From Pseudomonadota bacterium (GTDB lineage: Bacteria > Pseudomonadota > Gammaproteobacteria > Burkholderiales > Rhodocyclaceae): a stretch of 64,000 bases of DNA. The DNA lies in NCBI GenBank assembly GCA_018241665.1, contig JAFEDK010000029.1, forward strand, positions 79,175 through 143,174. The letters run 5' to 3'. The notes beneath the pieces were generated by a model that did no database searches, was not told where the DNA came from, and saw only the letters and a list, made by a program, of their open reading frames with translations. This document shows positions 1 to 64,000 of the stretch, piece by piece; within the stretch, counting starts at the first letter, position 1; each line of letters begins with the position of its first letter. Both the position numbers and the translations under genes were made by a program.

Positions 1-1078
1 CGATGACCACCAGCACCACCAGCGCGATGGCCTCCAGAAGCGTGGTGACCACCGCCTTGATGCTGGCCCGCACGAACTGGGTCGGGTCATAGACGATGCT
101 GTACTGCACCGAGGGCGGGAAGTCCTTGGCCAGCTCGGCCATCGTCTCGCGCACCTGGGACGAGATCTCGAGGGCGTTGGCGCCGGGCGTCTGGAAGATC
201 GGGATGGCCACCGCCGGCTTGTTGTCGAGCAGCGCGCGCAGGCCGTATTCCGACGCGGCCAGCTCGATGCGGGCTACGTCGCCGAGGCGGGTGACGCCGC
301 CGTCGGGGGCGGTCTTGAGGATGATCTGCGCGAACTCCGCCTCGTCCTTCAGGCGACCCTGGGCATTCACGTTGAGCTGCAGCGGCGTGCGGCGGTCGTT
401 GGGCGGCGCGCCGATGACGCCGGCGGCCACCTGCACGTTCTGCTCGCGGATGGCCTTCACCACCTCGGCGGCGGTGAGGCCGCGCTCGGCGACCTTGCCC
501 GGATCGAGCCACACCCGCATGGCGTAGTTGCCGGAGCCGAACAGGCCTACTTCACCCACGCCCTGGATGCGCGCCAGGCGGTCCTTGACGTTGAGGACCG
601 CGTAGTTGCGCAGGTAGGTCATGTCGTAGCGGTCGTCCGGCGAGGTCAGGTGCACCACCATGGTGATCGTCGGGGTGCTCTTGGCGGTGGTCACGCCGAG
701 GCGCTGCACGTCCTCCGGCAGGCGCGGCAGGGCCTGGGAGACGCGGTTCTGCACCAGCTGCTGGGCCTTGTCCGGATCGACGCCGAGCTGGAAGTTGACG
801 GTGAGGGTCAGGTTGCCGTCGCTGTTGGCCTGGCTCTGCATGTACAGCATGTTTTCCACGCCGTTGATGCTCTCCTCCAGCGGCGCGGCCACCGTCTCGG
901 CAATCACCTTGGGGTTGGCGCCCGGGAACTGGGCGCGCACCACCACGGAGGGCGGCACCACCTCCGGGTATTCGGCGATGGGCAGCTTGAAGGCTGCCAG
1001 CACGCCGGCCAGCAGGATCAGGATCGACAGCACGCCGGCGAAGATCGGGCGGTCGATGAAGAACTTGGATATGTTCAT
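1..1078 (-). CDS. RND-type multidrug efflux permease, N-terminal part (cut by window edge)
   Basis: The minus-strand frame starts at ATG 1078 and runs off the left edge, giving about 359 N-terminal residues. The translation opens MNISKFFIDRPIFAGVLSIL, the usual first transmembrane helix of inner-membrane RND pumps. It continues with the porter-domain motifs GVENMLYMQSQ, TITMVVHL and YDMTYLRNYA, and with GVGEVGLFGSGNYAMRVWLDP. The visible end (ALVVLVVI) is in the second TM helix. Family knowledge: these are trimeric proton/drug antiporters of about 1050 residues (MexF/AcrB type) that work with a periplasmic adaptor and an outer-membrane channel. The adaptor gene lies 19 bp upstream on the same strand, so the two form an operon. 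Substrate cannot be told from this part. Confident in the family, unsure of the subfamily. Confidence 0.93.
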   Translation of the reverse strand, partial: MNISKFFIDRPIFAGVLSILILLAGVLAAFKLPIAEYPEVVPPSVVVRAQFPGANPKVIAETVAAPLEESINGVENMLYMQSQANSDGNLTLTVNFQLGVDPDKAQQLVQNRVSQALPRLPEDVQRLGVTTAKSTPTITMVVHLTSPDDRYDMTYLRNYAVLNVKDRLARIQGVGEVGLFGSGNYAMRVWLDPGKVAERGLTAAEVVKAIREQNVQVAAGVIGAPPNDRRTPLQLNVNAQGRLKDEAEFAQIILKTAPDGGVTRLGDVARIELAASEYGLRALLDNKPAVAIPIFQTPGANALEISSQVRETMAELAKDFPPSVQYSIVYDPTQFVRASIKAVVTTLLEAIALVVLVVI

Positions 1079-1097
1079 GGGGCTTCTCCCGCGGACC

Positions 1098-2318
1098 TCA
1101 GATCCGCGTCTTCATCGCGTGGGGCGTGGCTGCGGCGGCCAGCGGCGCGCTGCTCTCCATGGCGACCGGGTGGGGCGTCACCGGGTCGCCGGGGCGCACC
1201 CGCTGCAGGCCGTTCACCACGATGCGCTCGCCCGGCTTGAGGCCGTCCTCGACGATGCGCAGGCCGTCGTGCAGGTTGCCGAGGCGTACTTCCCGGTAGG
1301 CGGTCTTGTTGGCGGCGTCCACGACCAGCACGAAGCGCTTGTCCTGGTCGGTGCCGATGGCGCGGTCGTCGATCAGCACGGCCTCCCGCGGGGTGCCAGC
1401 GCCGAGGCGGATGCGTGCGTAGAGGCCCGGCACCAGGCGGCCGTCCGGGTTGTCGAAAATGGCCCGTACGCGGATCGTCCCGGAGGTGGTGTCGAGGCGG
1501 TTGTCCACCGAGTGGATGCGGCCCTCGAAGGGGTGGCCGTCCTGGTCGGCGAGGCCCAGGTGCACCGGCAGGGCAGGGCCCTTGGCGTCGCGGGTCGGGC
1601 TCACCGACTTCAGGAAGGTCTGCTCGTCCACGTCGAAGGCGGCGTAGATGCGGCTGGACGACACCAGCGTGGTGAGCGCCGGGCCGCCGTTGGCGCTGAC
1701 CAGGTTGCCGACGGTGACCTCCGCGCGGGACATGCGGCCGTCGATGGGCGCCTTGATGGACGTGTATTCCAGGTTCAGGCGGGCGATGCGCAGCGCCGCG
1801 CGGGCGGCCTGCACGCCGGCGCCGGCATCGCGGGCGGCGTTCTGCTTCTCTTCCAGGTCGCGGCGCGATATCGCGTTGTCGGCGATCAGGCGCTCGGCGC
1901 GGGCCAGGTCGGAGCCGGTGTAGCCGACCCGCGATTCGGCGGCGGCGAGCTGGGCCTCGGCACGCTCCACCTCGGCGGCGAAGGGGCGCGGGTCTATGGT
2001 GAACAGCACGTCGCCCTTGCGTACCAGGCTGCCATCACGGAAATGCACCTGGGTCAGGATGCCCGACACCTGCGGACGGATCTCGACCCGGTCTACCGCT
2101 TCGAGGCGGCCGGAGAAGTCCTGCCAGTCGATGATGGCCTTGTCGACCACCTGGGCGGTGTCCACCTGGGCGGCCTGCGGCGCGCCGGCCGGTGCGGGCG
2201 CGTCGGCGTGGGCCGCAAAGACAGCGGCACCGCCACCGGCCAGGGCGAGGCCGGCGAGGGCGGCGGCGATGACGAGACGCCGGCGGGGAAGGGAACGGGA
2301 GGTAGCGGTCGCGGTCAT
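1098..2318 (-). CDS. RND efflux periplasmic adaptor (membrane fusion protein), MexE-like
   Basis: 406 residues from ATG 2318, which is preceded by GAGGAC at a good ribosome-binding distance; the longer open frame upstream runs into the promoter region and was not used. The N-terminus has a basic stretch and a hydrophobic segment (RRRLVIAAALAGLALAGG), typical of a membrane-anchored or exported adaptor. The biotinyl-lipoyl half-motifs (VEIRPQVSGILTQVHFRDG and NLEYTSIKAPIDGRMSRAEV) flank an alpha-helical hairpin around residues 95-160. A beta-barrel (TTSGTIRVRAIFDNPDGRLVPG) and a membrane-proximal domain follow. It would bridge the RND permease encoded just downstream to an outer-membrane channel that is not in view. 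It is transcribed away from a LysR regulator, the common arrangement for inducible MexEF-type pumps. Confidence 0.94.
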   Translation of the reverse strand: MTATATSRSLPRRRLVIAAALAGLALAGGGAAVFAAHADAPAPAGAPQAAQVDTAQVVDKAIIDWQDFSGRLEAVDRVEIRPQVSGILTQVHFRDGSLVRKGDVLFTIDPRPFAAEVERAEAQLAAAESRVGYTGSDLARAERLIADNAISRRDLEEKQNAARDAGAGVQAARAALRIARLNLEYTSIKAPIDGRMSRAEVTVGNLVSANGGPALTTLVSSSRIYAAFDVDEQTFLKSVSPTRDAKGPALPVHLGLADQDGHPFEGRIHSVDNRLDTTSGTIRVRAIFDNPDGRLVPGLYARIRLGAGTPREAVLIDDRAIGTDQDKRFVLVVDAANKTAYREVRLGNLHDGLRIVEDGLKPGERIVVNGLQRVRPGDPVTPHPVAMESSAPLAAAATPHAMKTRI

Positions 2319-2500
2319 GATGTCCTCTCTGTTTTCTGATTTGGGGCTGGATTCCGGAAAAGGCTGGCGCCGCCTGGCTGTCCGGCTTTGATCGAGAACA
2401 TCGGCGTAATGCCTTGTCATTCGATCAGTTATCCGGGATGGACGGGCGGGGAGATGACTGAATTCTGGTTGTTGTGAAGTCCTGGATAAATATCCAAAAG

Positions 2501-2530
2501 TTGACTTCACTATTCGAAGTTGGCTAATAA
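2501..2530 (+). promoter_or_regulatory. Candidate sigma-70 promoter with LysR-type operator for the 2579 LysR gene
   Basis: TTGACT at 2501-2506 and TAATAA at 2525-2530 are spaced by 18 bp. An inverted repeat ACTTC-N7-GAAGT (2504-2520), which contains the LysR-type T-N11-A pattern, overlaps the -35 box and spacer. This is where an autoregulating LysR protein would bind between divergent genes. A second short palindrome, GGATA-AA-TATCC, lies just upstream near 2483-2494. Seen directly in sequence; function is inferred. Confidence 0.5.
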
Positions 2531-2578
2531 TTGATCCATGCCTTCCTTCCGCGGAGGCCATCGTACGGAGCCGGAAAA

Positions 2579-3592
2579 ATGGATCGATTTCAGGCCATGA
2601 AGGTCTTCATGGGGGTCGTGGAGGCCAATAGCTTTACGCGCGCGGCGGACAACCTCGGCCTGCCGCGGGCCACCGTCACCAACACCATCCAGGGGCTGGA
2701 AAACCACCTCAAGACGCGGCTGCTCAACCGCACCACCCGCAGCGTCAGCCTGACCGCCGACGGGGCGGCCTACTACGAGCGCTGCGGACGCATCCTGGCC
2801 GAGCTGGAGGAGACCGAAGCGGCGTTTCGGGATGCCGCGCGGCGGCCCCAGGGGCGGCTGCGGGTGGACGTGGCCGGCCCCATCGGGCGGCAGATCCTGA
2901 TTCCCAACCTGGGAGAGTTCCACGAGCGCTACCCCGACGTGGAACTGGTGATCGGCATGGGCGACCGCCCGGTGGACCTGGTGCAGGAGGCCGTGGATTG
3001 CGTGATCCGCGGCGGCGAGCTGACGGATTCCACGCTGGTGGCGAGGCGCATCGGTAGCCTGAGCTTCGTCACCTGCGGGTCGCCGGCCTACCTCGGGCGC
3101 CATGGCGAGCCGCGGACCCTCGAGGAGCTGCAGCAGCACCGGGCCGTGCATTACTTTTCGAGCGTCAGCGGGCGCAACTTCGACTGGGACTTTCTGGTGG
3201 ACGGGGTCAGCGTGCCGGTGCGCATGGAAGGGCGCATGGCGGTGAACGACGCCGACGCCTACGTCACCTGCGGGATCAAGAGCTTCGGCCTGATCCAGCC
3301 GGCCCGCTTCATGGCCTTGCCGCATCTGGAGAGCGGCGCGCTGAAGGAGATCCTGCCCCAGTGGAAGCCATCGCCGGTGCCGATGTCGGTGCTCTACCCG
3401 CAGAACCGCCACCTGTCGCCCAAGGTGCGCGCCTTCGCCGACTGGGCGGCGGAGCTGTTCGCCCGCTGCCCGCTGCTGAGCGGCTGCAACAGTGCCGGCG
3501 TCGAGGTCGGTGTCTGTCATTACCCGGATCGCAAGCCGAGCTACACCGTGCGCGACATGCTGGTGGATGACAACGCGGTGCTGGCCGGCTGA
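2579..3592 (+). CDS. LysR-family transcriptional regulator
   Basis: 337 residues from ATG 2579, preceded by CGGAG at 8-9 bp; the open frame extends to 2531 but has no better ribosome-binding site. The N-terminal winged helix-turn-helix is clear (FTRAADNLGLPRATVTNTIQ, residues about 19-38, then TRSVSLTADGAAYYE). The substrate-binding domain follows from about residue 90. The protein is about 35 residues longer than the common 300-residue length because of a C-terminal tail containing three cysteines (RCPLLSGCNSAGVEVGVCHYP). It is divergent from the RND efflux pair, so it probably controls that operon in response to an unknown ligand. Family certain, target inferred. Confidence 0.92.
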   Translation: MDRFQAMKVFMGVVEANSFTRAADNLGLPRATVTNTIQGLENHLKTRLLNRTTRSVSLTADGAAYYERCGRILAELEETEAAFRDAARRPQGRLRVDVAGPIGRQILIPNLGEFHERYPDVELVIGMGDRPVDLVQEAVDCVIRGGELTDSTLVARRIGSLSFVTCGSPAYLGRHGEPRTLEELQQHRAVHYFSSVSGRNFDWDFLVDGVSVPVRMEGRMAVNDADAYVTCGIKSFGLIQPARFMALPHLESGALKEILPQWKPSPVPMSVLYPQNRHLSPKVRAFADWAAELFARCPLLSGCNSAGVEVGVCHYPDRKPSYTVRDMLVDDNAVLAG

Positions 3593-3686
3593 AGCCTGGC
3601 GCGGCTTGCGGCGAAGCGGCCCGGCGGAGAACAATGGCGGGCTCGCCGATCGCCCCTTGCGTCGGCCGCCTCGACTAGGAGAAACG

Positions 3687-4004
3687 ATGACGCTGTCCCC
3701 GCGCTGCGCCGTCCTCGGCCTGCTGTTCGGCCTGGCTACCATGGCCCATGCCAGCCCCGCCCCCGATCCCGACCTGGCCCGCAACCTGGCCGCCACCTGC
3801 ACCGGCTGCCACGGCACCGACGGCCACGCCCGGCCCGACGCGACGATGCCCGTGCTGGCCGGCGTGCCGGCCGCCCAGCTGCTGCAGAAGCTGCGCGAGT
3901 TCCGCAGCGGCACGCGGCCGGCGACGATCATGCCGCAGATCGCCAAGGGCTACAGCGAAGCCCAGCTCGAACTGATCGCGGCGTATTTCGCCGCCCGCCA
4001 GTGA
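3687..4004 (+). CDS. Small periplasmic c-type cytochrome, likely partner of the FCSD flavoprotein
   Basis: 105 residues from ATG 3687 with AGGAG at 3678-3682. Residues 1-22 form a signal peptide ending in AHA. One haem site CTGCH is present at residues 38-42, and candidate axial methionines lie in ATMPVLAG and in ATIMPQIAKGYS. This is the layout of a short class I cytochrome c of the FccA/SoxX-associated group. The gene ends 10 bp before the flavoprotein gene, so the two are co-transcribed and the cytochrome probably takes electrons from its FAD. It carries a single haem, unlike the dihaem FccA of Allochromatium. The exact acceptor is not shown by the sequence. Confidence 0.85.
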   Translation: MTLSPRCAVLGLLFGLATMAHASPAPDPDLARNLAATCTGCHGTDGHARPDATMPVLAGVPAAQLLQKLREFRSGTRPATIMPQIAKGYSEAQLELIAAYFAARQ

Positions 4005-4014
4005 GAGGCCGGGC

Positions 4015-5292
4015 ATGCTGAAGCGACGGGATTTCCTGAGAACCGCCGGGCTGGCCGGCGGTACGCTGTTGTTGCCGGGCCTGTCCGGCCGCGCGCTGGC
4101 GGCCACGCCCCGCGCCCACGTGGTGGTGGTCGGCGGCGGCTACGGCGGCGCGACGGCGGCCAAGTATCTGCGCATGTGGAGCGGCGGGGCGGTGGACGTG
4201 ACGCTGGTGGAGCGCGATCCCCAGTTCATCTCCTGCCCGATCTCCAACCTGGTGCTCGGTGGCATCAAGACCCTGGCCGACATCACCTTGGGCTACGAAG
4301 GCCTGCGCGATACCTGGGGCGTGAAGGTGGTGAAGGACGAGGTGACCGCCATCGACCCGGCGGCGCGCACGCTGCGCCTGGCCACCGGCGGCACGCTGTC
4401 GTGGGACCGCCTGGTGCTGTCGCCGGGCGTCGACTTTCAGTTCGAGCAGGTGCCGGGGCTGGACAGCGAAGCCGCCCGTGGGCGCATCCTGCATGCCTGG
4501 AAGGCCGGGGCCCAGACCGTCGCGCTGCGTGCGCAGCTGGAAGCCATGCCCGATGGCGGCGTGTATGCGCTGACCATCCCGCTGGCGCCGTATCGCTGCC
4601 CGCCAGGGCCCTACGAGCGGGCCTGCGTGGTGGCCGACTACTTCCGCCGCGCCAAGCCGAAATCCAAGGTGCTGGTGCTCGACGCCAACGCCGAGATCAT
4701 CTCCAAGAAGGCGCTGTTCACGCAGGCCTTCGCCCGTTACAAGGGCATCCTCGAATACCGCCCCAACAGCGCGCTGCGCGAGGTGGATGCGGCCAGCCGC
4801 ACGGCCGTGCTGGACTTCGAGAACGTGCAGGCCGATGTGCTCAACGTGGTGCCGCCGCAGCGTGCCGGCGCCATCGCGGCCCAGGCCGGCCTCAAGCTGA
4901 TCAACGGCCGCTGGGTGGACATCGACTGGCTGACTTTCGAGTCGGTGAACACGCCCGGCGTGCACGTGCTCGGCGACGCGATCTTCCCGGCGCCGACGAT
5001 GCCCAAGTCCGGCCACATGGCCAATCAGCATGCCAAGGTGGCGGCGGCGGCGATCCTCCGCCTGCTCGCCGGCGAGGCGCCCAACCCTGCGCCGGTGGTG
5101 ATGAACACCTGCTACAGCTTCGTCGATGCCAGCCACGTGATCCACGTCAGCTCGGTGCACCAGTACGACGCGGCCCAGCGCACCGTGCTGCCGGTGGCCG
5201 GCGCCGGTGGCGTGTCCGTTGATGCCAGCGAGCAGGAAGGCCGCTACGCGCTGGCCTGGGCGCACAACATCTGGGCCGACATGCTGGCCTGA
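4015..5292 (+). CDS. fccB: Flavocytochrome c sulfide dehydrogenase flavoprotein subunit (FCSD/SoxF-like)
   Basis: 425 residues. It begins with a twin-arginine export signal (KRRDFLRT, residues 3-10, then a hydrophobic stretch ending ALAATP), so the folded flavoprotein is exported by Tat. The FAD-binding loop VVVGGGYGG is at residues 37-45. The family cysteines appear as FISCPISN (C74), YRCPPGPYERAC (C195, C204) and NTCYSFVD (C366); two of these would form the redox disulfide that handles sulfide or polysulfide. The C-terminal block VHVLGDAIFPAPTMPKSGHMANQHAKVAA is typical of FCSD. With the preceding cytochrome it would oxidise sulfide and pass electrons to the periplasmic cytochrome pool. Thiosulfate-linked SoxF is the alternative; no sox genes are visible nearby. 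Confidence 0.87.
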   Translation: MLKRRDFLRTAGLAGGTLLLPGLSGRALAATPRAHVVVVGGGYGGATAAKYLRMWSGGAVDVTLVERDPQFISCPISNLVLGGIKTLADITLGYEGLRDTWGVKVVKDEVTAIDPAARTLRLATGGTLSWDRLVLSPGVDFQFEQVPGLDSEAARGRILHAWKAGAQTVALRAQLEAMPDGGVYALTIPLAPYRCPPGPYERACVVADYFRRAKPKSKVLVLDANAEIISKKALFTQAFARYKGILEYRPNSALREVDAASRTAVLDFENVQADVLNVVPPQRAGAIAAQAGLKLINGRWVDIDWLTFESVNTPGVHVLGDAIFPAPTMPKSGHMANQHAKVAAAAILRLLAGEAPNPAPVVMNTCYSFVDASHVIHVSSVHQYDAAQRTVLPVAGAGGVSVDASEQEGRYALAWAHNIWADMLA

Positions 5293-5368
5293 GATCAGCA
5301 GGGGTTCCGGGCGAGCGACAGTTTCTGTCGTACGCCCGTGTTTCAATCGGCACCATGAACGGCAACCC

Positions 5369-5454
5369 GTGGGGGCGAATTCATTCGCCCTCGGACTTCG
5401 ATCAACCGACTGCGGGCGAATGAATTCGCCCCTACAGCCGAGTAATTCGCCCCA
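5369..5454. repeat. REP/BIME-like element 1 (fccB-recC gap)
   Basis: Left arm 5369-5390: foot GTGG, stem GGGCGAA, loop TTCA, stem TTCGCCC. Right arm 5414-5435 is its inverse complement, ending in CTAC (a GTAG foot on the other strand). The two arms are separated by 23 bp. A third partial half-site, AATTCGCCCC, lies at 5444-5453. Each arm can fold alone, and the two arms can pair with each other. There is no T-tract, so it is not a simple terminator. It fills most of the 191-bp gap between fccB and recC. Confidence 0.85.
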
Positions 5455-5483
5455 ACCGCCGAATCCATCCTCCGGAGACTTCC

Positions 5484-8400
5484 TTGACTGCCAATCCGCT
5501 GCCCACCGGCCTGATGCTGGTCCATGGCAACCACCCCGAAGCGCTGCGCGACCTGCTGGTCACGTGGAGCCGGCGCTATCCGCTGGCGCCGCTGGAGACC
5601 GAGACCCTGCTGGTGCATAGCAACGGCATCGCCCAGTGGCTGCGCCTGGCGCTGGCCGAGGACGCGGACGGGGCGTTCGGCGGCGGTTGCGGCATTGCCG
5701 CGGCGCTGGACATGTCGCTGCCGTCGCGCTTCCTGTGGCAGGCCTACCGGGCCGTGCTGGGCTTCGACGCGGTGCCGGAGAGCTCGCCCTTCGACAAGCC
5801 ACTGCTGGTGTGGCGCCTGATGCGCCTGTTGCCGGGGGTGATGGCGGCGCCGGACTACGCGCCGCTGCGCCGCTTCCTGGCCTCCGACGCCGACCTGCGC
5901 AAGCGCTTCCAGCTCGCCGAGCGGCTGGCCGACCTGTTCGACCAGTACCAGGTGTATCGCGCCGACTGGCTGGCCGCCTGGGCGGACGGCGAGGACGTGC
6001 TGATCCGCGCCAACGGCGACCGTCCCCCGCTGCCCGACGAGCAGCGCTGGCAGGCCAGCCTGTGGCGTGCGCTGCTGGGCGACGTGGCGGCCACCGGCGA
6101 CGGCGGCGCGCTCGCCGGGCAGGGGCGGGCTGCGGTGCACGAGGCCTTCCTGCGCCGGGTCGAGGCCTGGCCGGAGGAGGCCGGCCGGCCGGCCGGGCTG
6201 CCGCGCCGGGTGATGATCTTCGGCATCTCGGCGCTGCCGCGCCAGTCCCTCGAAGTGCTGGCCGCGCTGGCCCGGTGGACCCAGGTGCTGATGTGCGTGC
6301 ATAACCCCTGCGAGCACTTCTGGGCCGACATCGTCGCCGACAAGGACCTGCTGCGTGCGACCCGCAACCGCCAGCAGCGGCGTAACGGCATGCCCGCCGA
6401 GTTGTCCGCCGAGAACCTGCACCTGCACGCCCACCCGCTGCTGGCGGCGTGGGGCAAGCAGGGGCGCGACTTCATCGGCCTGCTCGACGAGCACGACAGC
6501 GATGCCGCCCGTGCCGGCTACCTGCAGCACTTCGTGGACATCCGCCAGCGCATCGACCTGTTCGCCCCCCACGGCCAGGCGCGCCTGCTCAACCAGCTGC
6601 AGGACGACATCCGCGACCTGCGCCCGCTGGCCGAGACGCAGGCCTGCTGGCCGGCGGTAGCGTCGGACGACGACTCGATCCGTTTCCACGTCGCCCACAG
6701 CCCGCAGCGGGAGGTGGAGATCCTCCACGACCAGCTGCTCGCCGCCTTCAACGCCGACCCCACGCTGCGCCCGCGCGACGTGATCGTGATGGTGCCGGAC
6801 ATCGACGCCTACGCGCCGCACATCCAGGCGGTGTTCGGGCTGGTGGACGGCAAGGACCCCCGTTTCATCCCCTTCAGCATCGCCGACCAGGGGCGGCGCC
6901 ACCATGATCCGCTGGTCAACGCCATCGACAAGCTGCTGGGCTTGCCCACCTCGCGGGTGGCGGTCAGCGACGTGCTGGACCTGCTGGAAGTGCCGGCCCT
7001 GCGCCGCCGCTTCGGCATTGCCGAGGACGAGCTGCCGCTCTTGCACCGCTGGATCCACGGCGCCCGTGTGCGCTGGGGCCTGCACGCCGAGCACCGCCAG
7101 AGCCTCGAGCTGCCGGTTGCCCTGGACGGCAACAGCTGGCTGTTCGGCCTGCGCCGCATGCTGCTCGGCTACGCCGTGGGCAGCACCGGTGGCGCGTGGC
7201 AGGACATCGAACCCTACGACGAGATCGGTGGCCTCGACGCGGCGCTGCTCGGCCCGCTGGTGAAGCTCCTCGATCGCCTGGAGGCGAGCTGGCGTGTGCT
7301 CGCCACGGAGGCCACGGTGTCCGACTGGTGCCTGCGCCTGCGCCAGCTGCTGGCCGACTTCTTCGATGCGGAGGAGAGTGGCGACACTTACACCCTGCAG
7401 CAGCTCGAGACGGCCCTGGAAGCCTGGCAGCAGGCCTGCGGGCAGGCCGGCCTGACGGACCCGCTGCCGCTGGCGGTGGTCTCCGAGCACTGGCTGGCCC
7501 AGCTCGACGAGGGCAGCCTGTCCCAGCGTTTCTTCGTCGGCGCGGTGACCTTCGCGACCTTGATGCCGATGCGCGCGATCCCCTTCCGCCAGGTCTGCCT
7601 GCTCGGCCTCAACGACGGCGACTATCCGCGCACCCGGGTGCCGATGGACTTCGACCTGATGGGGCGCGACTACCGCCCCGGCGACCGCTCCCGCCGCGAG
7701 GACGACCGCTACCTGTTCCTCGAGGCCCTGCTGTCCGCGCGGGAGCGCCTGCTCATCTCTTGGGTCGGGCGCAGCATCAACGACAACACCGTGCGCCCGC
7801 CGTCGGTGCTGGTCGGCCAGCTGCGCGACCACCTGGCTGCCGGCTGGAAGCTGGCCGGGGCGGAGCCGGATGGCAAGGACGCGCTGCTCGCCGCGCTGAC
7901 CGTCGAGCACCGCCTGCAGCCCTTCAACCCGGACTACTTCCCGGCAGATCCGCAGCGCGGGCCGCTATTCACCTATGCCCACGAATGGCGCATCGCCGAC
8001 GACCGCCCGGCGGCGGGCGGCGTGCTGCCGCCACTGCAGCGCGACGAGCCCTTGCGCCTGGCCGAGCTGGGCGGCTTCCTGCGCGATCCGGTGAAGCAGT
8101 TCTTCCGCCAGCGCCTGCACGTGGATTTCGACATGGACGACCCGGCCAGCGACGACCAGGAGCCGTTCGAGCTGGACGGCCTGCAGCGCTGGAGCCTGTG
8201 GAACGAGCTGATCGGCCTGCAGGCTGCCGCGGTGCATGCCGGCGAGGACCGGGAGCTGGCGCTGGAGGAGGGCCTCGAGCGGCTGCGCCGGCGCGGCGAG
8301 CTGCCTGCCGCGGCCTTCGCCGAGCTGATGGCCGCCGACCTGGCCAAGCCGATGGACGGCCTGTTCCAGCGTTATGAAGAAGGCCTGGCCCGCTGGCCGC

Positions 8401-9023
8401 TCGAATCGCGCGAGGACGAAGAGCTGCGTTACCTGAGCAAGGCTACCGGCCTGCGCGTGGAGGACTGGCTGCGTGGCATCCGGACCACCGCTGATGGCAA
8501 GCGCGGCCGGGTGGTGCTGGAAAGCAGCGACGTGGTGAAGAGCGGGCACTACCAGCACCACCACCTGGTCCGCCACTGGGTCGCCCACCTGGCGACCCAC
8601 CTGTCCGGCGGGCCGCTGACCACGCTGGTGGTCAGCAAGGCCGGCAACGCGGAACTGGGGCCGCTGGAACCGAAGGAGGCCGCACGCCAGCTCGAGGCGC
8701 TGCTGGCGGCCTGGGTCGACGGCCAGCGTCGTCCGCTGCCGCTGGCGGCGAAGACCGCCTTCGCGTGGCTGAAGTACGCCCCCAGCGACGATTACGAGGC
8801 GCTGGACAAGGCCTGCAGGGTCGCGACGACGGCCTACGAAGGGGACGGCTACCAGAGCGACGGCGAGCTGGGTTCCAGTGCCTACCTGCAGCGGGCCTGG
8901 CCCAGCTTCGCGGCGCTGGTGGCGGACGGCGACTTCGCCCGGCTGGCCACCAGCCTGCTGCGCCCCCTGTACCTCGCCCCCTTTGCCGACAAGAAGAAAA
9001 CCGCTGACGGAGCCCAGGCATGA
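5484..9023 (+). CDS. recC: Exodeoxyribonuclease V gamma subunit RecC
   Basis: 1179 residues from a TTG start at 5484, preceded by GGAGA about 7 bp upstream; no ATG in frame suits the conserved N-terminus (GLMLVHGNHPEALRDLLV). The protein shows RecC family blocks such as LLVHSNGIAQWLRLALAED near residue 48, VHNPCEHFWADIV around 272-284, and the pseudo-helicase segment RAIPFRQVCLLGLNDGDYPR. RecC has no catalytic motifs of its own. In RecBCD it splits the duplex and scans the 3' strand for Chi. Its stop overlaps the recB start (ATGA). Length fits the family (about 1120-1180). Confidence 0.96.
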   Translation: MTANPLPTGLMLVHGNHPEALRDLLVTWSRRYPLAPLETETLLVHSNGIAQWLRLALAEDADGAFGGGCGIAAALDMSLPSRFLWQAYRAVLGFDAVPESSPFDKPLLVWRLMRLLPGVMAAPDYAPLRRFLASDADLRKRFQLAERLADLFDQYQVYRADWLAAWADGEDVLIRANGDRPPLPDEQRWQASLWRALLGDVAATGDGGALAGQGRAAVHEAFLRRVEAWPEEAGRPAGLPRRVMIFGISALPRQSLEVLAALARWTQVLMCVHNPCEHFWADIVADKDLLRATRNRQQRRNGMPAELSAENLHLHAHPLLAAWGKQGRDFIGLLDEHDSDAARAGYLQHFVDIRQRIDLFAPHGQARLLNQLQDDIRDLRPLAETQACWPAVASDDDSIRFHVAHSPQREVEILHDQLLAAFNADPTLRPRDVIVMVPDIDAYAPHIQAVFGLVDGKDPRFIPFSIADQGRRHHDPLVNAIDKLLGLPTSRVAVSDVLDLLEVPALRRRFGIAEDELPLLHRWIHGARVRWGLHAEHRQSLELPVALDGNSWLFGLRRMLLGYAVGSTGGAWQDIEPYDEIGGLDAALLGPLVKLLDRLEASWRVLATEATVSDWCLRLRQLLADFFDAEESGDTYTLQQLETALEAWQQACGQAGLTDPLPLAVVSEHWLAQLDEGSLSQRFFVGAVTFATLMPMRAIPFRQVCLLGLNDGDYPRTRVPMDFDLMGRDYRPGDRSRREDDRYLFLEALLSARERLLISWVGRSINDNTVRPPSVLVGQLRDHLAAGWKLAGAEPDGKDALLAALTVEHRLQPFNPDYFPADPQRGPLFTYAHEWRIADDRPAAGGVLPPLQRDEPLRLAELGGFLRDPVKQFFRQRLHVDFDMDDPASDDQEPFELDGLQRWSLWNELIGLQAAAVHAGEDRELALEEGLERLRRRGELPAAAFAELMAADLAKPMDGLFQRYEEGLARWPLESREDEELRYLSKATGLRVEDWLRGIRTTADGKRGRVVLESSDVVKSGHYQHHHLVRHWVAHLATHLSGGPLTTLVVSKAGNAELGPLEPKEAARQLEALLAAWVDGQRRPLPLAAKTAFAWLKYAPSDDYEALDKACRVATTAYEGDGYQSDGELGSSAYLQRAWPSFAALVADGDFARLATSLLRPLYLAPFADKKKTADGAQA

Positions 9024-12000
9024 GTCCGAATCCGATTTCCTCCCCGCCGGTGGACCTCGTCCCGCTGGCCTTTCCGCTGCGTGGCAGCCGTCTCATCGAG
9101 GCCAGCGCCGGCACCGGCAAGACCTTCACGATCGCGCTGCTGTACGTGCGCCTGGTGCTGGGCCACGGGCCCGACGAGGCCGCCTTCGGCCGCGAGCTGA
9201 CGCCGCCGGAGATCCTCGTCGTCACCTTCACCGACGCGGCCACCAAGGAGCTGCGCGACCGCATCCGTGCCCGCCTGACCGAGGCCGCCGGCTATTTCCT
9301 CGCCGATCCGGCTGGCCTGCCCGCCATCGCCCCCGGCAAGGATCCGCTCCACGACCTGCGCGCCGACTATCCGCCGGAAGCCTGGCCGGGCTGTGCGCGC
9401 AAGCTGCAGCTGGCCGCCGAATGGATGGACGAGGCCGCGGTGTCCACCATCCACGGCTGGTGCAACCGCATGCTGCGCGAGCACGCCTTCGACAGCGACA
9501 GCCTGTTCACCCAGACCCTCGAAACCAACCAGGACGAGCTGCTGGCCGAGGTGGTGCGCGACTACTGGCGCAGCTTCATGTATCCGCTGGATATCGATGC
9601 GGCGGCCGTGGTGCATGGCTGGTGGGCTTCGCCCGAAGCGCTGCAGGGCGAAGTGAAGCAGCTTCTGCTGCATGCCGACCTGCTGGACGAGGCGCTTGCC
9701 CCGGCCGTCTCGGTGGCCGCCGCCGAGGCGGAAAAGCAGCGCCAGCTCGGCCCGCTGAAAGCGCCGTGGGCAAAATGGGTGGATGAGCTGCGTGATCTGT
9801 TCGACGCGGCCCGCGACGCCAAGCAGGTGGACGGCCGCAAGCTGCGCAAGGACTACTGCGACGGCTGGCTGGCTGCGCTGGCTGCGTGGCGGGACGATCC
9901 GGACATGGTCTGGCCGGCGCTCAGTGATTCGGCGTGGAAGCGCCTGAGCCCTGACGGTCTGGCTGAAGCCTGGAAAGGAAATCCGGTGCCGGCGCACCCG
10001 GCGCTGGCCGCCATCTTCGCGCTGCCGGACCAGCTGGTGACGCTGCCCGATGCACGCGACGACGTGCTGTGCCACGCCGCCGGCTGGGTTGCCCAGCGTT
10101 TCGCCGCCGAGCAGGCCCGCCACGCCAAGATGGGCTTCAACGACCTTTTGACCCGCCTCGACGCGGCGCTGGCCGGCGCCAACGGCGCCCGCCTGGCCCA
10201 GGTGATCCGCGCGCAGTTTCCGGTGGCCCTGATCGACGAGTTCCAGGACACCGACGCGGTGCAGTACCGCATTTTCGACGCCGTCTATCGGGTTACGGAC
10301 AACGACGAGAGCACCGCGCTGATCCTCATCGGCGACCCCAAGCAGGCCATCTACGCCTTCCGCGGCGCCGACATCTACACCTATCTGGCCGCACGCGCCG
10401 CCACCACCGGCCGGCAGTACACGCTGCGGCGCAACTTCCGCTCGACCCACGCGATGGTGGCCGCCGCCAACCGCTGCTTCGCGCTGGCCGAGGAAAGGGA
10501 CAGCGGGGCCGGTGCCTTCCTGTTCCGCAGCGCGGCGGGCAACCCGGTGCCCTTCCTGCCGGCCGAGGCCAATGGCCGCGAGGACGTGCTGCAGGCCGAG
10601 GGGGCGGAGTTGCCGGCGCTGACCCTGTGGCGGCTGCCGCCGAGGGAAGAGGACAAGCCGCTCTCCAAAGGGCACTACGTCGCCGACATGGCCGCGGTGT
10701 GCGCCAGCGAAATGGTCCGCCTGCTCAACCTCGGCCAGCAGGGCCAGGCCGGCTTCTTCGGCAAGGGCGAGGCGCGCCCGCTGCGCCCGGCCCACATGGC
10801 GGTGCTGGTCAGCAACGGCGGCGAAGCCACGGCGATCCGCGATGCGCTGGCGGCACGCGGCGTGCGCAGCGTCTATCTGTCGGAAAAGGAGTCGGTGTTC
10901 CAGCGCCCGGAGGCGGTGGAGCTGCAGCACTGGCTGTCGGCCTGCGCCGAGCCGGACGACGGCCGCCTGCTGCGCGCCGCGCTGGCCACCCCGACGCTGG
11001 GCCTCGACTGGGCCGAGCTGGACGGACTCAACCGCGACGAGACCGCCTGGGACAAGCGCATCGACCAGTTCCGTGCCTACCGGGAGTGCTGGCGCAGCCA
11101 GGGCGTGCTGCCGATGCTGCGCCGTCTGCTCAACGACTTCCGCGTGCCGGCCCGCCTGCTGGCCGGTGGCGGGGCCGGGGAGCGCAGCCTCACCGACCTG
11201 CTGCACCTGGCCGAGCTCCTGCAGCAGGCCAGCCTGCTGCTCGACGGCGAACACGCGCTGATCCGCCACCTGGCCGAGCAGCGCCGGGAGGACAGCGTCG
11301 GTGGCGACACCCGCCAGGTGCGCCTCGAGAGCGATGCCGACCTGGTGCAGGTGGTGACCATCCACAAGTCCAAGGGGCTGGAGTATCCGCTGGTCTTCCT
11401 GCCCTTCGCATGTACCTTCCGCCCCGTCAAGGCGGATGACCTGCCCCTCAAGTGGCATGACGCCGACGGCCACCTGCAGCTGGCCCTGAACGGCGACGAC
11501 CCGGCGCAACTGGCCCTGGCCGACCGGGAGCGCCTCGGCGAGGACCTGCGCAAGCTCTACGTGGCGCTGACCCGTGCCCGCTACGCCACCTGGGTCGGGA
11601 CCGGGCCGCTGGACGGGCTGGGCCAGAGCGCCCTCGGCTACCTGCTCGGCGGCAGCCTGGACGGCGGGTTGGCCGCGCTGGCCGCCGGCGCCGGCATCAA
11701 GCTGAACGAAGAGCCGGAAGCCGACGATGGGGCCTACCAGGCCCGCGAGGCCGCCCTTGTCGAGGGCGCCGCCCGCCAGCCGCTGCGCGCCGTGCGCGAG
11801 CAGTGGTGGATCGCCAGCTACTCGGCGCTGCAGACCGCCGGCGAGCGGCAGGGGCCGGACACGCCGAAGGAGGACGTGCACCGGGAAACCTTGAAAACCC
11901 GCAGCGAGGCGCCGTCTCAGCCGGCCGCGAAAGGTGGCGGGATGCACGATTTTCCGCGTGGCGCGGCGGTCGGCACCTTCCTGCACGAGTTGTTCGAATG

Positions 12001-12679
12001 GGCCGCCAAGCAGGGCTTCGCCCGCGTTTCGGCGGCGCCGGGGCTGCTGCGCGACGTCGTTGCCCGGCGCTGCGCGGCGCGGGGCTGGCAACGCTGGATC
12101 GAGCCGCTGAGCGAGTGGATGCTGGGCTTCCTGCACCTGCCGCTGACCGACGGTGACAGGCCTCCGCTGACCCTCGCCGGCCTGCAGGTTTACGCTGCCG
12201 AGATGGAGTTCCTGGTCGCCGTGCACCATGTCGATCTGGCGGAGCTGGATACCCTGGTGTGCCGCCACACCCTCGGTGGCGCGGCGCGGCCGGCCCTCGA
12301 CAGGAACCAGCTCAACGGCATGCTGAAGGGCTTCATCGACCTGCTGGTGGAGCACGACGGGCGCTACTACGTGGTGGACTACAAGTCCAACCGCCTCGGC
12401 GACGACGACGCGGCCTACACCCCGGAAGTCATGCGCGAGGCGGTGCTGGCCGAGCGCTACGAGCTGCAGTACGTGCTCTACCTGCTGGCCCTGCACCGCC
12501 TGCTCAAGCTGCGCCTGCCGGACTACGACTACGACCGCCACGTGGGCGGCGCCCTCTACCTGTTCCTGCGTGGCAGCCATTCCGCCAGCCGGGGCATCCA
12601 CGCCGAGCGCCCGCCGCGGGCGCTGATCGAAACCCTCGACGCGCTGTTTGCCGGCGCCCGCCGCCAGGAGGCCGCATGA
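9020..12679 (+). CDS. recB: Exodeoxyribonuclease V beta subunit RecB (helicase-nuclease)
   Basis: 1219 residues; the start ATG overlaps the recC stop. An SF1A (UvrD-like) helicase is shown by Walker A EASAGTGKT (residues 27-35), the motif II region VALIDEFQDTD, motif III LIGDPKQAIYAFRGAD, and motifs V/VI (VTIHKSKGLEYPLVFLP, KLYVALTRARYATWVG). The C-terminal RecB nuclease is intact: VVDYKSNRLGDD includes the catalytic D1120 and K1122. This subunit is the 3'-5' motor and the only nuclease of the complex. It works on double-strand ends to start recombination repair at Chi and to degrade linear foreign DNA. The gene ends in a 4-bp overlap with recD. Confidence 0.97.
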   Translation: MSPNPISSPPVDLVPLAFPLRGSRLIEASAGTGKTFTIALLYVRLVLGHGPDEAAFGRELTPPEILVVTFTDAATKELRDRIRARLTEAAGYFLADPAGLPAIAPGKDPLHDLRADYPPEAWPGCARKLQLAAEWMDEAAVSTIHGWCNRMLREHAFDSDSLFTQTLETNQDELLAEVVRDYWRSFMYPLDIDAAAVVHGWWASPEALQGEVKQLLLHADLLDEALAPAVSVAAAEAEKQRQLGPLKAPWAKWVDELRDLFDAARDAKQVDGRKLRKDYCDGWLAALAAWRDDPDMVWPALSDSAWKRLSPDGLAEAWKGNPVPAHPALAAIFALPDQLVTLPDARDDVLCHAAGWVAQRFAAEQARHAKMGFNDLLTRLDAALAGANGARLAQVIRAQFPVALIDEFQDTDAVQYRIFDAVYRVTDNDESTALILIGDPKQAIYAFRGADIYTYLAARAATTGRQYTLRRNFRSTHAMVAAANRCFALAEERDSGAGAFLFRSAAGNPVPFLPAEANGREDVLQAEGAELPALTLWRLPPREEDKPLSKGHYVADMAAVCASEMVRLLNLGQQGQAGFFGKGEARPLRPAHMAVLVSNGGEATAIRDALAARGVRSVYLSEKESVFQRPEAVELQHWLSACAEPDDGRLLRAALATPTLGLDWAELDGLNRDETAWDKRIDQFRAYRECWRSQGVLPMLRRLLNDFRVPARLLAGGGAGERSLTDLLHLAELLQQASLLLDGEHALIRHLAEQRREDSVGGDTRQVRLESDADLVQVVTIHKSKGLEYPLVFLPFACTFRPVKADDLPLKWHDADGHLQLALNGDDPAQLALADRERLGEDLRKLYVALTRARYATWVGTGPLDGLGQSALGYLLGGSLDGGLAALAAGAGIKLNEEPEADDGAYQAREAALVEGAARQPLRAVREQWWIASYSALQTAGERQGPDTPKEDVHRETLKTRSEAPSQPAAKGGGMHDFPRGAAVGTFLHELFEWAAKQGFARVSAAPGLLRDVVARRCAARGWQRWIEPLSEWMLGFLHLPLTDGDRPPLTLAGLQVYAAEMEFLVAVHHVDLAELDTLVCRHTLGGAARPALDRNQLNGMLKGFIDLLVEHDGRYYVVDYKSNRLGDDDAAYTPEVMREAVLAERYELQYVLYLLALHRLLKLRLPDYDYDRHVGGALYLFLRGSHSASRGIHAERPPRALIETLDALFAGARRQEAA

Positions 12680-14733
12680 GTTTCCATTCCTACGACGATC
12701 CGGCCGCGATGAAGGCCCTGCTGGACCGCTGGGCCGAACAGGGCTGGCTGCGGGCGCTGGACGCGGCCTTTGCCGACTTCCTGCAGCGCGAGGCGCCGGA
12801 CGCGCCGCCGCTGCTGATCCTCGCCGCCGCGCTGGCGAGCCACCAGCTTGGCCGTGGACACGCCTGCCTGGATCTCGGCGACACGCTGCGCGATCCCGGC
12901 TTTGCGCTGTCCCTGCCCCCCGAGGGGGCGGCTGGCGCCGAAGGCGCGGCGCTGCCGCCGGCGCCGGCCGAAGTGCTCGATGGCCTGACGCTGGCGCACT
13001 GGGAGGTGGCGCTGGCGTTTCCCGCGCTGGTCGGTGAGGAGGCCGGCAATACGCCGCTGCTGCGCGTCGGCCGGCGGGTCTACCTGCGTCGCTACTGGCA
13101 GTACGAACGGGACGTGCAGGACGGCATCCGGCGCCGCCTGGGCGACCTGGCGGAACGCCAGGAGGCGCTGCCGCTGGATGCCCTGCGGGCGGCGCTGGAC
13201 GTGCTGTTCCCGCCGTCGCCGGGCGTGGCCGGGCCGGACTGGCAGAAGCTGGCCTGTGCATTGGCGGCGCGCAGCGCCTTCGCGATCGTCACCGGCGGCC
13301 CCGGCACCGGCAAGACGACCACGGTGGTGCGCCTGCTGGCGGTGCTGCAGGCGCTGGCGCTGGCCGAGCGGCCGGATCGCCCGCTGCGCATCCGCCTGGC
13401 GGCGCCGACCGGCAAGGCGGCGGCGCGCCTCAACGAATCCATCGCCGGCGCGGTGGCCAAGCTCAAGCTCGATGGCCTGCCGGCCGGCGAGCAGGTGCGG
13501 GCGGCGATCCCGGTGGCGGTGACGACCTTGCACCGCCTGCTCGGCAGCCGGCCGGACACCCGCCATTTCCGCCACCACGCCGGCAATCCGCTGCCCCTCG
13601 ACGTGCTGGTGGTGGACGAGGCGTCGATGGTGGACCTGGAGATGATGGCCGCGCTGCTCGCCGCGCTGCCGCCATCGGCGCGGCTGGTGCTGCTCGGCGA
13701 CAAGGACCAGCTGGCCTCGGTGGAGGCCGGCGCGGTGCTTGGCGAACTGTGCCGGCGCGCCCGCGAGGGGCATTACACGCCGGACAGCCGTGCCTGGCTG
13801 GAGGCGGCCACCGGCGAGAAGGTGGCGGACGAGCTGATCGACGCCGCCGGCACGCCGCTGGACCAGGCCGTCGCGATGCTGCGCCACAGCCACCGCTTCA
13901 GCGGTGACAGCGGCATCGGCCAGCTGGCGGCGGCGGTGAACGACGGCGCGGTGCAGCGCGTCGGCGAGGTGTTCGCCGACGGCTATGCCGACCTGGCGCG
14001 GATCGGGCTCGGCGGCGACGGGGAGGCCGCGCTGCGCCGGCTGGTGGTGGATGGCGACAATGGCGCGGCGCCCGCGGCGGATGGCGAGCGGCCCCGGGGC
14101 TACCGGCATTTCCTGCACGAGATGGCGGAACGGCGTCCGGCTGCCGGTGCGGCTCAGGCGGCGCTGGATGCCTGGGCGCTGCAGGTGCTCGCCGCCCATG
14201 GCCAGTTCCAGCTGCTGTGCGCGCTGCGCCGCGGTCGGTGGGGCGTGGAGGGGCTCAACCAGCGCATCGCCGGCTGGCTGCACGAGGCCGGGCTGATCCC
14301 GGCCCGGGAGGGCTGGTATGGCGGCCGGCCGGTGCTGGTGACGCGCAACGACTACGGCCTCGGCCTGATGAACGGCGACATCGGCATCACGCTGGCGTTG
14401 CCGCTGGCAGGTGGTGGCACCCAGCTGCGGGTGGCCTTCCCCAGCGGCGACGGCAGCCAGGGCGTCAAGTGGGTGCTGCCGAGCCGCCTGCAGGCCGTCG
14501 AGACGGTGTATGCGCTGACGGTGCACAAGTCCCAGGGCTCGGAATTCACCCACGCGGCGCTGGTGCTGCCCGACGGGCTCAACCCGATCCTGACCCGCGA
14601 GCTGGTTTACACCGGTATCACCCGTGCCAAGCGCTGGTTCACCCTGGCCGACGCGCCAGGTTCGAAGGTGCTGGAGCAGGCGGTGGCGCGACGGGTGCTG
14701 CGGGTCTCGGGGCTGCTGGACGGGATGGCGTGA
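12676..14733 (+). CDS. recD: Exodeoxyribonuclease V alpha subunit RecD (5'-3' helicase)
   Basis: 685 residues from ATG 12676, which overlaps the recB stop; longer upstream frames inside recB are ignored. The N-terminal RecB-binding domain covers about residues 1-190. The SF1B helicase core has Walker A GGPGTGKT (about 207-214), LRIRLAAPTGKAAARL (motif Ia), VLVVDEASMVDLEMM (motif II), LVLLGDKDQLASVEAG (motif III), and the C-terminal YALTVHKSQGSEFTHAALVLP and RELVYTGITRAKRWF (motifs V/VI). It is the faster motor on the 5' strand and restrains the nuclease until Chi. Overlapping recC, recB and recD genes imply coupled synthesis in equal amounts. Confidence 0.96.
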   Translation: MSFHSYDDPAAMKALLDRWAEQGWLRALDAAFADFLQREAPDAPPLLILAAALASHQLGRGHACLDLGDTLRDPGFALSLPPEGAAGAEGAALPPAPAEVLDGLTLAHWEVALAFPALVGEEAGNTPLLRVGRRVYLRRYWQYERDVQDGIRRRLGDLAERQEALPLDALRAALDVLFPPSPGVAGPDWQKLACALAARSAFAIVTGGPGTGKTTTVVRLLAVLQALALAERPDRPLRIRLAAPTGKAAARLNESIAGAVAKLKLDGLPAGEQVRAAIPVAVTTLHRLLGSRPDTRHFRHHAGNPLPLDVLVVDEASMVDLEMMAALLAALPPSARLVLLGDKDQLASVEAGAVLGELCRRAREGHYTPDSRAWLEAATGEKVADELIDAAGTPLDQAVAMLRHSHRFSGDSGIGQLAAAVNDGAVQRVGEVFADGYADLARIGLGGDGEAALRRLVVDGDNGAAPAADGERPRGYRHFLHEMAERRPAAGAAQAALDAWALQVLAAHGQFQLLCALRRGRWGVEGLNQRIAGWLHEAGLIPAREGWYGGRPVLVTRNDYGLGLMNGDIGITLALPLAGGGTQLRVAFPSGDGSQGVKWVLPSRLQAVETVYALTVHKSQGSEFTHAALVLPDGLNPILTRELVYTGITRAKRWFTLADAPGSKVLEQAVARRVLRVSGLLDGMA

Positions 14734-14783
14734 CCGGCCGGCACACCGTCGGAGGCCCGTCAGCTTCGCGGTGGGCCGGGTTT

Positions 14784-14908
14784 GTGGGGGCGAATGAATT
14801 CGCCCCCACAGGAGAGTGGGGCGTGGATCTGCCCCCGTAGGGTCGAATTCATTCGACCTTGGGGGACGGGATATCGACGAACCGCAGGTCGAATGAATTC
14901 GACCCCAC
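14784..14908. repeat. REP-like element 2 (recD-kinase convergent gap)
   Basis: Two parts. At 14784-14809 a single arm extends into a longer perfect hairpin: an 11-bp stem GTGGGGGCGAA, loop TGAA. At 14837-14908 there is an inverted pair of a variant arm in which the stem reads GGTCGAA/TTCGACC instead of GGGCGAA/TTCGCCC, with a GTAG foot on the left and CCAC on the right. The stem change is compensated on both sides. The element occupies the gap between convergent recD and the histidine kinase gene. Confidence 0.85.
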
Positions 14909-14921
14909 GGAAGCCTTGGGG

Positions 14922-17117
<2,196 letters not shown>

Positions 17118-17162
17118 GTCCCGACGATACCGCAATGTCCGCGGGGGATGTAGCGCGCGGCC

Positions 17163-20100
17163 TCAGCGGCCGACGTCGCCCTTGTCGTGGCCGCCGGCCA
17201 GGTGCTCGGCGGGCAGCGGGATGGGCGCGTACAGGTGCACCGCGTTGCGGCCGGCCAGCTTGGCCCGGTACATGGCGATGTCGGCGGACTTGAGGATCTC
17301 GTTCTGGCTGCTGTCCTGGCCGTGGAACAGGGCCACGCCGATGCTCGACGAGCAGCGGTGCTCGATCAGGGCCGAGCCGCCGTCGTCCGGCAAGGCCAGC
17401 AGATAGGGGCGGGCCAGGGCTTCGCGGATTTTTTCGGCGATGGCCAGGGCTTCCAGCCTGGATACGTCCTGGTCCGCATCGAGGCCGCCGAGGACGACCA
17501 CGAACTCGTCGCCACCGAGCCGCGCCACGGTATCCACCGCCCGCACGCTGCGGCTCAGGCGGCGTGCCACTTCGATCAGCAGCAGGTCGCCGACGGCGTG
17601 CCCGTACTCGTCGTTGAGGGGCTTGAAGTTGTCCAGGTCGAGGAGGATCAGTGCGCCGAACTCGCTGTTGCGCCGGCTGGCGGCCTGGGCGAGGGCCAGG
17701 CGGTCGTGGAGCAGGCGCCGGTTGGCGAGCTGGGTCAGGGTGTCGTAGTAGGCGAACTTGCGGACCTGCTCCTCGATGCGCTTGCGCTCGGAGATGTCGC
17801 TATGGACGATGACCGCGCCCCGGCGGCCGCCGCCGAGGGGCGTGGCGCTCATCGTGAACCAGCGCTCCTCCCGCGGTGCGTGGCAGGGGTATTCCATGCT
17901 GAAGGTCGGCAGGCGGCCATCGAGCACGCTGCGGATGCCGGTGTGTGCGGCGCTGGCGGAGACCTCGGCGGCGCTGTCGGTGCTGCTGCCGCAGACATCC
18001 AGGTAGCTGGTGCCGACGCCGGTGTTGGGTTCGCACTGGCCCGGCTGGCTGCTGTTGCGGGTGGCGAACTGCCGCCAGGCTTCATTGACCATCACGATGA
18101 TGCCGGCGTGGTCGAGGACGGCGATTTCGTTGGGTACGGAGTCGAGCACGTCCTGCATGAACACGCGGCTCGCGCGCAGGGCGTCCTCGGCCTCCTTGCG
18201 CTCGGTGATGTCGATGAAGAAGTTGAGAGTGGCCGGCTCCTCGTTCCAGTGGATACCGGCGCGCCCCACGTCGAACCAACGCACGCCCCGGTGGCGGGTC
18301 TGGATGCGGATGGTGTGGCGTTCGTCCGTTGCGCTGCTGCCGGCGTCGCCCGCGTCGAGCCGGAACAGCGGCGCGGCACCGTCGTTGGTGACGATGAAGT
18401 CGCCGAAGGGGCGGGCCTGCAGTTCCTTCTCGCTGTAGCCGAGCTGGCGGGAGAGGGCCGGGTTGCAGAAGCGGATGAAGCCGTGCTGGGCCACGCAGAT
18501 GCCTTCGGCGCTGGATTCGATGAGCAGGCGATAGCGCTCCTCGCTCTCTCGCAGGCGGGCCTCGGCCTGGCTCTTCTCGATGGCGATGCTGGCCAGGCGG
18601 GCCATCTGTTCGATCAGCGCGATGTCGGCGCCGGTCGGCGAATGGGGCCTGCGGTGGTAGATCGCCAGCGTGCCGAGGATGCGGTGGGTCGAGGAGCGGA
18701 TCGGCTGGGACCAGCAGGCCCCCAGCTCGGCCCGCGCCGCCAGGTCCAGGTAGGGCGCCCAGTAGGGGTGGTTGGTGATGTCGTCGACGATGACCCGTTC
18801 GCCGGTGAAGGCGGAGGTGCCGCAGGAGCCGACCCCGATGCCGATCTCCAGGCCGTCGCAGGAGGCATTGAAGAAGTCCGGCAGGCTGGGGCCGATGCCC
18901 TTGTGGAAGCGCCGGCCTTCGTTGTCGAGCAACTGGATGCTGCAGCGTACGCCCGGGTGCAGGCGTTCGACACCGGTGACCATGACGGTCAGGACCTGCT
19001 GCAGCGCGGCGCCGCCGGCCAGCATCTCGAGGATCTGGCTGCGCAGGCGCTCGTGGTCCTCGATGTCCTTGCGCTGGCTGATGTCGGCGATGACGCCGAT
19101 CACGCCGGCGTCGGCGGCCTTGTCGAACGGGCGGCAGGTGAGGTGGCCCCAGAACACGCTGCCGTCGGCGCGCTGGTACTGGCGGTCGAAATCCACCGCC
19201 GGGATTTCGTTGGCGAGCATGGCCTGGACCCGCTGGCGGGCCGGTTCTCTCTCCGTCGCCAGCACCAGGTCGGCGTAGTCGCTGCCGACCAGGGCCTCCA
19301 TGGGTTTCTGGAACATCTCGGCCATGCGCCGGTTGGCCAGTGCGATGTGTCCGTCCCGGTTTACCAGGAAGATCGCCACGAAGGAGGTGTCGAGGATCTG
19401 CTGCAGCAGGGCCTGCCGTTCGGCCAGGTTGCTGTTGGCCACGGCCAGGGCCTGGGTCCGCTCGGCCACGCAGGATTCGAGCAGTCTCTCGGTCTGGCCG
19501 GCGGTTTCCAGGGCGCGGGTCTTTTCGGCGAGGAGGTTCCAGTAGGTATGGCGGATCTCGTGGAGCAGGGCGCCGCCGGCCAGCAGTGCGAACAAGATGA
19601 ACAGTCCGTTGCGCAGCAGCAGTTGCAGCGGCGAGGCTGGCAGCAGGCCGAGCAGCGGCAGCACGCCGCTCAGCAGGCCGGCCAGGTAGAGCAGCAGGGC
19701 CAGTGCCAGTACGCCGTCCGAGCGGTGGCGGGACGCCTGCGTGCGGAGCAGTTGCAGGGCCAGCGCCACGATGCCGGCCACCAGGTTGAGGAGCAGCGCG
19801 AAGCGGATCAGCGTGCCATAGCGGTCGACCAGCAGGCTCAGCGGGATCAGCGCGCAGTAGGCGGTGGCCAGCAGGTAGAGGCGATCGAGCCAGCGCGGGG
19901 CGTTGATGCGGATCACGAACTCGCGCAGGGTCCACAGCATGCTGGCGATGGCCAGCGGCGCCAGCATGCCGATGCTGGCATCCCCCCAGCGGGGATGCTC
20001 GCGCCACAGGGTGCCGGCCAGGAAGCCCTGGGAGTTGGCTACGTGCAGCCCGTTGAGCAGAAGCGCGGTGCTCAGGGCCAGGTAGGGCCGGCTGCGCTTG

Positions 20101-20747
20101 ATGGCCACCATCGCCAGCATGAAGAGCAGGGCGATCAGCAGCGCACCGAAGTACAGGCCCCAGTAGATGCCGCTCGTCTCCGCATCCTCGATGAAGGCTT
20201 CCGGCGTGCGCAGGCTGGCCAGCAGGTACAGGGAGCTGCTCGTCTGCACACGCAGGAACACCGGGGGCTGGGGACCGGGGCTGGCGGCCAGCCGGAAGGC
20301 GAACAGGCGGTGGGCGAGTTCCCGCTCCCGGTAGGACAGGCGGTCGCCGGCCTGGCGCATCCGCCAGCCGCCGGCGTCCTTCTCGTAGAGCTGGATGGAG
20401 TCGAGCACCGCCGGTTGCACTTCGAGCCACCAGGCCTCCTCGCCGGGTGGCCGCTCGAAGCGCAGCCAGACGGTGTTGCGCGTGTAGCTGAGGGAGAGCC
20501 CGCCTTCGATGGGCTTGAAGGCGCCGGGCGGCAGGCTGGCGATGTCCTCGATAGTCTTGCTGCCGCCCTCATCGACGAAGACCCCGTAGGGCAGCTCCGC
20601 GCCGAGCTGGAAGCGCGTACGCCCGCCGTCCGCCGCGCTGGGCGGGCAGTGAAGCAGCAGGCACAGGACAAGCAGACCCAGGATGCAGGCGAAAAGACGG
20701 TCCGCTGGCGACATCCGCGATGGGGGCGACAGGAGGAGGGCAGGCAT
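17163..20747 (-). CDS. Membrane diguanylate cyclase with 7TMR-DISM, PAS, GAF and GGDEF domains
   Basis: About 1194 residues from ATG 20747, chosen because a signal peptide follows (DRLFACILGLLVLCLLLHCPPSAAD); the start is uncertain, with ATG 20714 as an alternative. Periplasmic 7TMR-DISM-type sensor domain about residues 45-185, then a seven-helix membrane block (about 190-400, opening with GIYWGLYFGALLIALLFMLA). Cytoplasmic part: coiled coil, PAS (FVAIFLVNRDGHIALANRRM), GAF (about 590-740), two more PAS domains with PAC motifs, and a C-terminal GGDEF domain with an intact RLGGDEFVVVLGG signature near 1077 and no EAL domain. It should make cyclic di-GMP in response to an outside ligand. The histidine kinase gene follows closely. 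Family certain, ligand unknown. Confidence 0.9.
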   Translation of the reverse strand: MPALLLSPPSRMSPADRLFACILGLLVLCLLLHCPPSAADGGRTRFQLGAELPYGVFVDEGGSKTIEDIASLPPGAFKPIEGGLSLSYTRNTVWLRFERPPGEEAWWLEVQPAVLDSIQLYEKDAGGWRMRQAGDRLSYRERELAHRLFAFRLAASPGPQPPVFLRVQTSSSLYLLASLRTPEAFIEDAETSGIYWGLYFGALLIALLFMLAMVAIKRSRPYLALSTALLLNGLHVANSQGFLAGTLWREHPRWGDASIGMLAPLAIASMLWTLREFVIRINAPRWLDRLYLLATAYCALIPLSLLVDRYGTLIRFALLLNLVAGIVALALQLLRTQASRHRSDGVLALALLLYLAGLLSGVLPLLGLLPASPLQLLLRNGLFILFALLAGGALLHEIRHTYWNLLAEKTRALETAGQTERLLESCVAERTQALAVANSNLAERQALLQQILDTSFVAIFLVNRDGHIALANRRMAEMFQKPMEALVGSDYADLVLATEREPARQRVQAMLANEIPAVDFDRQYQRADGSVFWGHLTCRPFDKAADAGVIGVIADISQRKDIEDHERLRSQILEMLAGGAALQQVLTVMVTGVERLHPGVRCSIQLLDNEGRRFHKGIGPSLPDFFNASCDGLEIGIGVGSCGTSAFTGERVIVDDITNHPYWAPYLDLAARAELGACWSQPIRSSTHRILGTLAIYHRRPHSPTGADIALIEQMARLASIAIEKSQAEARLRESEERYRLLIESSAEGICVAQHGFIRFCNPALSRQLGYSEKELQARPFGDFIVTNDGAAPLFRLDAGDAGSSATDERHTIRIQTRHRGVRWFDVGRAGIHWNEEPATLNFFIDITERKEAEDALRASRVFMQDVLDSVPNEIAVLDHAGIIVMVNEAWRQFATRNSSQPGQCEPNTGVGTSYLDVCGSSTDSAAEVSASAAHTGIRSVLDGRLPTFSMEYPCHAPREERWFTMSATPLGGGRRGAVIVHSDISERKRIEEQVRKFAYYDTLTQLANRRLLHDRLALAQAASRRNSEFGALILLDLDNFKPLNDEYGHAVGDLLLIEVARRLSRSVRAVDTVARLGGDEFVVVLGGLDADQDVSRLEALAIAEKIREALARPYLLALPDDGGSALIEHRCSSSIGVALFHGQDSSQNEILKSADIAMYRAKLAGRNAVHLYAPIPLPAEHLAGGHDKGDVGR

Positions 20748-20977
20748 GGTCCGAGTATCGGATCTTTGCTGCCGATTGACCCGCTTTAGTCCCTGCCCGG
20801 TGTGAGGATATTGGCGCTTTTCCCCAGATTGGCCGTCGGTGGGACAGGCATCTCCCATTGCCTGTCGAGGGGGCAGAAGGGCGGGGCCGGGACGCCGCCG
20901 GCCGGGCTTTTTGTACGACATGGGTTGACGCATCACGCTGGTCAAATACGCCCATCGACCCTTCCAAGGAGAACGCG

Positions 20978-21415
20978 ATGAGCGCCAAACGCAACAATGC
21001 CCTGTCGTCCCGCGAACTGCTCGCCAAGCTCGGAATCGACGAGAGCGCCGGCGAGGAAAGCCTGCTCTTCGACGACGAGCCCCTCGACTCCCCCGTCGAC
21101 GATCTGGCCGCCGCCCTGCGTGAGCGTTTCCAGGGCCTCAAGCGCCGCCAGGCCTTCCAGCCGGGCGACGTGGTGCTGTGGAAGCCGGGCCTGAAGAACC
21201 GCCGCTGGCCCGCTTACGGCAAGCCGGCGATCGTCGTCGAGGTGCTCGACCCGCCGATCTTCGACTCGGAGAAGGATTCCGGCAGCGCCTATTTCCGCGA
21301 GCCGCTGGACCTTGCGGTCGGGGTGTTCATCGAGGACGGGCCGCACCGGGGGGATTTCGTGGTGTGGCATTTCGACAGCCGCCGCCTGCAAACCTGGACG
21401 TCCGAGGAGATCTGA
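20978..21415 (+). CDS. Conserved small protein of unknown function, paired with the AAA ATPase
   Basis: 145 residues from ATG 20978 with AAGGAG at 20966-20971. I do not recognise a named family. Residues 1-60 look helical and acidic (ESLLFDDEPLDSPVDDLAAALRERFQGL). Residues 60-145 look like a small beta-barrel of SH3/Tudor type (FQPGDVVLWKPGLKN, GKPAIVVEVLDPPI, VGVFIEDGPHRGDFVVWHFDSRRL). The stop is 2 bp before the start of the AAA gene, so the two are made together and the small protein may be its adaptor or substrate-recognition partner. The 230 bp upstream separates it from the divergent cyclase gene. Confidence 0.8.
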   Translation: MSAKRNNALSSRELLAKLGIDESAGEESLLFDDEPLDSPVDDLAAALRERFQGLKRRQAFQPGDVVLWKPGLKNRRWPAYGKPAIVVEVLDPPIFDSEKDSGSAYFREPLDLAVGVFIEDGPHRGDFVVWHFDSRRLQTWTSEEI

Positions 21416-21417
21416 TC

Positions 21418-23682
21418 ATGCTCACCATCAAGAAGGCCCCCCGCAAGCCCCGTCCGTCCAGGCGCGCCCCGTGGCGCACCGACTTCCGCGACATTCCGGC
21501 GGAGCAGCGGCGAGCCGGCCGCTACGCGCTGCAACTGGTGGCCGGCCGGCCCGCGCTGCTGTCGCGCCTGCAGGATGCGGATTTCCTCAGCGCCCTGTGG
21601 GTGCTGTGCCTGCCGCTGATCGAACCGGCGGTGCTGGGCCAGTTGCAGGCCGAGTGGCGCAGCAAACGCAGCGTCCGCGCCGACGAGGACGACGAAGAGG
21701 AGTGGGACGACGATCTGCCGGACTTCCTGAGTACGCCGAGCCGTCGCGAGCTGCGCGGGCAGCCGGGCCGCCATATCCGGGCCTACCTGGCCGAGCTGCT
21801 TGCCGAGGTGCCCGATGCGCTGCTGCAGCGCCTCGCGGAGCAGGATGGCTCCGCCCCGACCCATCCGGGCGTGGCGGTGATCGCCGCCAGCACGGCCCTC
21901 GATCCGGTGGAGACGGCGCTGCTGGATTTCGTCGAGAAGCGGGTGCAGACCCCGGCCTTCAGCGACTTCCTGCGGGAAAGCCAGAGTTGCGGGGCGCGGG
22001 ACAACTTTGCCTGCGTGGCGGCGGCCCTCGGGCTGGAGCCGGCGGCGATCAAGAACGCCCTCGGGCGTGCCGGCACGCTGCGCAAGCTGCAACTGCTGCG
22101 CGTCAACGCCCGCGATCGCACCGATCTGGAGGATTTCCTGGCGCCGGCGGAACTGCTCGGCGAGATCCTGGTGCTCGCCCCGGAGTCCGAGGCCGCGCTG
22201 TTCGAGCTGATCGTCGAGCCGGCGCCGGCATCCCGGTGGACGCCGGCGGATTTCCCGCACCTGGAAAAGGAGGCCGCCCGCCTGTGCAGTGTGCTGGGCC
22301 GTGCCGCCGCCGATGGCGCGGTCGGCGTCAATGGGCTGCTGTACGGTGCGCCGGGGACCGGAAAGACGGAGTTCGCGCAGGCCATCGCGACGGCGGCCGG
22401 CCTGAAGGCCTTCCGGGTCAAGACCGCCGACGAGGAGGGGGCGGGGCTGTCGCGCGAGGGGCGTCTCGGGGCCTACCTGTTGCTGCAGCGCGTGCTGCGC
22501 GGGCGGCGCGACTGCGTGGTGATCTTCGACGAGGTCGAGGACGCCTTCGGCGGCGGCATCAACGCGCTGCTGGCCCTGCTCGGCGGCCGCTCCGGCGCGT
22601 CCGACAGCGACAAGGGCTGGATGAACCGCATCCTGGAAGAAAACCCGCTGCCGGCACTGTGGATCACCAACGACGCGGAGAGCATGGATCCGGCCTTCCT
22701 GCGCCGTTTCCTGTTGCCGGTGGCCTTCACCACGCCGCCGAAGAGCGTGCGCCGCCGCATGGCGGAGAGCCATCTGGGCGACACCGGGCTGCCGGCCGCG
22801 CTGCTCGATGAACTGGCCGCCGATGAGGCCTTGCTGCCGGCCCAGCTCGGTGCCGCGCGGCGGCTCCTCGACCTGCAGCCGGACATCGATCCGGTCGAGG
22901 CCGTACGCGGTGGCGTCGCGGCCAGCCGGCGCCTGCTGCAGGGCAGTCCGGTGGCGCGCCAGCGCCAGAGCGCGACGGCCTTCGACGCGGCCTATCTCAA
23001 CCTGGCCGGTGGCATCGCGCCGGGGCGCATCGTCCAGGCCCTCGAGCGCAACGGCCATGGCCGCCTTTGCTTCTACGGCCCGCCGGGCACCGGCAAGACC
23101 GAGTTCGCCCATGTACTGGCCGATGCGCTCGGGCGCGAACTGATCGTGCGCAGCAGCTCCGACCTGGTGTCGAAATACGTCGGCGAGACGGAACAGAACC
23201 TGGCCGCGCTCTTCCGCGACATCGACGCGGAGCGCAGCGTGCTGTTCCTCGACGAGGTGGACAGCTTCCTGCGCGACCGCCGCCAGGCCCGCCACAGCTG
23301 GGAAACCACCCAGGTGAATGAGCTCCTGCAGCAGATCGAGCGTTTCCCCGGCATCTTCATCGCCGCCACCAACCTGATGGACGGGCTCGATGGGGCGGCG
23401 CTGCGCCGCTTCGATTTCAAGCTGCACTTCCGGCCGCTGACCGCCGCCCAGCGGCTCAGCCTGTTTGCCCGCGAGGTCTTCGGCGACGCGGCGCAAACGG
23501 ATGCCATCCCGCCGCTGCTGGCCCGCAAGCTGCACAGCCTGGAACTGCTCACGCCGGGCGACTTCGCCAACGTCGTGCGGCAGCGCAATCTGCTGGGCGA
23601 AGAGCTGCCCGCTGAAGAGTTCCTGCGCCGGCTGGTGGGCGAGTGCCGATGGAAGGAGCGCAGCGGGGCCGTGGCGGCCTGA
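21418..23682 (+). CDS. Tandem AAA+ ATPase (two AAA modules)
   Basis: 754 residues from ATG 21418, directly after the 145-aa gene. Residues 1-300 are helical with a very acidic patch near 87-102 (ADEDDEEEWDDDLPD). First AAA module: Walker A GAPGTGKT at 310-317 and Walker B VVIFDEVED near 367-375, then NPLPALWITNDAESMDPAFLRRF. Second AAA module: Walker A GPPGTGKT at 554-561, SSSDLVSKYVGETEQNLAALF, Walker B VLFLDEVDSF near 608-617, and sensor/arginine-finger region FIAATNLMDGLDGAALRRFDFKLHF. The second module resembles the proteasomal/FtsH-like classic AAA clade; no protease domain or membrane segment is present. A remodelling role is likely; the target is unknown. Transcribed with the gene before it and probably with the three after it. 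Confidence 0.85.
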   Translation: MLTIKKAPRKPRPSRRAPWRTDFRDIPAEQRRAGRYALQLVAGRPALLSRLQDADFLSALWVLCLPLIEPAVLGQLQAEWRSKRSVRADEDDEEEWDDDLPDFLSTPSRRELRGQPGRHIRAYLAELLAEVPDALLQRLAEQDGSAPTHPGVAVIAASTALDPVETALLDFVEKRVQTPAFSDFLRESQSCGARDNFACVAAALGLEPAAIKNALGRAGTLRKLQLLRVNARDRTDLEDFLAPAELLGEILVLAPESEAALFELIVEPAPASRWTPADFPHLEKEAARLCSVLGRAAADGAVGVNGLLYGAPGTGKTEFAQAIATAAGLKAFRVKTADEEGAGLSREGRLGAYLLLQRVLRGRRDCVVIFDEVEDAFGGGINALLALLGGRSGASDSDKGWMNRILEENPLPALWITNDAESMDPAFLRRFLLPVAFTTPPKSVRRRMAESHLGDTGLPAALLDELAADEALLPAQLGAARRLLDLQPDIDPVEAVRGGVAASRRLLQGSPVARQRQSATAFDAAYLNLAGGIAPGRIVQALERNGHGRLCFYGPPGTGKTEFAHVLADALGRELIVRSSSDLVSKYVGETEQNLAALFRDIDAERSVLFLDEVDSFLRDRRQARHSWETTQVNELLQQIERFPGIFIAATNLMDGLDGAALRRFDFKLHFRPLTAAQRLSLFAREVFGDAAQTDAIPPLLARKLHSLELLTPGDFANVVRQRNLLGEELPAEEFLRRLVGECRWKERSGAVAA

Positions 23683-23718
23683 GCCGCCTGGGGACGCGCT
23701 GACGGTAAACTGCCCGCC

Positions 23719-24972
23719 ATGAACTTCTTCTTCACGTTGCTGGACGACAGCCTGCGTCCCCGCGGCAGCCGCGATCCACTGGGGATCGAGCTGCTGTGGT
23801 CGGGGGTCGGGCGCCGGCTGGTGGGCAATCTGACCACCGTGACCACCCACCTGGACAATTTCATCCTCGCGCTGGTGGGCTTCCACCTGTGCGGAGAGGA
23901 GGGGCAGGCCGCACCTGCGTGGCCGCGCTTCGAGCGTTTCGAGCAGATGTGCGGGCGGGCTCGCGTGCGTCGTGGCCTGCCGGCGGTCATTGGCATACGG
24001 CGGATCCAGGGCAGTCCCGAGCTGCCGGTTGTGCTGGGCGCTTCCCGCGCGGCAAGGATTCTCGACGACCAGCGTCAGGCTGGCCTGTGGGGGCTGTATT
24101 CCACCGCGCTGGCGGCGTCCGGCCTCACCGATGCGCAGCGCCGGCCGACACCGCGCGGCGCAGAGGTCGTGCGCAGCCTGCTTGATGTGGCGCCCGATGC
24201 GGCCTGGCGCCTCGCCGTCGACGATGGGGCCAGCCAGCTCGATGCCGCCGGGATGGCCCGCGCGGAACAATGGGTCGTGGCCATACTGGGTGGCGGGGCC
24301 GGGCGGGCGGCGCTGGCCGACTGCCTGCTGTCGGGGGGCGGTGCGCCGGCGCGCTGGCAGGGCGAGGTGTATGAACAGGGCCGTGCCATCCTGCGCGAGG
24401 GGGCCGGCAGGCCATCGGCGCGCAGGTTTCTGGCCTGGCTGCAGGCCCGGGCAAGGGATGCCGGGCTGCGCGACTTCGCCGGCCTCGTGCAGCGTTTCGA
24501 CGAGGAGCTGGTCCTGGCGGAGCGGGTTTTCGGGTGGCTGCTCGGCTGTCACGGCCAGCCGCTCGAGTGCTGCGAGGAAGCGCTGGCCGGCCTGCGGGGC
24601 TGGCCGTTCGGGGATGCGTCGCCAGCGGATTTCACGGCCCATGTCGTCAATGGCGAGTGGCATCGTCGTGCCGCGGGCCTGGGCGGCTTTGCCACGGCGA
24701 TGGCGCAGCAGCGCTGGCGGGAAGCCATCGAGCGGCTGCTTGAATACCACGCGACGATCGCCCGGGGGCGGGGCGGTTCGCCGTGGTGCTATCTGGAGGA
24801 AGGGCAGGTGAAGGTGGTGATGAACGCCAGTCCGGCCACCCTGCCGACCGCCACGGAGATCGCCGCCGAGCGCTTTGCCGGCTGGATGGACGGACGCAGC
24901 AAGGGCTTCTTTCTCGGCGCCTTCCTGGACATCCTGCAGCAGGCCGGCGGCGGCCGGGAGGGGCAGGGATGA
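23719..24972 (+). CDS. Unknown protein, first gene of the PLD/SNF2 module
   Basis: 417 residues from ATG 23719. I cannot assign a family. The N-terminus has a distinctive block (FFTLLDDSLRPRGSRDPLGI, then ELLWSGVGRRLVGNLTTVTT and HLDNFILALVGFHLC), which looks like a conserved core; the rest is mainly helical, with no transmembrane segment, no Walker motif and no recognisable nuclease motif. It follows the AAA gene by 36 bp with no visible terminator and ends in an ATGA overlap with the PLD gene, so its translation is coupled to the nuclease. A role as the recognition or scaffold subunit is an inference from context only. Confidence 0.8.
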   Translation: MNFFFTLLDDSLRPRGSRDPLGIELLWSGVGRRLVGNLTTVTTHLDNFILALVGFHLCGEEGQAAPAWPRFERFEQMCGRARVRRGLPAVIGIRRIQGSPELPVVLGASRAARILDDQRQAGLWGLYSTALAASGLTDAQRRPTPRGAEVVRSLLDVAPDAAWRLAVDDGASQLDAAGMARAEQWVVAILGGGAGRAALADCLLSGGGAPARWQGEVYEQGRAILREGAGRPSARRFLAWLQARARDAGLRDFAGLVQRFDEELVLAERVFGWLLGCHGQPLECCEEALAGLRGWPFGDASPADFTAHVVNGEWHRRAAGLGGFATAMAQQRWREAIERLLEYHATIARGRGGSPWCYLEEGQVKVVMNASPATLPTATEIAAERFAGWMDGRSKGFFLGAFLDILQQAGGGREGQG

Positions 24973-26996
24973 GGCCGGCGGTCAGCCAGTGGGGGATGCT
25001 CAAGGATGCGCTGCGTGAGGCCATCGAGGGGCTGCCTGGTTTCCGGGTCAGCCATGCGCTTTTCACCACCTATGCCTTCGAGCCGGAGTTTTTCGAGACG
25101 GCGGTCCTGCCGCTGCTGTTGCCGGACGGCGGCGAGGGCTTGTCCCTGCATGCGGGGCTGCGCCGCCTGCAGATGGAAGCCCTGCTGCGGGATGCGCCGA
25201 TTGACTGCGATGTCTATTTCGATGCGCGCGTGGTGGTGCCCGGCACCCCCTTGCTGCCGTATGCAATGCTGCCGGTGCGCCTGGGCGACGAGTTCCACGC
25301 CAAGATCATCCTGCTGCGCCTGCAGGATGCGGCGGGGCGGGTGCGCTGCCTTCTCGGTGCGGGCTCGGCCAACCTGACCCAGGCGGGCTGGTGGGAAAAC
25401 ATCGAGGCCTGGTATTTCGCGCCGCCTTTCGACCCGGCCCTCCCCCCGGCCGGCCTGCTCCCCGGGCTGCAGCACTTGTTCGCCTTCCTGGCCGGGCGGA
25501 GCCGGCAGGGGCCGGCGACGGCGACGGCGGAACTGCGTGCGCTTCTTGAGGCCGCCGATGCCGCGGATCCGCAGGTGGGCGAGGCCGCGTTCGGCGTGTT
25601 TACTCCGGATGGGCCGCGCTTTTTCGACTGGCTGGCCGGGCAACGGGCGCTGCGTGGCTGGGGCGGCGACGGGGAGGCGCGGCTGGAAGTGGTTTCGCCG
25701 TATTTCGCCGAGCGGGGGCATGCCGAACTGGTGCGCGAGCTGCTGGCAGCCGCGGGCGCCGCCGGGGTGGACCTGTGGTTGCCGGAGGACCCCTGGCAGG
25801 CCGGCGGGACGGCTGCGCTGATCGAGGTGGAGCGTTATACCGAGCTGACGAAGGTGGCCGGCCTGCGCTGGTGCAGCTTCGCCGACAGCGGCCTGGCGGC
25901 CAGCCGGAAGAAGGAGGGCGTCCCGCGTTTCCTCCATGCCAAGCTGATCCGCCAGCCGGGTCGCTACTGTTTCATGGGTTCGGTCAATTTCAGCAACAAG
26001 GCCTGCAAGTCCAACTTCGAAGCGGGTTTCCTGTTCGCCGATGGCGGTGCTGCGTGGCTGCAGCCGGCGGCACTGCCGCCCACGCGCTTCCTGCTACCGG
26101 CGCAGCAGGCCTGCCATGCCGGTATTGATGAGGGGGCTCTGGAGCTCGGGGCGCTGTTCGACTGGCGCACACGGCAACTGGCCATCAAGCTGCTCCGCGA
26201 TGCAGACCGGCAGGCGTGGTCGGACTGCCGCGTGAGCCTGGTCGACCTGCCGGGGACGGACTTCGTGCTTCCGGCAACGTTGAGCCTGTCCGGCGACGAG
26301 CCGCTGTACCGGCTGCTGCAGACTTGTCCGTGGTTGCGGCTGCGCTTCGAGCATGGCGCGGAGACGCTTGCCTGGGTGCAGCAGCAGGGGCTCGAGTACC
26401 GTCCGCCACCGGCTGATCTGCGGCCCGACGCCTGGCGGATTCTCGAGATGTGGCGCGCCCTGGGTGATGGGGCGCGGGGCTCCCGGCCAGGCGATTTCGA
26501 ACCCCTGGAGGTCATGCTGAGGGGGCGCGCTGACGACGGGGAGGCGATGCCGTACGCCGAGCCCGAGCAGGATCTGTTTGCCGCGATGGCGGCGGTGCAT
26601 GGCTGTTTCTATCTGTTGCGGCGGCGCCTGAAGGTGGAGCGGGAGCGGGGCAGCACGGCCCGTTGTGACTACTATCTGGCCGCGCCACGGCCGGATTCAT
26701 TGCTGAATCTGCTCGAGCGTATCGAGGCGCCGCCTGAAGGACGGTCCATCGATGCCGTCGCTGCCTGGGTGATGCTGCTGTGGGTCGAGCAGATCTGTAC
26801 CGACCATTCCGACCTGGCGACCGCGCGGGCTTTGCGCGAGCGGACCCGGGCGCAGCTCGATGCACGCCTCACGCAGCCGCCGCTCGCCGGCCTCGACCGG
26901 CAGTGGCTGGCATGGGCGGAGCGCATGTTCCTCTGTGAGCCGGGCGGGGAGAGCCGCGTGGCCCGTCAGTTCACGTCCGGGGAGGCCGGCAGGTGA
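24969..26996 (+). CDS. Phospholipase D-family protein with two HKD motifs (candidate nuclease)
   Basis: 675 residues; ATG 24969 overlaps the previous stop. Two HKD motifs of the PLD superfamily are complete: H110-A-K112 with G132-S133-A-N135 (EFHAKIILLRL and GAGSANLTQAG), and H323-A-K325 with G337-S338-V-N340 (FLHAKLIRQPG and MGSVNFSNKACKSNFEAGF). In this superfamily the paired motifs build one active site that hydrolyses phosphodiesters; members in helicase operons are usually DNA/RNA nucleases. The C-terminal 300 residues are of unknown fold. No signal peptide or membrane helix is seen, so it should act in the cytosol. It ends in a GTGA overlap with the SNF2 gene, which ties the nuclease and helicase together. 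Confidence 0.87.
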   Translation: MRPAVSQWGMLKDALREAIEGLPGFRVSHALFTTYAFEPEFFETAVLPLLLPDGGEGLSLHAGLRRLQMEALLRDAPIDCDVYFDARVVVPGTPLLPYAMLPVRLGDEFHAKIILLRLQDAAGRVRCLLGAGSANLTQAGWWENIEAWYFAPPFDPALPPAGLLPGLQHLFAFLAGRSRQGPATATAELRALLEAADAADPQVGEAAFGVFTPDGPRFFDWLAGQRALRGWGGDGEARLEVVSPYFAERGHAELVRELLAAAGAAGVDLWLPEDPWQAGGTAALIEVERYTELTKVAGLRWCSFADSGLAASRKKEGVPRFLHAKLIRQPGRYCFMGSVNFSNKACKSNFEAGFLFADGGAAWLQPAALPPTRFLLPAQQACHAGIDEGALELGALFDWRTRQLAIKLLRDADRQAWSDCRVSLVDLPGTDFVLPATLSLSGDEPLYRLLQTCPWLRLRFEHGAETLAWVQQQGLEYRPPPADLRPDAWRILEMWRALGDGARGSRPGDFEPLEVMLRGRADDGEAMPYAEPEQDLFAAMAAVHGCFYLLRRRLKVERERGSTARCDYYLAAPRPDSLLNLLERIEAPPEGRSIDAVAAWVMLLWVEQICTDHSDLATARALRERTRAQLDARLTQPPLAGLDRQWLAWAERMFLCEPGGESRVARQFTSGEAGR

Positions 26997-29900
26997 GTTC
27001 CGTCATTTATCCCGGGCAGCGGCAATGGTCCCGTGACGGTGCCGCTGCGCTGCTCGACATGTCCGGCCAGCTGGCGGACTTCAAGGCGACCGGCGACCGC
27101 CAGCTCGATGCAGCGGTGGCGCTGCACCGCATGCTGCTGAAAGAAGGCTGCGCCTATCTGGCCGATGAGGTCGGGATGGGCAAGACCTATGTCGCGCTGG
27201 CGGTGGTGGCGTTGTTCCGCCATCTGCAGCCCGGCTTCCGGGTTCTCTACCTGGCCCCGTCGCAGAACGTCCTGCGCAAATGGCACGAGCGGGAACTGCC
27301 GGCCTTCATCCGCGGCAACGTCCGGCAGCCGGACCTGCGTGTGCGCGGGCCGGGCGGTCTGGCGCCGGCGGCCAGCGTGGCCTGTCCGCGGGTGGATGAA
27401 TGGGCGCGCGCTGCGCTGACCCATCCCGCCGCGCTGGATGTGTTCCTGCCGCTGTCGGCCCTGAGTTTCCATCTCAGTGGCAGTGCGCCTGCGGACTGGG
27501 CGCGGCGGGTGACGGAACTGGCGGACAGTGTGGGTGCGCACGTCGGCGAGGATCTGTCGGCACTCGAGAATAAGGATGAGTTCAAGGCGCTGGCGGCCAG
27601 CCTGGTCAATCGTGTGATCCCCCGTTACGACCTGGTGGTGATCGACGAGGCGCACCTGTTGAAGGGCGGGGCCGGGGCGTCGGCATCCGACCGGGCGCGC
27701 TTCCTGGCCCGCGTCCTGGGCGCCCCGGGCTTTGCCGGACAGCGGCGTTTCGGCGGCGCCCTGCTGCTTTCGGGAACTCCCTTCGACCGGGACTTGAGGC
27801 AACTTGCGCGCCAGTTCGAGCTGTTCGCGCCGCTCGAGCAGTCCGAGCCGTCATTCCCGCCCCATCGGTGCATTCGGGCGCTCGCTGCGCAGCGGGAGGC
27901 CGGCGCCACATGGGATCAGGTCCAGCGCGGCCTCAGACCCTACATGGTGCGGCGCGTGCAGAAACTGGACATTGGTGGCCGGAGCCTGAGCCGCAACCAG
28001 TATCGCCGGGAGTGGCGCGCCGAGGCCGGCATCAGCCTCGCTGACGACAGCAGCCCGGAGGCCCTGCGCCAGCGTCTGTTCACGGCAGTCGTCCAGAAGC
28101 GCCTGATCGAGCACCTGGATGGCGAGAACGAGGGGCGTTTTCCGCTGGCGATGTTCTCCTCGTGGGAAGCCTATGCGCTGCCCCGCCCGGCGGGGCGTGG
28201 GCAGTCTGAATCTGCCGCCAGGCCGGCGGATGGCGAGGATGAGGCGGGCCAGCCCCTGCCGGGCGGCGAGGTGCTGGACGTGGGCAAGGACGGTGTGGCC
28301 GCGCCGGACATGCGTGCCGTCGATGGTGCGCTGATGGAGGATCTGGTTGGCAGCTACCGGGAGGTCTTCGGCACGGAGCCTCCACACCCGAAGCTGGAGC
28401 GGGAGGCGCAGCGCCTCGGCCGCGAGGCCTTTGCTGAGGGGGCCAAGCAGCTGGTGTTCGTGCGTCGCCTGAAGAGCGTCGATGACCTGTATGCGCGCCT
28501 CAACCAGGCTTACGACAGCTGGCTCGGTGATTATCTGCGGCAGGAAGGGATGCCTGGTGCGCCGGCCGCCTTGCTGGCGGCAAGACGGGCGGCGGCGCGT
28601 GGTGTGGCGGATCCCGCCGGGCTTGTCGATACGCCGGCCGGCGCAGGGGTGGAGAACGACAACGAGGCGGAGCTGCCGCCCCGCGGCGACACGCTGTTCA
28701 GCTGGTTCTTTCGCGGCACGCTGGATGCCGCCGGTGAGCAGTTCGTCCGTACCCACGACCTGCCGGCCCCCCGTCTGTTGCGCGAGCGCCTGCGCGATCC
28801 GGCGCGGTTCGAGGCCATCATCGGCGAACTGGACTGGCGCGGTTTCGTGATGATGCGTTGCCCTGCGCTGCCCGAGGTGCCGTGGCCGGAGGTGGCCGCG
28901 CGGGCGGCGAGCGTGCGCGGGGCGGCCAGTGCGCTGGGGCGCTATCGTCGCCTGCAGCTGGCCTGGGTGGACTGTCTGGTGGCGCGCCTGCCGGCAGCGG
29001 AGGCGCGGTGCTTTCTTCCATTGCGGGAACACCTGTTGAGCCTCCAGCTGAATACCGCCGCGGTCGAGGCCGAGCGGATGGATGCGGGGCAGGCCGAGAG
29101 CTTGCTGGAGATGCCCACGCTCGGCCTGGCCCTGTATCGCAAGGGTTTCGGCCCGGACGTCTTGCCGGCCTGGGAAAAGGCCTGGGTGCAGGTGTGGGCG
29201 TGCCGGGATCAGGCCGATCGGGCGACGGCGGCAGCAGCGGCGGCGAGCCTGCGGGAGCTGGACCTGCAGCGGGAGATCCTGTTCGCGCTGTTGCGCCTGG
29301 ACCATCCTTTCATCGACCTGTACCTCGGCTGGCTGCGCTGCTGGCGGGATGATGCGCGGGCTGCTGCCAGTGCGCTGGTAGAACGGGTCGTCGCCGTCTG
29401 CGCTCGGCCGGCCGGGCAGTTTGGCAGCGCGTCGATCCTGCGTAGCCTGGCCGAGGCCTGGACGCAGATCGCCAAGACCAACTTCGCCGAGCTCCTGACG
29501 GGAAGCGCGCGGCTGGAGCGCTCGGGCTGGCGCAGCTACATCCAGCAGCAACTGAGTCCCTTCGAGCCGGTAGAGTGGGCCAGCGGCCAGAATACCGGCG
29601 CCCGCAGCGCCATCGCACGGCGTTTCCGCATGCCCGGTTATCCGATGGTGCTGGTGGCAACCAGTGTGTTGCAGGAGGGGGAGGACCTGCACGTGTGCTG
29701 CGACCGGGTGACCCATTTCGGGATCTCCGGCAGTCCGATCGGTATCGAGCAGAAGAACGGGCGGGTCGATCGCATCGGCTCCCGCGCCCAGCGCCGCCTG
29801 CTCGGCGGCCTTGGCGTCGATGAGGCCGGGATCCAGGTGCGTTTCCCGCATCTGGCGGAAAGCCTGGAGTGGTACCAGATCCGTGATCTGTCCCAGAGCA

Positions 29901-30892
29901 TCAACGACTACCTGCTGTCCCTGCACCAGGTGGGCACGCGGATCAACCAGGAGGAGACGAGTCTTGCCGGCACGATGGCCGATGGCCATCCGATCCCGGC
30001 CTTGCCGACCGCCCCCCTGGACTCGCCTTTTGAGCCGCAGCTGGAGGAGATCACGGGCGGCGTGGCGGTCGCTGAGGTTCAGCAGTGCTTTGACGCAGCG
30101 GAGCACATCCTCGAGCATGCCAATGCGTTGCTGGCCGAGATCGCCGCGGAAAGCGGCTTCGTGGCAATGCCGGGCCGTCCTGACCGTTACCACCATCCGC
30201 TCCGCATGGCGCAGCTGAGCCTGCAGCCGGCGCACATGACCGGGGAGCTGACGGTTGTCGCCTCACGGCGCCTGTTGGGCGATGAGCTGCCGGACTGGAT
30301 GGCCGCGGGCCATCTGGCGGACGGACAGCCGGATCTGGATGCGATCCGCGTGCTGGTCGCCGATCCGCGCCATCGTCACATGCTGCGCCGCGGTGACGAC
30401 GGGCTGGAACTGCACGTCGAGGCCGCCTGCTTTGCCAGAGGCGAGGCGGAGCTGTCCCGCGACGAACTACGCGACCTTCTCGGGCGGATCGGCATGAGCA
30501 CCGATTACACGCCACCGGTGACAGCGTCCGATGCCCTGCTGGGCGTGCTGCGGGACTGCATGAGGCTGGATGGCGGGGCGGATCTCGAGTGGGCGCCCGG
30601 TGCGGATGCTGCGCGCCAGTCCGTAAGCTGCCGGCGCGTGCCGATTCAGCTGGAATTGTGGCAGTCGTGGGTGGTGGCCAGCCGGATCGTCGAGGCTGAT
30701 CCGGCGCCGCAGCCGGCCAACGTGCGCTGGCGCACCCTGAACCGCAATGGCACCCAGGGTGGCCCGGATTTCTTCCTGGCATCGAATGGACAGATCCACG
30801 CCCGGCTGACGCATCCAGTGGCCGATCTTGGGGCGGCGGAGCTGTGCTGCATGCTGCGGGAACTCGCCGCGGCGACGGGGAATGGGGGCTAG
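26993..30892 (+). CDS. SNF2-type DEAH helicase/translocase
   Basis: 1299 residues from a GTG start at 26993 that overlaps the PLD stop. SF2/SNF2 motifs: motif I LADEVGMGKTYVALA (Walker A GMGKT at 61-65); motif Ia RVLYLAPSQNVLRKW; motif II VVIDEAHLLKGG (DEAH 218-221); motif III LLLSGTPFDRD; C-terminal motif V VATSVLQEGEDLHVC (about 885-899) and motif VI GIEQKNGRVDRIGSRAQRR (about 916-934). A large insert of about 500 residues lies between the two RecA-like lobes, and about 350 residues follow motif VI. SNF2-type motors in bacterial defence systems (DrmD of DISARM, DpdE, ZorD) move along duplex DNA. Coupling to a PLD nuclease suggests translocation-linked cleavage. Specific substrate unknown. 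Confidence 0.88.
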   Translation: MSSVIYPGQRQWSRDGAAALLDMSGQLADFKATGDRQLDAAVALHRMLLKEGCAYLADEVGMGKTYVALAVVALFRHLQPGFRVLYLAPSQNVLRKWHERELPAFIRGNVRQPDLRVRGPGGLAPAASVACPRVDEWARAALTHPAALDVFLPLSALSFHLSGSAPADWARRVTELADSVGAHVGEDLSALENKDEFKALAASLVNRVIPRYDLVVIDEAHLLKGGAGASASDRARFLARVLGAPGFAGQRRFGGALLLSGTPFDRDLRQLARQFELFAPLEQSEPSFPPHRCIRALAAQREAGATWDQVQRGLRPYMVRRVQKLDIGGRSLSRNQYRREWRAEAGISLADDSSPEALRQRLFTAVVQKRLIEHLDGENEGRFPLAMFSSWEAYALPRPAGRGQSESAARPADGEDEAGQPLPGGEVLDVGKDGVAAPDMRAVDGALMEDLVGSYREVFGTEPPHPKLEREAQRLGREAFAEGAKQLVFVRRLKSVDDLYARLNQAYDSWLGDYLRQEGMPGAPAALLAARRAAARGVADPAGLVDTPAGAGVENDNEAELPPRGDTLFSWFFRGTLDAAGEQFVRTHDLPAPRLLRERLRDPARFEAIIGELDWRGFVMMRCPALPEVPWPEVAARAASVRGAASALGRYRRLQLAWVDCLVARLPAAEARCFLPLREHLLSLQLNTAAVEAERMDAGQAESLLEMPTLGLALYRKGFGPDVLPAWEKAWVQVWACRDQADRATAAAAAASLRELDLQREILFALLRLDHPFIDLYLGWLRCWRDDARAAASALVERVVAVCARPAGQFGSASILRSLAEAWTQIAKTNFAELLTGSARLERSGWRSYIQQQLSPFEPVEWASGQNTGARSAIARRFRMPGYPMVLVATSVLQEGEDLHVCCDRVTHFGISGSPIGIEQKNGRVDRIGSRAQRRLLGGLGVDEAGIQVRFPHLAESLEWYQIRDLSQSINDYLLSLHQVGTRINQEETSLAGTMADGHPIPALPTAPLDSPFEPQLEEITGGVAVAEVQQCFDAAEHILEHANALLAEIAAESGFVAMPGRPDRYHHPLRMAQLSLQPAHMTGELTVVASRRLLGDELPDWMAAGHLADGQPDLDAIRVLVADPRHRHMLRRGDDGLELHVEAACFARGEAELSRDELRDLLGRIGMSTDYTPPVTASDALLGVLRDCMRLDGGADLEWAPGADAARQSVSCRRVPIQLELWQSWVVASRIVEADPAPQPANVRWRTLNRNGTQGGPDFFLASNGQIHARLTHPVADLGAAELCCMLRELAAATGNGG

Positions 30893-30969
30893 TGGACGAG
30901 ATCAGTGCCGCGGAGTGCTACTGGATGGTGTCGGAGGCGGGGATTTCGGCGTGCCGGATGGGTAAACGA

Positions 30970-30995
30970 AATCAGGCGCCCGGAGGCGCCTGATT
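30970..30995 (-). terminator. Strong hairpin terminator of tRNA-Val (may also serve the helicase operon)
   Basis: Perfect 11-bp inverted repeat AATCAGGCGCC / GGCGCCTGATT around the tetraloop CGGA. Read on the minus strand it lies just after the tRNA 3' end and is followed by TTCGTTT; on the plus strand it lies 78 bp after the helicase stop. Confidence 0.8.
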
Positions 30996-31005
30996 TACTG
31001 AATTC

Positions 31006-31080
31006 TGGTGGGCGGTACTGGGATCGAACCAGTGGCTTCCACCGTGTGAAGGTGGCACTCTACCGCTGAGTTAACCGCCC
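31006..31080 (-). tRNA. tRNA-Val, anticodon CAC, CCA end encoded
   Basis: Read on the minus strand it folds as a cloverleaf: acceptor GGGCGGT / ACCGCCC, D-loop with CAGCGGTAGAG, anticodon stem CCACC / GGTGG around loop TTCACAC (anticodon CAC, valine codon GTG), T-arm ACTGG-TTCGATC-CCAGT, discriminator A. The CCA tail is encoded (TGG at 31006-31008 on the plus strand). Confidence 0.96.
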
Positions 31081-31097
31081 GGTGAGTTGAGGAGCGC

Positions 31098-31126
31098 ATT
31101 ATAGGTAGGGCCTAAAAGGTCGTCAA
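31098..31126 (-). promoter_or_regulatory. Sigma-70 promoter of tRNA-Val
   Basis: On the minus strand TTGACG (31126-31121) and TATAAT (31103-31098) are spaced by exactly 17 bp, a near-consensus promoter. The -10 box lies 17 bp before the mature tRNA 5' end at 31080. Confidence 0.9.
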
Positions 31127-31226
31127 GCACTTTCTGTATTTTTCTCGCAAAAAGCCGCGTGAGCGGTTCTTTGCCTGCTTCGGGCACAATGGGGCGGCAG
31201 CATTACAACAATAGATGGAGACAACG

Positions 31227-32069
31227 ATGCCCCGACTTTCAGCCGCCTTCCGGCGGTCGCTACTGGCCATTTGTCTGTGCGCGGCGGCCGGTGCGCCGCT
31301 GGCCCACGCGGAACTGCTCGACGAGGACGAACTGGCCGAGGTGGTGCGCAAGCCGGCCATCGGCCTTTACAAGGGCTACGCCGAATTCAAAATGGCCCAT
31401 TACGCGGAAGCCCGCCAGATCTGGACGGCGTTGGCCGATAAGGGCATGGGGGAGGCCTGGTTCAACCTGGGCATCCTCGCCGAGGATGGGCTCGGCGAGG
31501 CCAAGAACGGCGCCGAAGCCCGCCGCCGCTACGAGAAGGCGGCGCTGGCCGGAAGCCGCAATGCGGCGCTGCGGCTGGGTACGTCCCTGCAGACCAGCCG
31601 GCTTGGTACGCCGGATCCGGCGGCGGCGCGGCACTGGCTGCAGGTCGCGACGGACCTCGGCGACGACGAAGCTGCCGCGCAGCTGGCGGTGCTCGATGGT
31701 CCGGCAGCCCGCCCGGTGAGCGCGGCGGACAGGCGGCTGGCCCAGGCCCGTCGGCTGGAGGCCGATGGCAGCCTGCCCGATGCGGTCAGCGCCTACCGGG
31801 CGATTGCCGATGCCGGTGATGCCCGCGGGCTGACGCGGCTGGCCTGGCTCTACGAGGCTGGCCGTGGCGTCCCGCGTAATCTCGACGAAGCCGCGCGCCT
31901 GTTCCGCCAGGCGGCGGAGGCGGGCGAGCCGGAAGCTCAGTACGCGCTGTCGGTGATGCTCGACACCGGCGCCGGCCAGGCCCGCAACCCGGACGAGGGC
32001 CTGCGCTGGCTGAAGGCGTCCGCCGCCGGCCGCTATCCGCCTGCCGTCGAGGCGCTCAAGGCGCGCTGA
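31227..32069 (+). CDS. Exported Sel1-repeat (TPR-like) protein
   Basis: 280 residues from ATG 31227, chosen over ATG 31215 because GGAG at 31218-31221 fits it. A signal peptide covers residues 1-27 (RRSLLAICLCAAAGAPLAHA). The rest is made of Sel1-like repeats, for example AWFNLGILAEDGLGEAKNGA, ARGLTRLAWLYEAGRGVPRN and AQYALSVMLDTGAGQARNPD. Sel1 repeats form a solenoid for protein-protein contacts; in the periplasm such proteins often help envelope or secretion complexes. No partner is suggested by its neighbours. Family sure, function not. Confidence 0.88.
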   Translation: MPRLSAAFRRSLLAICLCAAAGAPLAHAELLDEDELAEVVRKPAIGLYKGYAEFKMAHYAEARQIWTALADKGMGEAWFNLGILAEDGLGEAKNGAEARRRYEKAALAGSRNAALRLGTSLQTSRLGTPDPAAARHWLQVATDLGDDEAAAQLAVLDGPAARPVSAADRRLAQARRLEADGSLPDAVSAYRAIADAGDARGLTRLAWLYEAGRGVPRNLDEAARLFRQAAEAGEPEAQYALSVMLDTGAGQARNPDEGLRWLKASAAGRYPPAVEALKAR

Positions 32070-32098
32070 GGCCTCGTTTTGGGGCGCTGGCCCACGCC

Positions 32099-32165
32099 GT
32101 AGGGGCGAATTCATTCGCCCTCAGTCGGTTCAGCATGCTCTGCGGGCGAATGAATTCGCCCCTAC
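32099..32165. repeat. REP/BIME-like element 3 (convergent gap)
   Basis: Left arm 32099-32120 has foot GTAG, stem GGGCGAA, loop TTCA, stem TTCGCCC; right arm 32144-32165 is the exact inverse complement ending CTAC. The central spacer is 23 bp. It lies between the convergent Sel1 and EamA genes. Confidence 0.87.
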
Positions 32166-32185
32166 TGGCACTGGCGCGGGTAAGT

Positions 32186-33064
32186 CTAGGTGCCGTTGCG
32201 GCGCCGGCTGTCCACGGCGATCAGCACGCCGGCGGTGCCGATGACCAGCATGCCGGCCAGCGCGACGGTGTCGGGAAGGTGGGCGAAGACCAGCCAGCCG
32301 AACAGCATGGACCACAGCAGCTGGCCGTACAGCATCGGTGACAGCAGCGACGCGGGGGCTTCGCGGAAGGCGCGGGTAAGCAGGAAGTGGCCGCTGCCGG
32401 CGAGCAGGCCCATCAGTGCCATCAGGGTGTAATCGGTGCCGGACGGCGCGGGGCCGTGGTCCAGCCACGGGATGACGAGGCTCATTGCGCCGCTGCCGAT
32501 CAGCGCGGTGTAGAACAGCAGCGTCACCGGGCTCTCGGTGGCCGCCATGCGGCGGGTCAGCAGCTGATACAGCGCATACGCGCCGGCCGACACCAGCGCG
32601 TAGATCACGCCGTCGGCCACCAGGCCGCTGCCCGGCCGGGCGACCATCAGCACGCCGCCGAAGCCGAGCAGTACCGCCAGCCAGCGCAGCGCGCTGATCC
32701 GCTCGCCGAGCAGCGGGCGCGCCAGCAGCACGACGATCACCGGCGAGGCGAAGATGATCGCCGTGGTTTCGGCCAGCGGCATGCGCTGGAAGGCGGCGAC
32801 GCCGCCGAGGCTGGTGATCAGCAGCAGCACCGAGCGCAGCAGGTGCTGCATCGGATGACGGGTGGCGAACAGGCGGCTGCGCAGCCGCGGGCCGAGGAAG
32901 ATCACCATCAGCAACAGGTGTACGGTGTAACGGGCCCACACCAGCAGCGGCACCGGGAAGCGCTGGCTGAGGTATTTGGTGGACACGTCGAGCGTCGAGA
33001 ACAGCACGACGGCCAGCAGGGCCAGGCCGATGCCCAGCAAGGGGCGTTGGGGAGGGTGAGTCAC
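32186..33064 (-). CDS. EamA/DMT-family transporter
   Basis: About 292 residues from GTG 33064; the start is uncertain because no ATG lies in frame before the first helix and the ribosome-binding site is weak. Ten hydrophobic segments form two EamA repeats of five helices; the first begins LLGIGLALLAVVLFSTLDVSTKYL, the second DGVIYALVSAGAYALYQLLTRRMA. Motifs such as RYTVHLLLM, AETTAIIFASPVIVVLLARPLLGERIS and EAPASLLSPMLYGQLLWSMLFGWLVF match drug/metabolite exporters (RhaT/YdcZ-like group). It probably exports or imports a small metabolite across the inner membrane; the substrate cannot be told. It lies 113 bp downstream of the NAD(P)HX repair gene on the same strand. Confidence 0.85.
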   Translation of the reverse strand: MTHPPQRPLLGIGLALLAVVLFSTLDVSTKYLSQRFPVPLLVWARYTVHLLLMVIFLGPRLRSRLFATRHPMQHLLRSVLLLITSLGGVAAFQRMPLAETTAIIFASPVIVVLLARPLLGERISALRWLAVLLGFGGVLMVARPGSGLVADGVIYALVSAGAYALYQLLTRRMAATESPVTLLFYTALIGSGAMSLVIPWLDHGPAPSGTDYTLMALMGLLAGSGHFLLTRAFREAPASLLSPMLYGQLLWSMLFGWLVFAHLPDTVALAGMLVIGTAGVLIAVDSRRRNGT

Positions 33065-33177
33065 GGATTCGGGCGGATTGGCGGAAACGGATGGAACGGC
33101 ATTGGTGTACGCCAGGGCGCGGAGGTTCCGCCGGGCTGACGGATCGCGTCGTCGGGCCGGCGTGAAGATGCGGCGGA

Positions 33178-34677
33178 TCAGGCCTCGCCGCGGATCCAGC
33201 GGTTGAAGCAGCGCCTGGCGGCGGGGGCGACTTCGTCTGCCAGCAGGCCACTGTCCAGGCCCAGCTCGGCGCAGCACGCATCGCCGGCGATGCCGTGCAG
33301 GTGCACGCCGGCGAGCAACGCATCGCCGGCGTCCCAGCCGCGGGCCAGCAGCGCGGCGAGGATGCCGCTCAGTACGTCGCCCATGCCGGCGGTGGCCATC
33401 GCCGGGTTGCCGCTGGTGTTGATCCACCAGGCGCCGTCGGGGTTGGCGACGACGCTGCCGCAGCCCTTCAGCACGACCCACGCATTGAGCTGCGCAGCCA
33501 GCCGGATGGTGGCGGCGAGCCGGTCCGCCTGCACGTCGGATGTCGTGCACGCCAGCAGGCGGGCGGCTTCGGCGGGGTGGGGCGTCAGCAGCGTCAGTGC
33601 GCTGCGGCGGGCGACGGCCTGTTGTAGTTCGGTGTCGCGGGCCACCAGGTTGAGGGCGTCGGCGTCGAGGACCAGCGGTGTACTCCTCAGTACCGCGTCG
33701 TGCACGAGGGCGCGGGCCGCATCGGACTGGCCGAGGCCGGGGCCGACCGCGAAGGCGCTGATCGCGGGGTCGGCCAGCAGCTCCGCGGCGGCGCGGAACA
33801 TCAGCTCCGGGCGCAGGATGTCCACCATCAGCGCGCCGGGGTCGAGCAGGCCGAGCAGCACCCGTCCGGCGCCCAGGTGGGCGGCCGCCCGCCCGGCCAG
33901 CACGGCGGCACCGACCATGCCCGGCGCGCCGCCGATCAGCGCCGCGTCGCCGTAGCTGCCCTTGTGGCTGTTGCGCAGGCGCGGCTGCAGGCGGGCCGCG
34001 AACAGCGCCGGCGAGATCTCGCGGCCGGGCGCCGGGGCCAGTGCTTCCGCCGCCACGTCGATGGTGGCCAGGTGGACCTCACCGCACTGGTCGGGCCCGT
34101 CCAGCGTCAGCAGGCCGGGTTTGAGCGCGATGAAGCTGACCGTGTGGGTCGCCGTAAAGCACGCGCCCAGGCGGCGCCCGCTGTCAGCGTCGAGCCCGCT
34201 CGGGATGTCCACCGCCAGGCGCGGGCAGGCCTGGGCATTGAGGGTGTCGATCCAGTCGGCGTAGCGGCCTTCGAGGGGGCGCTGCAGGCCGATGCCGAAC
34301 AGCGCGTCCACCACCAGCGCCCAGCCTTCCGGCGGGGCCGGCGGCAGCTCGGCGCGGGTCGTGCCGCCGGCGGCCAGCCACGCGGCGTGGGCCGCGGCGG
34401 CATCGGCGGGCAGGCGGGCCGGGTCGCCGGCGAAGGCTACTTCCACGCGCCGCCCGGCGGCCTGCAGCAGGCGGGCCATCACGAAACCGTCGCCGCCGTT
34501 GTTGCCCGGCCCGCAGGCGATCAGCACCGGCCCGCTACCTAAGGCGAGGCGGGCGGCCAGCATGGCGGCGGCTGCGCCGGCGCGCTCCATCAGCGGGGGG
34601 GCGGCGCCGGGGATGGCCAGTGCCTCGATGGCGCGGATGCCGGCGACGGGATAGATCGGGCGGGACGGAGCAAACAT
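33178..34677 (-). CDS. nnrD: Bifunctional NAD(P)HX epimerase / ADP-dependent dehydratase
   Basis: 499 residues from ATG 34677. The N-terminal YjeF domain (about 1-215) is the epimerase, with VLIACGPGNNGGDGFVMARLL, VDALFGIGLQRPLEG and RLAVDIPSGLDADSG. The C-terminal ribokinase-like dehydratase (about 225-495) shows NSHKGSYGDAALIGGAPGMVGA, VGPGLGQSDAAR, LVLDADALNLVAR, LTPHPAEAARLL and TAGMGDVLSGILAALLARG. It repairs hydrated NADH and NADPH: the epimerase interconverts R and S forms and the dehydratase removes water from the S form using ADP. Usual length for the fused bacterial protein. In E. coli it is next to tsaE; here it is not. Confidence 0.95.
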   Translation of the reverse strand: MFAPSRPIYPVAGIRAIEALAIPGAAPPLMERAGAAAAMLAARLALGSGPVLIACGPGNNGGDGFVMARLLQAAGRRVEVAFAGDPARLPADAAAAHAAWLAAGGTTRAELPPAPPEGWALVVDALFGIGLQRPLEGRYADWIDTLNAQACPRLAVDIPSGLDADSGRRLGACFTATHTVSFIALKPGLLTLDGPDQCGEVHLATIDVAAEALAPAPGREISPALFAARLQPRLRNSHKGSYGDAALIGGAPGMVGAAVLAGRAAAHLGAGRVLLGLLDPGALMVDILRPELMFRAAAELLADPAISAFAVGPGLGQSDAARALVHDAVLRSTPLVLDADALNLVARDTELQQAVARRSALTLLTPHPAEAARLLACTTSDVQADRLAATIRLAAQLNAWVVLKGCGSVVANPDGAWWINTSGNPAMATAGMGDVLSGILAALLARGWDAGDALLAGVHLHGIAGDACCAELGLDSGLLADEVAPAARRCFNRWIRGEA

Positions 34678-34769
34678 GGCGTGAGCACGTGCCGGCACCC
34701 GCGGGGGCGGCGTGCCGGGCAATCCGGAATGAGTTGCCCCGATTCTAGCCGAGCCCGGCCGGCCCGCCG

Positions 34770-35339
34770 TCAGCCTTCCAGCGCGCCGCTGACGATCAGC
34801 AGCTTGCCGGCCAGATTGCGGAGGGTCTTGCTGCGGGCTTCGTCCAGCTGCCCGTCGGCGTCGAAGGCCTGATCGGCGTGGCTGACCGCCAGGGTCTGCG
34901 GCAGCACCAGCACGCCGAGGCCTTCCAGCGAATCACGCAGATGCTTCAGCCCGCGCATGCCGCCGAGCGCGCCGGGGGAGGCGGCGAGCAGCAGCGCGAT
35001 CTTGTCCCGGTAGGGCACGAGGCCGCTCTCGTCGCCATCGGCGCGGGAGATCCAGTCGAGGGTGTTCTTGAGCAGCGAACTCATCGAGGAGTTGTTCTCC
35101 GGCGAGGCGATCACCAGCGCGTGGTGTTCCTTGAACAAGGCCTTCAGCTTGCGCGCGGCGGGCGGGATGCCCTCGGCCGCTTCCAGGTCGCCGTTGTAGA
35201 TCGGCAGCGGGTAGTCGGCCAGTTCGATCAGCGTGACGTCTCCACCCAGGGCAATCAGGGCTTGCGTGGCCGCCTTGGCCAGCTTGCGGTTGAGGGATGC
35301 CTGGCGGCTGCTGCCGGCGAAGACGAGGATGCGGGGCAT
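34770..35339 (-). CDS. NADPH-dependent FMN reductase family protein
   Basis: 189 residues from ATG 35339, with AAGGAG at 8 bp upstream. Flavodoxin-like fold: phosphate loop ILVFAGSSRQASLNRKLA (residues 3-20), then ALVIASPENNSSMSSLLKNTLDWISR, which binds the isoalloxazine, and LLLAASPGALGGMRGLKHLRDSLEGLGV. This is the NAD(P)H:FMN/quinone/azo reductase group (ChrR, ArsH-like, WrbA-distant). It would use NADPH to reduce quinones or other acceptors in the cytosol. The true substrate is not readable from sequence. It is transcribed away from urtA. Confidence 0.88.
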   Translation of the reverse strand: MPRILVFAGSSRQASLNRKLAKAATQALIALGGDVTLIELADYPLPIYNGDLEAAEGIPPAARKLKALFKEHHALVIASPENNSSMSSLLKNTLDWISRADGDESGLVPYRDKIALLLAASPGALGGMRGLKHLRDSLEGLGVLVLPQTLAVSHADQAFDADGQLDEARSKTLRNLAGKLLIVSGALEG

Positions 35340-35438
35340 GAAGGACTCCTTCGGGTTTGCGGATGGCATGCATCCGTTATAGGAGGGCATTCGCCGCAGC
35401 GCCAGAACTGGTGCGCTTCTGCGGGTTTTGCCGGGGAG

Positions 35439-35466
35439 TGCGCAAGGACTACGCAGGACCTACGCA
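35439..35466 (+). promoter_or_regulatory. Three helix-phased direct repeats upstream of urtA
   Basis: TGCGCA (35439), TACGCA (35450) and TACGCA (35461) recur with an exact 11-bp period, with GGAC between repeats. They lie 95-122 bp before the urtA start. This is the pattern expected of a regulator binding one face of the helix; the regulator is unknown. Confidence 0.4.
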
Positions 35467-35560
35467 ATCTGACGTATTCCGGCGATCGGACGGGCTCCGT
35501 AATCTGCACTCCATTGCTGCACCGCATTAGCCAAACCCAACTGATACCAAGGAGTCATCG

Positions 35561-36820
35561 ATGCAAAACCGTCGTTCCTTCCTCAAGGCTGCCGTCATCT
35601 CCGCCTCCATCGCCGCGATGGGCGGCATCGCTTCCAGCGCCTATGCGGCCGACACCATCAAGGTCGGCATCCTGCATTCCCTGTCCGGCACGATGGCGAT
35701 CTCCGAGACCGCCCTCAAGGAAACCGCGCTGATGACCATCGAGGAAATCAACGCCAAGGGCGGCGTGCTCGGCAAGAAGCTCGAGCCGGTGGTCGTCGAT
35801 CCGGCCTCCGACTGGCCGAAGTTTGCCGAGAAGGCCCGCCAGCTGCTGTCCCAGGACAAGGTCGCGGTGACCTTCGGCTGTTGGACCTCGGTGTCCCGCA
35901 AGTCGGTGCTGCCGGTCTATAAGGAACTCAACGGCCTGCTGTTCTACCCGGTGCAGTACGAGGGCGAGGAGCTCGAGAAGAACGTCTTCTACACCGGCGC
36001 GGCGCCCAACCAGCAGGCCATTCCGGCGGTGGAATACCTGATGAGCAAGGAAGGCGGCGCGGCCAAGCGCTTCGTGCTGCTCGGCACCGACTACGTGTAT
36101 CCGCGCACCACCAACAAGATCCTGCGCGCCTTCCTGAAGAGCAAGGGCGTCGCCGAGGCCGACATCATGGAGGAGTACACCCCCTTCGGCCATTCCGATT
36201 ACCAGACCATCATCGCCAAGATCAAGAAGTTCGCCGGCGAGGGCAAGAAGACCGCGGTGATCTCGACGATCAACGGCGACTCCAACGTGCCCTTCTACAA
36301 GGAACTGGGCAACGCCGGCCTGAAGGCCAAGGACGTGCCGGTGGTGGCCTTCTCGGTGGGTGAGGAAGAACTGCGCGGCGTCGATGCCAAGCCGTTGGTC
36401 GGTCACCTGGCGGCGTGGAACTACTTCATGTCGGTGAAGAACCCCGACAACGACAAGTTCATCAAGATGTACCGCGACTGGGCCAAGAAGGCCAAGCTGC
36501 CGAAGGCCGACACCGTGGTCACCAACGACCCGATGGAAGCCACCTACGTCGGCATCCACATGTGGGCCCAGGCCGTCGAGAAGGCCAAGTCCACCGACAC
36601 CGACAAGGTCATCGCGGCGATGGGCGGCCAGACCTTCAAGGCGCCGTCCGGCTTCACGCTGAAGATGGACGAGACCAACCACCACCTGCACAAGCCGGTC
36701 TTCATCGGCGAGATCAAGGCTGACGGCCAGTTCAACGTGGTGTGGAAGACCAAGGGCCCGATCCGCGCCCAGCCGTGGAGCCCGTATATCCCCGGCAACG
36801 AGAGCAAGCAGAAGCTTTAA
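35561..36820 (+). CDS. urtA: Urea ABC transporter, substrate-binding protein
   Basis: 419 residues from ATG 35561 with AAGGAG upstream. The N-terminus reads MQNRRSFLKAAVISASIAAMGG, an RR-containing signal peptide ending SAYA. The mature part matches UrtA: TIKVGILHSLSGTMAISETALKE, FGCWTSVSRKSVLPVYKELNGLLFYPVQYEGEE, EYTPFGHSDYQTIIAKIKKF, AAWNYFMSVKNPDN and DETNHHLHKPVFIGEI. It captures urea in the periplasm for the UrtBC permease. It is followed by a rho-independent terminator and a REP element, which would make it more abundant than the permease, as is usual for binding proteins. Confidence 0.97.
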   Translation: MQNRRSFLKAAVISASIAAMGGIASSAYAADTIKVGILHSLSGTMAISETALKETALMTIEEINAKGGVLGKKLEPVVVDPASDWPKFAEKARQLLSQDKVAVTFGCWTSVSRKSVLPVYKELNGLLFYPVQYEGEELEKNVFYTGAAPNQQAIPAVEYLMSKEGGAAKRFVLLGTDYVYPRTTNKILRAFLKSKGVAEADIMEEYTPFGHSDYQTIIAKIKKFAGEGKKTAVISTINGDSNVPFYKELGNAGLKAKDVPVVAFSVGEEELRGVDAKPLVGHLAAWNYFMSVKNPDNDKFIKMYRDWAKKAKLPKADTVVTNDPMEATYVGIHMWAQAVEKAKSTDTDKVIAAMGGQTFKAPSGFTLKMDETNHHLHKPVFIGEIKADGQFNVVWKTKGPIRAQPWSPYIPGNESKQKL

Positions 36821-36850
36821 GAAATCCCCAACCTCCTCAAGAGGGCAGTT

Positions 36851-36892
36851 TGGCCGGCGGTGGGCTCCGGGCCCGGAGCCGGCCATTTTTTT
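36851..36892 (+). terminator. Rho-independent terminator/attenuator after urtA
   Basis: Stem GGCTCCGG-GC-CCGGAGCC (36863-36880), with an outer TGGCC/GGCCA pairing, followed by seven T residues (36886-36892). It sits 31 bp after the urtA stop and before the rest of the urt genes. Confidence 0.85.
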
Positions 36893-36927
36893 GGGGTGGC
36901 AGCGGGGCAGGTGTCCGCGCTCCCCCC

Positions 36928-36994
36928 GTGGGGGCGAATTCATTCGCCCGCGGAGGTAGCGCACGCCGCGTCGGGCGAATGAATTCGCCCCCAC
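36928..36994. repeat. REP/BIME-like element 4 (urtA-urtB gap)
   Basis: Left arm 36928-36949 (GTGG foot) and inverse-complement right arm 36973-36994 (ending CCAC), spaced 23 bp. It lies downstream of the urtA terminator. Confidence 0.88.
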
Positions 36995-37063
36995 AAGGTG
37001 AGCCCCACAAGGTGCCCCGTGGCTGAACTCATCGATTCCGCACTCCGATTTTCGGGAGCAAGC

Positions 37064-38668
37064 ATGAAACGACTTTTACTCATTCTGAGCCTGGCCCTCG
37101 GCCTGGGCGCCGGTGCGGTGCGCGCCGACGTGGCCCCCGAGGTGCTGAAGGGCCTCGCGTCGGAAGACTTCGACGCCAAGCAGGGGGCCGTGGCGGTGCT
37201 CGCCGAAGTCGGTGACGCCGACGCGGCGCGCCTGCTCAAGGCGCTCTCCGACGACGCGGTGGCGGTGGCCGGCGACAGGCTGGTGATCGTCGCCGGCGAG
37301 CAGGTGCTGGACGCCGCCAACGGCAAGCTGCTGAAGCCGGCGCCGGCCAGCCCGGATTCCATCAGCCTCAACAACAGCCTGCGCCAGCAGGTGGATGGCG
37401 CCCTCGCGGCGCTGCGCCTGCTGTCCGCCGACAAGGCCGAACGCCTGGCCGCCGCCAAGGCCCTGCTGGCCGACATGGGTGACGGCGCGGCGCTGCTGCC
37501 GCTCTTCGACAAGGCCTTGAAGCAGGAGCAGGACGGCGAGATCAAGCCGATCCTGGTGCAACTGCAGGCCCAGGCCAGCCTCGCCAGCTCCGACGCCGCC
37601 GCCCGCCTGCAGGCCGTGCAGACCCTCGGCCAGTCGGCCAGCCCGGCGGTGAAGGCGCTGCTGCTGCCGCTGATCGAGAAGCAGGGCGACACTTTTGCCG
37701 AGCCCGACGAGAAGGTGCGCCTGGCCGCCCAGACCGCGATCAAGGCCATCGACGGCCGCCTGGTGTGGAGCGACACCGCCGGGCAGATCTTCACCGGCAT
37801 CTCCCTCGGTTCCATCCTGTTGCTGGCCGCGCTGGGCCTGGCCATCACCTACGGGGTGATGGGCGTCATCAACATGGCCCACGGCGAGCTGCTGATGGTC
37901 GGCGCCTATTCTGCCTATGCGATGCAGGCCCTGTTCCGCAGCCGCTTCCCGGATTTCGTCGATTACTACGTGGTCGCCGCGGTGCCGGTGGCCTTCTTCG
38001 TCGCCGCGGCGGTGGGCATGCTGATGGAGCGCACGGTGATCCGCCACCTCTACGGCCGCCCGCTGGAAACCCTGCTCGCCACCTGGGGCCTGTCCCTGGT
38101 GCTGATCCAGGCAGCGCGCCTGCTGTTCGGCGCCCAGAACGTGGAAGTGGCCAACCCGGCCTGGATGTCCGGCGGCGTGCAGCTGGCCGAGAACCTGTCG
38201 CTGCCGTGGAACCGCCTGGTCATCGTGGCCTTCTCGGGCTTCGTGCTGCTGGTGGTGTGGCTGCTGATGAACAAGACCCGCCTCGGCATGTTCGTCCGCG
38301 CGGTGACGCAGAACCGCCCGATGGCCGGCTGCGTCGGCGTGCCGACGGCGCGCATCGACACCCTGGCCTTCGGTATCGGCTCCGGCATCGCCGGCCTCGG
38401 CGGCGTCGCGCTGTCGCAGATCGCCAACGTCGGGCCGGACATGGGCCAGGGCTACATCGTCGATTCCTTCATGGTCGTCGTGCTCGGCGGCGTCGGCCAG
38501 CTGGCCGGCGCGGTGTGGGCGGCGCTGGGCCTCGGCGTGGTCACCAAGTTCCTCGAAGGCTGGGCCGGGGCGGTCATCGCCAAGATCCTGGTGCTGGTCT
38601 TCATCATCATCTTCATCCAGAAGCGACCCCAGGGGCTGTTCGCCCTCAAGGGCCGGTTCGTCGACTGA
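37064..38668 (+). CDS. urtB: Urea ABC transporter, permease UrtB
   Basis: 534 residues from ATG 37064 with GGGAG upstream. A signal peptide (MKRLLLILSLALGLGAGAVRAD) is followed by a helical periplasmic domain of about 215 residues with HEAT-like repeats (AVLAEVGDADAARLLKALSDD, AKALLADMGDGAALLPLFDKALK). The LivH-type permease core starts near residue 245 (GISLGSILLLAALGLAITYGVMGVINMAHGELLMVGAYSAY) and has the EAA-like VGVPTARIDTLAFGIGSGIAGLGGVAL loop. The long N-terminal domain is normal for proteobacterial UrtB. It forms the membrane channel with UrtC. Confidence 0.96.
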   Translation: MKRLLLILSLALGLGAGAVRADVAPEVLKGLASEDFDAKQGAVAVLAEVGDADAARLLKALSDDAVAVAGDRLVIVAGEQVLDAANGKLLKPAPASPDSISLNNSLRQQVDGALAALRLLSADKAERLAAAKALLADMGDGAALLPLFDKALKQEQDGEIKPILVQLQAQASLASSDAAARLQAVQTLGQSASPAVKALLLPLIEKQGDTFAEPDEKVRLAAQTAIKAIDGRLVWSDTAGQIFTGISLGSILLLAALGLAITYGVMGVINMAHGELLMVGAYSAYAMQALFRSRFPDFVDYYVVAAVPVAFFVAAAVGMLMERTVIRHLYGRPLETLLATWGLSLVLIQAARLLFGAQNVEVANPAWMSGGVQLAENLSLPWNRLVIVAFSGFVLLVVWLLMNKTRLGMFVRAVTQNRPMAGCVGVPTARIDTLAFGIGSGIAGLGGVALSQIANVGPDMGQGYIVDSFMVVVLGGVGQLAGAVWAALGLGVVTKFLEGWAGAVIAKILVLVFIIIFIQKRPQGLFALKGRFVD

Positions 38669-38680
38669 GCGGGGGCTGCG

Positions 38681-39898
38681 ATGCGCACACCTGTAAGCGT
38701 GAAACTTGTTGCCGGCCTCGGTCCGCGGGGCTGGCTGGCGGTGGCGGCGGTCTTCGTTGCGGCCTGGGTGCTGGTGCCCCTGGCCCACCTGATGCTGCCC
38801 GAGGGCCATCCGCTGCACATCTCCACCTACGCCATCACCCTGATCGGCAAGATCCTGTGCTACGCCGTGGTGGCGGTGGCGATGGACCTGATCTGGGGCT
38901 TCGGCGGCATCCTGTCCCTCGGCCACGGGCTGTTCTTCGCCCTCGGCGGCTACAGCTTCGGCATGTACCTGATGCGCCAGATCGGCCGCGACGGCAGCTA
39001 CGGCGCCGACATCCCGGACTTCATGGTCTTCCTCGACTGGAAAGAGCTGCCCTGGTACTGGTCCGGCACCGACAGCTTCCTGTGGTGCCTGCTGCTGGCG
39101 GTGGCGGTGCCCGGCGTGATCGCCTGGATCTTCGGCTACTTCGCGTTCCGCTCGCGCATCAAGGGGGTGTATTTCTCGATCATCACCCAGGCCATGACCT
39201 ACGCCGCGATGCTGTTCTTCTTCCGCAACGAGACCGGCTTCGGCGGCAACAACGGCTTCACCGACTTCAAGCGCATCCTCGGCTACTCGATCACCGCGCC
39301 TGAGACCCGCGTGGTGCTGTTCGGCCTGTCGGTGACGCTGCTGCTCGGCACGCTGATCCTCGGCAAAGCGCTGATCGCCTCCAAGTTCGGCCGTGTCCTC
39401 ACCGCCATCCGAGACGCCGAGAACCGCGTCATGTTCATCGGCTACAACCCGCTGCACTACAAGCTCTTCATCTGGACCGTGTCGGCCATGCTGTGCGGCC
39501 TGGCCGGGGCGCTCTACGTGCCGCAGGTGGGCATCATCAACCCGTCGGAGATGTCCGTCGCCAACTCCATCGAGATCGCCATCTGGGTGGCGGTGGGCGG
39601 GCGCGGCACGCTGGTCGGGCCGATCTTCGGGGCCGGCATCGTCAATCTGTCGAAGACCTGGTTCACCACCAGCTTCCCCGAGTACTGGCTGTTCTTCCTC
39701 GGCCTGCTGTTCATCCTGGTGACCCTCTACCTGCCGGAAGGCGTGGCTGGCCTGTGGGCCAAGATCAAGGCCCGCCGCGCCGAGAAGGCCGCGCTGGCGG
39801 CGGGCCGCGCCGAAGCCGCCGCTGTGCCGGCCGCGCCGCGCACGCCGGCCACCCCCGAATCCAAGCTGCCCAACGGCACCGCCGCAAAAGGAGCCTGA
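38681..39898 (+). CDS. urtC: Urea ABC transporter, permease UrtC
   Basis: 405 residues from ATG 38681, 12 bp after urtB. LivM-like permease with about ten membrane helices. UrtC blocks include VAMDLIWGFGGILSLGHGLFFALGGYSFGMYLMR, KGVYFSIITQAMTYAAMLFFFRNETGFGGNNGFTDF (both in family alignments), GRVLTAIRDAENRVMFIGYNPLHYKLFIW and the EAA loop region SNSIEIAIWVAVGGRGTLVG-like segment. The C-terminal 35 residues are an Ala/Pro-rich tail (ALAAGRAEAAAVPAAPRTPA) of no known role. Pairs with UrtB; energised by UrtD and UrtE. Confidence 0.96.
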   Translation: MRTPVSVKLVAGLGPRGWLAVAAVFVAAWVLVPLAHLMLPEGHPLHISTYAITLIGKILCYAVVAVAMDLIWGFGGILSLGHGLFFALGGYSFGMYLMRQIGRDGSYGADIPDFMVFLDWKELPWYWSGTDSFLWCLLLAVAVPGVIAWIFGYFAFRSRIKGVYFSIITQAMTYAAMLFFFRNETGFGGNNGFTDFKRILGYSITAPETRVVLFGLSVTLLLGTLILGKALIASKFGRVLTAIRDAENRVMFIGYNPLHYKLFIWTVSAMLCGLAGALYVPQVGIINPSEMSVANSIEIAIWVAVGGRGTLVGPIFGAGIVNLSKTWFTTSFPEYWLFFLGLLFILVTLYLPEGVAGLWAKIKARRAEKAALAAGRAEAAAVPAAPRTPATPESKLPNGTAAKGA

Positions 39899-39900
39899 CG

Positions 39901-40752
39901 ATGCGCGTCGAATCCTCCATCTCCCGCAACGCCCCCGCCGACGGCCAGAAGGAAGGCTGGGACGGCGAGGCCAGTACCAGCCACGTGTTGACGCCGGGCG
40001 AGCTCGACCTGTCCCACAAGGTCATGCTCTACCTGGACGACATCACGGTCAGCTTCGACGGCTTCCGCGCCCTCAACCAGCTGTCCCTGCAGATCGACGC
40101 CGGCGAGCTGCGCTGCATCATCGGCCCCAACGGGGCGGGCAAGACCACGATGATGGACGTCATCACCGGCAAGACCCGGCCGGATTCCGGCAAGGCCTTC
40201 TTCGGCCAGACCATCGACCTGACCCGCCTGACCGAGCCGCAGATCGCCCACGCCGGCATCGGCCGCAAGTTCCAGAAGCCCACCATCTTCGAGCACCACA
40301 CCGTGTTCGAGAACCTGGAGCTGGCCCTCAAGACCGACAAGCGGGTCAAGAAGAGCCTCTTCGCGCGGCTGTTCGGCGACGACCTCGACAAGATCGCCGA
40401 CACCCTGCGCCTGATCCGTCTCGACGACCAGGCCGACCGGCCGGCCGGGCTGTTGTCCCACGGCCAGAAGCAGTGGCTGGAGATCGGCATGCTGCTGGTG
40501 CAGGACCCCAGGCTGCTGCTCCTCGACGAGCCCGTCGCCGGCATGACCGACGACGAGACCGAGCGCACCGCCGAGCTGTTCGTCAGCCTCAAGGGCAAGC
40601 ACTCGCTGGTGGTCGTCGAACACGACATGGCCTTCGTCGAAGCCCTCGGCGGCAAGGTCACCGTCCTGTGCGAAGGCTCGGTGCTGGCGGAGGGCGACCT
40701 CGCCACCGTCCAGGCCGATCCGCGCGTCATCGAGGTATACCTGGGCCGCTAG
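39901..40752 (+). CDS. urtD: Urea ABC transporter, ATPase UrtD
   Basis: 283 residues from ATG 39901, 2 bp after urtC. A 40-residue N-terminal extension precedes the LivG-type ABC domain: Walker A GPNGAGKT at 75-82, Q-loop IGRKFQKPTIFEHHTVFENL, signature LSHGQKQWLEIGMLL, Walker B RLLLLDEPVAGMTDDET and switch histidine VVVEHDMAFVEAL. It hydrolyses ATP with UrtE to drive urea import. The gene is separated from urtE by a REP element. Confidence 0.97.
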   Translation: MRVESSISRNAPADGQKEGWDGEASTSHVLTPGELDLSHKVMLYLDDITVSFDGFRALNQLSLQIDAGELRCIIGPNGAGKTTMMDVITGKTRPDSGKAFFGQTIDLTRLTEPQIAHAGIGRKFQKPTIFEHHTVFENLELALKTDKRVKKSLFARLFGDDLDKIADTLRLIRLDDQADRPAGLLSHGQKQWLEIGMLLVQDPRLLLLDEPVAGMTDDETERTAELFVSLKGKHSLVVVEHDMAFVEALGGKVTVLCEGSVLAEGDLATVQADPRVIEVYLGR

Positions 40753-40776
40753 GGTACGTCCGGGGCTGCTGGAACC

Positions 40777-40843
40777 GTGGGGGCGAATTCATTCGCCCAC
40801 CGCGGGTGGATCACGCGCCGCGGGCGAATGAATTCGCCCCCAC
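40777..40843. repeat. REP/BIME-like element 5 (urtD-urtE gap)
   Basis: Left arm 40777-40798 (GTGG foot) and inverse-complement right arm 40822-40843 (CCAC end), spaced 23 bp, in the 166-bp gap between two genes of one transporter operon. Confidence 0.88.
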
Positions 40844-40918
40844 AGGCACCCCCACAGGGCTCCTGAATCAGTCCCCAAAAGGGTTCCGGCCCGGCGAACA
40901 ATCAAAGAGGAACACGCA

Positions 40919-41611
40919 ATGCTTACCGTCACCAACCTCAACCAGTACTACGGCGGCTCCCACATCCTGCGCAACCTCAGCTTCGAGGTGCCGATGGGCA
41001 AGGTCACCACCCTGCTCGGGCGCAACGGGGTGGGCAAGACCACGCTGCTCAAGACCCTGATGGGCCTGGTGCCCGCCGCCACCGGCAGCATCGCCCTCGA
41101 CGGCGCCGACATCACCAAGGCCCCCAGCTACGGCCGCGTGCGTGCCGGCATCGGCTACGTGCCCCAGGGCCGCGAGATCTTCCCGCGACTGACGGTGGAG
41201 GAGAACCTCATGATGGGCCTCGCCACCCGGCCTGCCAGTGCCCAGGTGCCGACCCGCATCTTCGAGATGTTCCCGGTGCTCAAGCAGATGATGCGGCGGC
41301 GCGGCGGCGACCTCTCCGGCGGCCAGCAGCAACAGCTCGCCATCGGCCGCGCGCTGGCCCCGGGGCCCAAGCTGCTGATCCTCGACGAACCCACCGAGGG
41401 CATCCAGCCGTCCATCATCAAGGACATCGAACGGGCGATCCGCGCACTGGCCGAAACCGGCGAGATGGCGATCCTGCTGGTCGAGCAGTACTACGACTTC
41501 GCGCGCTCGCTGGCAGATCACTATCTGTTGATGGAGCGGGGGGAGATCATCAGCGCGGGGCTCGGTGAGGAGATGGAGGCCAACAAGGTGCGGGAGATGC
41601 TGTCGGTATAG
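40919..41611 (+). CDS. urtE: Urea ABC transporter, ATPase UrtE
   Basis: 230 residues from ATG 40919 with AGAGGAA upstream. LivF-type ABC protein: Walker A GRNGVGKT at 34-41, Q-loop YVPQGREIFPRLTVEENL, signature LSGGQQQQLAIGRAL, Walker B LLILDEPTEGIQPSI and switch region ILLVEQYYDFARSL. Signature LSGGQQQQLAIGRALAPGPK and the QYYDFARSLAD segment are typical of UrtE rather than the amino-acid LivF. Last gene of the urt operon. Confidence 0.97.
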   Translation: MLTVTNLNQYYGGSHILRNLSFEVPMGKVTTLLGRNGVGKTTLLKTLMGLVPAATGSIALDGADITKAPSYGRVRAGIGYVPQGREIFPRLTVEENLMMGLATRPASAQVPTRIFEMFPVLKQMMRRRGGDLSGGQQQQLAIGRALAPGPKLLILDEPTEGIQPSIIKDIERAIRALAETGEMAILLVEQYYDFARSLADHYLLMERGEIISAGLGEEMEANKVREMLSV

Positions 41612-41712
41612 GGGGAGTGCCCTTGCCGGACGGTCTTGTGCGTGGTCGCCCGCTTGTTGCGCGGCAGTGGAAGGTAATCATCCGATGACGGATGCTTACT
41701 GTCCGTTTTTCG

Positions 41713-41901
41713 GTGATTGAGCTCGAAAGTTCGGGTTGCGAGCTGCGATGTTCGGGCTCCGAGCTCGAAGTTTCGACCGAAATGCTCGAAGTTTCGAGTT
41801 CGGAGCTCGAAACTTCGGTCTTTAAGGTTGAAGTTTCGGCCATTGAGCTCGAAGTTTCGGCGGGCGAGGTCGAAGTTTCGAGTTATGAGGCCGAAAATTG
41901 G
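41713..41901. repeat. 21-bp tandem repeat, nine units
   Basis: Nine consecutive 21-bp units, each made of six variable bases followed by a conserved 15-mer close to GAGCTCGAAGTTTCG. Units start at 41713, 41734, 41755, 41776, 41797, 41818, 41839, 41860 and 41881; the first two and the last are the most decayed. The length is a multiple of three, so reading frames stay open on both strands: one plus frame reads heptads like xxELEVS, a minus frame reads RNFELxx. No start with a ribosome-binding site is convincing, so I do not call a gene here. Confidence 0.85.
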
Positions 41902-41941
41902 AAAGTAAGTTTCCGTTTTCGTGGTTTTGGGATTGCTCCCA

Positions 41942-41963
41942 GTGGGGGCGAGTTCGTTCTCCC
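41942..41963 (+). repeat. Degenerate single REP arm
   Basis: A GTGG foot followed by GGGCGAGTTCGTTCTCCC, three mismatches from the intact left arm of the REP family; no right arm is present. A decayed copy between the 21-bp repeat and the inverted-repeat element. Confidence 0.55.
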
Positions 41964-42009
41964 GTTGCGGGTGGAGTCCTTGCCGGCGCATGTTGGTGCT
42001 TTGCTGGGC

Positions 42010-42583
42010 GGCTTTCCGTTTTGTGGACTTACGTTGGCCGGGACTCGCCCCGGCGGGCGACCTTCTTTCTTGCGTCGCCAAGAAAGAAGGCAAAGAAGGC
42101 GACCCGTGCCTCACCGGTCGTCCGCGTTGCGGACGACTTCCCTGCGCTGCTCGCAGCAGGCGGCCGTCGCGGAACTCGCCGGCGTTGCCGGCTCAGACAG
42201 CCGCGTCGGACATCCCCGCCTGCTGCTGCGCTGCTCGGCGGTTCGGGACGGGCTTTGGGGGAGGCACCGAGCCTTTCCTGAAGCTGAGGTGTAGTTGGTA
42301 TAGCCGCCTTGTGCGGCACCTGCCGTCGAGCGGCCGCTTTTCCTTTCCCCCTCTGACGCGCCGAGTGGAGGGTGGGACGGGCGGATCAGGGCTGCGCATG
42401 TCTGAGGAGGCGAAGCCGACGAGTTTGCGCAGACCCCGCCCGGCACGCCCGGAGCTCGGGCACCCCCGCAGGGGGCGCGGCAGCGGGGCACGTTTCTTTG
42501 CGTCCTTTCTTGTCGTGTGACAAGAAAGGATGTCGCCCGCCGGGGCGAGACCCGGCCAATGCGAAGCAAAACAACGGAAAGCC
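42010..42583. repeat. 574-bp element with 95-bp imperfect inverted termini
   Basis: The left arm (42010-42104) and right arm (42489-42583) are imperfect inverse complements: both start or end in GGCTTTCCG, share TTGGCCGGG and CTCGCCCCGGCGGGCGAC, and both carry an inner perfect hairpin. The left hairpin (42063-42088) has stem TTCTTTCTTG, loop CGTCGC; the right one (42503-42530) has stem TCCTTTCTTGTC, loop GTGT. The 384 bp between the arms has no convincing gene. Short frames read through such sequence are probably spurious. It looks like a non-autonomous or structured intergenic repeat; no transposase is near. Confidence 0.65.
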
Positions 42584-42935
42584 GTCCAGAAAAAGTACAA
42601 ACACAAGAACGACAGCCCCACCCAAACACCAAAGCGCGACAATGCCGCCCCAAACTCGTGCTTGCCCAACCCCAGCCGCCCCATGACGCAGCACCATAGC
42701 CTCACCAGCAAACCATTTCGGTGCATACCCAACGCACCAAGCATCGCCCACGCCCCGAAAAGCCCCGCACCAGCCGCCGAGGCGGCTGCGTTCACGGCCG
42801 CATCGAAGGCAATGGACACCCGGTGCCACGCATTCCGGCCATTGCGCACTAGAATCGCCGCCGCCAACCGCCCGAATACCCCGAAAGCACGCATCCACGC
42901 GCCTCTCCGGCATACCGTTTGCTAATCTGAGACCC
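42584..42935. other. Gap before ureD with no convincing gene
   Basis: 352 bp. The plus strand is C/A-rich near 42600-42720. A minus-strand frame starting at 42894 encodes a hydrophobic Ala/Gly-rich stretch but runs on into the inverted-repeat element and has no clear ribosome-binding site. No promoter for the urease genes could be picked with confidence. Confidence 0.4.
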
Positions 42936-43820
42936 ATGTTGCTCGCATCCTGTCCGCCTGCCGAACTGCAGGCTTCCCCACGTCCCGACGCCGGCCACCA
43001 CCTGAGCTGGCGCGCGCGCCTCGAGCTGGGCTTCGACGCCACGCCCGACGGCCGCACGGTGCTGGCCCACCGCCTGCACGAGGGCCCGCTGCGGGTGCAG
43101 AAGGCGCTCTACCCGGAAGGGCCGGCGGTGTGTCATGCGCTGATGCTCCATCCGCCGGCCGGTATTGCCGGCGGGGACGCGCTCACTGTGCAGGTGCAGG
43201 TGGGCGAGGGCGCCCATGCGCTGGTCACCACCCCCGGCGCCGGCAAGTGGTATCGCAGCCAGGGGCCGCTGGCCACCCAGCGGCTGGATTTTTCGGTGGC
43301 GGCGGGTGGCGTGTTCGAATGGCTGCCGCAGGAGAGCATCGTCTTCGACCGGGTGCGCGGCTTTACCGAGACCACGGTGCGCCTGCAGGGCGACGCGGTG
43401 TTCGTCGGGCTGGACCTGCTGTGCCTCGGGCGCACCGCGTCCGGCGAGCGGCTGACCGCCGGCAGCCTGCGCCTGGCCTCGCGCATCGAGCGGGACGGGC
43501 GGCTGATCTGGAGCGAGCAGGGCGTTATCGAAGGCGGATCGCGCCTGCTCGATTCGCCGGTCGGCCTGCGCGGCCAGCCGGTCACCGGCACGCTGCTGGT
43601 GGCGGCGGAAGGCATTGATGCGGCACTGCTGGAAGCCTGCCGGGCGGTGGTGCCGACGGTGGGCGAGGGCGGCGTGACGCGCCTGCCGGGCCTGCTGGTG
43701 GCGCGCTACCTGGGGCCAGCCGCCGAGCCGGCGCGGGCCTGGTTCGTGGCCCTGTGGGCGGCGCTGCGCCCGGTGCTGGCCGGCCGTCCCGCCGAGGTGC
43801 CACGGATCTGGCATACGTGA
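42936..43820 (+). CDS. ureD: Urease accessory protein UreD
   Basis: 294 residues from ATG 42936. Family motifs: [36 protein letters not shown] near residues 45-80, [31 protein letters not shown] and [18 protein letters not shown]. UreD (UreH) binds apo-urease and recruits UreF and UreG; it is thought to carry nickel through an internal channel to the active site. First gene of the urease cluster, 97 bp before ureA, the usual order in Proteobacteria. Length normal. Confidence 0.96.
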
Positions 43821-43917
43821 TATCGGTTTCCGCCAATGGCCGGCATACCGGCCGTGCAACTATCATTTCCGGCGCCGGCCAGCGGGCCGCGCCGACCGAA
43901 CGAGAAAGGGCTCCCGA

Positions 43918-44220
43918 ATGGAACTGACCCCCCGCGAAAAAGACAAGCTGCTGATCTTCACCGCCGGCCTGCTGGCCGAGCGGCGCAAGGCCCGCGGCCT
44001 CAAGCTCAACTACCCGGAAGCGGTGGCCTACATCAGCGCCGCCCTCCTCGAAGGCGCCCGCGACGGGCGCACGGTGGCCGAGCTGATGAACTACGGCACC
44101 ACGCTCTTGACCCGCGCCGACGTGATGGAGGGCGTGCCCGAGCTGATCCCCGAGATCCAGGTGGAAGCCACCTTCCCCGACGGCACCAAGCTCGTCACCG
44201 TCCACCAACCCATCGTCTGA
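43918..44220 (+). CDS. ureA: Urease gamma subunit
   Basis: 100 residues from ATG 43918 with GAGAAAGGG upstream. Nearly canonical Ure[68 protein letters not shown] and [14 protein letters not shown]. Smallest structural subunit of the (UreABC)3 nickel urease, cytosolic. The gene ends 9 bp before ureB. Confidence 0.98.
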
Positions 44221-44229
44221 GGCCTGCCC

Positions 44230-44535
44230 ATGATCCCCGGTGAAATCGACACCCTGGCCGGCGAGCTGGAGCTCAACGTCGGCCGCGCCACGCTGACCCT
44301 CGTCGTCGCCAATACCGGCGACCGCCCGATCCAGGTCGGCTCCCACTACCACTTCGCCGAGACCAACGCGGCGCTGGACTTCGACCGCGCCGCCGCGCGG
44401 GGCTTCCGCCTCAACATCGCCGCCGGCACCGCGGTGCGCTTCGAGCCGGGCCAGACCCGCACCGTCGAGCTGGTGGCGCTGGATGGCGACCGCAAGGTCT
44501 TCGGTTTCAACGCCAAGGTGATGGGCGCTCTATGA
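44230..44535 (+). CDS. ureB: Urease beta subunit
   Basis: 101 residues from ATG 44230. Motifs [41 protein letters not shown] and [29 protein letters not shown] define UreB. It packs with UreA around the catalytic UreC. Co-transcribed with ureA. Unusually, a composite REP element separates it from ureC (160-bp gap). Confidence 0.97.
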
Positions 44536-44555
44536 GCAGCAGACATGCAGCGTGT

Positions 44556-44664
44556 GTGGGGTCGAATTCATTCGACCTTGGCGGTGGATCGGTGTGCGGA
44601 GGGCGAATGAATTCGCCCCCACAGTTTTTTGGCGGATCCCACGTCGGGTCGAATTCATTCGACC
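44556..44664. repeat. Composite REP-like element 6 (ureB-ureC gap)
   Basis: Three arms. 44556-44577 is the variant arm (GTGG foot, stem GGTCGAA/TTCGACC). 44601-44622 is a standard right arm (stem GGGCGAA/TTCGCCC, ending CCAC). 44643-44664 is again a variant left arm with a GTCG foot. The first two cannot pair perfectly because their stem types differ, so this looks like a mosaic of two elements. It lies inside the urease structural genes and ends 31 bp before ureC. Confidence 0.82.
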
Positions 44665-44694
44665 ATCCCAACCCAATTTCCCAAGAGGCCTGAC

Positions 44695-46395
<1,701 letters not shown>

Positions 46396-46398
46396 ACC

Positions 46399-46875
46399 AT
46401 GCTGCTGATCGAAAACATCTACACCGGCGACGCCGCGCCCACCGCACGCCTGCAACTCGACTTCGACGCCCGCACCAAGAGCCGCCTGCGCACGCGCCTG
46501 GCGGACGGCGAGGAGGTCGGCCTGTTCCTGCCCCGCGGCACCATCCTGCGCGGCGGCGACCGCCTGCAGGCCCAGGACGGGCGCATCGTCGAGGTGGTGT
46601 CGGCGCCGGAGGAACTCATCGAGGCGCGCTGCGCCGACGCCTCTGCGCTGGCCCGCGTGGCCTATCACCTGGGCAACCGCCACGTGGCGGTGCAGGTGGG
46701 TGACGGCTGGCTGCGCATCCAGACCGACCATGTGCTGAAGACCATGCTGGTCGGCCTCGGCGCCGTGGTGAGCAGCCTGTCCGCCGCCTTCGAGCCGGAA
46801 GCCGGCGCCTACGCCCACGGCCATCACCACGCCGAGCGCGGGGCGACCGAGGCGAAGATCCATCAGTACAAGTAG
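46399..46875 (+). CDS. ureE: Urease accessory protein UreE (nickel chaperone)
   Basis: 158 residues from ATG 46399, 3 bp after ureC. N-terminal domain [33 protein letters not shown]-terminal metal-binding domain with [30 protein letters not shown], whose H in LGNRH and in TDH match conserved nickel ligands. The tail is moderately histidine-rich (HGHHHAERG) rather than a long poly-His. UreE dimer delivers nickel to the UreG/UreF/UreD complex. Confidence 0.96.
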
Positions 46876-46927
46876 GCCTTGGCAAGGTGGCTTTGCTGCG
46901 TTGTCCGCTGGTGAGGCTCCTTCTCCC

Positions 46928-46994
46928 GTGGGGGCGAATTCATTCGCCCGCGGAGGTTCATCAACGCATGAAGGGCGAATGAATTCGCCCCCAC
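46928..46994. repeat. REP/BIME-like element 7 (ureE-haemoglobin gap)
   Basis: Left arm 46928-46949 (GTGG foot) and inverse-complement right arm 46973-46994 (CCAC end), spaced 23 bp, in a 268-bp gap. Nothing else is recognised in this gap apart from the haemoglobin ribosome-binding site at its end. Confidence 0.88.
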
Positions 46995-47143
46995 AGGGTC
47001 TGTTGCCCGGGTCTGTTCTCAGGGGCCGTTCATCGGATCCGTTTCGAAGAATCTGTTGCGCAGGGGTCTTAAAGGCCCCGCTTCATAACAACGACATGAC
47101 TCGTGCCGCTTCAAGCCTCCATCAACCATTCAGGAGTCTTCCG

Positions 47144-47512
47144 ATGACCACGCTTTACGAACGCCTCGGCGGCGCGGCCGCGATCGATGCGGCTGTCGAT
47201 ATCTTCTACGACAAGGTGCTGGCCGATGCGCGCATCAGCCATTTCTTCGCCAACACCGACATGGCCCGCCAGCGCGCCCACCAGAAAGCCTTCCTGACCT
47301 ACGCCTTCGGCGGCGGCCCGGCCTATAGCGGCCAGGGCATGCGCGCCGCCCACCAGGGCCTGGTGGACAAGCTGGGGCTGAACGAAAGCCACTTCGACGC
47401 GGTGGTCGAGAACCTGGCGGCAACGCTGGCCGGCCTTGGCGTGTCCGACGCGCTGATCGGTGAGGTGGCGGCTGTCGCCGCCTCCATCAAGGACGACGTG
47501 CTGTGCCGCTGA
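47144..47512 (+). CDS. Truncated haemoglobin, group I (TrHb1/GlbN-like)
   Basis: 122 residues from ATG 47144 with CAGGAG at the right distance. The sequence opens TLYERLGGAAAIDAAVDIFYDKVLADARISHFF, has the B/E-helix region FFANTDMARQRAHQKAFLTYAFGGG and the proximal haem histidine H70 in GMRAAHQGL. The short length and the GG motif before helix F place it in group I. Such proteins bind O2 and NO and often detoxify NO. It lies between ureE and ureF on the same strand, 28 bp before ureF, so it should be expressed with urease genes, an unusual neighbour. Confidence 0.92.
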   Translation: MTTLYERLGGAAAIDAAVDIFYDKVLADARISHFFANTDMARQRAHQKAFLTYAFGGGPAYSGQGMRAAHQGLVDKLGLNESHFDAVVENLAATLAGLGVSDALIGEVAAVAASIKDDVLCR

Positions 47513-47540
47513 GCGTCTTCCCTTACACCGGAGGCCGCCG

Positions 47541-48224
47541 GTGAGCCTGCCGCTGATGCGCTTGCTGCAGCTGGTCAGCCCCGCGCTGCCGGTAGGCGCC
47601 TACACCTATTCGCAGGGCCTGGAATGGGTCGTCGATTGCGGCGCCGTGAAGAGCGAGGCCCAGGTCGGCGAGTGGATCGGCGACGCGCTGGCCGGCGCCT
47701 TCGGCGGCTACGAGCTGCCGCTGCTGGCCGGGCTGCTGGACGCCTGGCGGGCTGGCGACGACGGCGAGGTGGCGGCGCTCAACGCCCGCTGCCTGGCCAG
47801 CCGCGAGACTTCCGAGCTGCGCGCCGAGACGGTGCAGATGGGCTACTCGCTGGTCCGTTTGCTGGTGGATCTGCCGGCCTTCGTCGAACTGCCCGGCTGG
47901 GTCGCGCGTATCAAGACACTCGAAGATCCGGTCTTTCCGACTATCTGGGCCGCCGCCGCGGTGGCCTGGCAGGTGCCGCCGGCCGATGCGCTGAACGGCT
48001 ATGCCTGGGCCTGGCTGGAGAACATGGTGATGGCGGCGGTGAAGGCCGTGCCCCTCGGCCAGGCCGCCGGCCAGCGCCTGCTGTCGTCCCTGGCGGCGCA
48101 GGTGCCGGAGCGGGTCGCCGACGCGCTGCAGCGGCCGCCGGAGGCCTGGTCCAACTTCCAGCCGGGGCTGGCGATTGCCAGTTGCCGCCACGAGACGCAG
48201 TATTCCCGTCTGTTCCGTTCCTGA
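47541..48224 (+). CDS. ureF: Urease accessory protein UreF
   Basis: 227 residues from GTG 47541, preceded by GGAGG; ATG 47556 is a less likely start. Motifs RLLQLVSPALPVGAYTYSQGLEWVVD (residues about 7-32), ARCLASRETSELRAETVQMGYSL, AWLENMVMAAVKAVPLGQAAGQRLL and the C-terminal FQPGLAIASCRHETQYSRLFRS are diagnostic. UreF bridges UreD-urease to UreG and acts on the GTPase cycle of UreG during nickel insertion. Confidence 0.95.
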   Translation: MSLPLMRLLQLVSPALPVGAYTYSQGLEWVVDCGAVKSEAQVGEWIGDALAGAFGGYELPLLAGLLDAWRAGDDGEVAALNARCLASRETSELRAETVQMGYSLVRLLVDLPAFVELPGWVARIKTLEDPVFPTIWAAAAVAWQVPPADALNGYAWAWLENMVMAAVKAVPLGQAAGQRLLSSLAAQVPERVADALQRPPEAWSNFQPGLAIASCRHETQYSRLFRS

Positions 48225-48236
48225 GAGTCCTGCATC

Positions 48237-49520
48237 GTGACTGCCCGTGCCGACGACGTTCCCCGTCTCGCCATCGCCTGCCAGGGCGGCGGCGCCCACA
48301 CCGCCTTCACGGCGGGTGTGCTGGCCTACCTGTTCCTGTCCTTCGAGCATTTCAGGCGGGAAGGGCAGGAGAACCGCTGGTTCCGCCTGCAGGGCCTGTC
48401 CGGCACCTCGGGCGGGGCGCTCACCGCGGCACTGGCGTGGAGCAAGGCCGACAGCTGGGCCACTGGTGCCAGCCGGGTGCTGCATTACTGGAACCGCAAC
48501 AAGGCCAGCCTCGATCTGGCCGGCAAGGCGCCGTTGTGGTGGGGCGACTACTTCACCAACAAGGCGGCGCAGTTCGCGCTGTCCCTGCAGGACTGGCTGC
48601 CGGACGTGAGCGTGCCGCCGTCGCCCTTCCTGTCGGCCTTGGTACAGGCCCGCATGAAGGATGACCTGCGCGCCACCGTCGGGCTGTCGGCGGGGGCCGA
48701 GCGCTTCTTCGGTCGGGACGGGCTGGATCTCTTCGTCGGCGCGGTGGATGTGCTCGGCTACCCCGACCATCCGCAGAGCGCCTTCCGGACCTTTCCGGAG
48801 CGGCCGGGGGCCGGCATCCGCCTCGATGAACTGCTGGCCAGCGCCTGCATCCCCGAACTCTTCGTCGCCGGGCCGCTGGAGGTGGATAGCCGCAGCCGGC
48901 CGGGCCATCGCGAGCCGCGTTTCTTCTGGGACGGGCTGTACTCCCAGAACCCGCCGATCAACGATTTTTTTATCAACCGCCCGCGGGACGACAAGCCCGA
49001 CTTGCTGTGGGTGGTGCAGATCAACCCGAACCAGTACGAGGGCAGCGCCTGCGGCCCGGTGACGCCGTCCGAGCAGATCGACCGGCGCAACGAGCTGTCC
49101 GGCAACCTGTCCCTCGGCCAGGAGCTGCGCTCCATCGACGTGGTGAACAAGATCGCCACCCAACTGACTGGACTGCGCAAGCTGCCGCCCGAGCTGGCCG
49201 ACTACAAGCGGGTCACCGTCAGCGTCGTCGGCCTCGGCGAGCGGCCGCGCAAGGACTTTGCCGGCGTGCGTCTGGACTACGCGTCCAAGCTCAACCGCGA
49301 CCCGGCCTTCATCGACGCGCTGATCGCCGAAGGCATTGCCGCGGCGGCCGAGGCGGCCTGCGGCGGACAGCTGCTGCAGCCCCACCCGAGCATGAGCCGG
49401 CAGCACTGCCGCTGTGATTTCTCCAATCCGGACTGGCCCGACCCCCGCGACCTGGCGGCCTTCCTGGCCGACGATCCGGCCCTGGCCCGCCAGTGGGCGG
49501 CGCTGACCGCGGCGGGCTGA
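48237..49520 (+). CDS. Patatin-like phospholipase
   Basis: 427 residues from GTG 48237, 12 bp after ureF. Oxyanion loop [16 protein letters not shown] (residues 14-29), nucleophile elbow G56-T-S58-G-G60 ([14 protein letters not shown]), and the dyad aspartate D232 in [16 protein letters not shown]. No signal peptide, so a cytosolic or peripheral lipid acyl hydrolase is expected; substrate unknown. It sits between ureF and ureG with short gaps, so it probably shares their transcript, although it is not a known urease factor. Confidence 0.9.
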
Positions 49521-49572
49521 GCCCGGCCGGGCCCCGAACCCATCTCCAGAACTCAAAAAAAGGAAACGCTCC

Positions 49573-50187
<615 letters not shown>

Positions 50188-50342
50188 AACCCGCGGAAGC
50201 CCTTGTCGCGTGCGGATTCCGTAACACGATTGGAGTATGCTGGCAGGGACGTCGGAGCATCAGGAGGAGTCATCGTGCCGGCGTCGATGTCCAGGTTCTC
50301 AACCCAACAATCAAGACCAAAATACGCAGAAGGGAACAGCCA

Positions 50343-50789
50343 ATGAGCGAAGAAAAGCAGAACTTCGAGGAATACTACGGCTACAAGTTCGAGGAGCTGT
50401 CCGTCGGGCAGAGCGCCGTGTATGCACGCACCGTCACCGAGGCCGACATCCTGGCCTTTGCGGGCGTGACCGGCGACTTCAACCCTGTGCACGTCAATGA
50501 GGAACTGGCAGCGTCCACCATGTTCGGGGGCCGTATCGCCCACGGCATGCTGTCGGCCGGCTTCATCTCCACGGTGTTCGGCATGAAGCTGCCGGGGCCG
50601 GGCTGCATCTACCTGTCCCAGAGCCTGAAGTTCAAGGCGCCGGTGAAGATCGGCGACACCGTCACGGTGCGCTGCACGATCAAGGAACTCACCCCCGAGA
50701 AGCGCAAGGCCAAGTTCGACACCGTTGCCACGGTGAAGGGCAAGGTCGTGCTCGAAGGCGAGGCGGACATCATGGTGCCGGCCCGCTGA
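50343..50789 (+). CDS. phaJ: MaoC-like (R)-specific enoyl-CoA hydratase (PhaJ-like)
   Basis: 148 residues from ATG 50343 with GGGAA upstream. Single hotdog domain with the hydratase-2 catalytic motif: D45 and H50 in GDFNPVHVNEELAASTMFGGRIAHGML, matching Asp/His of Aeromonas PhaJ. It hydrates trans-2-enoyl-CoA to (R)-3-hydroxyacyl-CoA, feeding polyhydroxyalkanoate from beta-oxidation. A hairpin terminator follows. The 155-bp gap upstream has no promoter I would call. A general MaoC dehydratase is the alternative. Confidence 0.87.
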   Translation: MSEEKQNFEEYYGYKFEELSVGQSAVYARTVTEADILAFAGVTGDFNPVHVNEELAASTMFGGRIAHGMLSAGFISTVFGMKLPGPGCIYLSQSLKFKAPVKIGDTVTVRCTIKELTPEKRKAKFDTVATVKGKVVLEGEADIMVPAR

Positions 50790-50815
50790 GCGGAAGCTGA
50801 GCTGACGTGAGCAAG

Positions 50816-50847
50816 CGGGCTGGCCTTGGGCCGGCCCGTTTCGTTTT
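50816..50847 (+). terminator. Rho-independent terminator after the PhaJ-like gene
   Basis: Ten-bp stem CGGGCTGGCC / GGCCGGCCCG (one T-G wobble) with a TTG loop, then TTTCGTTTT. It lies 27 bp after the stop. Confidence 0.8.
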
Positions 50848-50865
50848 GGGCGCCTGCCTGGCGAT

Positions 50866-51837
50866 TCAGGGGTGGGATGCCGCCGGGCCGTCGAGCAGGG
50901 CCTGGCGGGTCAGCGGCTGGCCGAGGCGTTCCAGCCACCAGGCCAGGGCCTTGCCCATGCGGTTGGCGGGTGTCTTGCGCCAGGCGTAGCTCACATGGAT
51001 GCGGCGCTCGTCACGCTCGACCCGCAAGGCCACCAGGCGGCCGGTTTCCACGTAGGGGCGGGCCAGGCACTCGGGCAGGAAGCCGACGCCGAGGCCGCGC
51101 AGCTGGGCCTCCAGCTTGGCCGGCATGCTGGCCACGGTGAACACGTCCTGGCCGCCGAGCAGGCCGACGGTGAGTCCATCGCCGTGGCGGGCGGAGTCCG
51201 CGACGGCCACCGCCCGATGGGCGCGGATCTGCGCATCGCTGAGCGCTGCGGATTCCCGCGCCAGCGGATGATGGGGCGCCACCGTGAAGATGAAGCGCTG
51301 GCTGCCCAGCGGCTGGCTCTGGAAGCCCGGGCCGACCGGCGACTCGGTGACCACGCCGAGGGCCAGATCGGCCTGGCCCGAGCTGAGGGCTTCCAGCGTG
51401 CCCGACAGGGTTTCGTCACGCAGGCGCAGGCGCGTTGGCGGATCGAGGGCGAGGAAGTCCTGGCATAGCTCGAGCAGCGTGCTGCGGTTGATGATGCTGT
51501 CCACCGCGATCGTGAAGCTGGCCTCCCAGCCGGTGGCGACGCGGCGCACCCGGTTGGCGACGGCGTCGATCTCGGCCAGCAGGCGGCCGCCTTCGCGCAA
51601 CAGTTCGCGGCCGGCCTCGGTGAGCCTGGCCTGGCGTGAGCTGCGATCGAACAGCAGTACGTCCAGCGCGTCCTCGATGCGCCGAACCCGGTAGGTGAGG
51701 GCGCTCGGCACCAGGCCGCAGGCGCGGGCCGCGGCGGCGAAGCTGCCGGCATCGGCGATGGCCTGCAGCATGGCCAGCGCGTCGGGGGTCAGAAGGTCCC
51801 GCGGGGTCGGGCGATTTTGGGGCATGGCTTGGCTCAT
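50866..51837 (-). CDS. LysR-family regulator divergent from pirin gene
   Basis: 323 residues from ATG 51837 (ATG 51825 is an alternative). The HTH is SFAAAARACGLVPSALTYRVRRIEDAL (about residues 32-58), followed by DRSSRQARLTEAGRELLREG and a periplasmic-binding-like effector domain. It belongs to the ArgP-unlike, DUF-free common LTTR group with a slightly long N-terminus. Divergent from the pirin/esterase pair with a TTCAAA palindrome between them, so it probably controls that pair. Its stop lies just beyond the PhaJ terminator. Confidence 0.92.
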   Translation of the reverse strand: MSQAMPQNRPTPRDLLTPDALAMLQAIADAGSFAAAARACGLVPSALTYRVRRIEDALDVLLFDRSSRQARLTEAGRELLREGGRLLAEIDAVANRVRRVATGWEASFTIAVDSIINRSTLLELCQDFLALDPPTRLRLRDETLSGTLEALSSGQADLALGVVTESPVGPGFQSQPLGSQRFIFTVAPHHPLARESAALSDAQIRAHRAVAVADSARHGDGLTVGLLGGQDVFTVASMPAKLEAQLRGLGVGFLPECLARPYVETGRLVALRVERDERRIHVSYAWRKTPANRMGKALAWWLERLGQPLTRQALLDGPAASHP

Positions 51838-51839
51838 CG

Positions 51840-51854
51840 TTCAAACGCTTTGAA
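51840..51854. promoter_or_regulatory. Candidate LysR operator between LysR and pirin genes
   Basis: TTCAAA-CGC-TTTGAA is a perfect inverted repeat of 15 bp containing T-N11-A, placed between the divergent genes and next to the LysR start codon. Confidence 0.5.
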
Positions 51855-51930
51855 TGATGACATCAAACCGCATGAGCCGTTGAGGGCCGACCGGGGGCTA
51901 CAGTGGAGCCATCAACCAAGGAGGTGTTCC

Positions 51931-52632
51931 ATGCTTACCCTGCGCAAATCCCAGGACCGCGGCCACGCCGACCATGGCTGGCTGAAGAGCCAGCATTCCT
52001 TCTCCTTCGCCGGCTACTACGATCCGGCCCACGTGGGCTGGGGCAACCTGCTGGTCATCAACGAGGACCGCATCGCGCCGGGCACCGGCTTCGGTACCCA
52101 CGGCCATCGGGACATGGAGATCGTCAGCTACGTGATGTCCGGCTCGCTGGCCCACAAGGACAGCATGGGCAACGGCACGGCAATTCCGCCGGGCGACGTG
52201 CAGCGCATGAGCGCCGGCAGCGGTGTGCGTCACAGCGAGTTCAACCACGCCACCGATGCGGTGACCCATTTCCTGCAGATCTGGATCGAGCCGAACCAGC
52301 TGGGCATCGCGCCGGGCTATGAGCAGAAGACCTTTCCCGACGCCGATAAGCGCGGCCGCCTGCGCCTGGTGGCCTCGCCGGATGGTGCTGAAGGTTCGGT
52401 GCTGATCCACGCCGATGCGCGGCTCTACGCCGGCCTGCTGGATGGCACCGAAGCGGCCACGCTGACCCTGGACCCGGCCCGCAAGGCCTACGTGTTCCTC
52501 ATCCGCGGTGCGCTGAGCGTCAATGGTCAGCGTCTGGAGGCCGGCGATGCGGCATTGCTCGCCAACGAAGCTGAAGTAGCGCTGACCGCCGGCAGCGATG
52601 CCGAAGTGCTGGTCTTCGACCTGGCACCGTGA
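51931..52632 (+). CDS. Pirin family protein (YhhW-like)
   Basis: 233 residues from ATG 51931 with AAGGAGG upstream. The bicupin fold of pirins is shown by H57 and H59 (GTGFGTHGHRDMEIVSYVMSG) and by H101 and E103 (SGVRHSEFNH), which are the four metal ligands in YhhW. YhhW has quercetin 2,3-dioxygenase activity in vitro; the real role in bacteria is unclear. Followed 46 bp later by an esterase gene on the same strand. Confidence 0.93.
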   Translation: MLTLRKSQDRGHADHGWLKSQHSFSFAGYYDPAHVGWGNLLVINEDRIAPGTGFGTHGHRDMEIVSYVMSGSLAHKDSMGNGTAIPPGDVQRMSAGSGVRHSEFNHATDAVTHFLQIWIEPNQLGIAPGYEQKTFPDADKRGRLRLVASPDGAEGSVLIHADARLYAGLLDGTEAATLTLDPARKAYVFLIRGALSVNGQRLEAGDAALLANEAEVALTAGSDAEVLVFDLAP

Positions 52633-52678
52633 TGCCCTCGGTAGCCCTGAACAACAACACCAGACAGGAACGACATTC

Positions 52679-53359
52679 ATGAACGCAGCCTTCACTCTTC
52701 CACCTTTGATTGACGACCTGAGCCTGTCCTACCGCCTGCGCCCGGCCGAAGGCCCGGCGCAGGGCCTGGTGGTCCTGCTGCACGGCGTCGGCAGCAACGA
52801 GACTTCCATGGCTGGCCTGGCGGCGGCACTGCCGCCATCGCTGGCGGTGGCCCTGGTCCGCTCGCCGATTTTCCTCGGTCCGTCGGCCTTCTGCGCCTTC
52901 CAGGTCAGTTTCACCGCCAACGGCCCGGTGATCGACGCGGAGGCGGCGGAAGTGAGTCGCGGCAAGCTGGCGGTTTTCGTCGCCGACCTGCAGGCGCGCC
53001 TCCGCATCCCCGCCGAGCGCACGGTGGTGGCCGGCTTCAGCCAGGGCGGCATCATGTCGGCGAGCCTGGCACTGACCCATCCGGACAGCGTCGCCGGTTT
53101 CGCCATCCTGTCCGGGCGCATCCTGCCGGAGATCGCTCCATTGCTGGCGTCGGCCGCCGAACTGGCCCGTCTGGACGCGCTGGTTACCCACGGCAGCTTC
53201 GACAACACATTGCCGGTAGCCTGGGCCGAGCGCAGCGACCAGTGGCTCGGCGAACTTGGGGTGAAACTCGAATCCCATCGCTACCCGGCGGGCCATGAGA
53301 TCACGCCGCAGATGGCGCGGGACTTCGTCGGCTGGCTGGCGCGCGTGCTGCCGGGATGA
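52679..53359 (+). CDS. Alpha/beta hydrolase, carboxylesterase/YpfH-like
   Basis: 226 residues from ATG 52679 with CAGGAA upstream. Oxyanion region LVVLLHGVGSNETSM, nucleophile S121 in VVAGFSQGGIMSASLALTHP, acid D175 in THGSFDNTLPV and H206 in YPAGHEITPQMARDFVGWL complete the triad. Groups with the phospholipase/carboxylesterase family (PF02230-like). Cytosolic; substrate unknown. Likely co-expressed with the pirin. Confidence 0.9.
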   Translation: MNAAFTLPPLIDDLSLSYRLRPAEGPAQGLVVLLHGVGSNETSMAGLAAALPPSLAVALVRSPIFLGPSAFCAFQVSFTANGPVIDAEAAEVSRGKLAVFVADLQARLRIPAERTVVAGFSQGGIMSASLALTHPDSVAGFAILSGRILPEIAPLLASAAELARLDALVTHGSFDNTLPVAWAERSDQWLGELGVKLESHRYPAGHEITPQMARDFVGWLARVLPG

Positions 53360-53407
53360 CCTACTGTGGTGATCAGGGTTCTGCGGGCAAAGCTTTGCGG
53401 GGAAAGC

Positions 53408-53446
53408 TCTGTGGGGTGAGTCTGTGGGGTGAGTCTGTGGGGTGAG
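53408..53446. repeat. Three perfect 13-bp tandem units abutting REP element 8
   Basis: TCTGTGGGGTGAG is repeated at 53408, 53421 and 53434. The next partial unit runs straight into the GTGG foot of the REP element at 53450, so each unit carries a copy of the foot. Confidence 0.9.
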
Positions 53447-53449
53447 TCT

Positions 53450-53516
53450 GTGGGGGCGAATTCATTCGCCCGCGGACGTTCTCCGACCGGCTGTGGGCGA
53501 ATGAATTCGCCCCCAC
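53450..53516. repeat. REP/BIME-like element 8 (convergent gap before nifM)
   Basis: Left arm 53450-53471 (GTGG foot) and inverse-complement right arm 53495-53516 (CCAC end), spaced 23 bp. It lies between the convergent esterase gene and nifM. Confidence 0.88.
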
Positions 53517-53574
53517 AAGGGATGAACCCACAAGGGATGAACCGACAAGGGATGAACCGACAAGGGATGAACCC
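53515..53574. repeat. Four 15-bp tandem units starting at the right foot of REP element 8
   Basis: ACAAGGGATGAACC plus C or G is repeated at 53515, 53530, 53545 and 53560. The first unit begins with the last two bases (AC) of the REP foot. There are no spacers, so it is not a CRISPR array. Confidence 0.9.
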
Positions 53575-53607
53575 TACGGCGCTCCAGCTAACTCCAGCCA
53601 GAACCAC

Positions 53608-53634
53608 AAAAAAAGCGGGGACCCGAGGGTCCCC
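53608..53634 (-). terminator. Rho-independent terminator of the nif accessory operon
   Basis: On the minus strand: GGGGACCC, 2-base loop, GGGTCCCC, then GC and seven T residues. It lies 67 bp after the nifM stop. Confidence 0.88.
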
Positions 53635-53701
53635 AAAAGTGCGCTCCAAGCCTGGAGAAGATGGATGCCGCCACCCATCCCCTCCGATTCCTAAAATCGT
53701 T

Positions 53702-54601
53702 TCAGTGCTCCTGCAGGGCTTCGGCCTCCCTGGCTTTCGCTGCAGCAGCTTCCTGCAATTCCTTCAACCAGCCGTGCTGGCACAGCTTGCGGCGGTTCTG
53801 TTCCATGACCAGGCGGATGCGCGGCGCCACTTCGGCGTAGGGCGCCACGCCTTCCGCGCGGATGCTGTCGCAGCGGACGATGTGGTAACCCAGCTCGGAT
53901 TCCACCACCTCCGACAGTTCACCTACCGCCTTGGCGGCGAACAGCGCGGCGTCCAGCGCCGGGTAGAGCTTGCCGCGGTCCACGTCGCCGATCGTGCCGC
54001 CGTTCATCGCGGTCGGGCATTCCGAGTGCTTCAGGGCCTGCTCGGCGAAGCGCTTCGGGTCCTTCAGCAGGCGCTTGCGGATCTCGCTGATCTTCTTCAG
54101 GGCCAGTGCCGGGGCGTTCTCCGGCAGGTCCGGGTTGATCGTGACGAGGATGTGCGAGGCGCCGCGCCTTTCGGTGCGCATGAACTGCTCGCGGTGCATG
54201 TGGTAGAAGATCTGCACGTCCAGTTCGGCCACCTTGGCGGACTTGGCCGAGATCCGGTCGAGCACCGCCTCCACCTTCAGCTCCCGTTGCAGCGCCGAGG
54301 TCAGCAGCGCCTCGTCGAGGTTCTGCGCCGCCAGTGCATCGGTGAAGTCCTGCTCGGATTCGTAGCGCCCGCGGATCTCCTGAAAGGCGTCGTCCAGCGT
54401 GCGCTGGGGCACGACGACGCCCTGGGCTTCCGGTGCGGTGAGCACCAGGGTCTCGATGTCGAGCTGCTTCCTGGCCACCTGGCGCACATGGCGCAGCTCC
54501 CGCTCGGACAGTTCGCCCGGCATCTTTTCGTAGATGCCGTGGGCGGTCTTGAAGACCAGGTAGGGCAGGGTGGTGTCGGGGACGACGGCGAGTGTGTTCA
54601 T
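53702..54601 (-). CDS. nifM: Nitrogenase maturation peptidyl-prolyl isomerase NifM
   Basis: 299 residues from ATG 54601, which overlaps the nifZ stop by 4 bp. N-terminal helical domain (YLVFKTAHGIYEKMPGELSERELRHVRQVARKQ), then a parvulin/PpiC domain from about residue 150 (RRGASHILVTINPD, KDPKRFAEQALKHSECPTAMNGGTIGDVDRGKLYP, VVESELGYHIVRCDSI). NifM is needed to fold and activate the Fe protein NifH. Position after nifZ matches Azotobacter vinelandii (nifW-nifZ-nifM). No signal peptide, which separates it from the exported PpiC protein at 61032. Confidence 0.93.
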   Translation of the reverse strand: MNTLAVVPDTTLPYLVFKTAHGIYEKMPGELSERELRHVRQVARKQLDIETLVLTAPEAQGVVVPQRTLDDAFQEIRGRYESEQDFTDALAAQNLDEALLTSALQRELKVEAVLDRISAKSAKVAELDVQIFYHMHREQFMRTERRGASHILVTINPDLPENAPALALKKISEIRKRLLKDPKRFAEQALKHSECPTAMNGGTIGDVDRGKLYPALDAALFAAKAVGELSEVVESELGYHIVRCDSIRAEGVAPYAEVAPRIRLVMEQNRRKLCQHGWLKELQEAAAAKAREAEALQEH

Positions 54602-55089
54602 GACACGTCCTCCTCGTCTTCTGCCGCCTCTATCTCGCCGCCTTGCTCTTCCAGCGGCAGGGTTTCGAGGGCGCTTTCCGGCACCTGCAGCACCCAGCCG
54701 GGCACGTGCAGGTGGTACTGGACGCCGCCGGGGAGGTCGCGCAGTACGCGCATGATCTCGCCCTTGGTACCGGGCTCGGCGCGGATCTCGCCGCCGACCG
54801 CGAGGGTGACCGCGCAGCGCACCTTCTCGCGGACTTCGAACTTGCTGTCCACCCAGTGCTCGTCCTCGCCGAGGAGTTCTTCCTCCCGGCAGCCGACGAT
54901 CATGTCTTCCTGCAGGAAGTACACCGAGTAGATGAGCTGGTCCTGCAGGTAGCTGCCCACGTCGCGGACAATGCCCATCGAGCCGCGGCGGATGAGGAAG
55001 TCGCCGACCTCCTTGCCCGGAAAAGTGCCGTCGTTGCGCACGTTGCGTGTGACGCGGACGGTCTGGCCGTACTCGAAGCGGGGAAGCAT
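54598..55089 (-). CDS. nifZ: Nitrogenase P-cluster maturation factor NifZ
   Basis: 163 residues from ATG 55089. The NifZ domain covers the first 80 residues (RFEYGQTVRVTRNVRNDGTFPG, LIRRGSMGIVRDVGSYLQDQLIYSVYFLQEDMIVGCREEELL). A second half has a similar short beta-rich segment (KGEIMRVLRDLPGGVQYHLHVPG) and an acidic C-terminus. NifZ helps convert the P-cluster precursor on NifDK. It overlaps nifM by 4 bp and follows nifW by 24 bp. Confidence 0.93.
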   Translation of the reverse strand: MLPRFEYGQTVRVTRNVRNDGTFPGKEVGDFLIRRGSMGIVRDVGSYLQDQLIYSVYFLQEDMIVGCREEELLGEDEHWVDSKFEVREKVRCAVTLAVGGEIRAEPGTKGEIMRVLRDLPGGVQYHLHVPGWVLQVPESALETLPLEEQGGEIEAAEDEEDVS

Positions 55090-55113
55090 GATGGTTCTCC
55101 TGGACGGGCGGCG

Positions 55114-55446
55114 TCAGACCTTGGGATTGGCCAGGCTTTCCAGCGGCACGAAGGAGGTGCCGGCGGCTTTCTGCAGCACCACGAAGACCCGCTCGGTCAG
55201 CGCGTCGGACTGCACGAAGTCCAGGTAGGCCTGGGTCAGCCACTTGGTGTAGAAGGCGCGTGCGGGCTCGTCGCCGGCGGGGGCGGGGCCCTGGGCCTTG
55301 ATGTAGTTGTGGTAGCGCTGGAGGATGTGCAGGCGGTTCACATGGACCGTCTTGGCGTCGTACTCCACGCCGAAGTAGTCGAGAAACTCCTCGGCCGACG
55401 AAAGGTCTTCGAGGGCTTCTTCCAGGGTGAGATCAACGTCACTCAT
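55114..55446 (-). CDS. nifW: Nitrogenase stabilising/protective protein NifW
   Basis: 110 residues from ATG 55446 with AGGAG upstream. Family blocks: LEEALEDLSSAEEFLDYFGVEYD, VHVNRLHILQRYHNYI, YTKWLTQAYLDFVQSDALTERVFVVLQ. NifW binds the MoFe protein and is linked to its maturation and oxygen protection. Length normal. Confidence 0.95.
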   Translation of the reverse strand: MSDVDLTLEEALEDLSSAEEFLDYFGVEYDAKTVHVNRLHILQRYHNYIKAQGPAPAGDEPARAFYTKWLTQAYLDFVQSDALTERVFVVLQKAAGTSFVPLESLANPKV

Positions 55447-55473
55447 GATGGGCTCCTAGGCTACGGTTGAGGT

Positions 55474-56007
55474 TCAGATTGAATGGGCCGTGAAATCGAC
55501 GGCCACGATGTTGCCGCTGGCGCGGATCTGGGCGACTTCGATGAGGGGGCGTACGCCGAGGCGGTCGCGCTCATCCACGTCGGCGAGCGTGCCGAGCATC
55601 GCCAGGGCATCGTCGATGCGCTGCTGGCGCAGGGCCAGCACGGCCTTGGCCTTGAGGGACAACAACCAGAAGCGGGCCGCGGTGGCGGCGCTCTCGAGGC
55701 CGGCCTTGACCTGCTCGGCGGTCAGCTCGCGCCAGTCCGCGGGGTAGCCGATGCCTTCGCCGGAGATGGCCAGTGCCTTGTCGGCGATGAGGTCGGCGGC
55801 GTCCAGGCGGTTCTGGTAGAAGTAGTAGCGGTACAGCGCGACGATGACTTCCAGGTGGTGCGGGGCCAGTTCCTCGGCGCGCAGCAGTAGCGCCTCGGTT
55901 TCCGGTTCCGGGTACAGGTTGGAGGCCTCGTTGATCAGCGCGGTCACCTCGGGGGCGATCGGGTCGTCGAAGTACAGCGGGCCGGCGTCGAAGTCGAGCA
56001 GATCCAT
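55474..56007 (-). CDS. nif-associated TPR-like protein of unknown function
   Basis: 177 residues from ATG 56007, 7 bp after cysE. Predicted all-helical; segments such as EALLLRAEELAPHHLEVIVALYRYYFYQNRLDAADLIADKAL and FWLLSLKAKAVLALRQQRIDDALAMLGTLADVDERDRLG look like TPR helix pairs. I do not know a gene name for it, but its place between cysE and nifW inside a tight operon argues for a role in nitrogenase assembly, probably as an adaptor. No catalytic motif. Confidence 0.85.
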   Translation of the reverse strand: MDLLDFDAGPLYFDDPIAPEVTALINEASNLYPEPETEALLLRAEELAPHHLEVIVALYRYYFYQNRLDAADLIADKALAISGEGIGYPADWRELTAEQVKAGLESAATAARFWLLSLKAKAVLALRQQRIDDALAMLGTLADVDERDRLGVRPLIEVAQIRASGNIVAVDFTAHSI

Positions 56008-56014
56008 GATGGCC

Positions 56015-56794
56015 TCAGTGTTCTTCCCGGGCGGACTGGATCATCGAGCTGCAGTCGCAGTTGTCGGTGCATTCGCCACACTCTTCCGGGTCGAGCCCGG
56101 CGGCGGCCATCCGCGATTCGAGCACCTTGACCCGGTCGAGCAGACAGGCCAGCGCCTTGCCGACGGGGTCGGGCACCAGGTGGTGATCCAGGTCCAGCCC
56201 GTCGGGGCCGCGGCGGCCTTCGCTGCGCACGATGCGGCCGGGGATGCCGACCACCGTGCGGTCGGCCGGTACATCCTTCACAACCACTGAATTGGCGCCG
56301 ACGCGGACCCGTTCTCCGATGGTGATGGGGCCGAGGATCTTGGCGCCGGCTCCAACCACGACACCGCTCGAGAGGGTGGGGTGGCGCTTGCCTTTGCGCC
56401 AGGAGGTACCGCCGAGGGTGACCCCGTGGTAAAGCGTGACGTCGTGGCCGATTTCGGCGGTTTCGCCGATGACGACCCCGGCGCCGTGGTCGATGAAGAG
56501 GCGGCGGCCGATTGCAGCAGCCGGGTGGATATCCACATTGGTCAGCATCCGGGAAAAGAACTGGAGGACCCGGGCCGGATAACGCAGGCCGCGGCTCCAC
56601 AGGGCATGGCCGACGCGGTAGGCCATGATGGCGTGCACGCCGGGGTAGGTGGTCAGCACTTCCCAGCGGCTGCGGGCGGCCGGGTCGCGGCTCATCACCG
56701 AGTCGATGTCTTCCTTCAGCAGCGCGAAGAGGCCCTGGGGCGCTTCGCTGGCGACCGGTGCGGCGGGCAGGGAGACGTTGGCGGCGGGGGGCAT
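56015..56794 (-). CDS. cysE: nif-linked serine O-acetyltransferase
   Basis: 259 residues from ATG 56794, chosen because GGACC follows the nifV stop and precedes it; ATG 56824 would overlap nifV by 20 bp. Left-handed beta-helix hexapeptides are clear ([43 protein letters not shown] and after), with catalytic [19 protein letters not shown]. It makes O-acetylserine for cysteine, feeding sulfur to NifS. The C-terminal tail is cysteine-rich ([13 protein letters not shown]), not seen in housekeeping CysE, and could bind a metal or Fe-S cluster. Same place as cysE1 in Azotobacter. Confidence 0.93.
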
Positions 56795-56804
56795 GTTCGG
56801 GTCC

Positions 56805-57998
56805 TTACGAAGGGGTGCGGACATGGTGCGGACGGTCGGACGACAGGGAGTGCAGTTCGGCGATGAAGCGGCGCAGGTCGGCCGGGCCGGGCGTGCGCTT
56901 GGTGCGTTCGACGAAGCCGCGGATGCGCGGCAGCAGCTCGCTGGCCTCGTCGTCGTGGATCGGCACGCCCATGCGGGCGTAGGCAGCGATCACGCCGGCG
57001 CTACCGGAGTGCTTGCCGAGCACCATGCGGTGCTCGCGGCCGACCTCGGCCGGGTCGATGGCCTGGTAGTTGGCCGGGTCCTTCAGCAGGCCATCCACGT
57101 GGATGCCGGCTTCGTGGGTGAACACCCCTTCGCCGACCACGCTCTTCTGCCAGCCCACCGGCCGGCCGGCGGCACGGGCCACCTGGTGGGACAGGGCCTG
57201 GATGCCGGCCAGGTCGAGCCCGGTGGCGAAGCCGTGGAGCTTGACCAGGCCAAGGGCGACTTCTTCCAGCGCGGCGTTGCCGGCGCGCTCGCCGAGGCCA
57301 TTGACGGTGGTATTGACGTGGGTGGCGCCGGCACGCACGGCGGCCAGGGTGTTGGCGGTGGCCAGACCCAGGTCGTCGTGGGCGTGCATCTCCAGCTCCA
57401 GGTCGCAGTGGGCGCGCAGGTCGGCAAAGCGCTCGAAGGTGCCGAAGGGCTCCATTACGCCGAGGGTGTCGGCGAAGCGCAGACGCCGGGCGCCGGCCAG
57501 TTGGGCGGCCTCGGCGATCTGCAGCAGGAATGTGGGGTCGGCGCGGGATGCGTCCTCGCAGCCGACCAGCACTTCGAAACCCATGTCGCGGGCCCGTGGC
57601 ACCAGGCTGGCGATCTGCTCCAGCACCCACTCCCGGTCGCGCCGCAGCTTGTGGCGGATCTGCTGGTCGGAAGCGGAGATGGACAGATCCACCATCCAGG
57701 CGTCGAGGCCGCTGCAGGCTGCCAGATCATCCAGCCGCATCCGGCACCACACCACCAGGCGGGAGGCGAGGCCGGCGCGGGCGCAGGCCTGGATGCTCTC
57801 CCGCTCGACGGCGCCCATCGCCGGGATGCCGATTTCGAGTTCGGGCACACCGATGTCGCTGAGGCCGCGGGCAATGGCGAGCTTCTCTGCCAGGGTGAAG
57901 GCCACCCCGGCGGATTGCTCGCCGTCGCGCAGCGTGGTGTCGTTGATGACGACACGCGGCGCGCTGGCGGGCGCGGAGGGCTGGATGAAATCAAGCAT
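56805..57998 (-). CDS. nifV: Homocitrate synthase NifV
   Basis: 397 residues from ATG 57998, overlapping the nifS end by 8 bp. HMGL-like TIM barrel: [20 protein letters not shown] (residues about 15-34), [75 protein letters not shown] with metal-binding HAHDD/N, and [22 protein letters not shown]. It condenses acetyl-CoA with 2-oxoglutarate to homocitrate, the organic ligand of FeMo-co. Cluster context rules out leucine isopropylmalate synthase. Confidence 0.95.
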
Positions 57999-59208
57999 AT
58001 GCGGGGGCGAAGGCTTTTTCCGGATCGGCGACCGGGCCGTTCTCGCCCCAGTAGGGCGACAGCTTGCGCAGCTGGGCGACGATCGGCGGTACCGCGGTGA
58101 TGACCCGCTCGATCTCTTCCTCGGTCGTGTAGCGGCTGAGGGAGAAACGCACCGTGCCGTGGGCGGCGGTGTAGGGGATGCCCATCGCACGCATCACGTG
58201 GGACGGCTCCAGGCTGCCGGAGGTGCAGGCCGAGCCGCTGGAGGCGGCGATGCCCTGCTTGTTCAGCAGCATCAGGATCGCCTCGCCCTCGATGTACTCG
58301 AAGGCGATGTTGGCGGTGTTGGGCAGGCGGTTGTCCGGGTTGCCGGTGACGAAGGCGTGGGGCACCACGGCCAGGATGCCGGCCTCGAGCTTGTCGCGCA
58401 GGGCCTTCACGTAGGTGCGCTCGTGCTCCATGGCCTCCATCGCCAGCTCGGCGGCAACGCCCAGGCCAATGATGCTCGGCGCGTTCTCGGTGCCGGCCCG
58501 GCGGCCGCGCTCCTGATGGCCGCCGCGCAGCAGCGGGCGGAAGCGCACGGCGCGGCGCACGTAGAGCACGCCGATGCCCTTGGGCGCGTGCAGCTTGTGG
58601 CCGGACACGGAGAGCATGTCGATCTTGGTGGCCGCCAGGTTGATGTCGATCTTGCCGACCGCCTGCACGGCATCGGTATGGAACAGCACGCCGGCCGCGT
58701 TGGCCATCTCGGCCATCTCGACCACCGGGAAGTAGGTGCCGGTCTCGTTGTTGGCCCACATCACCGACACCACGGCGACCTTGTCGCTGAGCACCTTGGC
58801 GTAGTCGTCGAGGTTCAGGCCGCCCTTGTTGTCTACCTTCAGGCGGTGGATGGTGTAGCCCTCCTTCTCCAGCTGCTCGCACAGGCTGAGGACGGCCGGG
58901 TGCTCGACCACGGTGGTGATGATTTCCTTGCGGTCCGGCTGGGCCTTGAGGGCGGACAGGATGGCCGTGCTGTCGGATTCGGTGCCGCAGGACGTGAACA
59001 CGATCTCGGAATCGAATTCGGCGCCCAGCAGCTTCTGCACCTTGGTACGGGCAGCCTTGAGCGCCACACCGACCTTGTTACCGAAACTGTGCATGCTGGA
59101 GGCGTTGCCGAACTGCTCCGTGAAATAGGGCAGCATTGCTTCCACGACCTTCGGGTCGCAGGCCGTCGTGGCGTTGTTGTCGAGATAGATCGGGGTGGGG
59201 GTGCTCAT
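57991..59208 (-). CDS. nifS: Cysteine desulfurase NifS
   Basis: 405 residues from ATG 59208, 5 bp after nifU with GGAGG inside the nifU end. PLP lysine K205 in [12 protein letters not shown], stacking H103 in [22 protein letters not shown], and the catalytic cysteine loop [18 protein letters not shown] with C328. It removes sulfur from cysteine and hands it to NifU for Fe-S clusters of nitrogenase. Class I (NifS/IscS-like) with the short-loop signature. Confidence 0.97.
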
Positions 59209-59213
59209 TTTTA

Positions 59214-60128
59214 TCAGCCTCCGTGAGCGTGGGATGCGCAGGCGTGGGCCTGGGCCTTGGCGGCGGGTACGACGCGGACGAACTCGCCGAGGGCTTCGAT
59301 CATCTTGGTCTGGATGCCGGCCAGCGTGGCGGCTTCCATCTGGCAGCCGGAGCAGGCGCCGCTGAGGTTCACCAGGATGTTCTTGCCTTCGATGTCCACC
59401 AGCTCGATGTCGCCCCGGTCGGCCAGCAGGGTCGGGCGCACCGCGGCGATGACTTCTTCGATCTTGCGGATGCGGGCCAGGGTGCCGAGCTTGGCGGGTG
59501 CCGCTTCGGCGACGGCCGGCTTGGCTTTCTTGGCACCGGCGGGCACGAAGGTCTCGCCGCGTTCGGCCATCACCTTGGTGAGGATTTCCTCGATCGGCTC
59601 GTGGCAGGTGGAGCAGCCGCCACCGGCCTTGGTGTAGTTGGTGACCTCTTCGACCGTGCTCAGCTTGTTGGCGCGGATGGTGTCTTCGATCATCTGGCTA
59701 TCGACGGCGAAGCACTTGCAGACCAGCGCGCCTTCCTCGTGGTCATCGCTCCACTCTTCGCCGCGGTAGTTGGCGATGGCGGCGTGCAGGGCTTCGCGGC
59801 CCATCACGGAGCAGTGCATCTTTTCCGGCGGCAGGCCGTCGAGGAAGTCGGCGATGTCCTGGTTGCTGATCTGCTTGGCTTCGTCGAGGGTCATGCCCTT
59901 GACCATCTCGGTCAGCGCCGAGGAGGAGGCGATCGCCGAGCCGCAGCCGAAGGTCTGGAAGTGCGCGTCCTGGATGATCTCGGTGACCGGGTCGACCTTG
60001 AGCATCAGGCGCAGCGCGTCGCCGCAGGAGATGGAGCCGACGTCGCCGGTGGCGTTGGCGCCTTCCAGCGGACCCGTGTTACGCGGGTTGTAGAAGTGCT
60101 CTTTGACTTTTTCGGTGTAATCCCACAT
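59214..60128 (-). CDS. nifU: Fe-S cluster scaffold NifU
   Basis: 304 residues from ATG 60128 with GGAGAC upstream. Three domains, all with their cysteines: IscU-like scaffold with C35, C62 and C106; central [2Fe-2S] domain with C137, C139, C172 and C175; C-terminal Nfu domain with C259 and C262 (SGACSGCQ). A spacer near 195-215 is Lys/Ala/Pro-rich. It assembles [2Fe-2S] and [4Fe-4S] clusters for nitrogenase with NifS. Numbering matches Azotobacter NifU. Confidence 0.97.
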
Positions 60129-60143
60129 GACAGTCTCCTTCGA

Positions 60144-60467
60144 TCAGGCTGCGAAGGACTGGCCGCATTCGCAGGACTTGGCCGCCTTGGGGTTTTCGAA
60201 CTTGAAGCCGCTGCCGGACAGGGAATCGACGAAGTCGATGGTGGTGCCTTCGATCAGCGGCGCGGAGTACGGGTCGATCAGAACGGTGAGGCCATCGATG
60301 ACGAGCACGTTGTCGTCGTCCTGCTTTTCGGCTTCGAGCTTCATGTTGTATTGCAGGCCGGCGCAACCGCCGCCCGACACCACGATGCGCAGTCCCGCCA
60401 CCGGATCGGCAGCCGTCGAAATGAAGCGGGAAACAGCCTTACACGCATTGGGGGTGAGGGTGATCAT
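60144..60467 (-). CDS. iscA: nif-specific A-type Fe-S carrier (IscA-nif)
   Basis: 107 residues from ATG 60467 with AGGAGAAA upstream; longer open frames upstream cross the promoter. A-type carrier with conserved C35 (SGGGCAGLQYNM), C99 and C101 (KSCECGQSF) and the family line LIDPYSAPLIEGTTIDFVDSLSGSGFKFENP. First gene of the nif operon, 15 bp before nifU, as in Azotobacter (iscA-nif, nifU, nifS). It carries or accepts Fe-S clusters from NifU. Confidence 0.95.
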   Translation of the reverse strand: MITLTPNACKAVSRFISTAADPVAGLRIVVSGGGCAGLQYNMKLEAEKQDDDNVLVIDGLTVLIDPYSAPLIEGTTIDFVDSLSGSGFKFENPKAAKSCECGQSFAA

Positions 60468-60512
60468 GGTTTTCTCCTGGGGGGTGATTGGGTTGTGAGC
60501 GCAACTCAGTGT

Positions 60513-60528
60513 TGCAACCCGTGTGCCA
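60513..60528 (-). promoter_or_regulatory. Sigma-54 (-24/-12) promoter of the nif accessory operon
   Basis: On the minus strand TGGCAC-ACGGG-TTGCA is a full match to the sigma-54 consensus (TGGCAC-N5-TTGC[A/T]), 46 bp before the iscA-nif start codon. Confidence 0.93.
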
Positions 60529-60623
60529 GGCCGAAAAATCCATTCAATCCATTGAAAATAAAGGATTGTTTTGCGCGTTGTGGCGTGTGTCGCGGTGTGG
60601 GATAGGCGACGCGACAAGGGGAT

Positions 60624-60639
60624 TGTCGTGTTCGTTACA
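60624..60639. promoter_or_regulatory. NifA upstream activator sequence
   Basis: TGT-N10-ACA (TGTCGTGTTCGTTACA) is a perfect NifA site, about 96-111 bp upstream of the -24 element, the usual distance for NifA activation by DNA looping. Confidence 0.88.
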
Positions 60640-60777
60640 GGATGGGGCTTGCCGTGGGAGGGCTTCTGTGGGGATTTCCCGCCAGGGCTGATTGCTGGGT
60701 TGGGGGAGAGTGACTGCGGGCGGGGGGAGAGCGACTGTGGGTTGGGGAGGTGGACTGTGGGGCTGTGGGAGGTGACT

Positions 60778-60844
60778 GTGGGGGCGAATTCATTCGCCCG
60801 CGGTGGTGAGGCCACGCGCGTAGGGCGAATGAATTCGCCCCCAC
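60778..60844. repeat. REP/BIME-like element 9 (upstream of nif operon)
   Basis: Left arm 60778-60799 (GTGG foot) and inverse-complement right arm 60823-60844 (CCAC end), spaced 23 bp. The 90 bp to its left (about 60690-60777) hold degenerate GACTGTGGG-like repeats, each with a foot-like GTGG, similar to the flank of element 8. Confidence 0.88.
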
Positions 60845-60865
60845 AGTTTGTAAATCCTTACCGTG

Positions 60866-60931
60866 CCTCAGCCTCAGCCTCAGCCTCAGCCTCAGCCTCA
60901 GCCTCAGCCACAGCCACAGCCACAGCCACAG
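60866..60931. repeat. Hexanucleotide microsatellite (CCTCAG)7(CCACAG)4
   Basis: Seven perfect CCTCAG units (60866-60907) followed by four CCACAG units (60908-60931), 22 bp after the right foot of REP element 9 and in non-coding DNA. Confidence 0.93.
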
Positions 60932-60984
60932 CCGCCCCTTGGCCCGGAGGAGGGGCTTCCGCAGGGCCGATCCCGGAAAAGCAA

Positions 60985-61008
60985 AACGGGAGCCCGAAGG
61001 CTCCCGTT
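60985..61008 (-). terminator. Rho-independent terminator of the PpiC gene
   Basis: Stem AACGGGAGCC / GGCTCCCGTT around tetraloop CGAA (TTCG on the minus strand), followed on the minus strand by TTGCTTTT. It lies 24 bp after the gene end. Confidence 0.85.
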
Positions 61009-61031
61009 GTCGTACTGGCTGCTGGCGGCGC

Positions 61032-61844
61032 TCAGTTGATCTTGGCGGCCTTGGCCAGTTCCTGGAGGTGCTGTTCCACGGTCTGGGCCTGCAGGCGCTG
61101 GGTGATCTGCGGCTTGGCTTCCTCGAAGCTGGGCAGCTTGAGGTCACGGACTTCGTCCAGCTGGATCACGTGGTAGCCGAAGGGGGTCTGAACCGGGGCC
61201 TGGGTGTAGGTGCCCGGGGTCAGGCCGGCGAGGGCCTTGGCAAACGGCTCGACGAAGCTGCTCGGCACGGTCCAGCCCAGGTCACCGCCCTTGTCCTTGG
61301 TGCCGGGGTCGGTGGACAGGGTGGCCAGCTTGTCGAACTTCTCACCCATCTTGAGGCGCTCGATGATGTCCTTGGCTTCCTTCTCTTCCTTCACGAGGAT
61401 GTGGCGGGACTTGAATTCCTTGTTGCCGGTCTGGGTCACCAGGCGGTCGTACTCGGCCTTGGCGGCGGCGTCGGTGACCGGGTGGCTCTGGATGTAGTCG
61501 GCCACGTAGGCGTTGGCGATGATCTGGTGGCGGGCCAGGTCGGCCTGCAGGGTGATTTCGGGCTTGCGGTCGAGGCCCTTCTTCTTGGCAGCCTGGTTGA
61601 GCAGTTCGGTCTGGATCAGGCGGCCGCGGATCTCGTTGGTGAGTTGCGGGCCGTCGGTGGCGCCCTGGGACTTGGCACGATCCGCCAGCAGGTCGTAGGC
61701 GCCCTGGGGAATGCCCACGCCATTGACCGTGGCCACCACGTTCTTGCCGGCGGCGCCCTTGGCCGGTTCGGCGGCGAAGGCGGGGGCCTGGGCCAGCAGG
61801 CCGGCGATCAGGGTGAGGGGGAGGAGGGGCCGGAGAAACTTCAT
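61032..61844 (-). CDS. Exported PpiC/parvulin-type peptidyl-prolyl isomerase
   Basis: 270 residues from ATG 61844 with AAGGAA upstream. Signal peptide 1-24 (RPLLPLTLIAGLLAQAPAFA). N-terminal helices form a SurA/PrsA-like chaperone arm (GVGIPQGAYDLLADRAKSQGA, LIQTELLNQAAKKKGLDR); the parvulin domain covers about 130-230 (FKSRHILVKEEKEAKDIIERL, FDKLATLSTDPGTKDKGGDLGW, TPFGYHVIQLDEVRD). It helps fold exported proteins in the periplasm. Although near the nif genes, its signal peptide, own terminator and separate position make a nif role unlikely. Confidence 0.92.
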   Translation of the reverse strand: MKFLRPLLPLTLIAGLLAQAPAFAAEPAKGAAGKNVVATVNGVGIPQGAYDLLADRAKSQGATDGPQLTNEIRGRLIQTELLNQAAKKKGLDRKPEITLQADLARHQIIANAYVADYIQSHPVTDAAAKAEYDRLVTQTGNKEFKSRHILVKEEKEAKDIIERLKMGEKFDKLATLSTDPGTKDKGGDLGWTVPSSFVEPFAKALAGLTPGTYTQAPVQTPFGYHVIQLDEVRDLKLPSFEEAKPQITQRLQAQTVEQHLQELAKAAKIN

Positions 61845-61963
61845 GAGGATTCCTTGGGTTGGGCTGTCTGATGTGGCGGAGCCGGCTGCACAGGCGGCCG
61901 GACGCGCGCTGAATACGTGTTTGGAGTCGCGCCCCGCAGTATTCCGAAGGGGAGCATGCCCCG

Positions 61964-63304
61964 TCAACGCGCTGAAGCAGGCTGCAAGCCCGCTGACAGC
62001 TTGCCGTCTGCCTCGTGGAGGTAGTCCAGGGTGATGTTGGCGAGGGATCTGACACCGATTTTCAGCACCCGCTCGTCGATCCAGAAGCGCGGCGAGTGGT
62101 TCGGGAAAACCTTCTCAGGTGGCGTGCCGTCGGGAACGACGCCGAGGAAATAGAAGAAGCCGGGGATGATTTTCTGGTAGGCCGAGAAGTCCTCCGAGAC
62201 GGTCACCTTGGGGTTCTCGAAGACCTGCCCGCTACCCATCGTCGCGTGCAGGGAGCGGGTGCCCAGCTCGGCCAGCCTGGCGTCGTTGATCAACACGTCG
62301 TAATTGGGGCTGATAGACACCTCCGCGCTGCCGCCGGCGCTCCTGGCGATGGCATCCGCGGTCGTCGCCACACGGCGCTGGATGTCGCGGCGCATGCCTT
62401 CGTCCAGCGCGCGGATCATGCCGCTCATTTCCACGGCTTCGGGAATGATGTTGGGCCGGTTGCCGCCGTGGAGGGTGGCGATGGTGACTACCGAGGGCTC
62501 CTGCAGCACATTCACCTGGCGGCTCTGGATGGTCTGGATGCCGAGCACCACCTGCGAGGCCAGCACCACCGGATCGACGCCCAGCCAGGGCAGCGCGGAG
62601 TGGGTCTGGCTACCCTTGACGACGATGCGGAAGGTGTCGCCGCTGGCCATCAGCGGGCCGGCCCGCACGCCGGCCTTGCCGAGGGGCGTGCGGCTGTTGA
62701 GGTGCAGCCCGAAGATGGCGGACGGTACCGGGTCGCGCAGCACGCCGTCGCGGATCATCAGCGCCGCGCCGCCATCTTCGCCGGGGGGCGGGCCTTCCTC
62801 GGCGGGCTGGAAGATGAACTTCACCGTACCGGGCAGTTGTGCGCGCATCGTGGCCAGCACTTCGGCGACGCCCATCAGGATCGCCGTATGGCCGTCGTGA
62901 CCGCATACGTGGGCAACGCCGACGTCTTCGCCCATCCAGTTGGCGCGGGCCTTCGAGGCGAAGGGCAGGCCGCTCTGTTCGGTGACGGGCAGGGCGTCCA
63001 TGTCGGCGCGCAGGGCCACGACGGGGCCGGGCCGGCCGCCACGCAGGAGGGCGACGACGCCGGTGCGGCCGACACCGGTCTTTACATCGAGGCTGAGGCG
63101 CTTGAGGTGCTCGGCGACCAGCGCGGCGGTGCGAAACTCCCGGTTGCCCAGCTCGGGGTGCTGATGGATGTCGCGTCGCCAGGCGATGAGCCGGGGTTCC
63201 AGCGCGTCGGCCAGTTGGTCGACCTGCTGCCGCTCGCCGGTGTCTGCCTGGGCGCAGGAGAGGCTGCCCAGGAAAACCGCCAGCCCGCCGAGAAATCGTC
63301 GCAT
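61964..63304 (-). CDS. Exported M20-family amidohydrolase (hippurate/IAA-conjugate hydrolase-like)
   Basis: 446 residues from ATG 63304 with AAGGG upstream. A signal peptide (MRRFLGGLAVFLGSLSCAQA) suggests export or lipid attachment (SLSC could be a lipobox-like site). Metal-site motifs: WRRDIHQHPELGNREF, VALRADMDALPVTEQ, C134-G-H136-D-G-H139 (HVCGHDGHTAILMG), IFQPAEEGPPPGEDGGA and the dimerisation-domain KGSQTHSALPWLGVDPV. Members split N-acyl amino acids or auxin conjugates. Substrate not readable. It lies 53 bp downstream of the NosR-like gene on the same strand. Confidence 0.9.
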   Translation of the reverse strand: MRRFLGGLAVFLGSLSCAQADTGERQQVDQLADALEPRLIAWRRDIHQHPELGNREFRTAALVAEHLKRLSLDVKTGVGRTGVVALLRGGRPGPVVALRADMDALPVTEQSGLPFASKARANWMGEDVGVAHVCGHDGHTAILMGVAEVLATMRAQLPGTVKFIFQPAEEGPPPGEDGGAALMIRDGVLRDPVPSAIFGLHLNSRTPLGKAGVRAGPLMASGDTFRIVVKGSQTHSALPWLGVDPVVLASQVVLGIQTIQSRQVNVLQEPSVVTIATLHGGNRPNIIPEAVEMSGMIRALDEGMRRDIQRRVATTADAIARSAGGSAEVSISPNYDVLINDARLAELGTRSLHATMGSGQVFENPKVTVSEDFSAYQKIIPGFFYFLGVVPDGTPPEKVFPNHSPRFWIDERVLKIGVRSLANITLDYLHEADGKLSAGLQPASAR

Positions 63305-63357
63305 GGGGTGAGCCCTTTGATGCCAATGTATTGACTGTATGCCGCGCCGGGGCGAAA

Positions 63358-64000
63358 TCAAGCCGATTGTGGGGGGCGGCCCTTTTTCCGGTACAGCATG
63401 ATCGGCGCGCAGCGGTTCTCGTCGTGGTAGATGCCGACGCAGTCGAGGCACTGGAAGCAGTCGTCGTAGCGGATCGCGCCGGACTTCTCGATGGCGTCGT
63501 AGGCGCAGCGGTGGCGGCAGGTCTGGCAGGGCTGGCCGCATTCCTGGCGGCGTGGCAGCCAGTCGAGGAGGCGCAGCTTGCCGCCGAGGGTCATCGCCGC
63601 GCCGAGGGGGCACAGGTAGCGGCAGAAGAACTTGTAGTACAGCCCGCCGAGGACGAGCAGCAGCACCGCGTAAGCGACGTAGGGCCAGGAGCGGTCGAAG
63701 CCGACGGTGATGGCGGTCTTGAAGGGTTCCACTTCGACGCCGGTCTCGGCCAGCCGCGGGGCGAAGGCAGCTGCCGCCACCAGTGCGGCGAGGATCGCGT
63801 AGCGCCCGCGGTCGAGAATGCGGGCGATGGTGGCCGGCAGACGCAGCCTCGGCAGGCGCAGCGCGCGGGCCAGCAGCGCGGCAAATTCCTGCAGCGCGCC
63901 GAAGGGGCACAGCCAGCCGCAGAAGGTGCCGCGGCCCCACACCACGAAGCTGATCGCGGTGAAGGCGATCAGCAGCAGGCTCACCGGGTCGTACAGGAAG
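63358..64000 (-). CDS. NosR/NirI-like membrane iron-sulfur protein, C-terminal part (cut by window edge)
   Basis: The minus-strand frame has its stop at 63358 and continues past the right edge; about 213 residues are visible. Features: membrane helices (LLLIAFTAISFVVWGRG, YAVLLLVLGGLYYKF), two CxxxCP-type motifs at membrane faces (GTFCGWLCPFGALQEF and KFFCRYLCPLGAAM), and a polyferredoxin-like tail (CGQPCQTCRHRCAYDAIEKSG, RYDDCFQCLDCVGIYHDENRC). This order is characteristic of the NosR/NirI family, in which an N-terminal FMN-binding domain lies ahead. NosR supplies electrons for nitrous oxide reductase. NapH-like proteins are an alternative because the N-terminus is not seen. Confidence 0.82.
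   Translation of the reverse strand, partial: FLYDPVSLLLIAFTAISFVVWGRGTFCGWLCPFGALQEFAALLARALRLPRLRLPATIARILDRGRYAILAALVAAAAFAPRLAETGVEVEPFKTAITVGFDRSWPYVAYAVLLLVLGGLYYKFFCRYLCPLGAAMTLGGKLRLLDWLPRRQECGQPCQTCRHRCAYDAIEKSGAIRYDDCFQCLDCVGIYHDENRCAPIMLYRKKGRPPQSA

Follow-up and report, generated by a model that had tools for sequence, protein, structure and literature searches.

Introduction

PLD nucleases and SNF2 helicases recur together in several described systems. DISARM (DrmC, DrmD) and Dpd (DpdK, DpdE) have both protein types in common with the 64,000-nucleotide stretch of a Rhodocyclaceae genome that was analyzed here (the window). A Type-2 form of the BREX-related systems pairs a SNF2 helicase with an HKD nuclease as effectors; in the accessible part of the source, these systems are DUF499-centred and come with an N6-methyltransferase (PMC12839542), and neither of these components, as that part presents them, is among the five genes considered below. 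ZacABC of PADLOC shares the order A protein, PLD protein, SNF2 protein with the window, whose B and C proteins match ZacB and ZacC; its ZacA is a DUF6361 protein (PF19888), whereas the window's A has no Pfam match. Finally, PDC-M27, a candidate in PADLOC-DB, comprises three proteins in the same order as the window's A, B and C and probably of the same types. For most PDC systems, validation is pending according to the accessible part of PMC12988326. Literature searches returned no paper for 'ZacABC' and related phrases and, outside the preprint behind the PDC systems, none that names PDC-M27; a description of an A-PLD-SNF2 trio was not among the matches listed.

The original prediction had presented the window's trio as a candidate undescribed defence system. 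All three proteins match one and the same PADLOC-DB candidate, PDC-M27, A and B in part, so the trio is not undescribed. In our analysis it is part of a real and coherent cassette, an enlarged and mobile variant of the candidate PDC-M27.

Results

On the + strand of the window, five co-directional genes follow each other: a small gene of 145 aa (20978..21415), a tandem AAA ATPase of 754 aa (21418..23682), A with 417 aa (23719..24972), B with 675 aa (24969..26996) and C with 1299 aa (26993..30892). The translational overlaps proposed for the trio were found, A and B sharing ATGA and B and C sharing GTGA, while 2 nt separate the small gene from AAA and 36 nt separate AAA from A. As a unit, A-B-C is thus real, but the unit drawn initially was too small, given that the 145-aa gene and the tandem AAA gene lie upstream on the same strand and in the same segment. 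A promoter scan of the + strand ahead of the operon found none. The window also contains very long antisense open frames, e.g., 21289-24750 on the - strand; these are probably not genes because GC content is about 70%.

The segment that carries exactly these five genes (20820..30961, 10.1 kb, ends good to about 30 bp) is absent from G016, a relative from the same genus. Its locus (L020) aligns at 90.8% to window positions 33566-30962 and at 81.5% to 20819-19606; only 28 bp separate the two aligned blocks, and window 20820-30961 is missing between them. Moreover, G016 gave no match for A in the search of 40 relatives and none for AAA in the search of 23 genus genomes. Insertion in the window genome and clean loss in G016 both fit this arrangement, and in either case the five genes behave as one unit. 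Presence or absence thus concerns all five as a single segment; they run in one direction, and A-B-C among them is a recurrent unit. A tRNA-Val(CAC) gene on the - strand (31006..31080) has its 3' end about 44 bp from the segment end, and a tRNA-Val was found in eight of nine scanned loci of relatives. Within the five-gene unit there is no integrase, and the longest word common to the two ends (20791-20850 and 30931-31010) measures 6 bp, i.e., flanking direct repeats were not seen. A second copy of a tRNA piece was not found within the window, and base composition does not set the segment apart from its surroundings.

Matches to the PDC-M27 profiles differ in their extent. C matched PDC-M27C in two stretches (E=2.1e-65, 219.6 bits), B matched part of the PDC-M27B profile with residues 11-151 of 675 (E=2.8e-14), and A matched part of PDC-M27A, with a best stretch of residues 328-384 only (E=1.1e-10). 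The three genes are contiguous, as in PDC-M27, with a clear assignment for C and a tentative one for A and B. Relative to PDC-M27, the window's C is extended by about 400 aa, its A and B match only in part, and the small protein and tandem AAA come in addition.

Co-occurrence of the trio, a check on which the original prediction depended, was borne out in other bacteria and goes beyond chance: B and C follow A in the same order and on the same strand in all 12 rows with a recognized A (window, L003-L006 and L012-L018; 11 distinct, since L017 and L018 have the same A). These rows came from iterated profile searches, started from five-row window-type alignments, over open frames of fetched loci, which had themselves been obtained by searches with A, C or PDC-M27A. 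Both A and B are linked to L013, L015 and L016 by profile. The trio type is rare. A was found in 2 of 40 relatives and, with its profile, in 2 of 369 class genomes, the own genome included in both counts, and PDC-M27A likewise matched 2 of 299 phylum genomes, own included; PDC-M27B matched seven of these 299, namely G461 near full length, five others briefly and weakly, and the own genome at 1.7e-11. On plasmids, window C led to near full-length PDC-M27 trios in Vibrio nigripulchritudo and Rhodoferax antarcticus, which window-family profiles found and PADLOC profiles confirmed.

For protein A, the mostly helical model gave nothing at E<=0.001 in Foldseek, and A had no match in Pfam, to ZacA or DUF6361, or in plasmids and viral contigs. 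Its distinctive block was correctly singled out at the outset: the S-R-D-P-L-G motif (residues 17-22, 23767..23784, + strand) does not vary between the window and four relatives of 54-58% identity, persists with a fifth at 25%, and is invariant in alignments A1 and A4. Elsewhere, B and C stand without a recognizable A, namely in G013 and on Pantoea, Desulfosarcina, Fuscovulum and Leisingera plasmids. In all of these, a gene of 395-461 aa occupies the place of A, and the A profile did not recognize it even at E<=10. A plasmid from Paracoccus has C together with part of B at the stretch end. A relation of A to DUF6361/ZacA was considered and dropped, the profile alignment covering 33 residues around R-D-x-L-G at a non-significant P of 0.025. 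Against the Pantoea/Desulfosarcina-type gene in its place, A reached P 2.8e-4 in one alignment and 0.068 in a second. Because of these P values and the missing A-profile match, we claim homology of A neither with ZacA nor with the Pantoea/Desulfosarcina-type gene. As a separate observation, a ZacB/PDC-M27C-like pair in G611 (L093, 3267-14052) comes after a 434-aa gene that carries a D-P-L-G motif; an actin/Hsp70-like gene, so judged by eye, and another SNF2-like gene also precede the pair.

Protein B had been credited with two complete HKD motifs. Both histidine-lysine pairs, H110/K112 and H323/K325, lie where they had been placed, but the canonical aspartate is absent twice, with R117 and P330 in its stead. 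What is conserved is rather HxK...N, twice in one fold, as expected of the PLD superfamily. The first half (H110, K112, N135; 25296..25373, + strand) and the second (H323, K325, S338, N340; 25935..25988, + strand) are invariant among 15 aligned B proteins, and both sets are among the twelve invariant columns (eleven besides M1) of this alignment. To judge from the sequence, B thus keeps a complete double set of putative PLD catalytic residues. The model shows a Tdp1-like double fold for residues 1-388, with low confidence in the active-site stretches. Neither the B nor the C five-row profile matched in a PDB sequence search, and as a single sequence B had no match in plasmids, where profiles later recognized such B proteins.

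Tdp1 likewise has a PLD fold with two halves in one chain; this predicted likeness is one of fold only and does not imply that B would cleave 3'-phosphotyrosyl-DNA. The PLD fold is also common to B and the restriction endonuclease 2c1l, which we take to be BfiI. Unlike both enzymes, B occurs in a bacterial context of three to five genes and carries an extra last 290 aa. One might read the cassette as a transfer-spread but host-serving complex for DNA repair or DNA-end cleaning, in which B as a Tdp1-like phosphodiesterase, C as a SNF2 translocase and the AAA protein as a Cdc48-like ATPase would clear protein-blocked or damaged DNA ends. This we consider decidedly unlikely: similarity of fold is no proof of function, presence is patchy, the segment is missing beside the tRNA gene in a close relative, copies lie on plasmids and phage contigs, and some neighbours are defence genes.

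In protein C, the helicase motifs claimed in the original prediction are in place, i.e., Walker A (D-E-V-G-M-G-K-T, residues 58-65, 27164..27187, + strand), S-G-T-P (residues 260-263, often A-T-P in relatives) and motif V as well as the DEAH box (residues 218-221, 27644..27655, + strand) and motif VI (29747..29779, + strand), together with a large inter-lobe insert and a C-terminal extension. C keeps the motifs of a SNF2-type motor, and the AAA protein keeps two ATPase sites. In a tree of 23 C rows, the window groups with L003-L006 (100/100), and this group lies inside a ten-row set with PDC-M27-type rows (100/99); deeper places are unsure, with long branches. In the Burkholderia loci L004 and L005, the C frame is no longer similar beyond about residue 1030-1040 and terminates early, so that both copies lack the final 260 residues of the window's C. 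The C frame of L018 is also shorter and is followed by further open frames.

Comparison with the named systems gave no full match, and DISARM, Dpd, Mokosh and ZacABC were rejected because parts are missing. The absence of methyltransferase, DrmA/DrmB and base-modification genes, part of the initial reading, holds for the five genes of the segment. Of the DISARM parts, DrmA, DrmB and methyltransferase are not among them, and DrmC and DrmD matches stay far below the NCBIfam cut-offs; of the Dpd parts, DpdA-type, 7-deazaguanine and base-modification genes are not among them either, with DpdE at 51 bits against a cut-off of 500. For Mokosh, C had no MkoA match and B no MkoB match, MkoA being listed only for AAA (E 0.0006, 12-residue best stretch). 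ZacABC is out as A has no match to ZacA or DUF6361.

The two upstream genes recur as a pair. The 145-aa protein had no NCBIfam or PADLOC match and one Pfam match below the cut-off (E 0.12); its relatives, 61-80% identical, stand directly before AAA in G007, G009, G010, G013 and G018. The AAA protein (P0002) has two AAA domains in Pfam, each with a Walker A and a Walker B recognized by eye. Its best profile in both PADLOC and NCBIfam is IetA/IteA, its best PDB chains are VCP-like ATPases, and it matched in 10 of 23 genus genomes at 1e-30, own included. At L041 and L043, a 347-348-aa gene, by eye similar to WYL regulators, lies divergently upstream of AAA. On the Sphaerotilus plasmid L049, annotated BREX-type PglZ and BrxD are followed by WYL, a P0002-like AAA and Sir2.

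Do the two modules belong together? G013, which belongs to the same genus, has a same-strand series of the small gene, an AAA of 74% identity, a 456-aa gene, a B of only 21% identity and a C. In MT835507, a gut record labelled as phage and lacking annotation, the trio is preceded by Sir2, WYL and a divergent AAA (35%). Six of the 18 plasmid records show a B/C-type pair in the vicinity of the AAA relative (Rhodoferax, Pantoea, Desulfosarcina, Fuscovulum, Leisingera, Paracoccus), a count that leans in favour because B and C of Fuscovulum and Leisingera became visible only on further reading; in the other 12, no B/C-type genes appeared in the stretch read. We read 10 kb to either side, or 9 kb around the helicase in the case of Rhodoferax, and more for Fuscovulum, Leisingera and Desulfosarcina. 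Twenty records had matched, of which the sister Variovorax records H43 and H44 were left out, and among the 18 examined the Aureibacter protein seems to be an injection-system ATPase and no true AAA relative. Near the trios of L003, L005, L006, L012, L013, L015, L017 and L018, there was no P0002 match, and the upstream stretch of L004 is too short to judge.

Alternatively, the locus may combine two cassettes that are independent and adjacent only by chance, a defence-associated module of small protein and AAA and a PDC-M27 trio. The L003 trio without AAA speaks for such a division, as do G010 and G018, where no trio is in reach of the AAA module within 7.1 kb and within 2.3 kb to the contig end, respectively. 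Against it stand the one shared segment and the repeated nearness of the modules in G013, MT835507 and the six plasmids named above, and we regard independence as unlikely.

Defence-related genes were scanned near five trios, as genes chosen by eye and raw occurrences without a control rate; L003, L004, L013, L016, L017, L018 and the window were left out. In G350 (L012, 1986-10532 and 10286-15506), HmaA and HmaB flank a CBASS cyclase and a Cap15 effector directly beside a divergent PDC-M27-like trio. The Vibrio plasmid carries RT_UG17 4.3 kb downstream of the trio, MT835507 has ZorA/ZorB-like genes downstream, and in Burkholderia L005 a NERD-UvrD gene lies 1 kb upstream, separated from the trio by one gene. 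In Paucibacter (L006), the trio has a UvrD helicase and a fragment of MZB/DruE type about 0.8 kb upstream, a layout resembling ARMADA, whose helicase carries a RelE domain, both as far as the accessible part of PMC12458937 describes that system. The neighbours of the L003 trio are housekeeping-looking by eye.

Several plasmid-borne relatives could suggest a role in plasmid or element exclusion, or in stabilizing an element, rather than in phage defence. Copies also occur on chromosomal contigs and on phage-labelled contigs, and phage-defence families are among the scanned neighbours, so that we deem this reading very unlikely.

Two further associations were seen. A PD-(D/E)XK and UvrD pair (AddAB-like) recurs beside PLD-SNF2 trios at L052/L064 and L055/L065 (by annotation in L052 and L055), L006 (by Pfam), and L053 and the ZacABC locus L089 (by eye). 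A DUF2779 protein lies beside trio or AAA in L016 (3052-4554) and L056 (7795-9279), both by annotation, and in L018 (4142-5656) and L045 (9399-10913), both by eye.

Discussion

We lean, with moderate confidence, toward a mobile five-gene cassette directed against invaders, in which a nuclease-motor complex works with an AAA regulator. SNF2 proteins translocate on double-stranded DNA, PLD enzymes cleave phosphodiester bonds via a phosphohistidine, and AAA proteins remodel proteins. From these family roles we propose that A, B and C form a motor-nuclease complex that would act on invading DNA under control of the AAA pair. C might track along or remodel the invading DNA, A could link B and C as an adaptor or recognition subunit, and B would break or process phosphodiester bonds in the engaged DNA. 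The AAA protein and its small partner may regulate or remodel the trio by loading, releasing or silencing it. As the segment holds no methyltransferase, the distinction of self from non-self would depend on DNA state, for example, ends, damage, replication or packaging forms, and not on a mark of the cassette's own.

A more specific variant would see the cassette as a bacterial counterpart of DNA-protein crosslink clearance, put to use in immunity. Its Tdp1-like phosphodiesterase, SNF2 translocase and Cdc48-like tandem AAA would recognize invader DNA that is protein-bound or protein-primed and attack it, and A would be the adaptor in a wider A-PLD-SNF2 superfamily including ZacABC. To this we give very little credence.

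With the anti-invader cassette as the favoured reading, a catalogued defence candidate becomes a defined unit of five genes, and G016 provides a natural site without them. G013 offers a natural module swap, and clear catalytic residues are at hand for mutation. If the cassette is active, PLD-SNF2 pairs would constitute a broad class of defence machines that need neither DrmA/DrmB nor a modification gene of their own, and this would pose the question how PLD-SNF2 machines spare their host.
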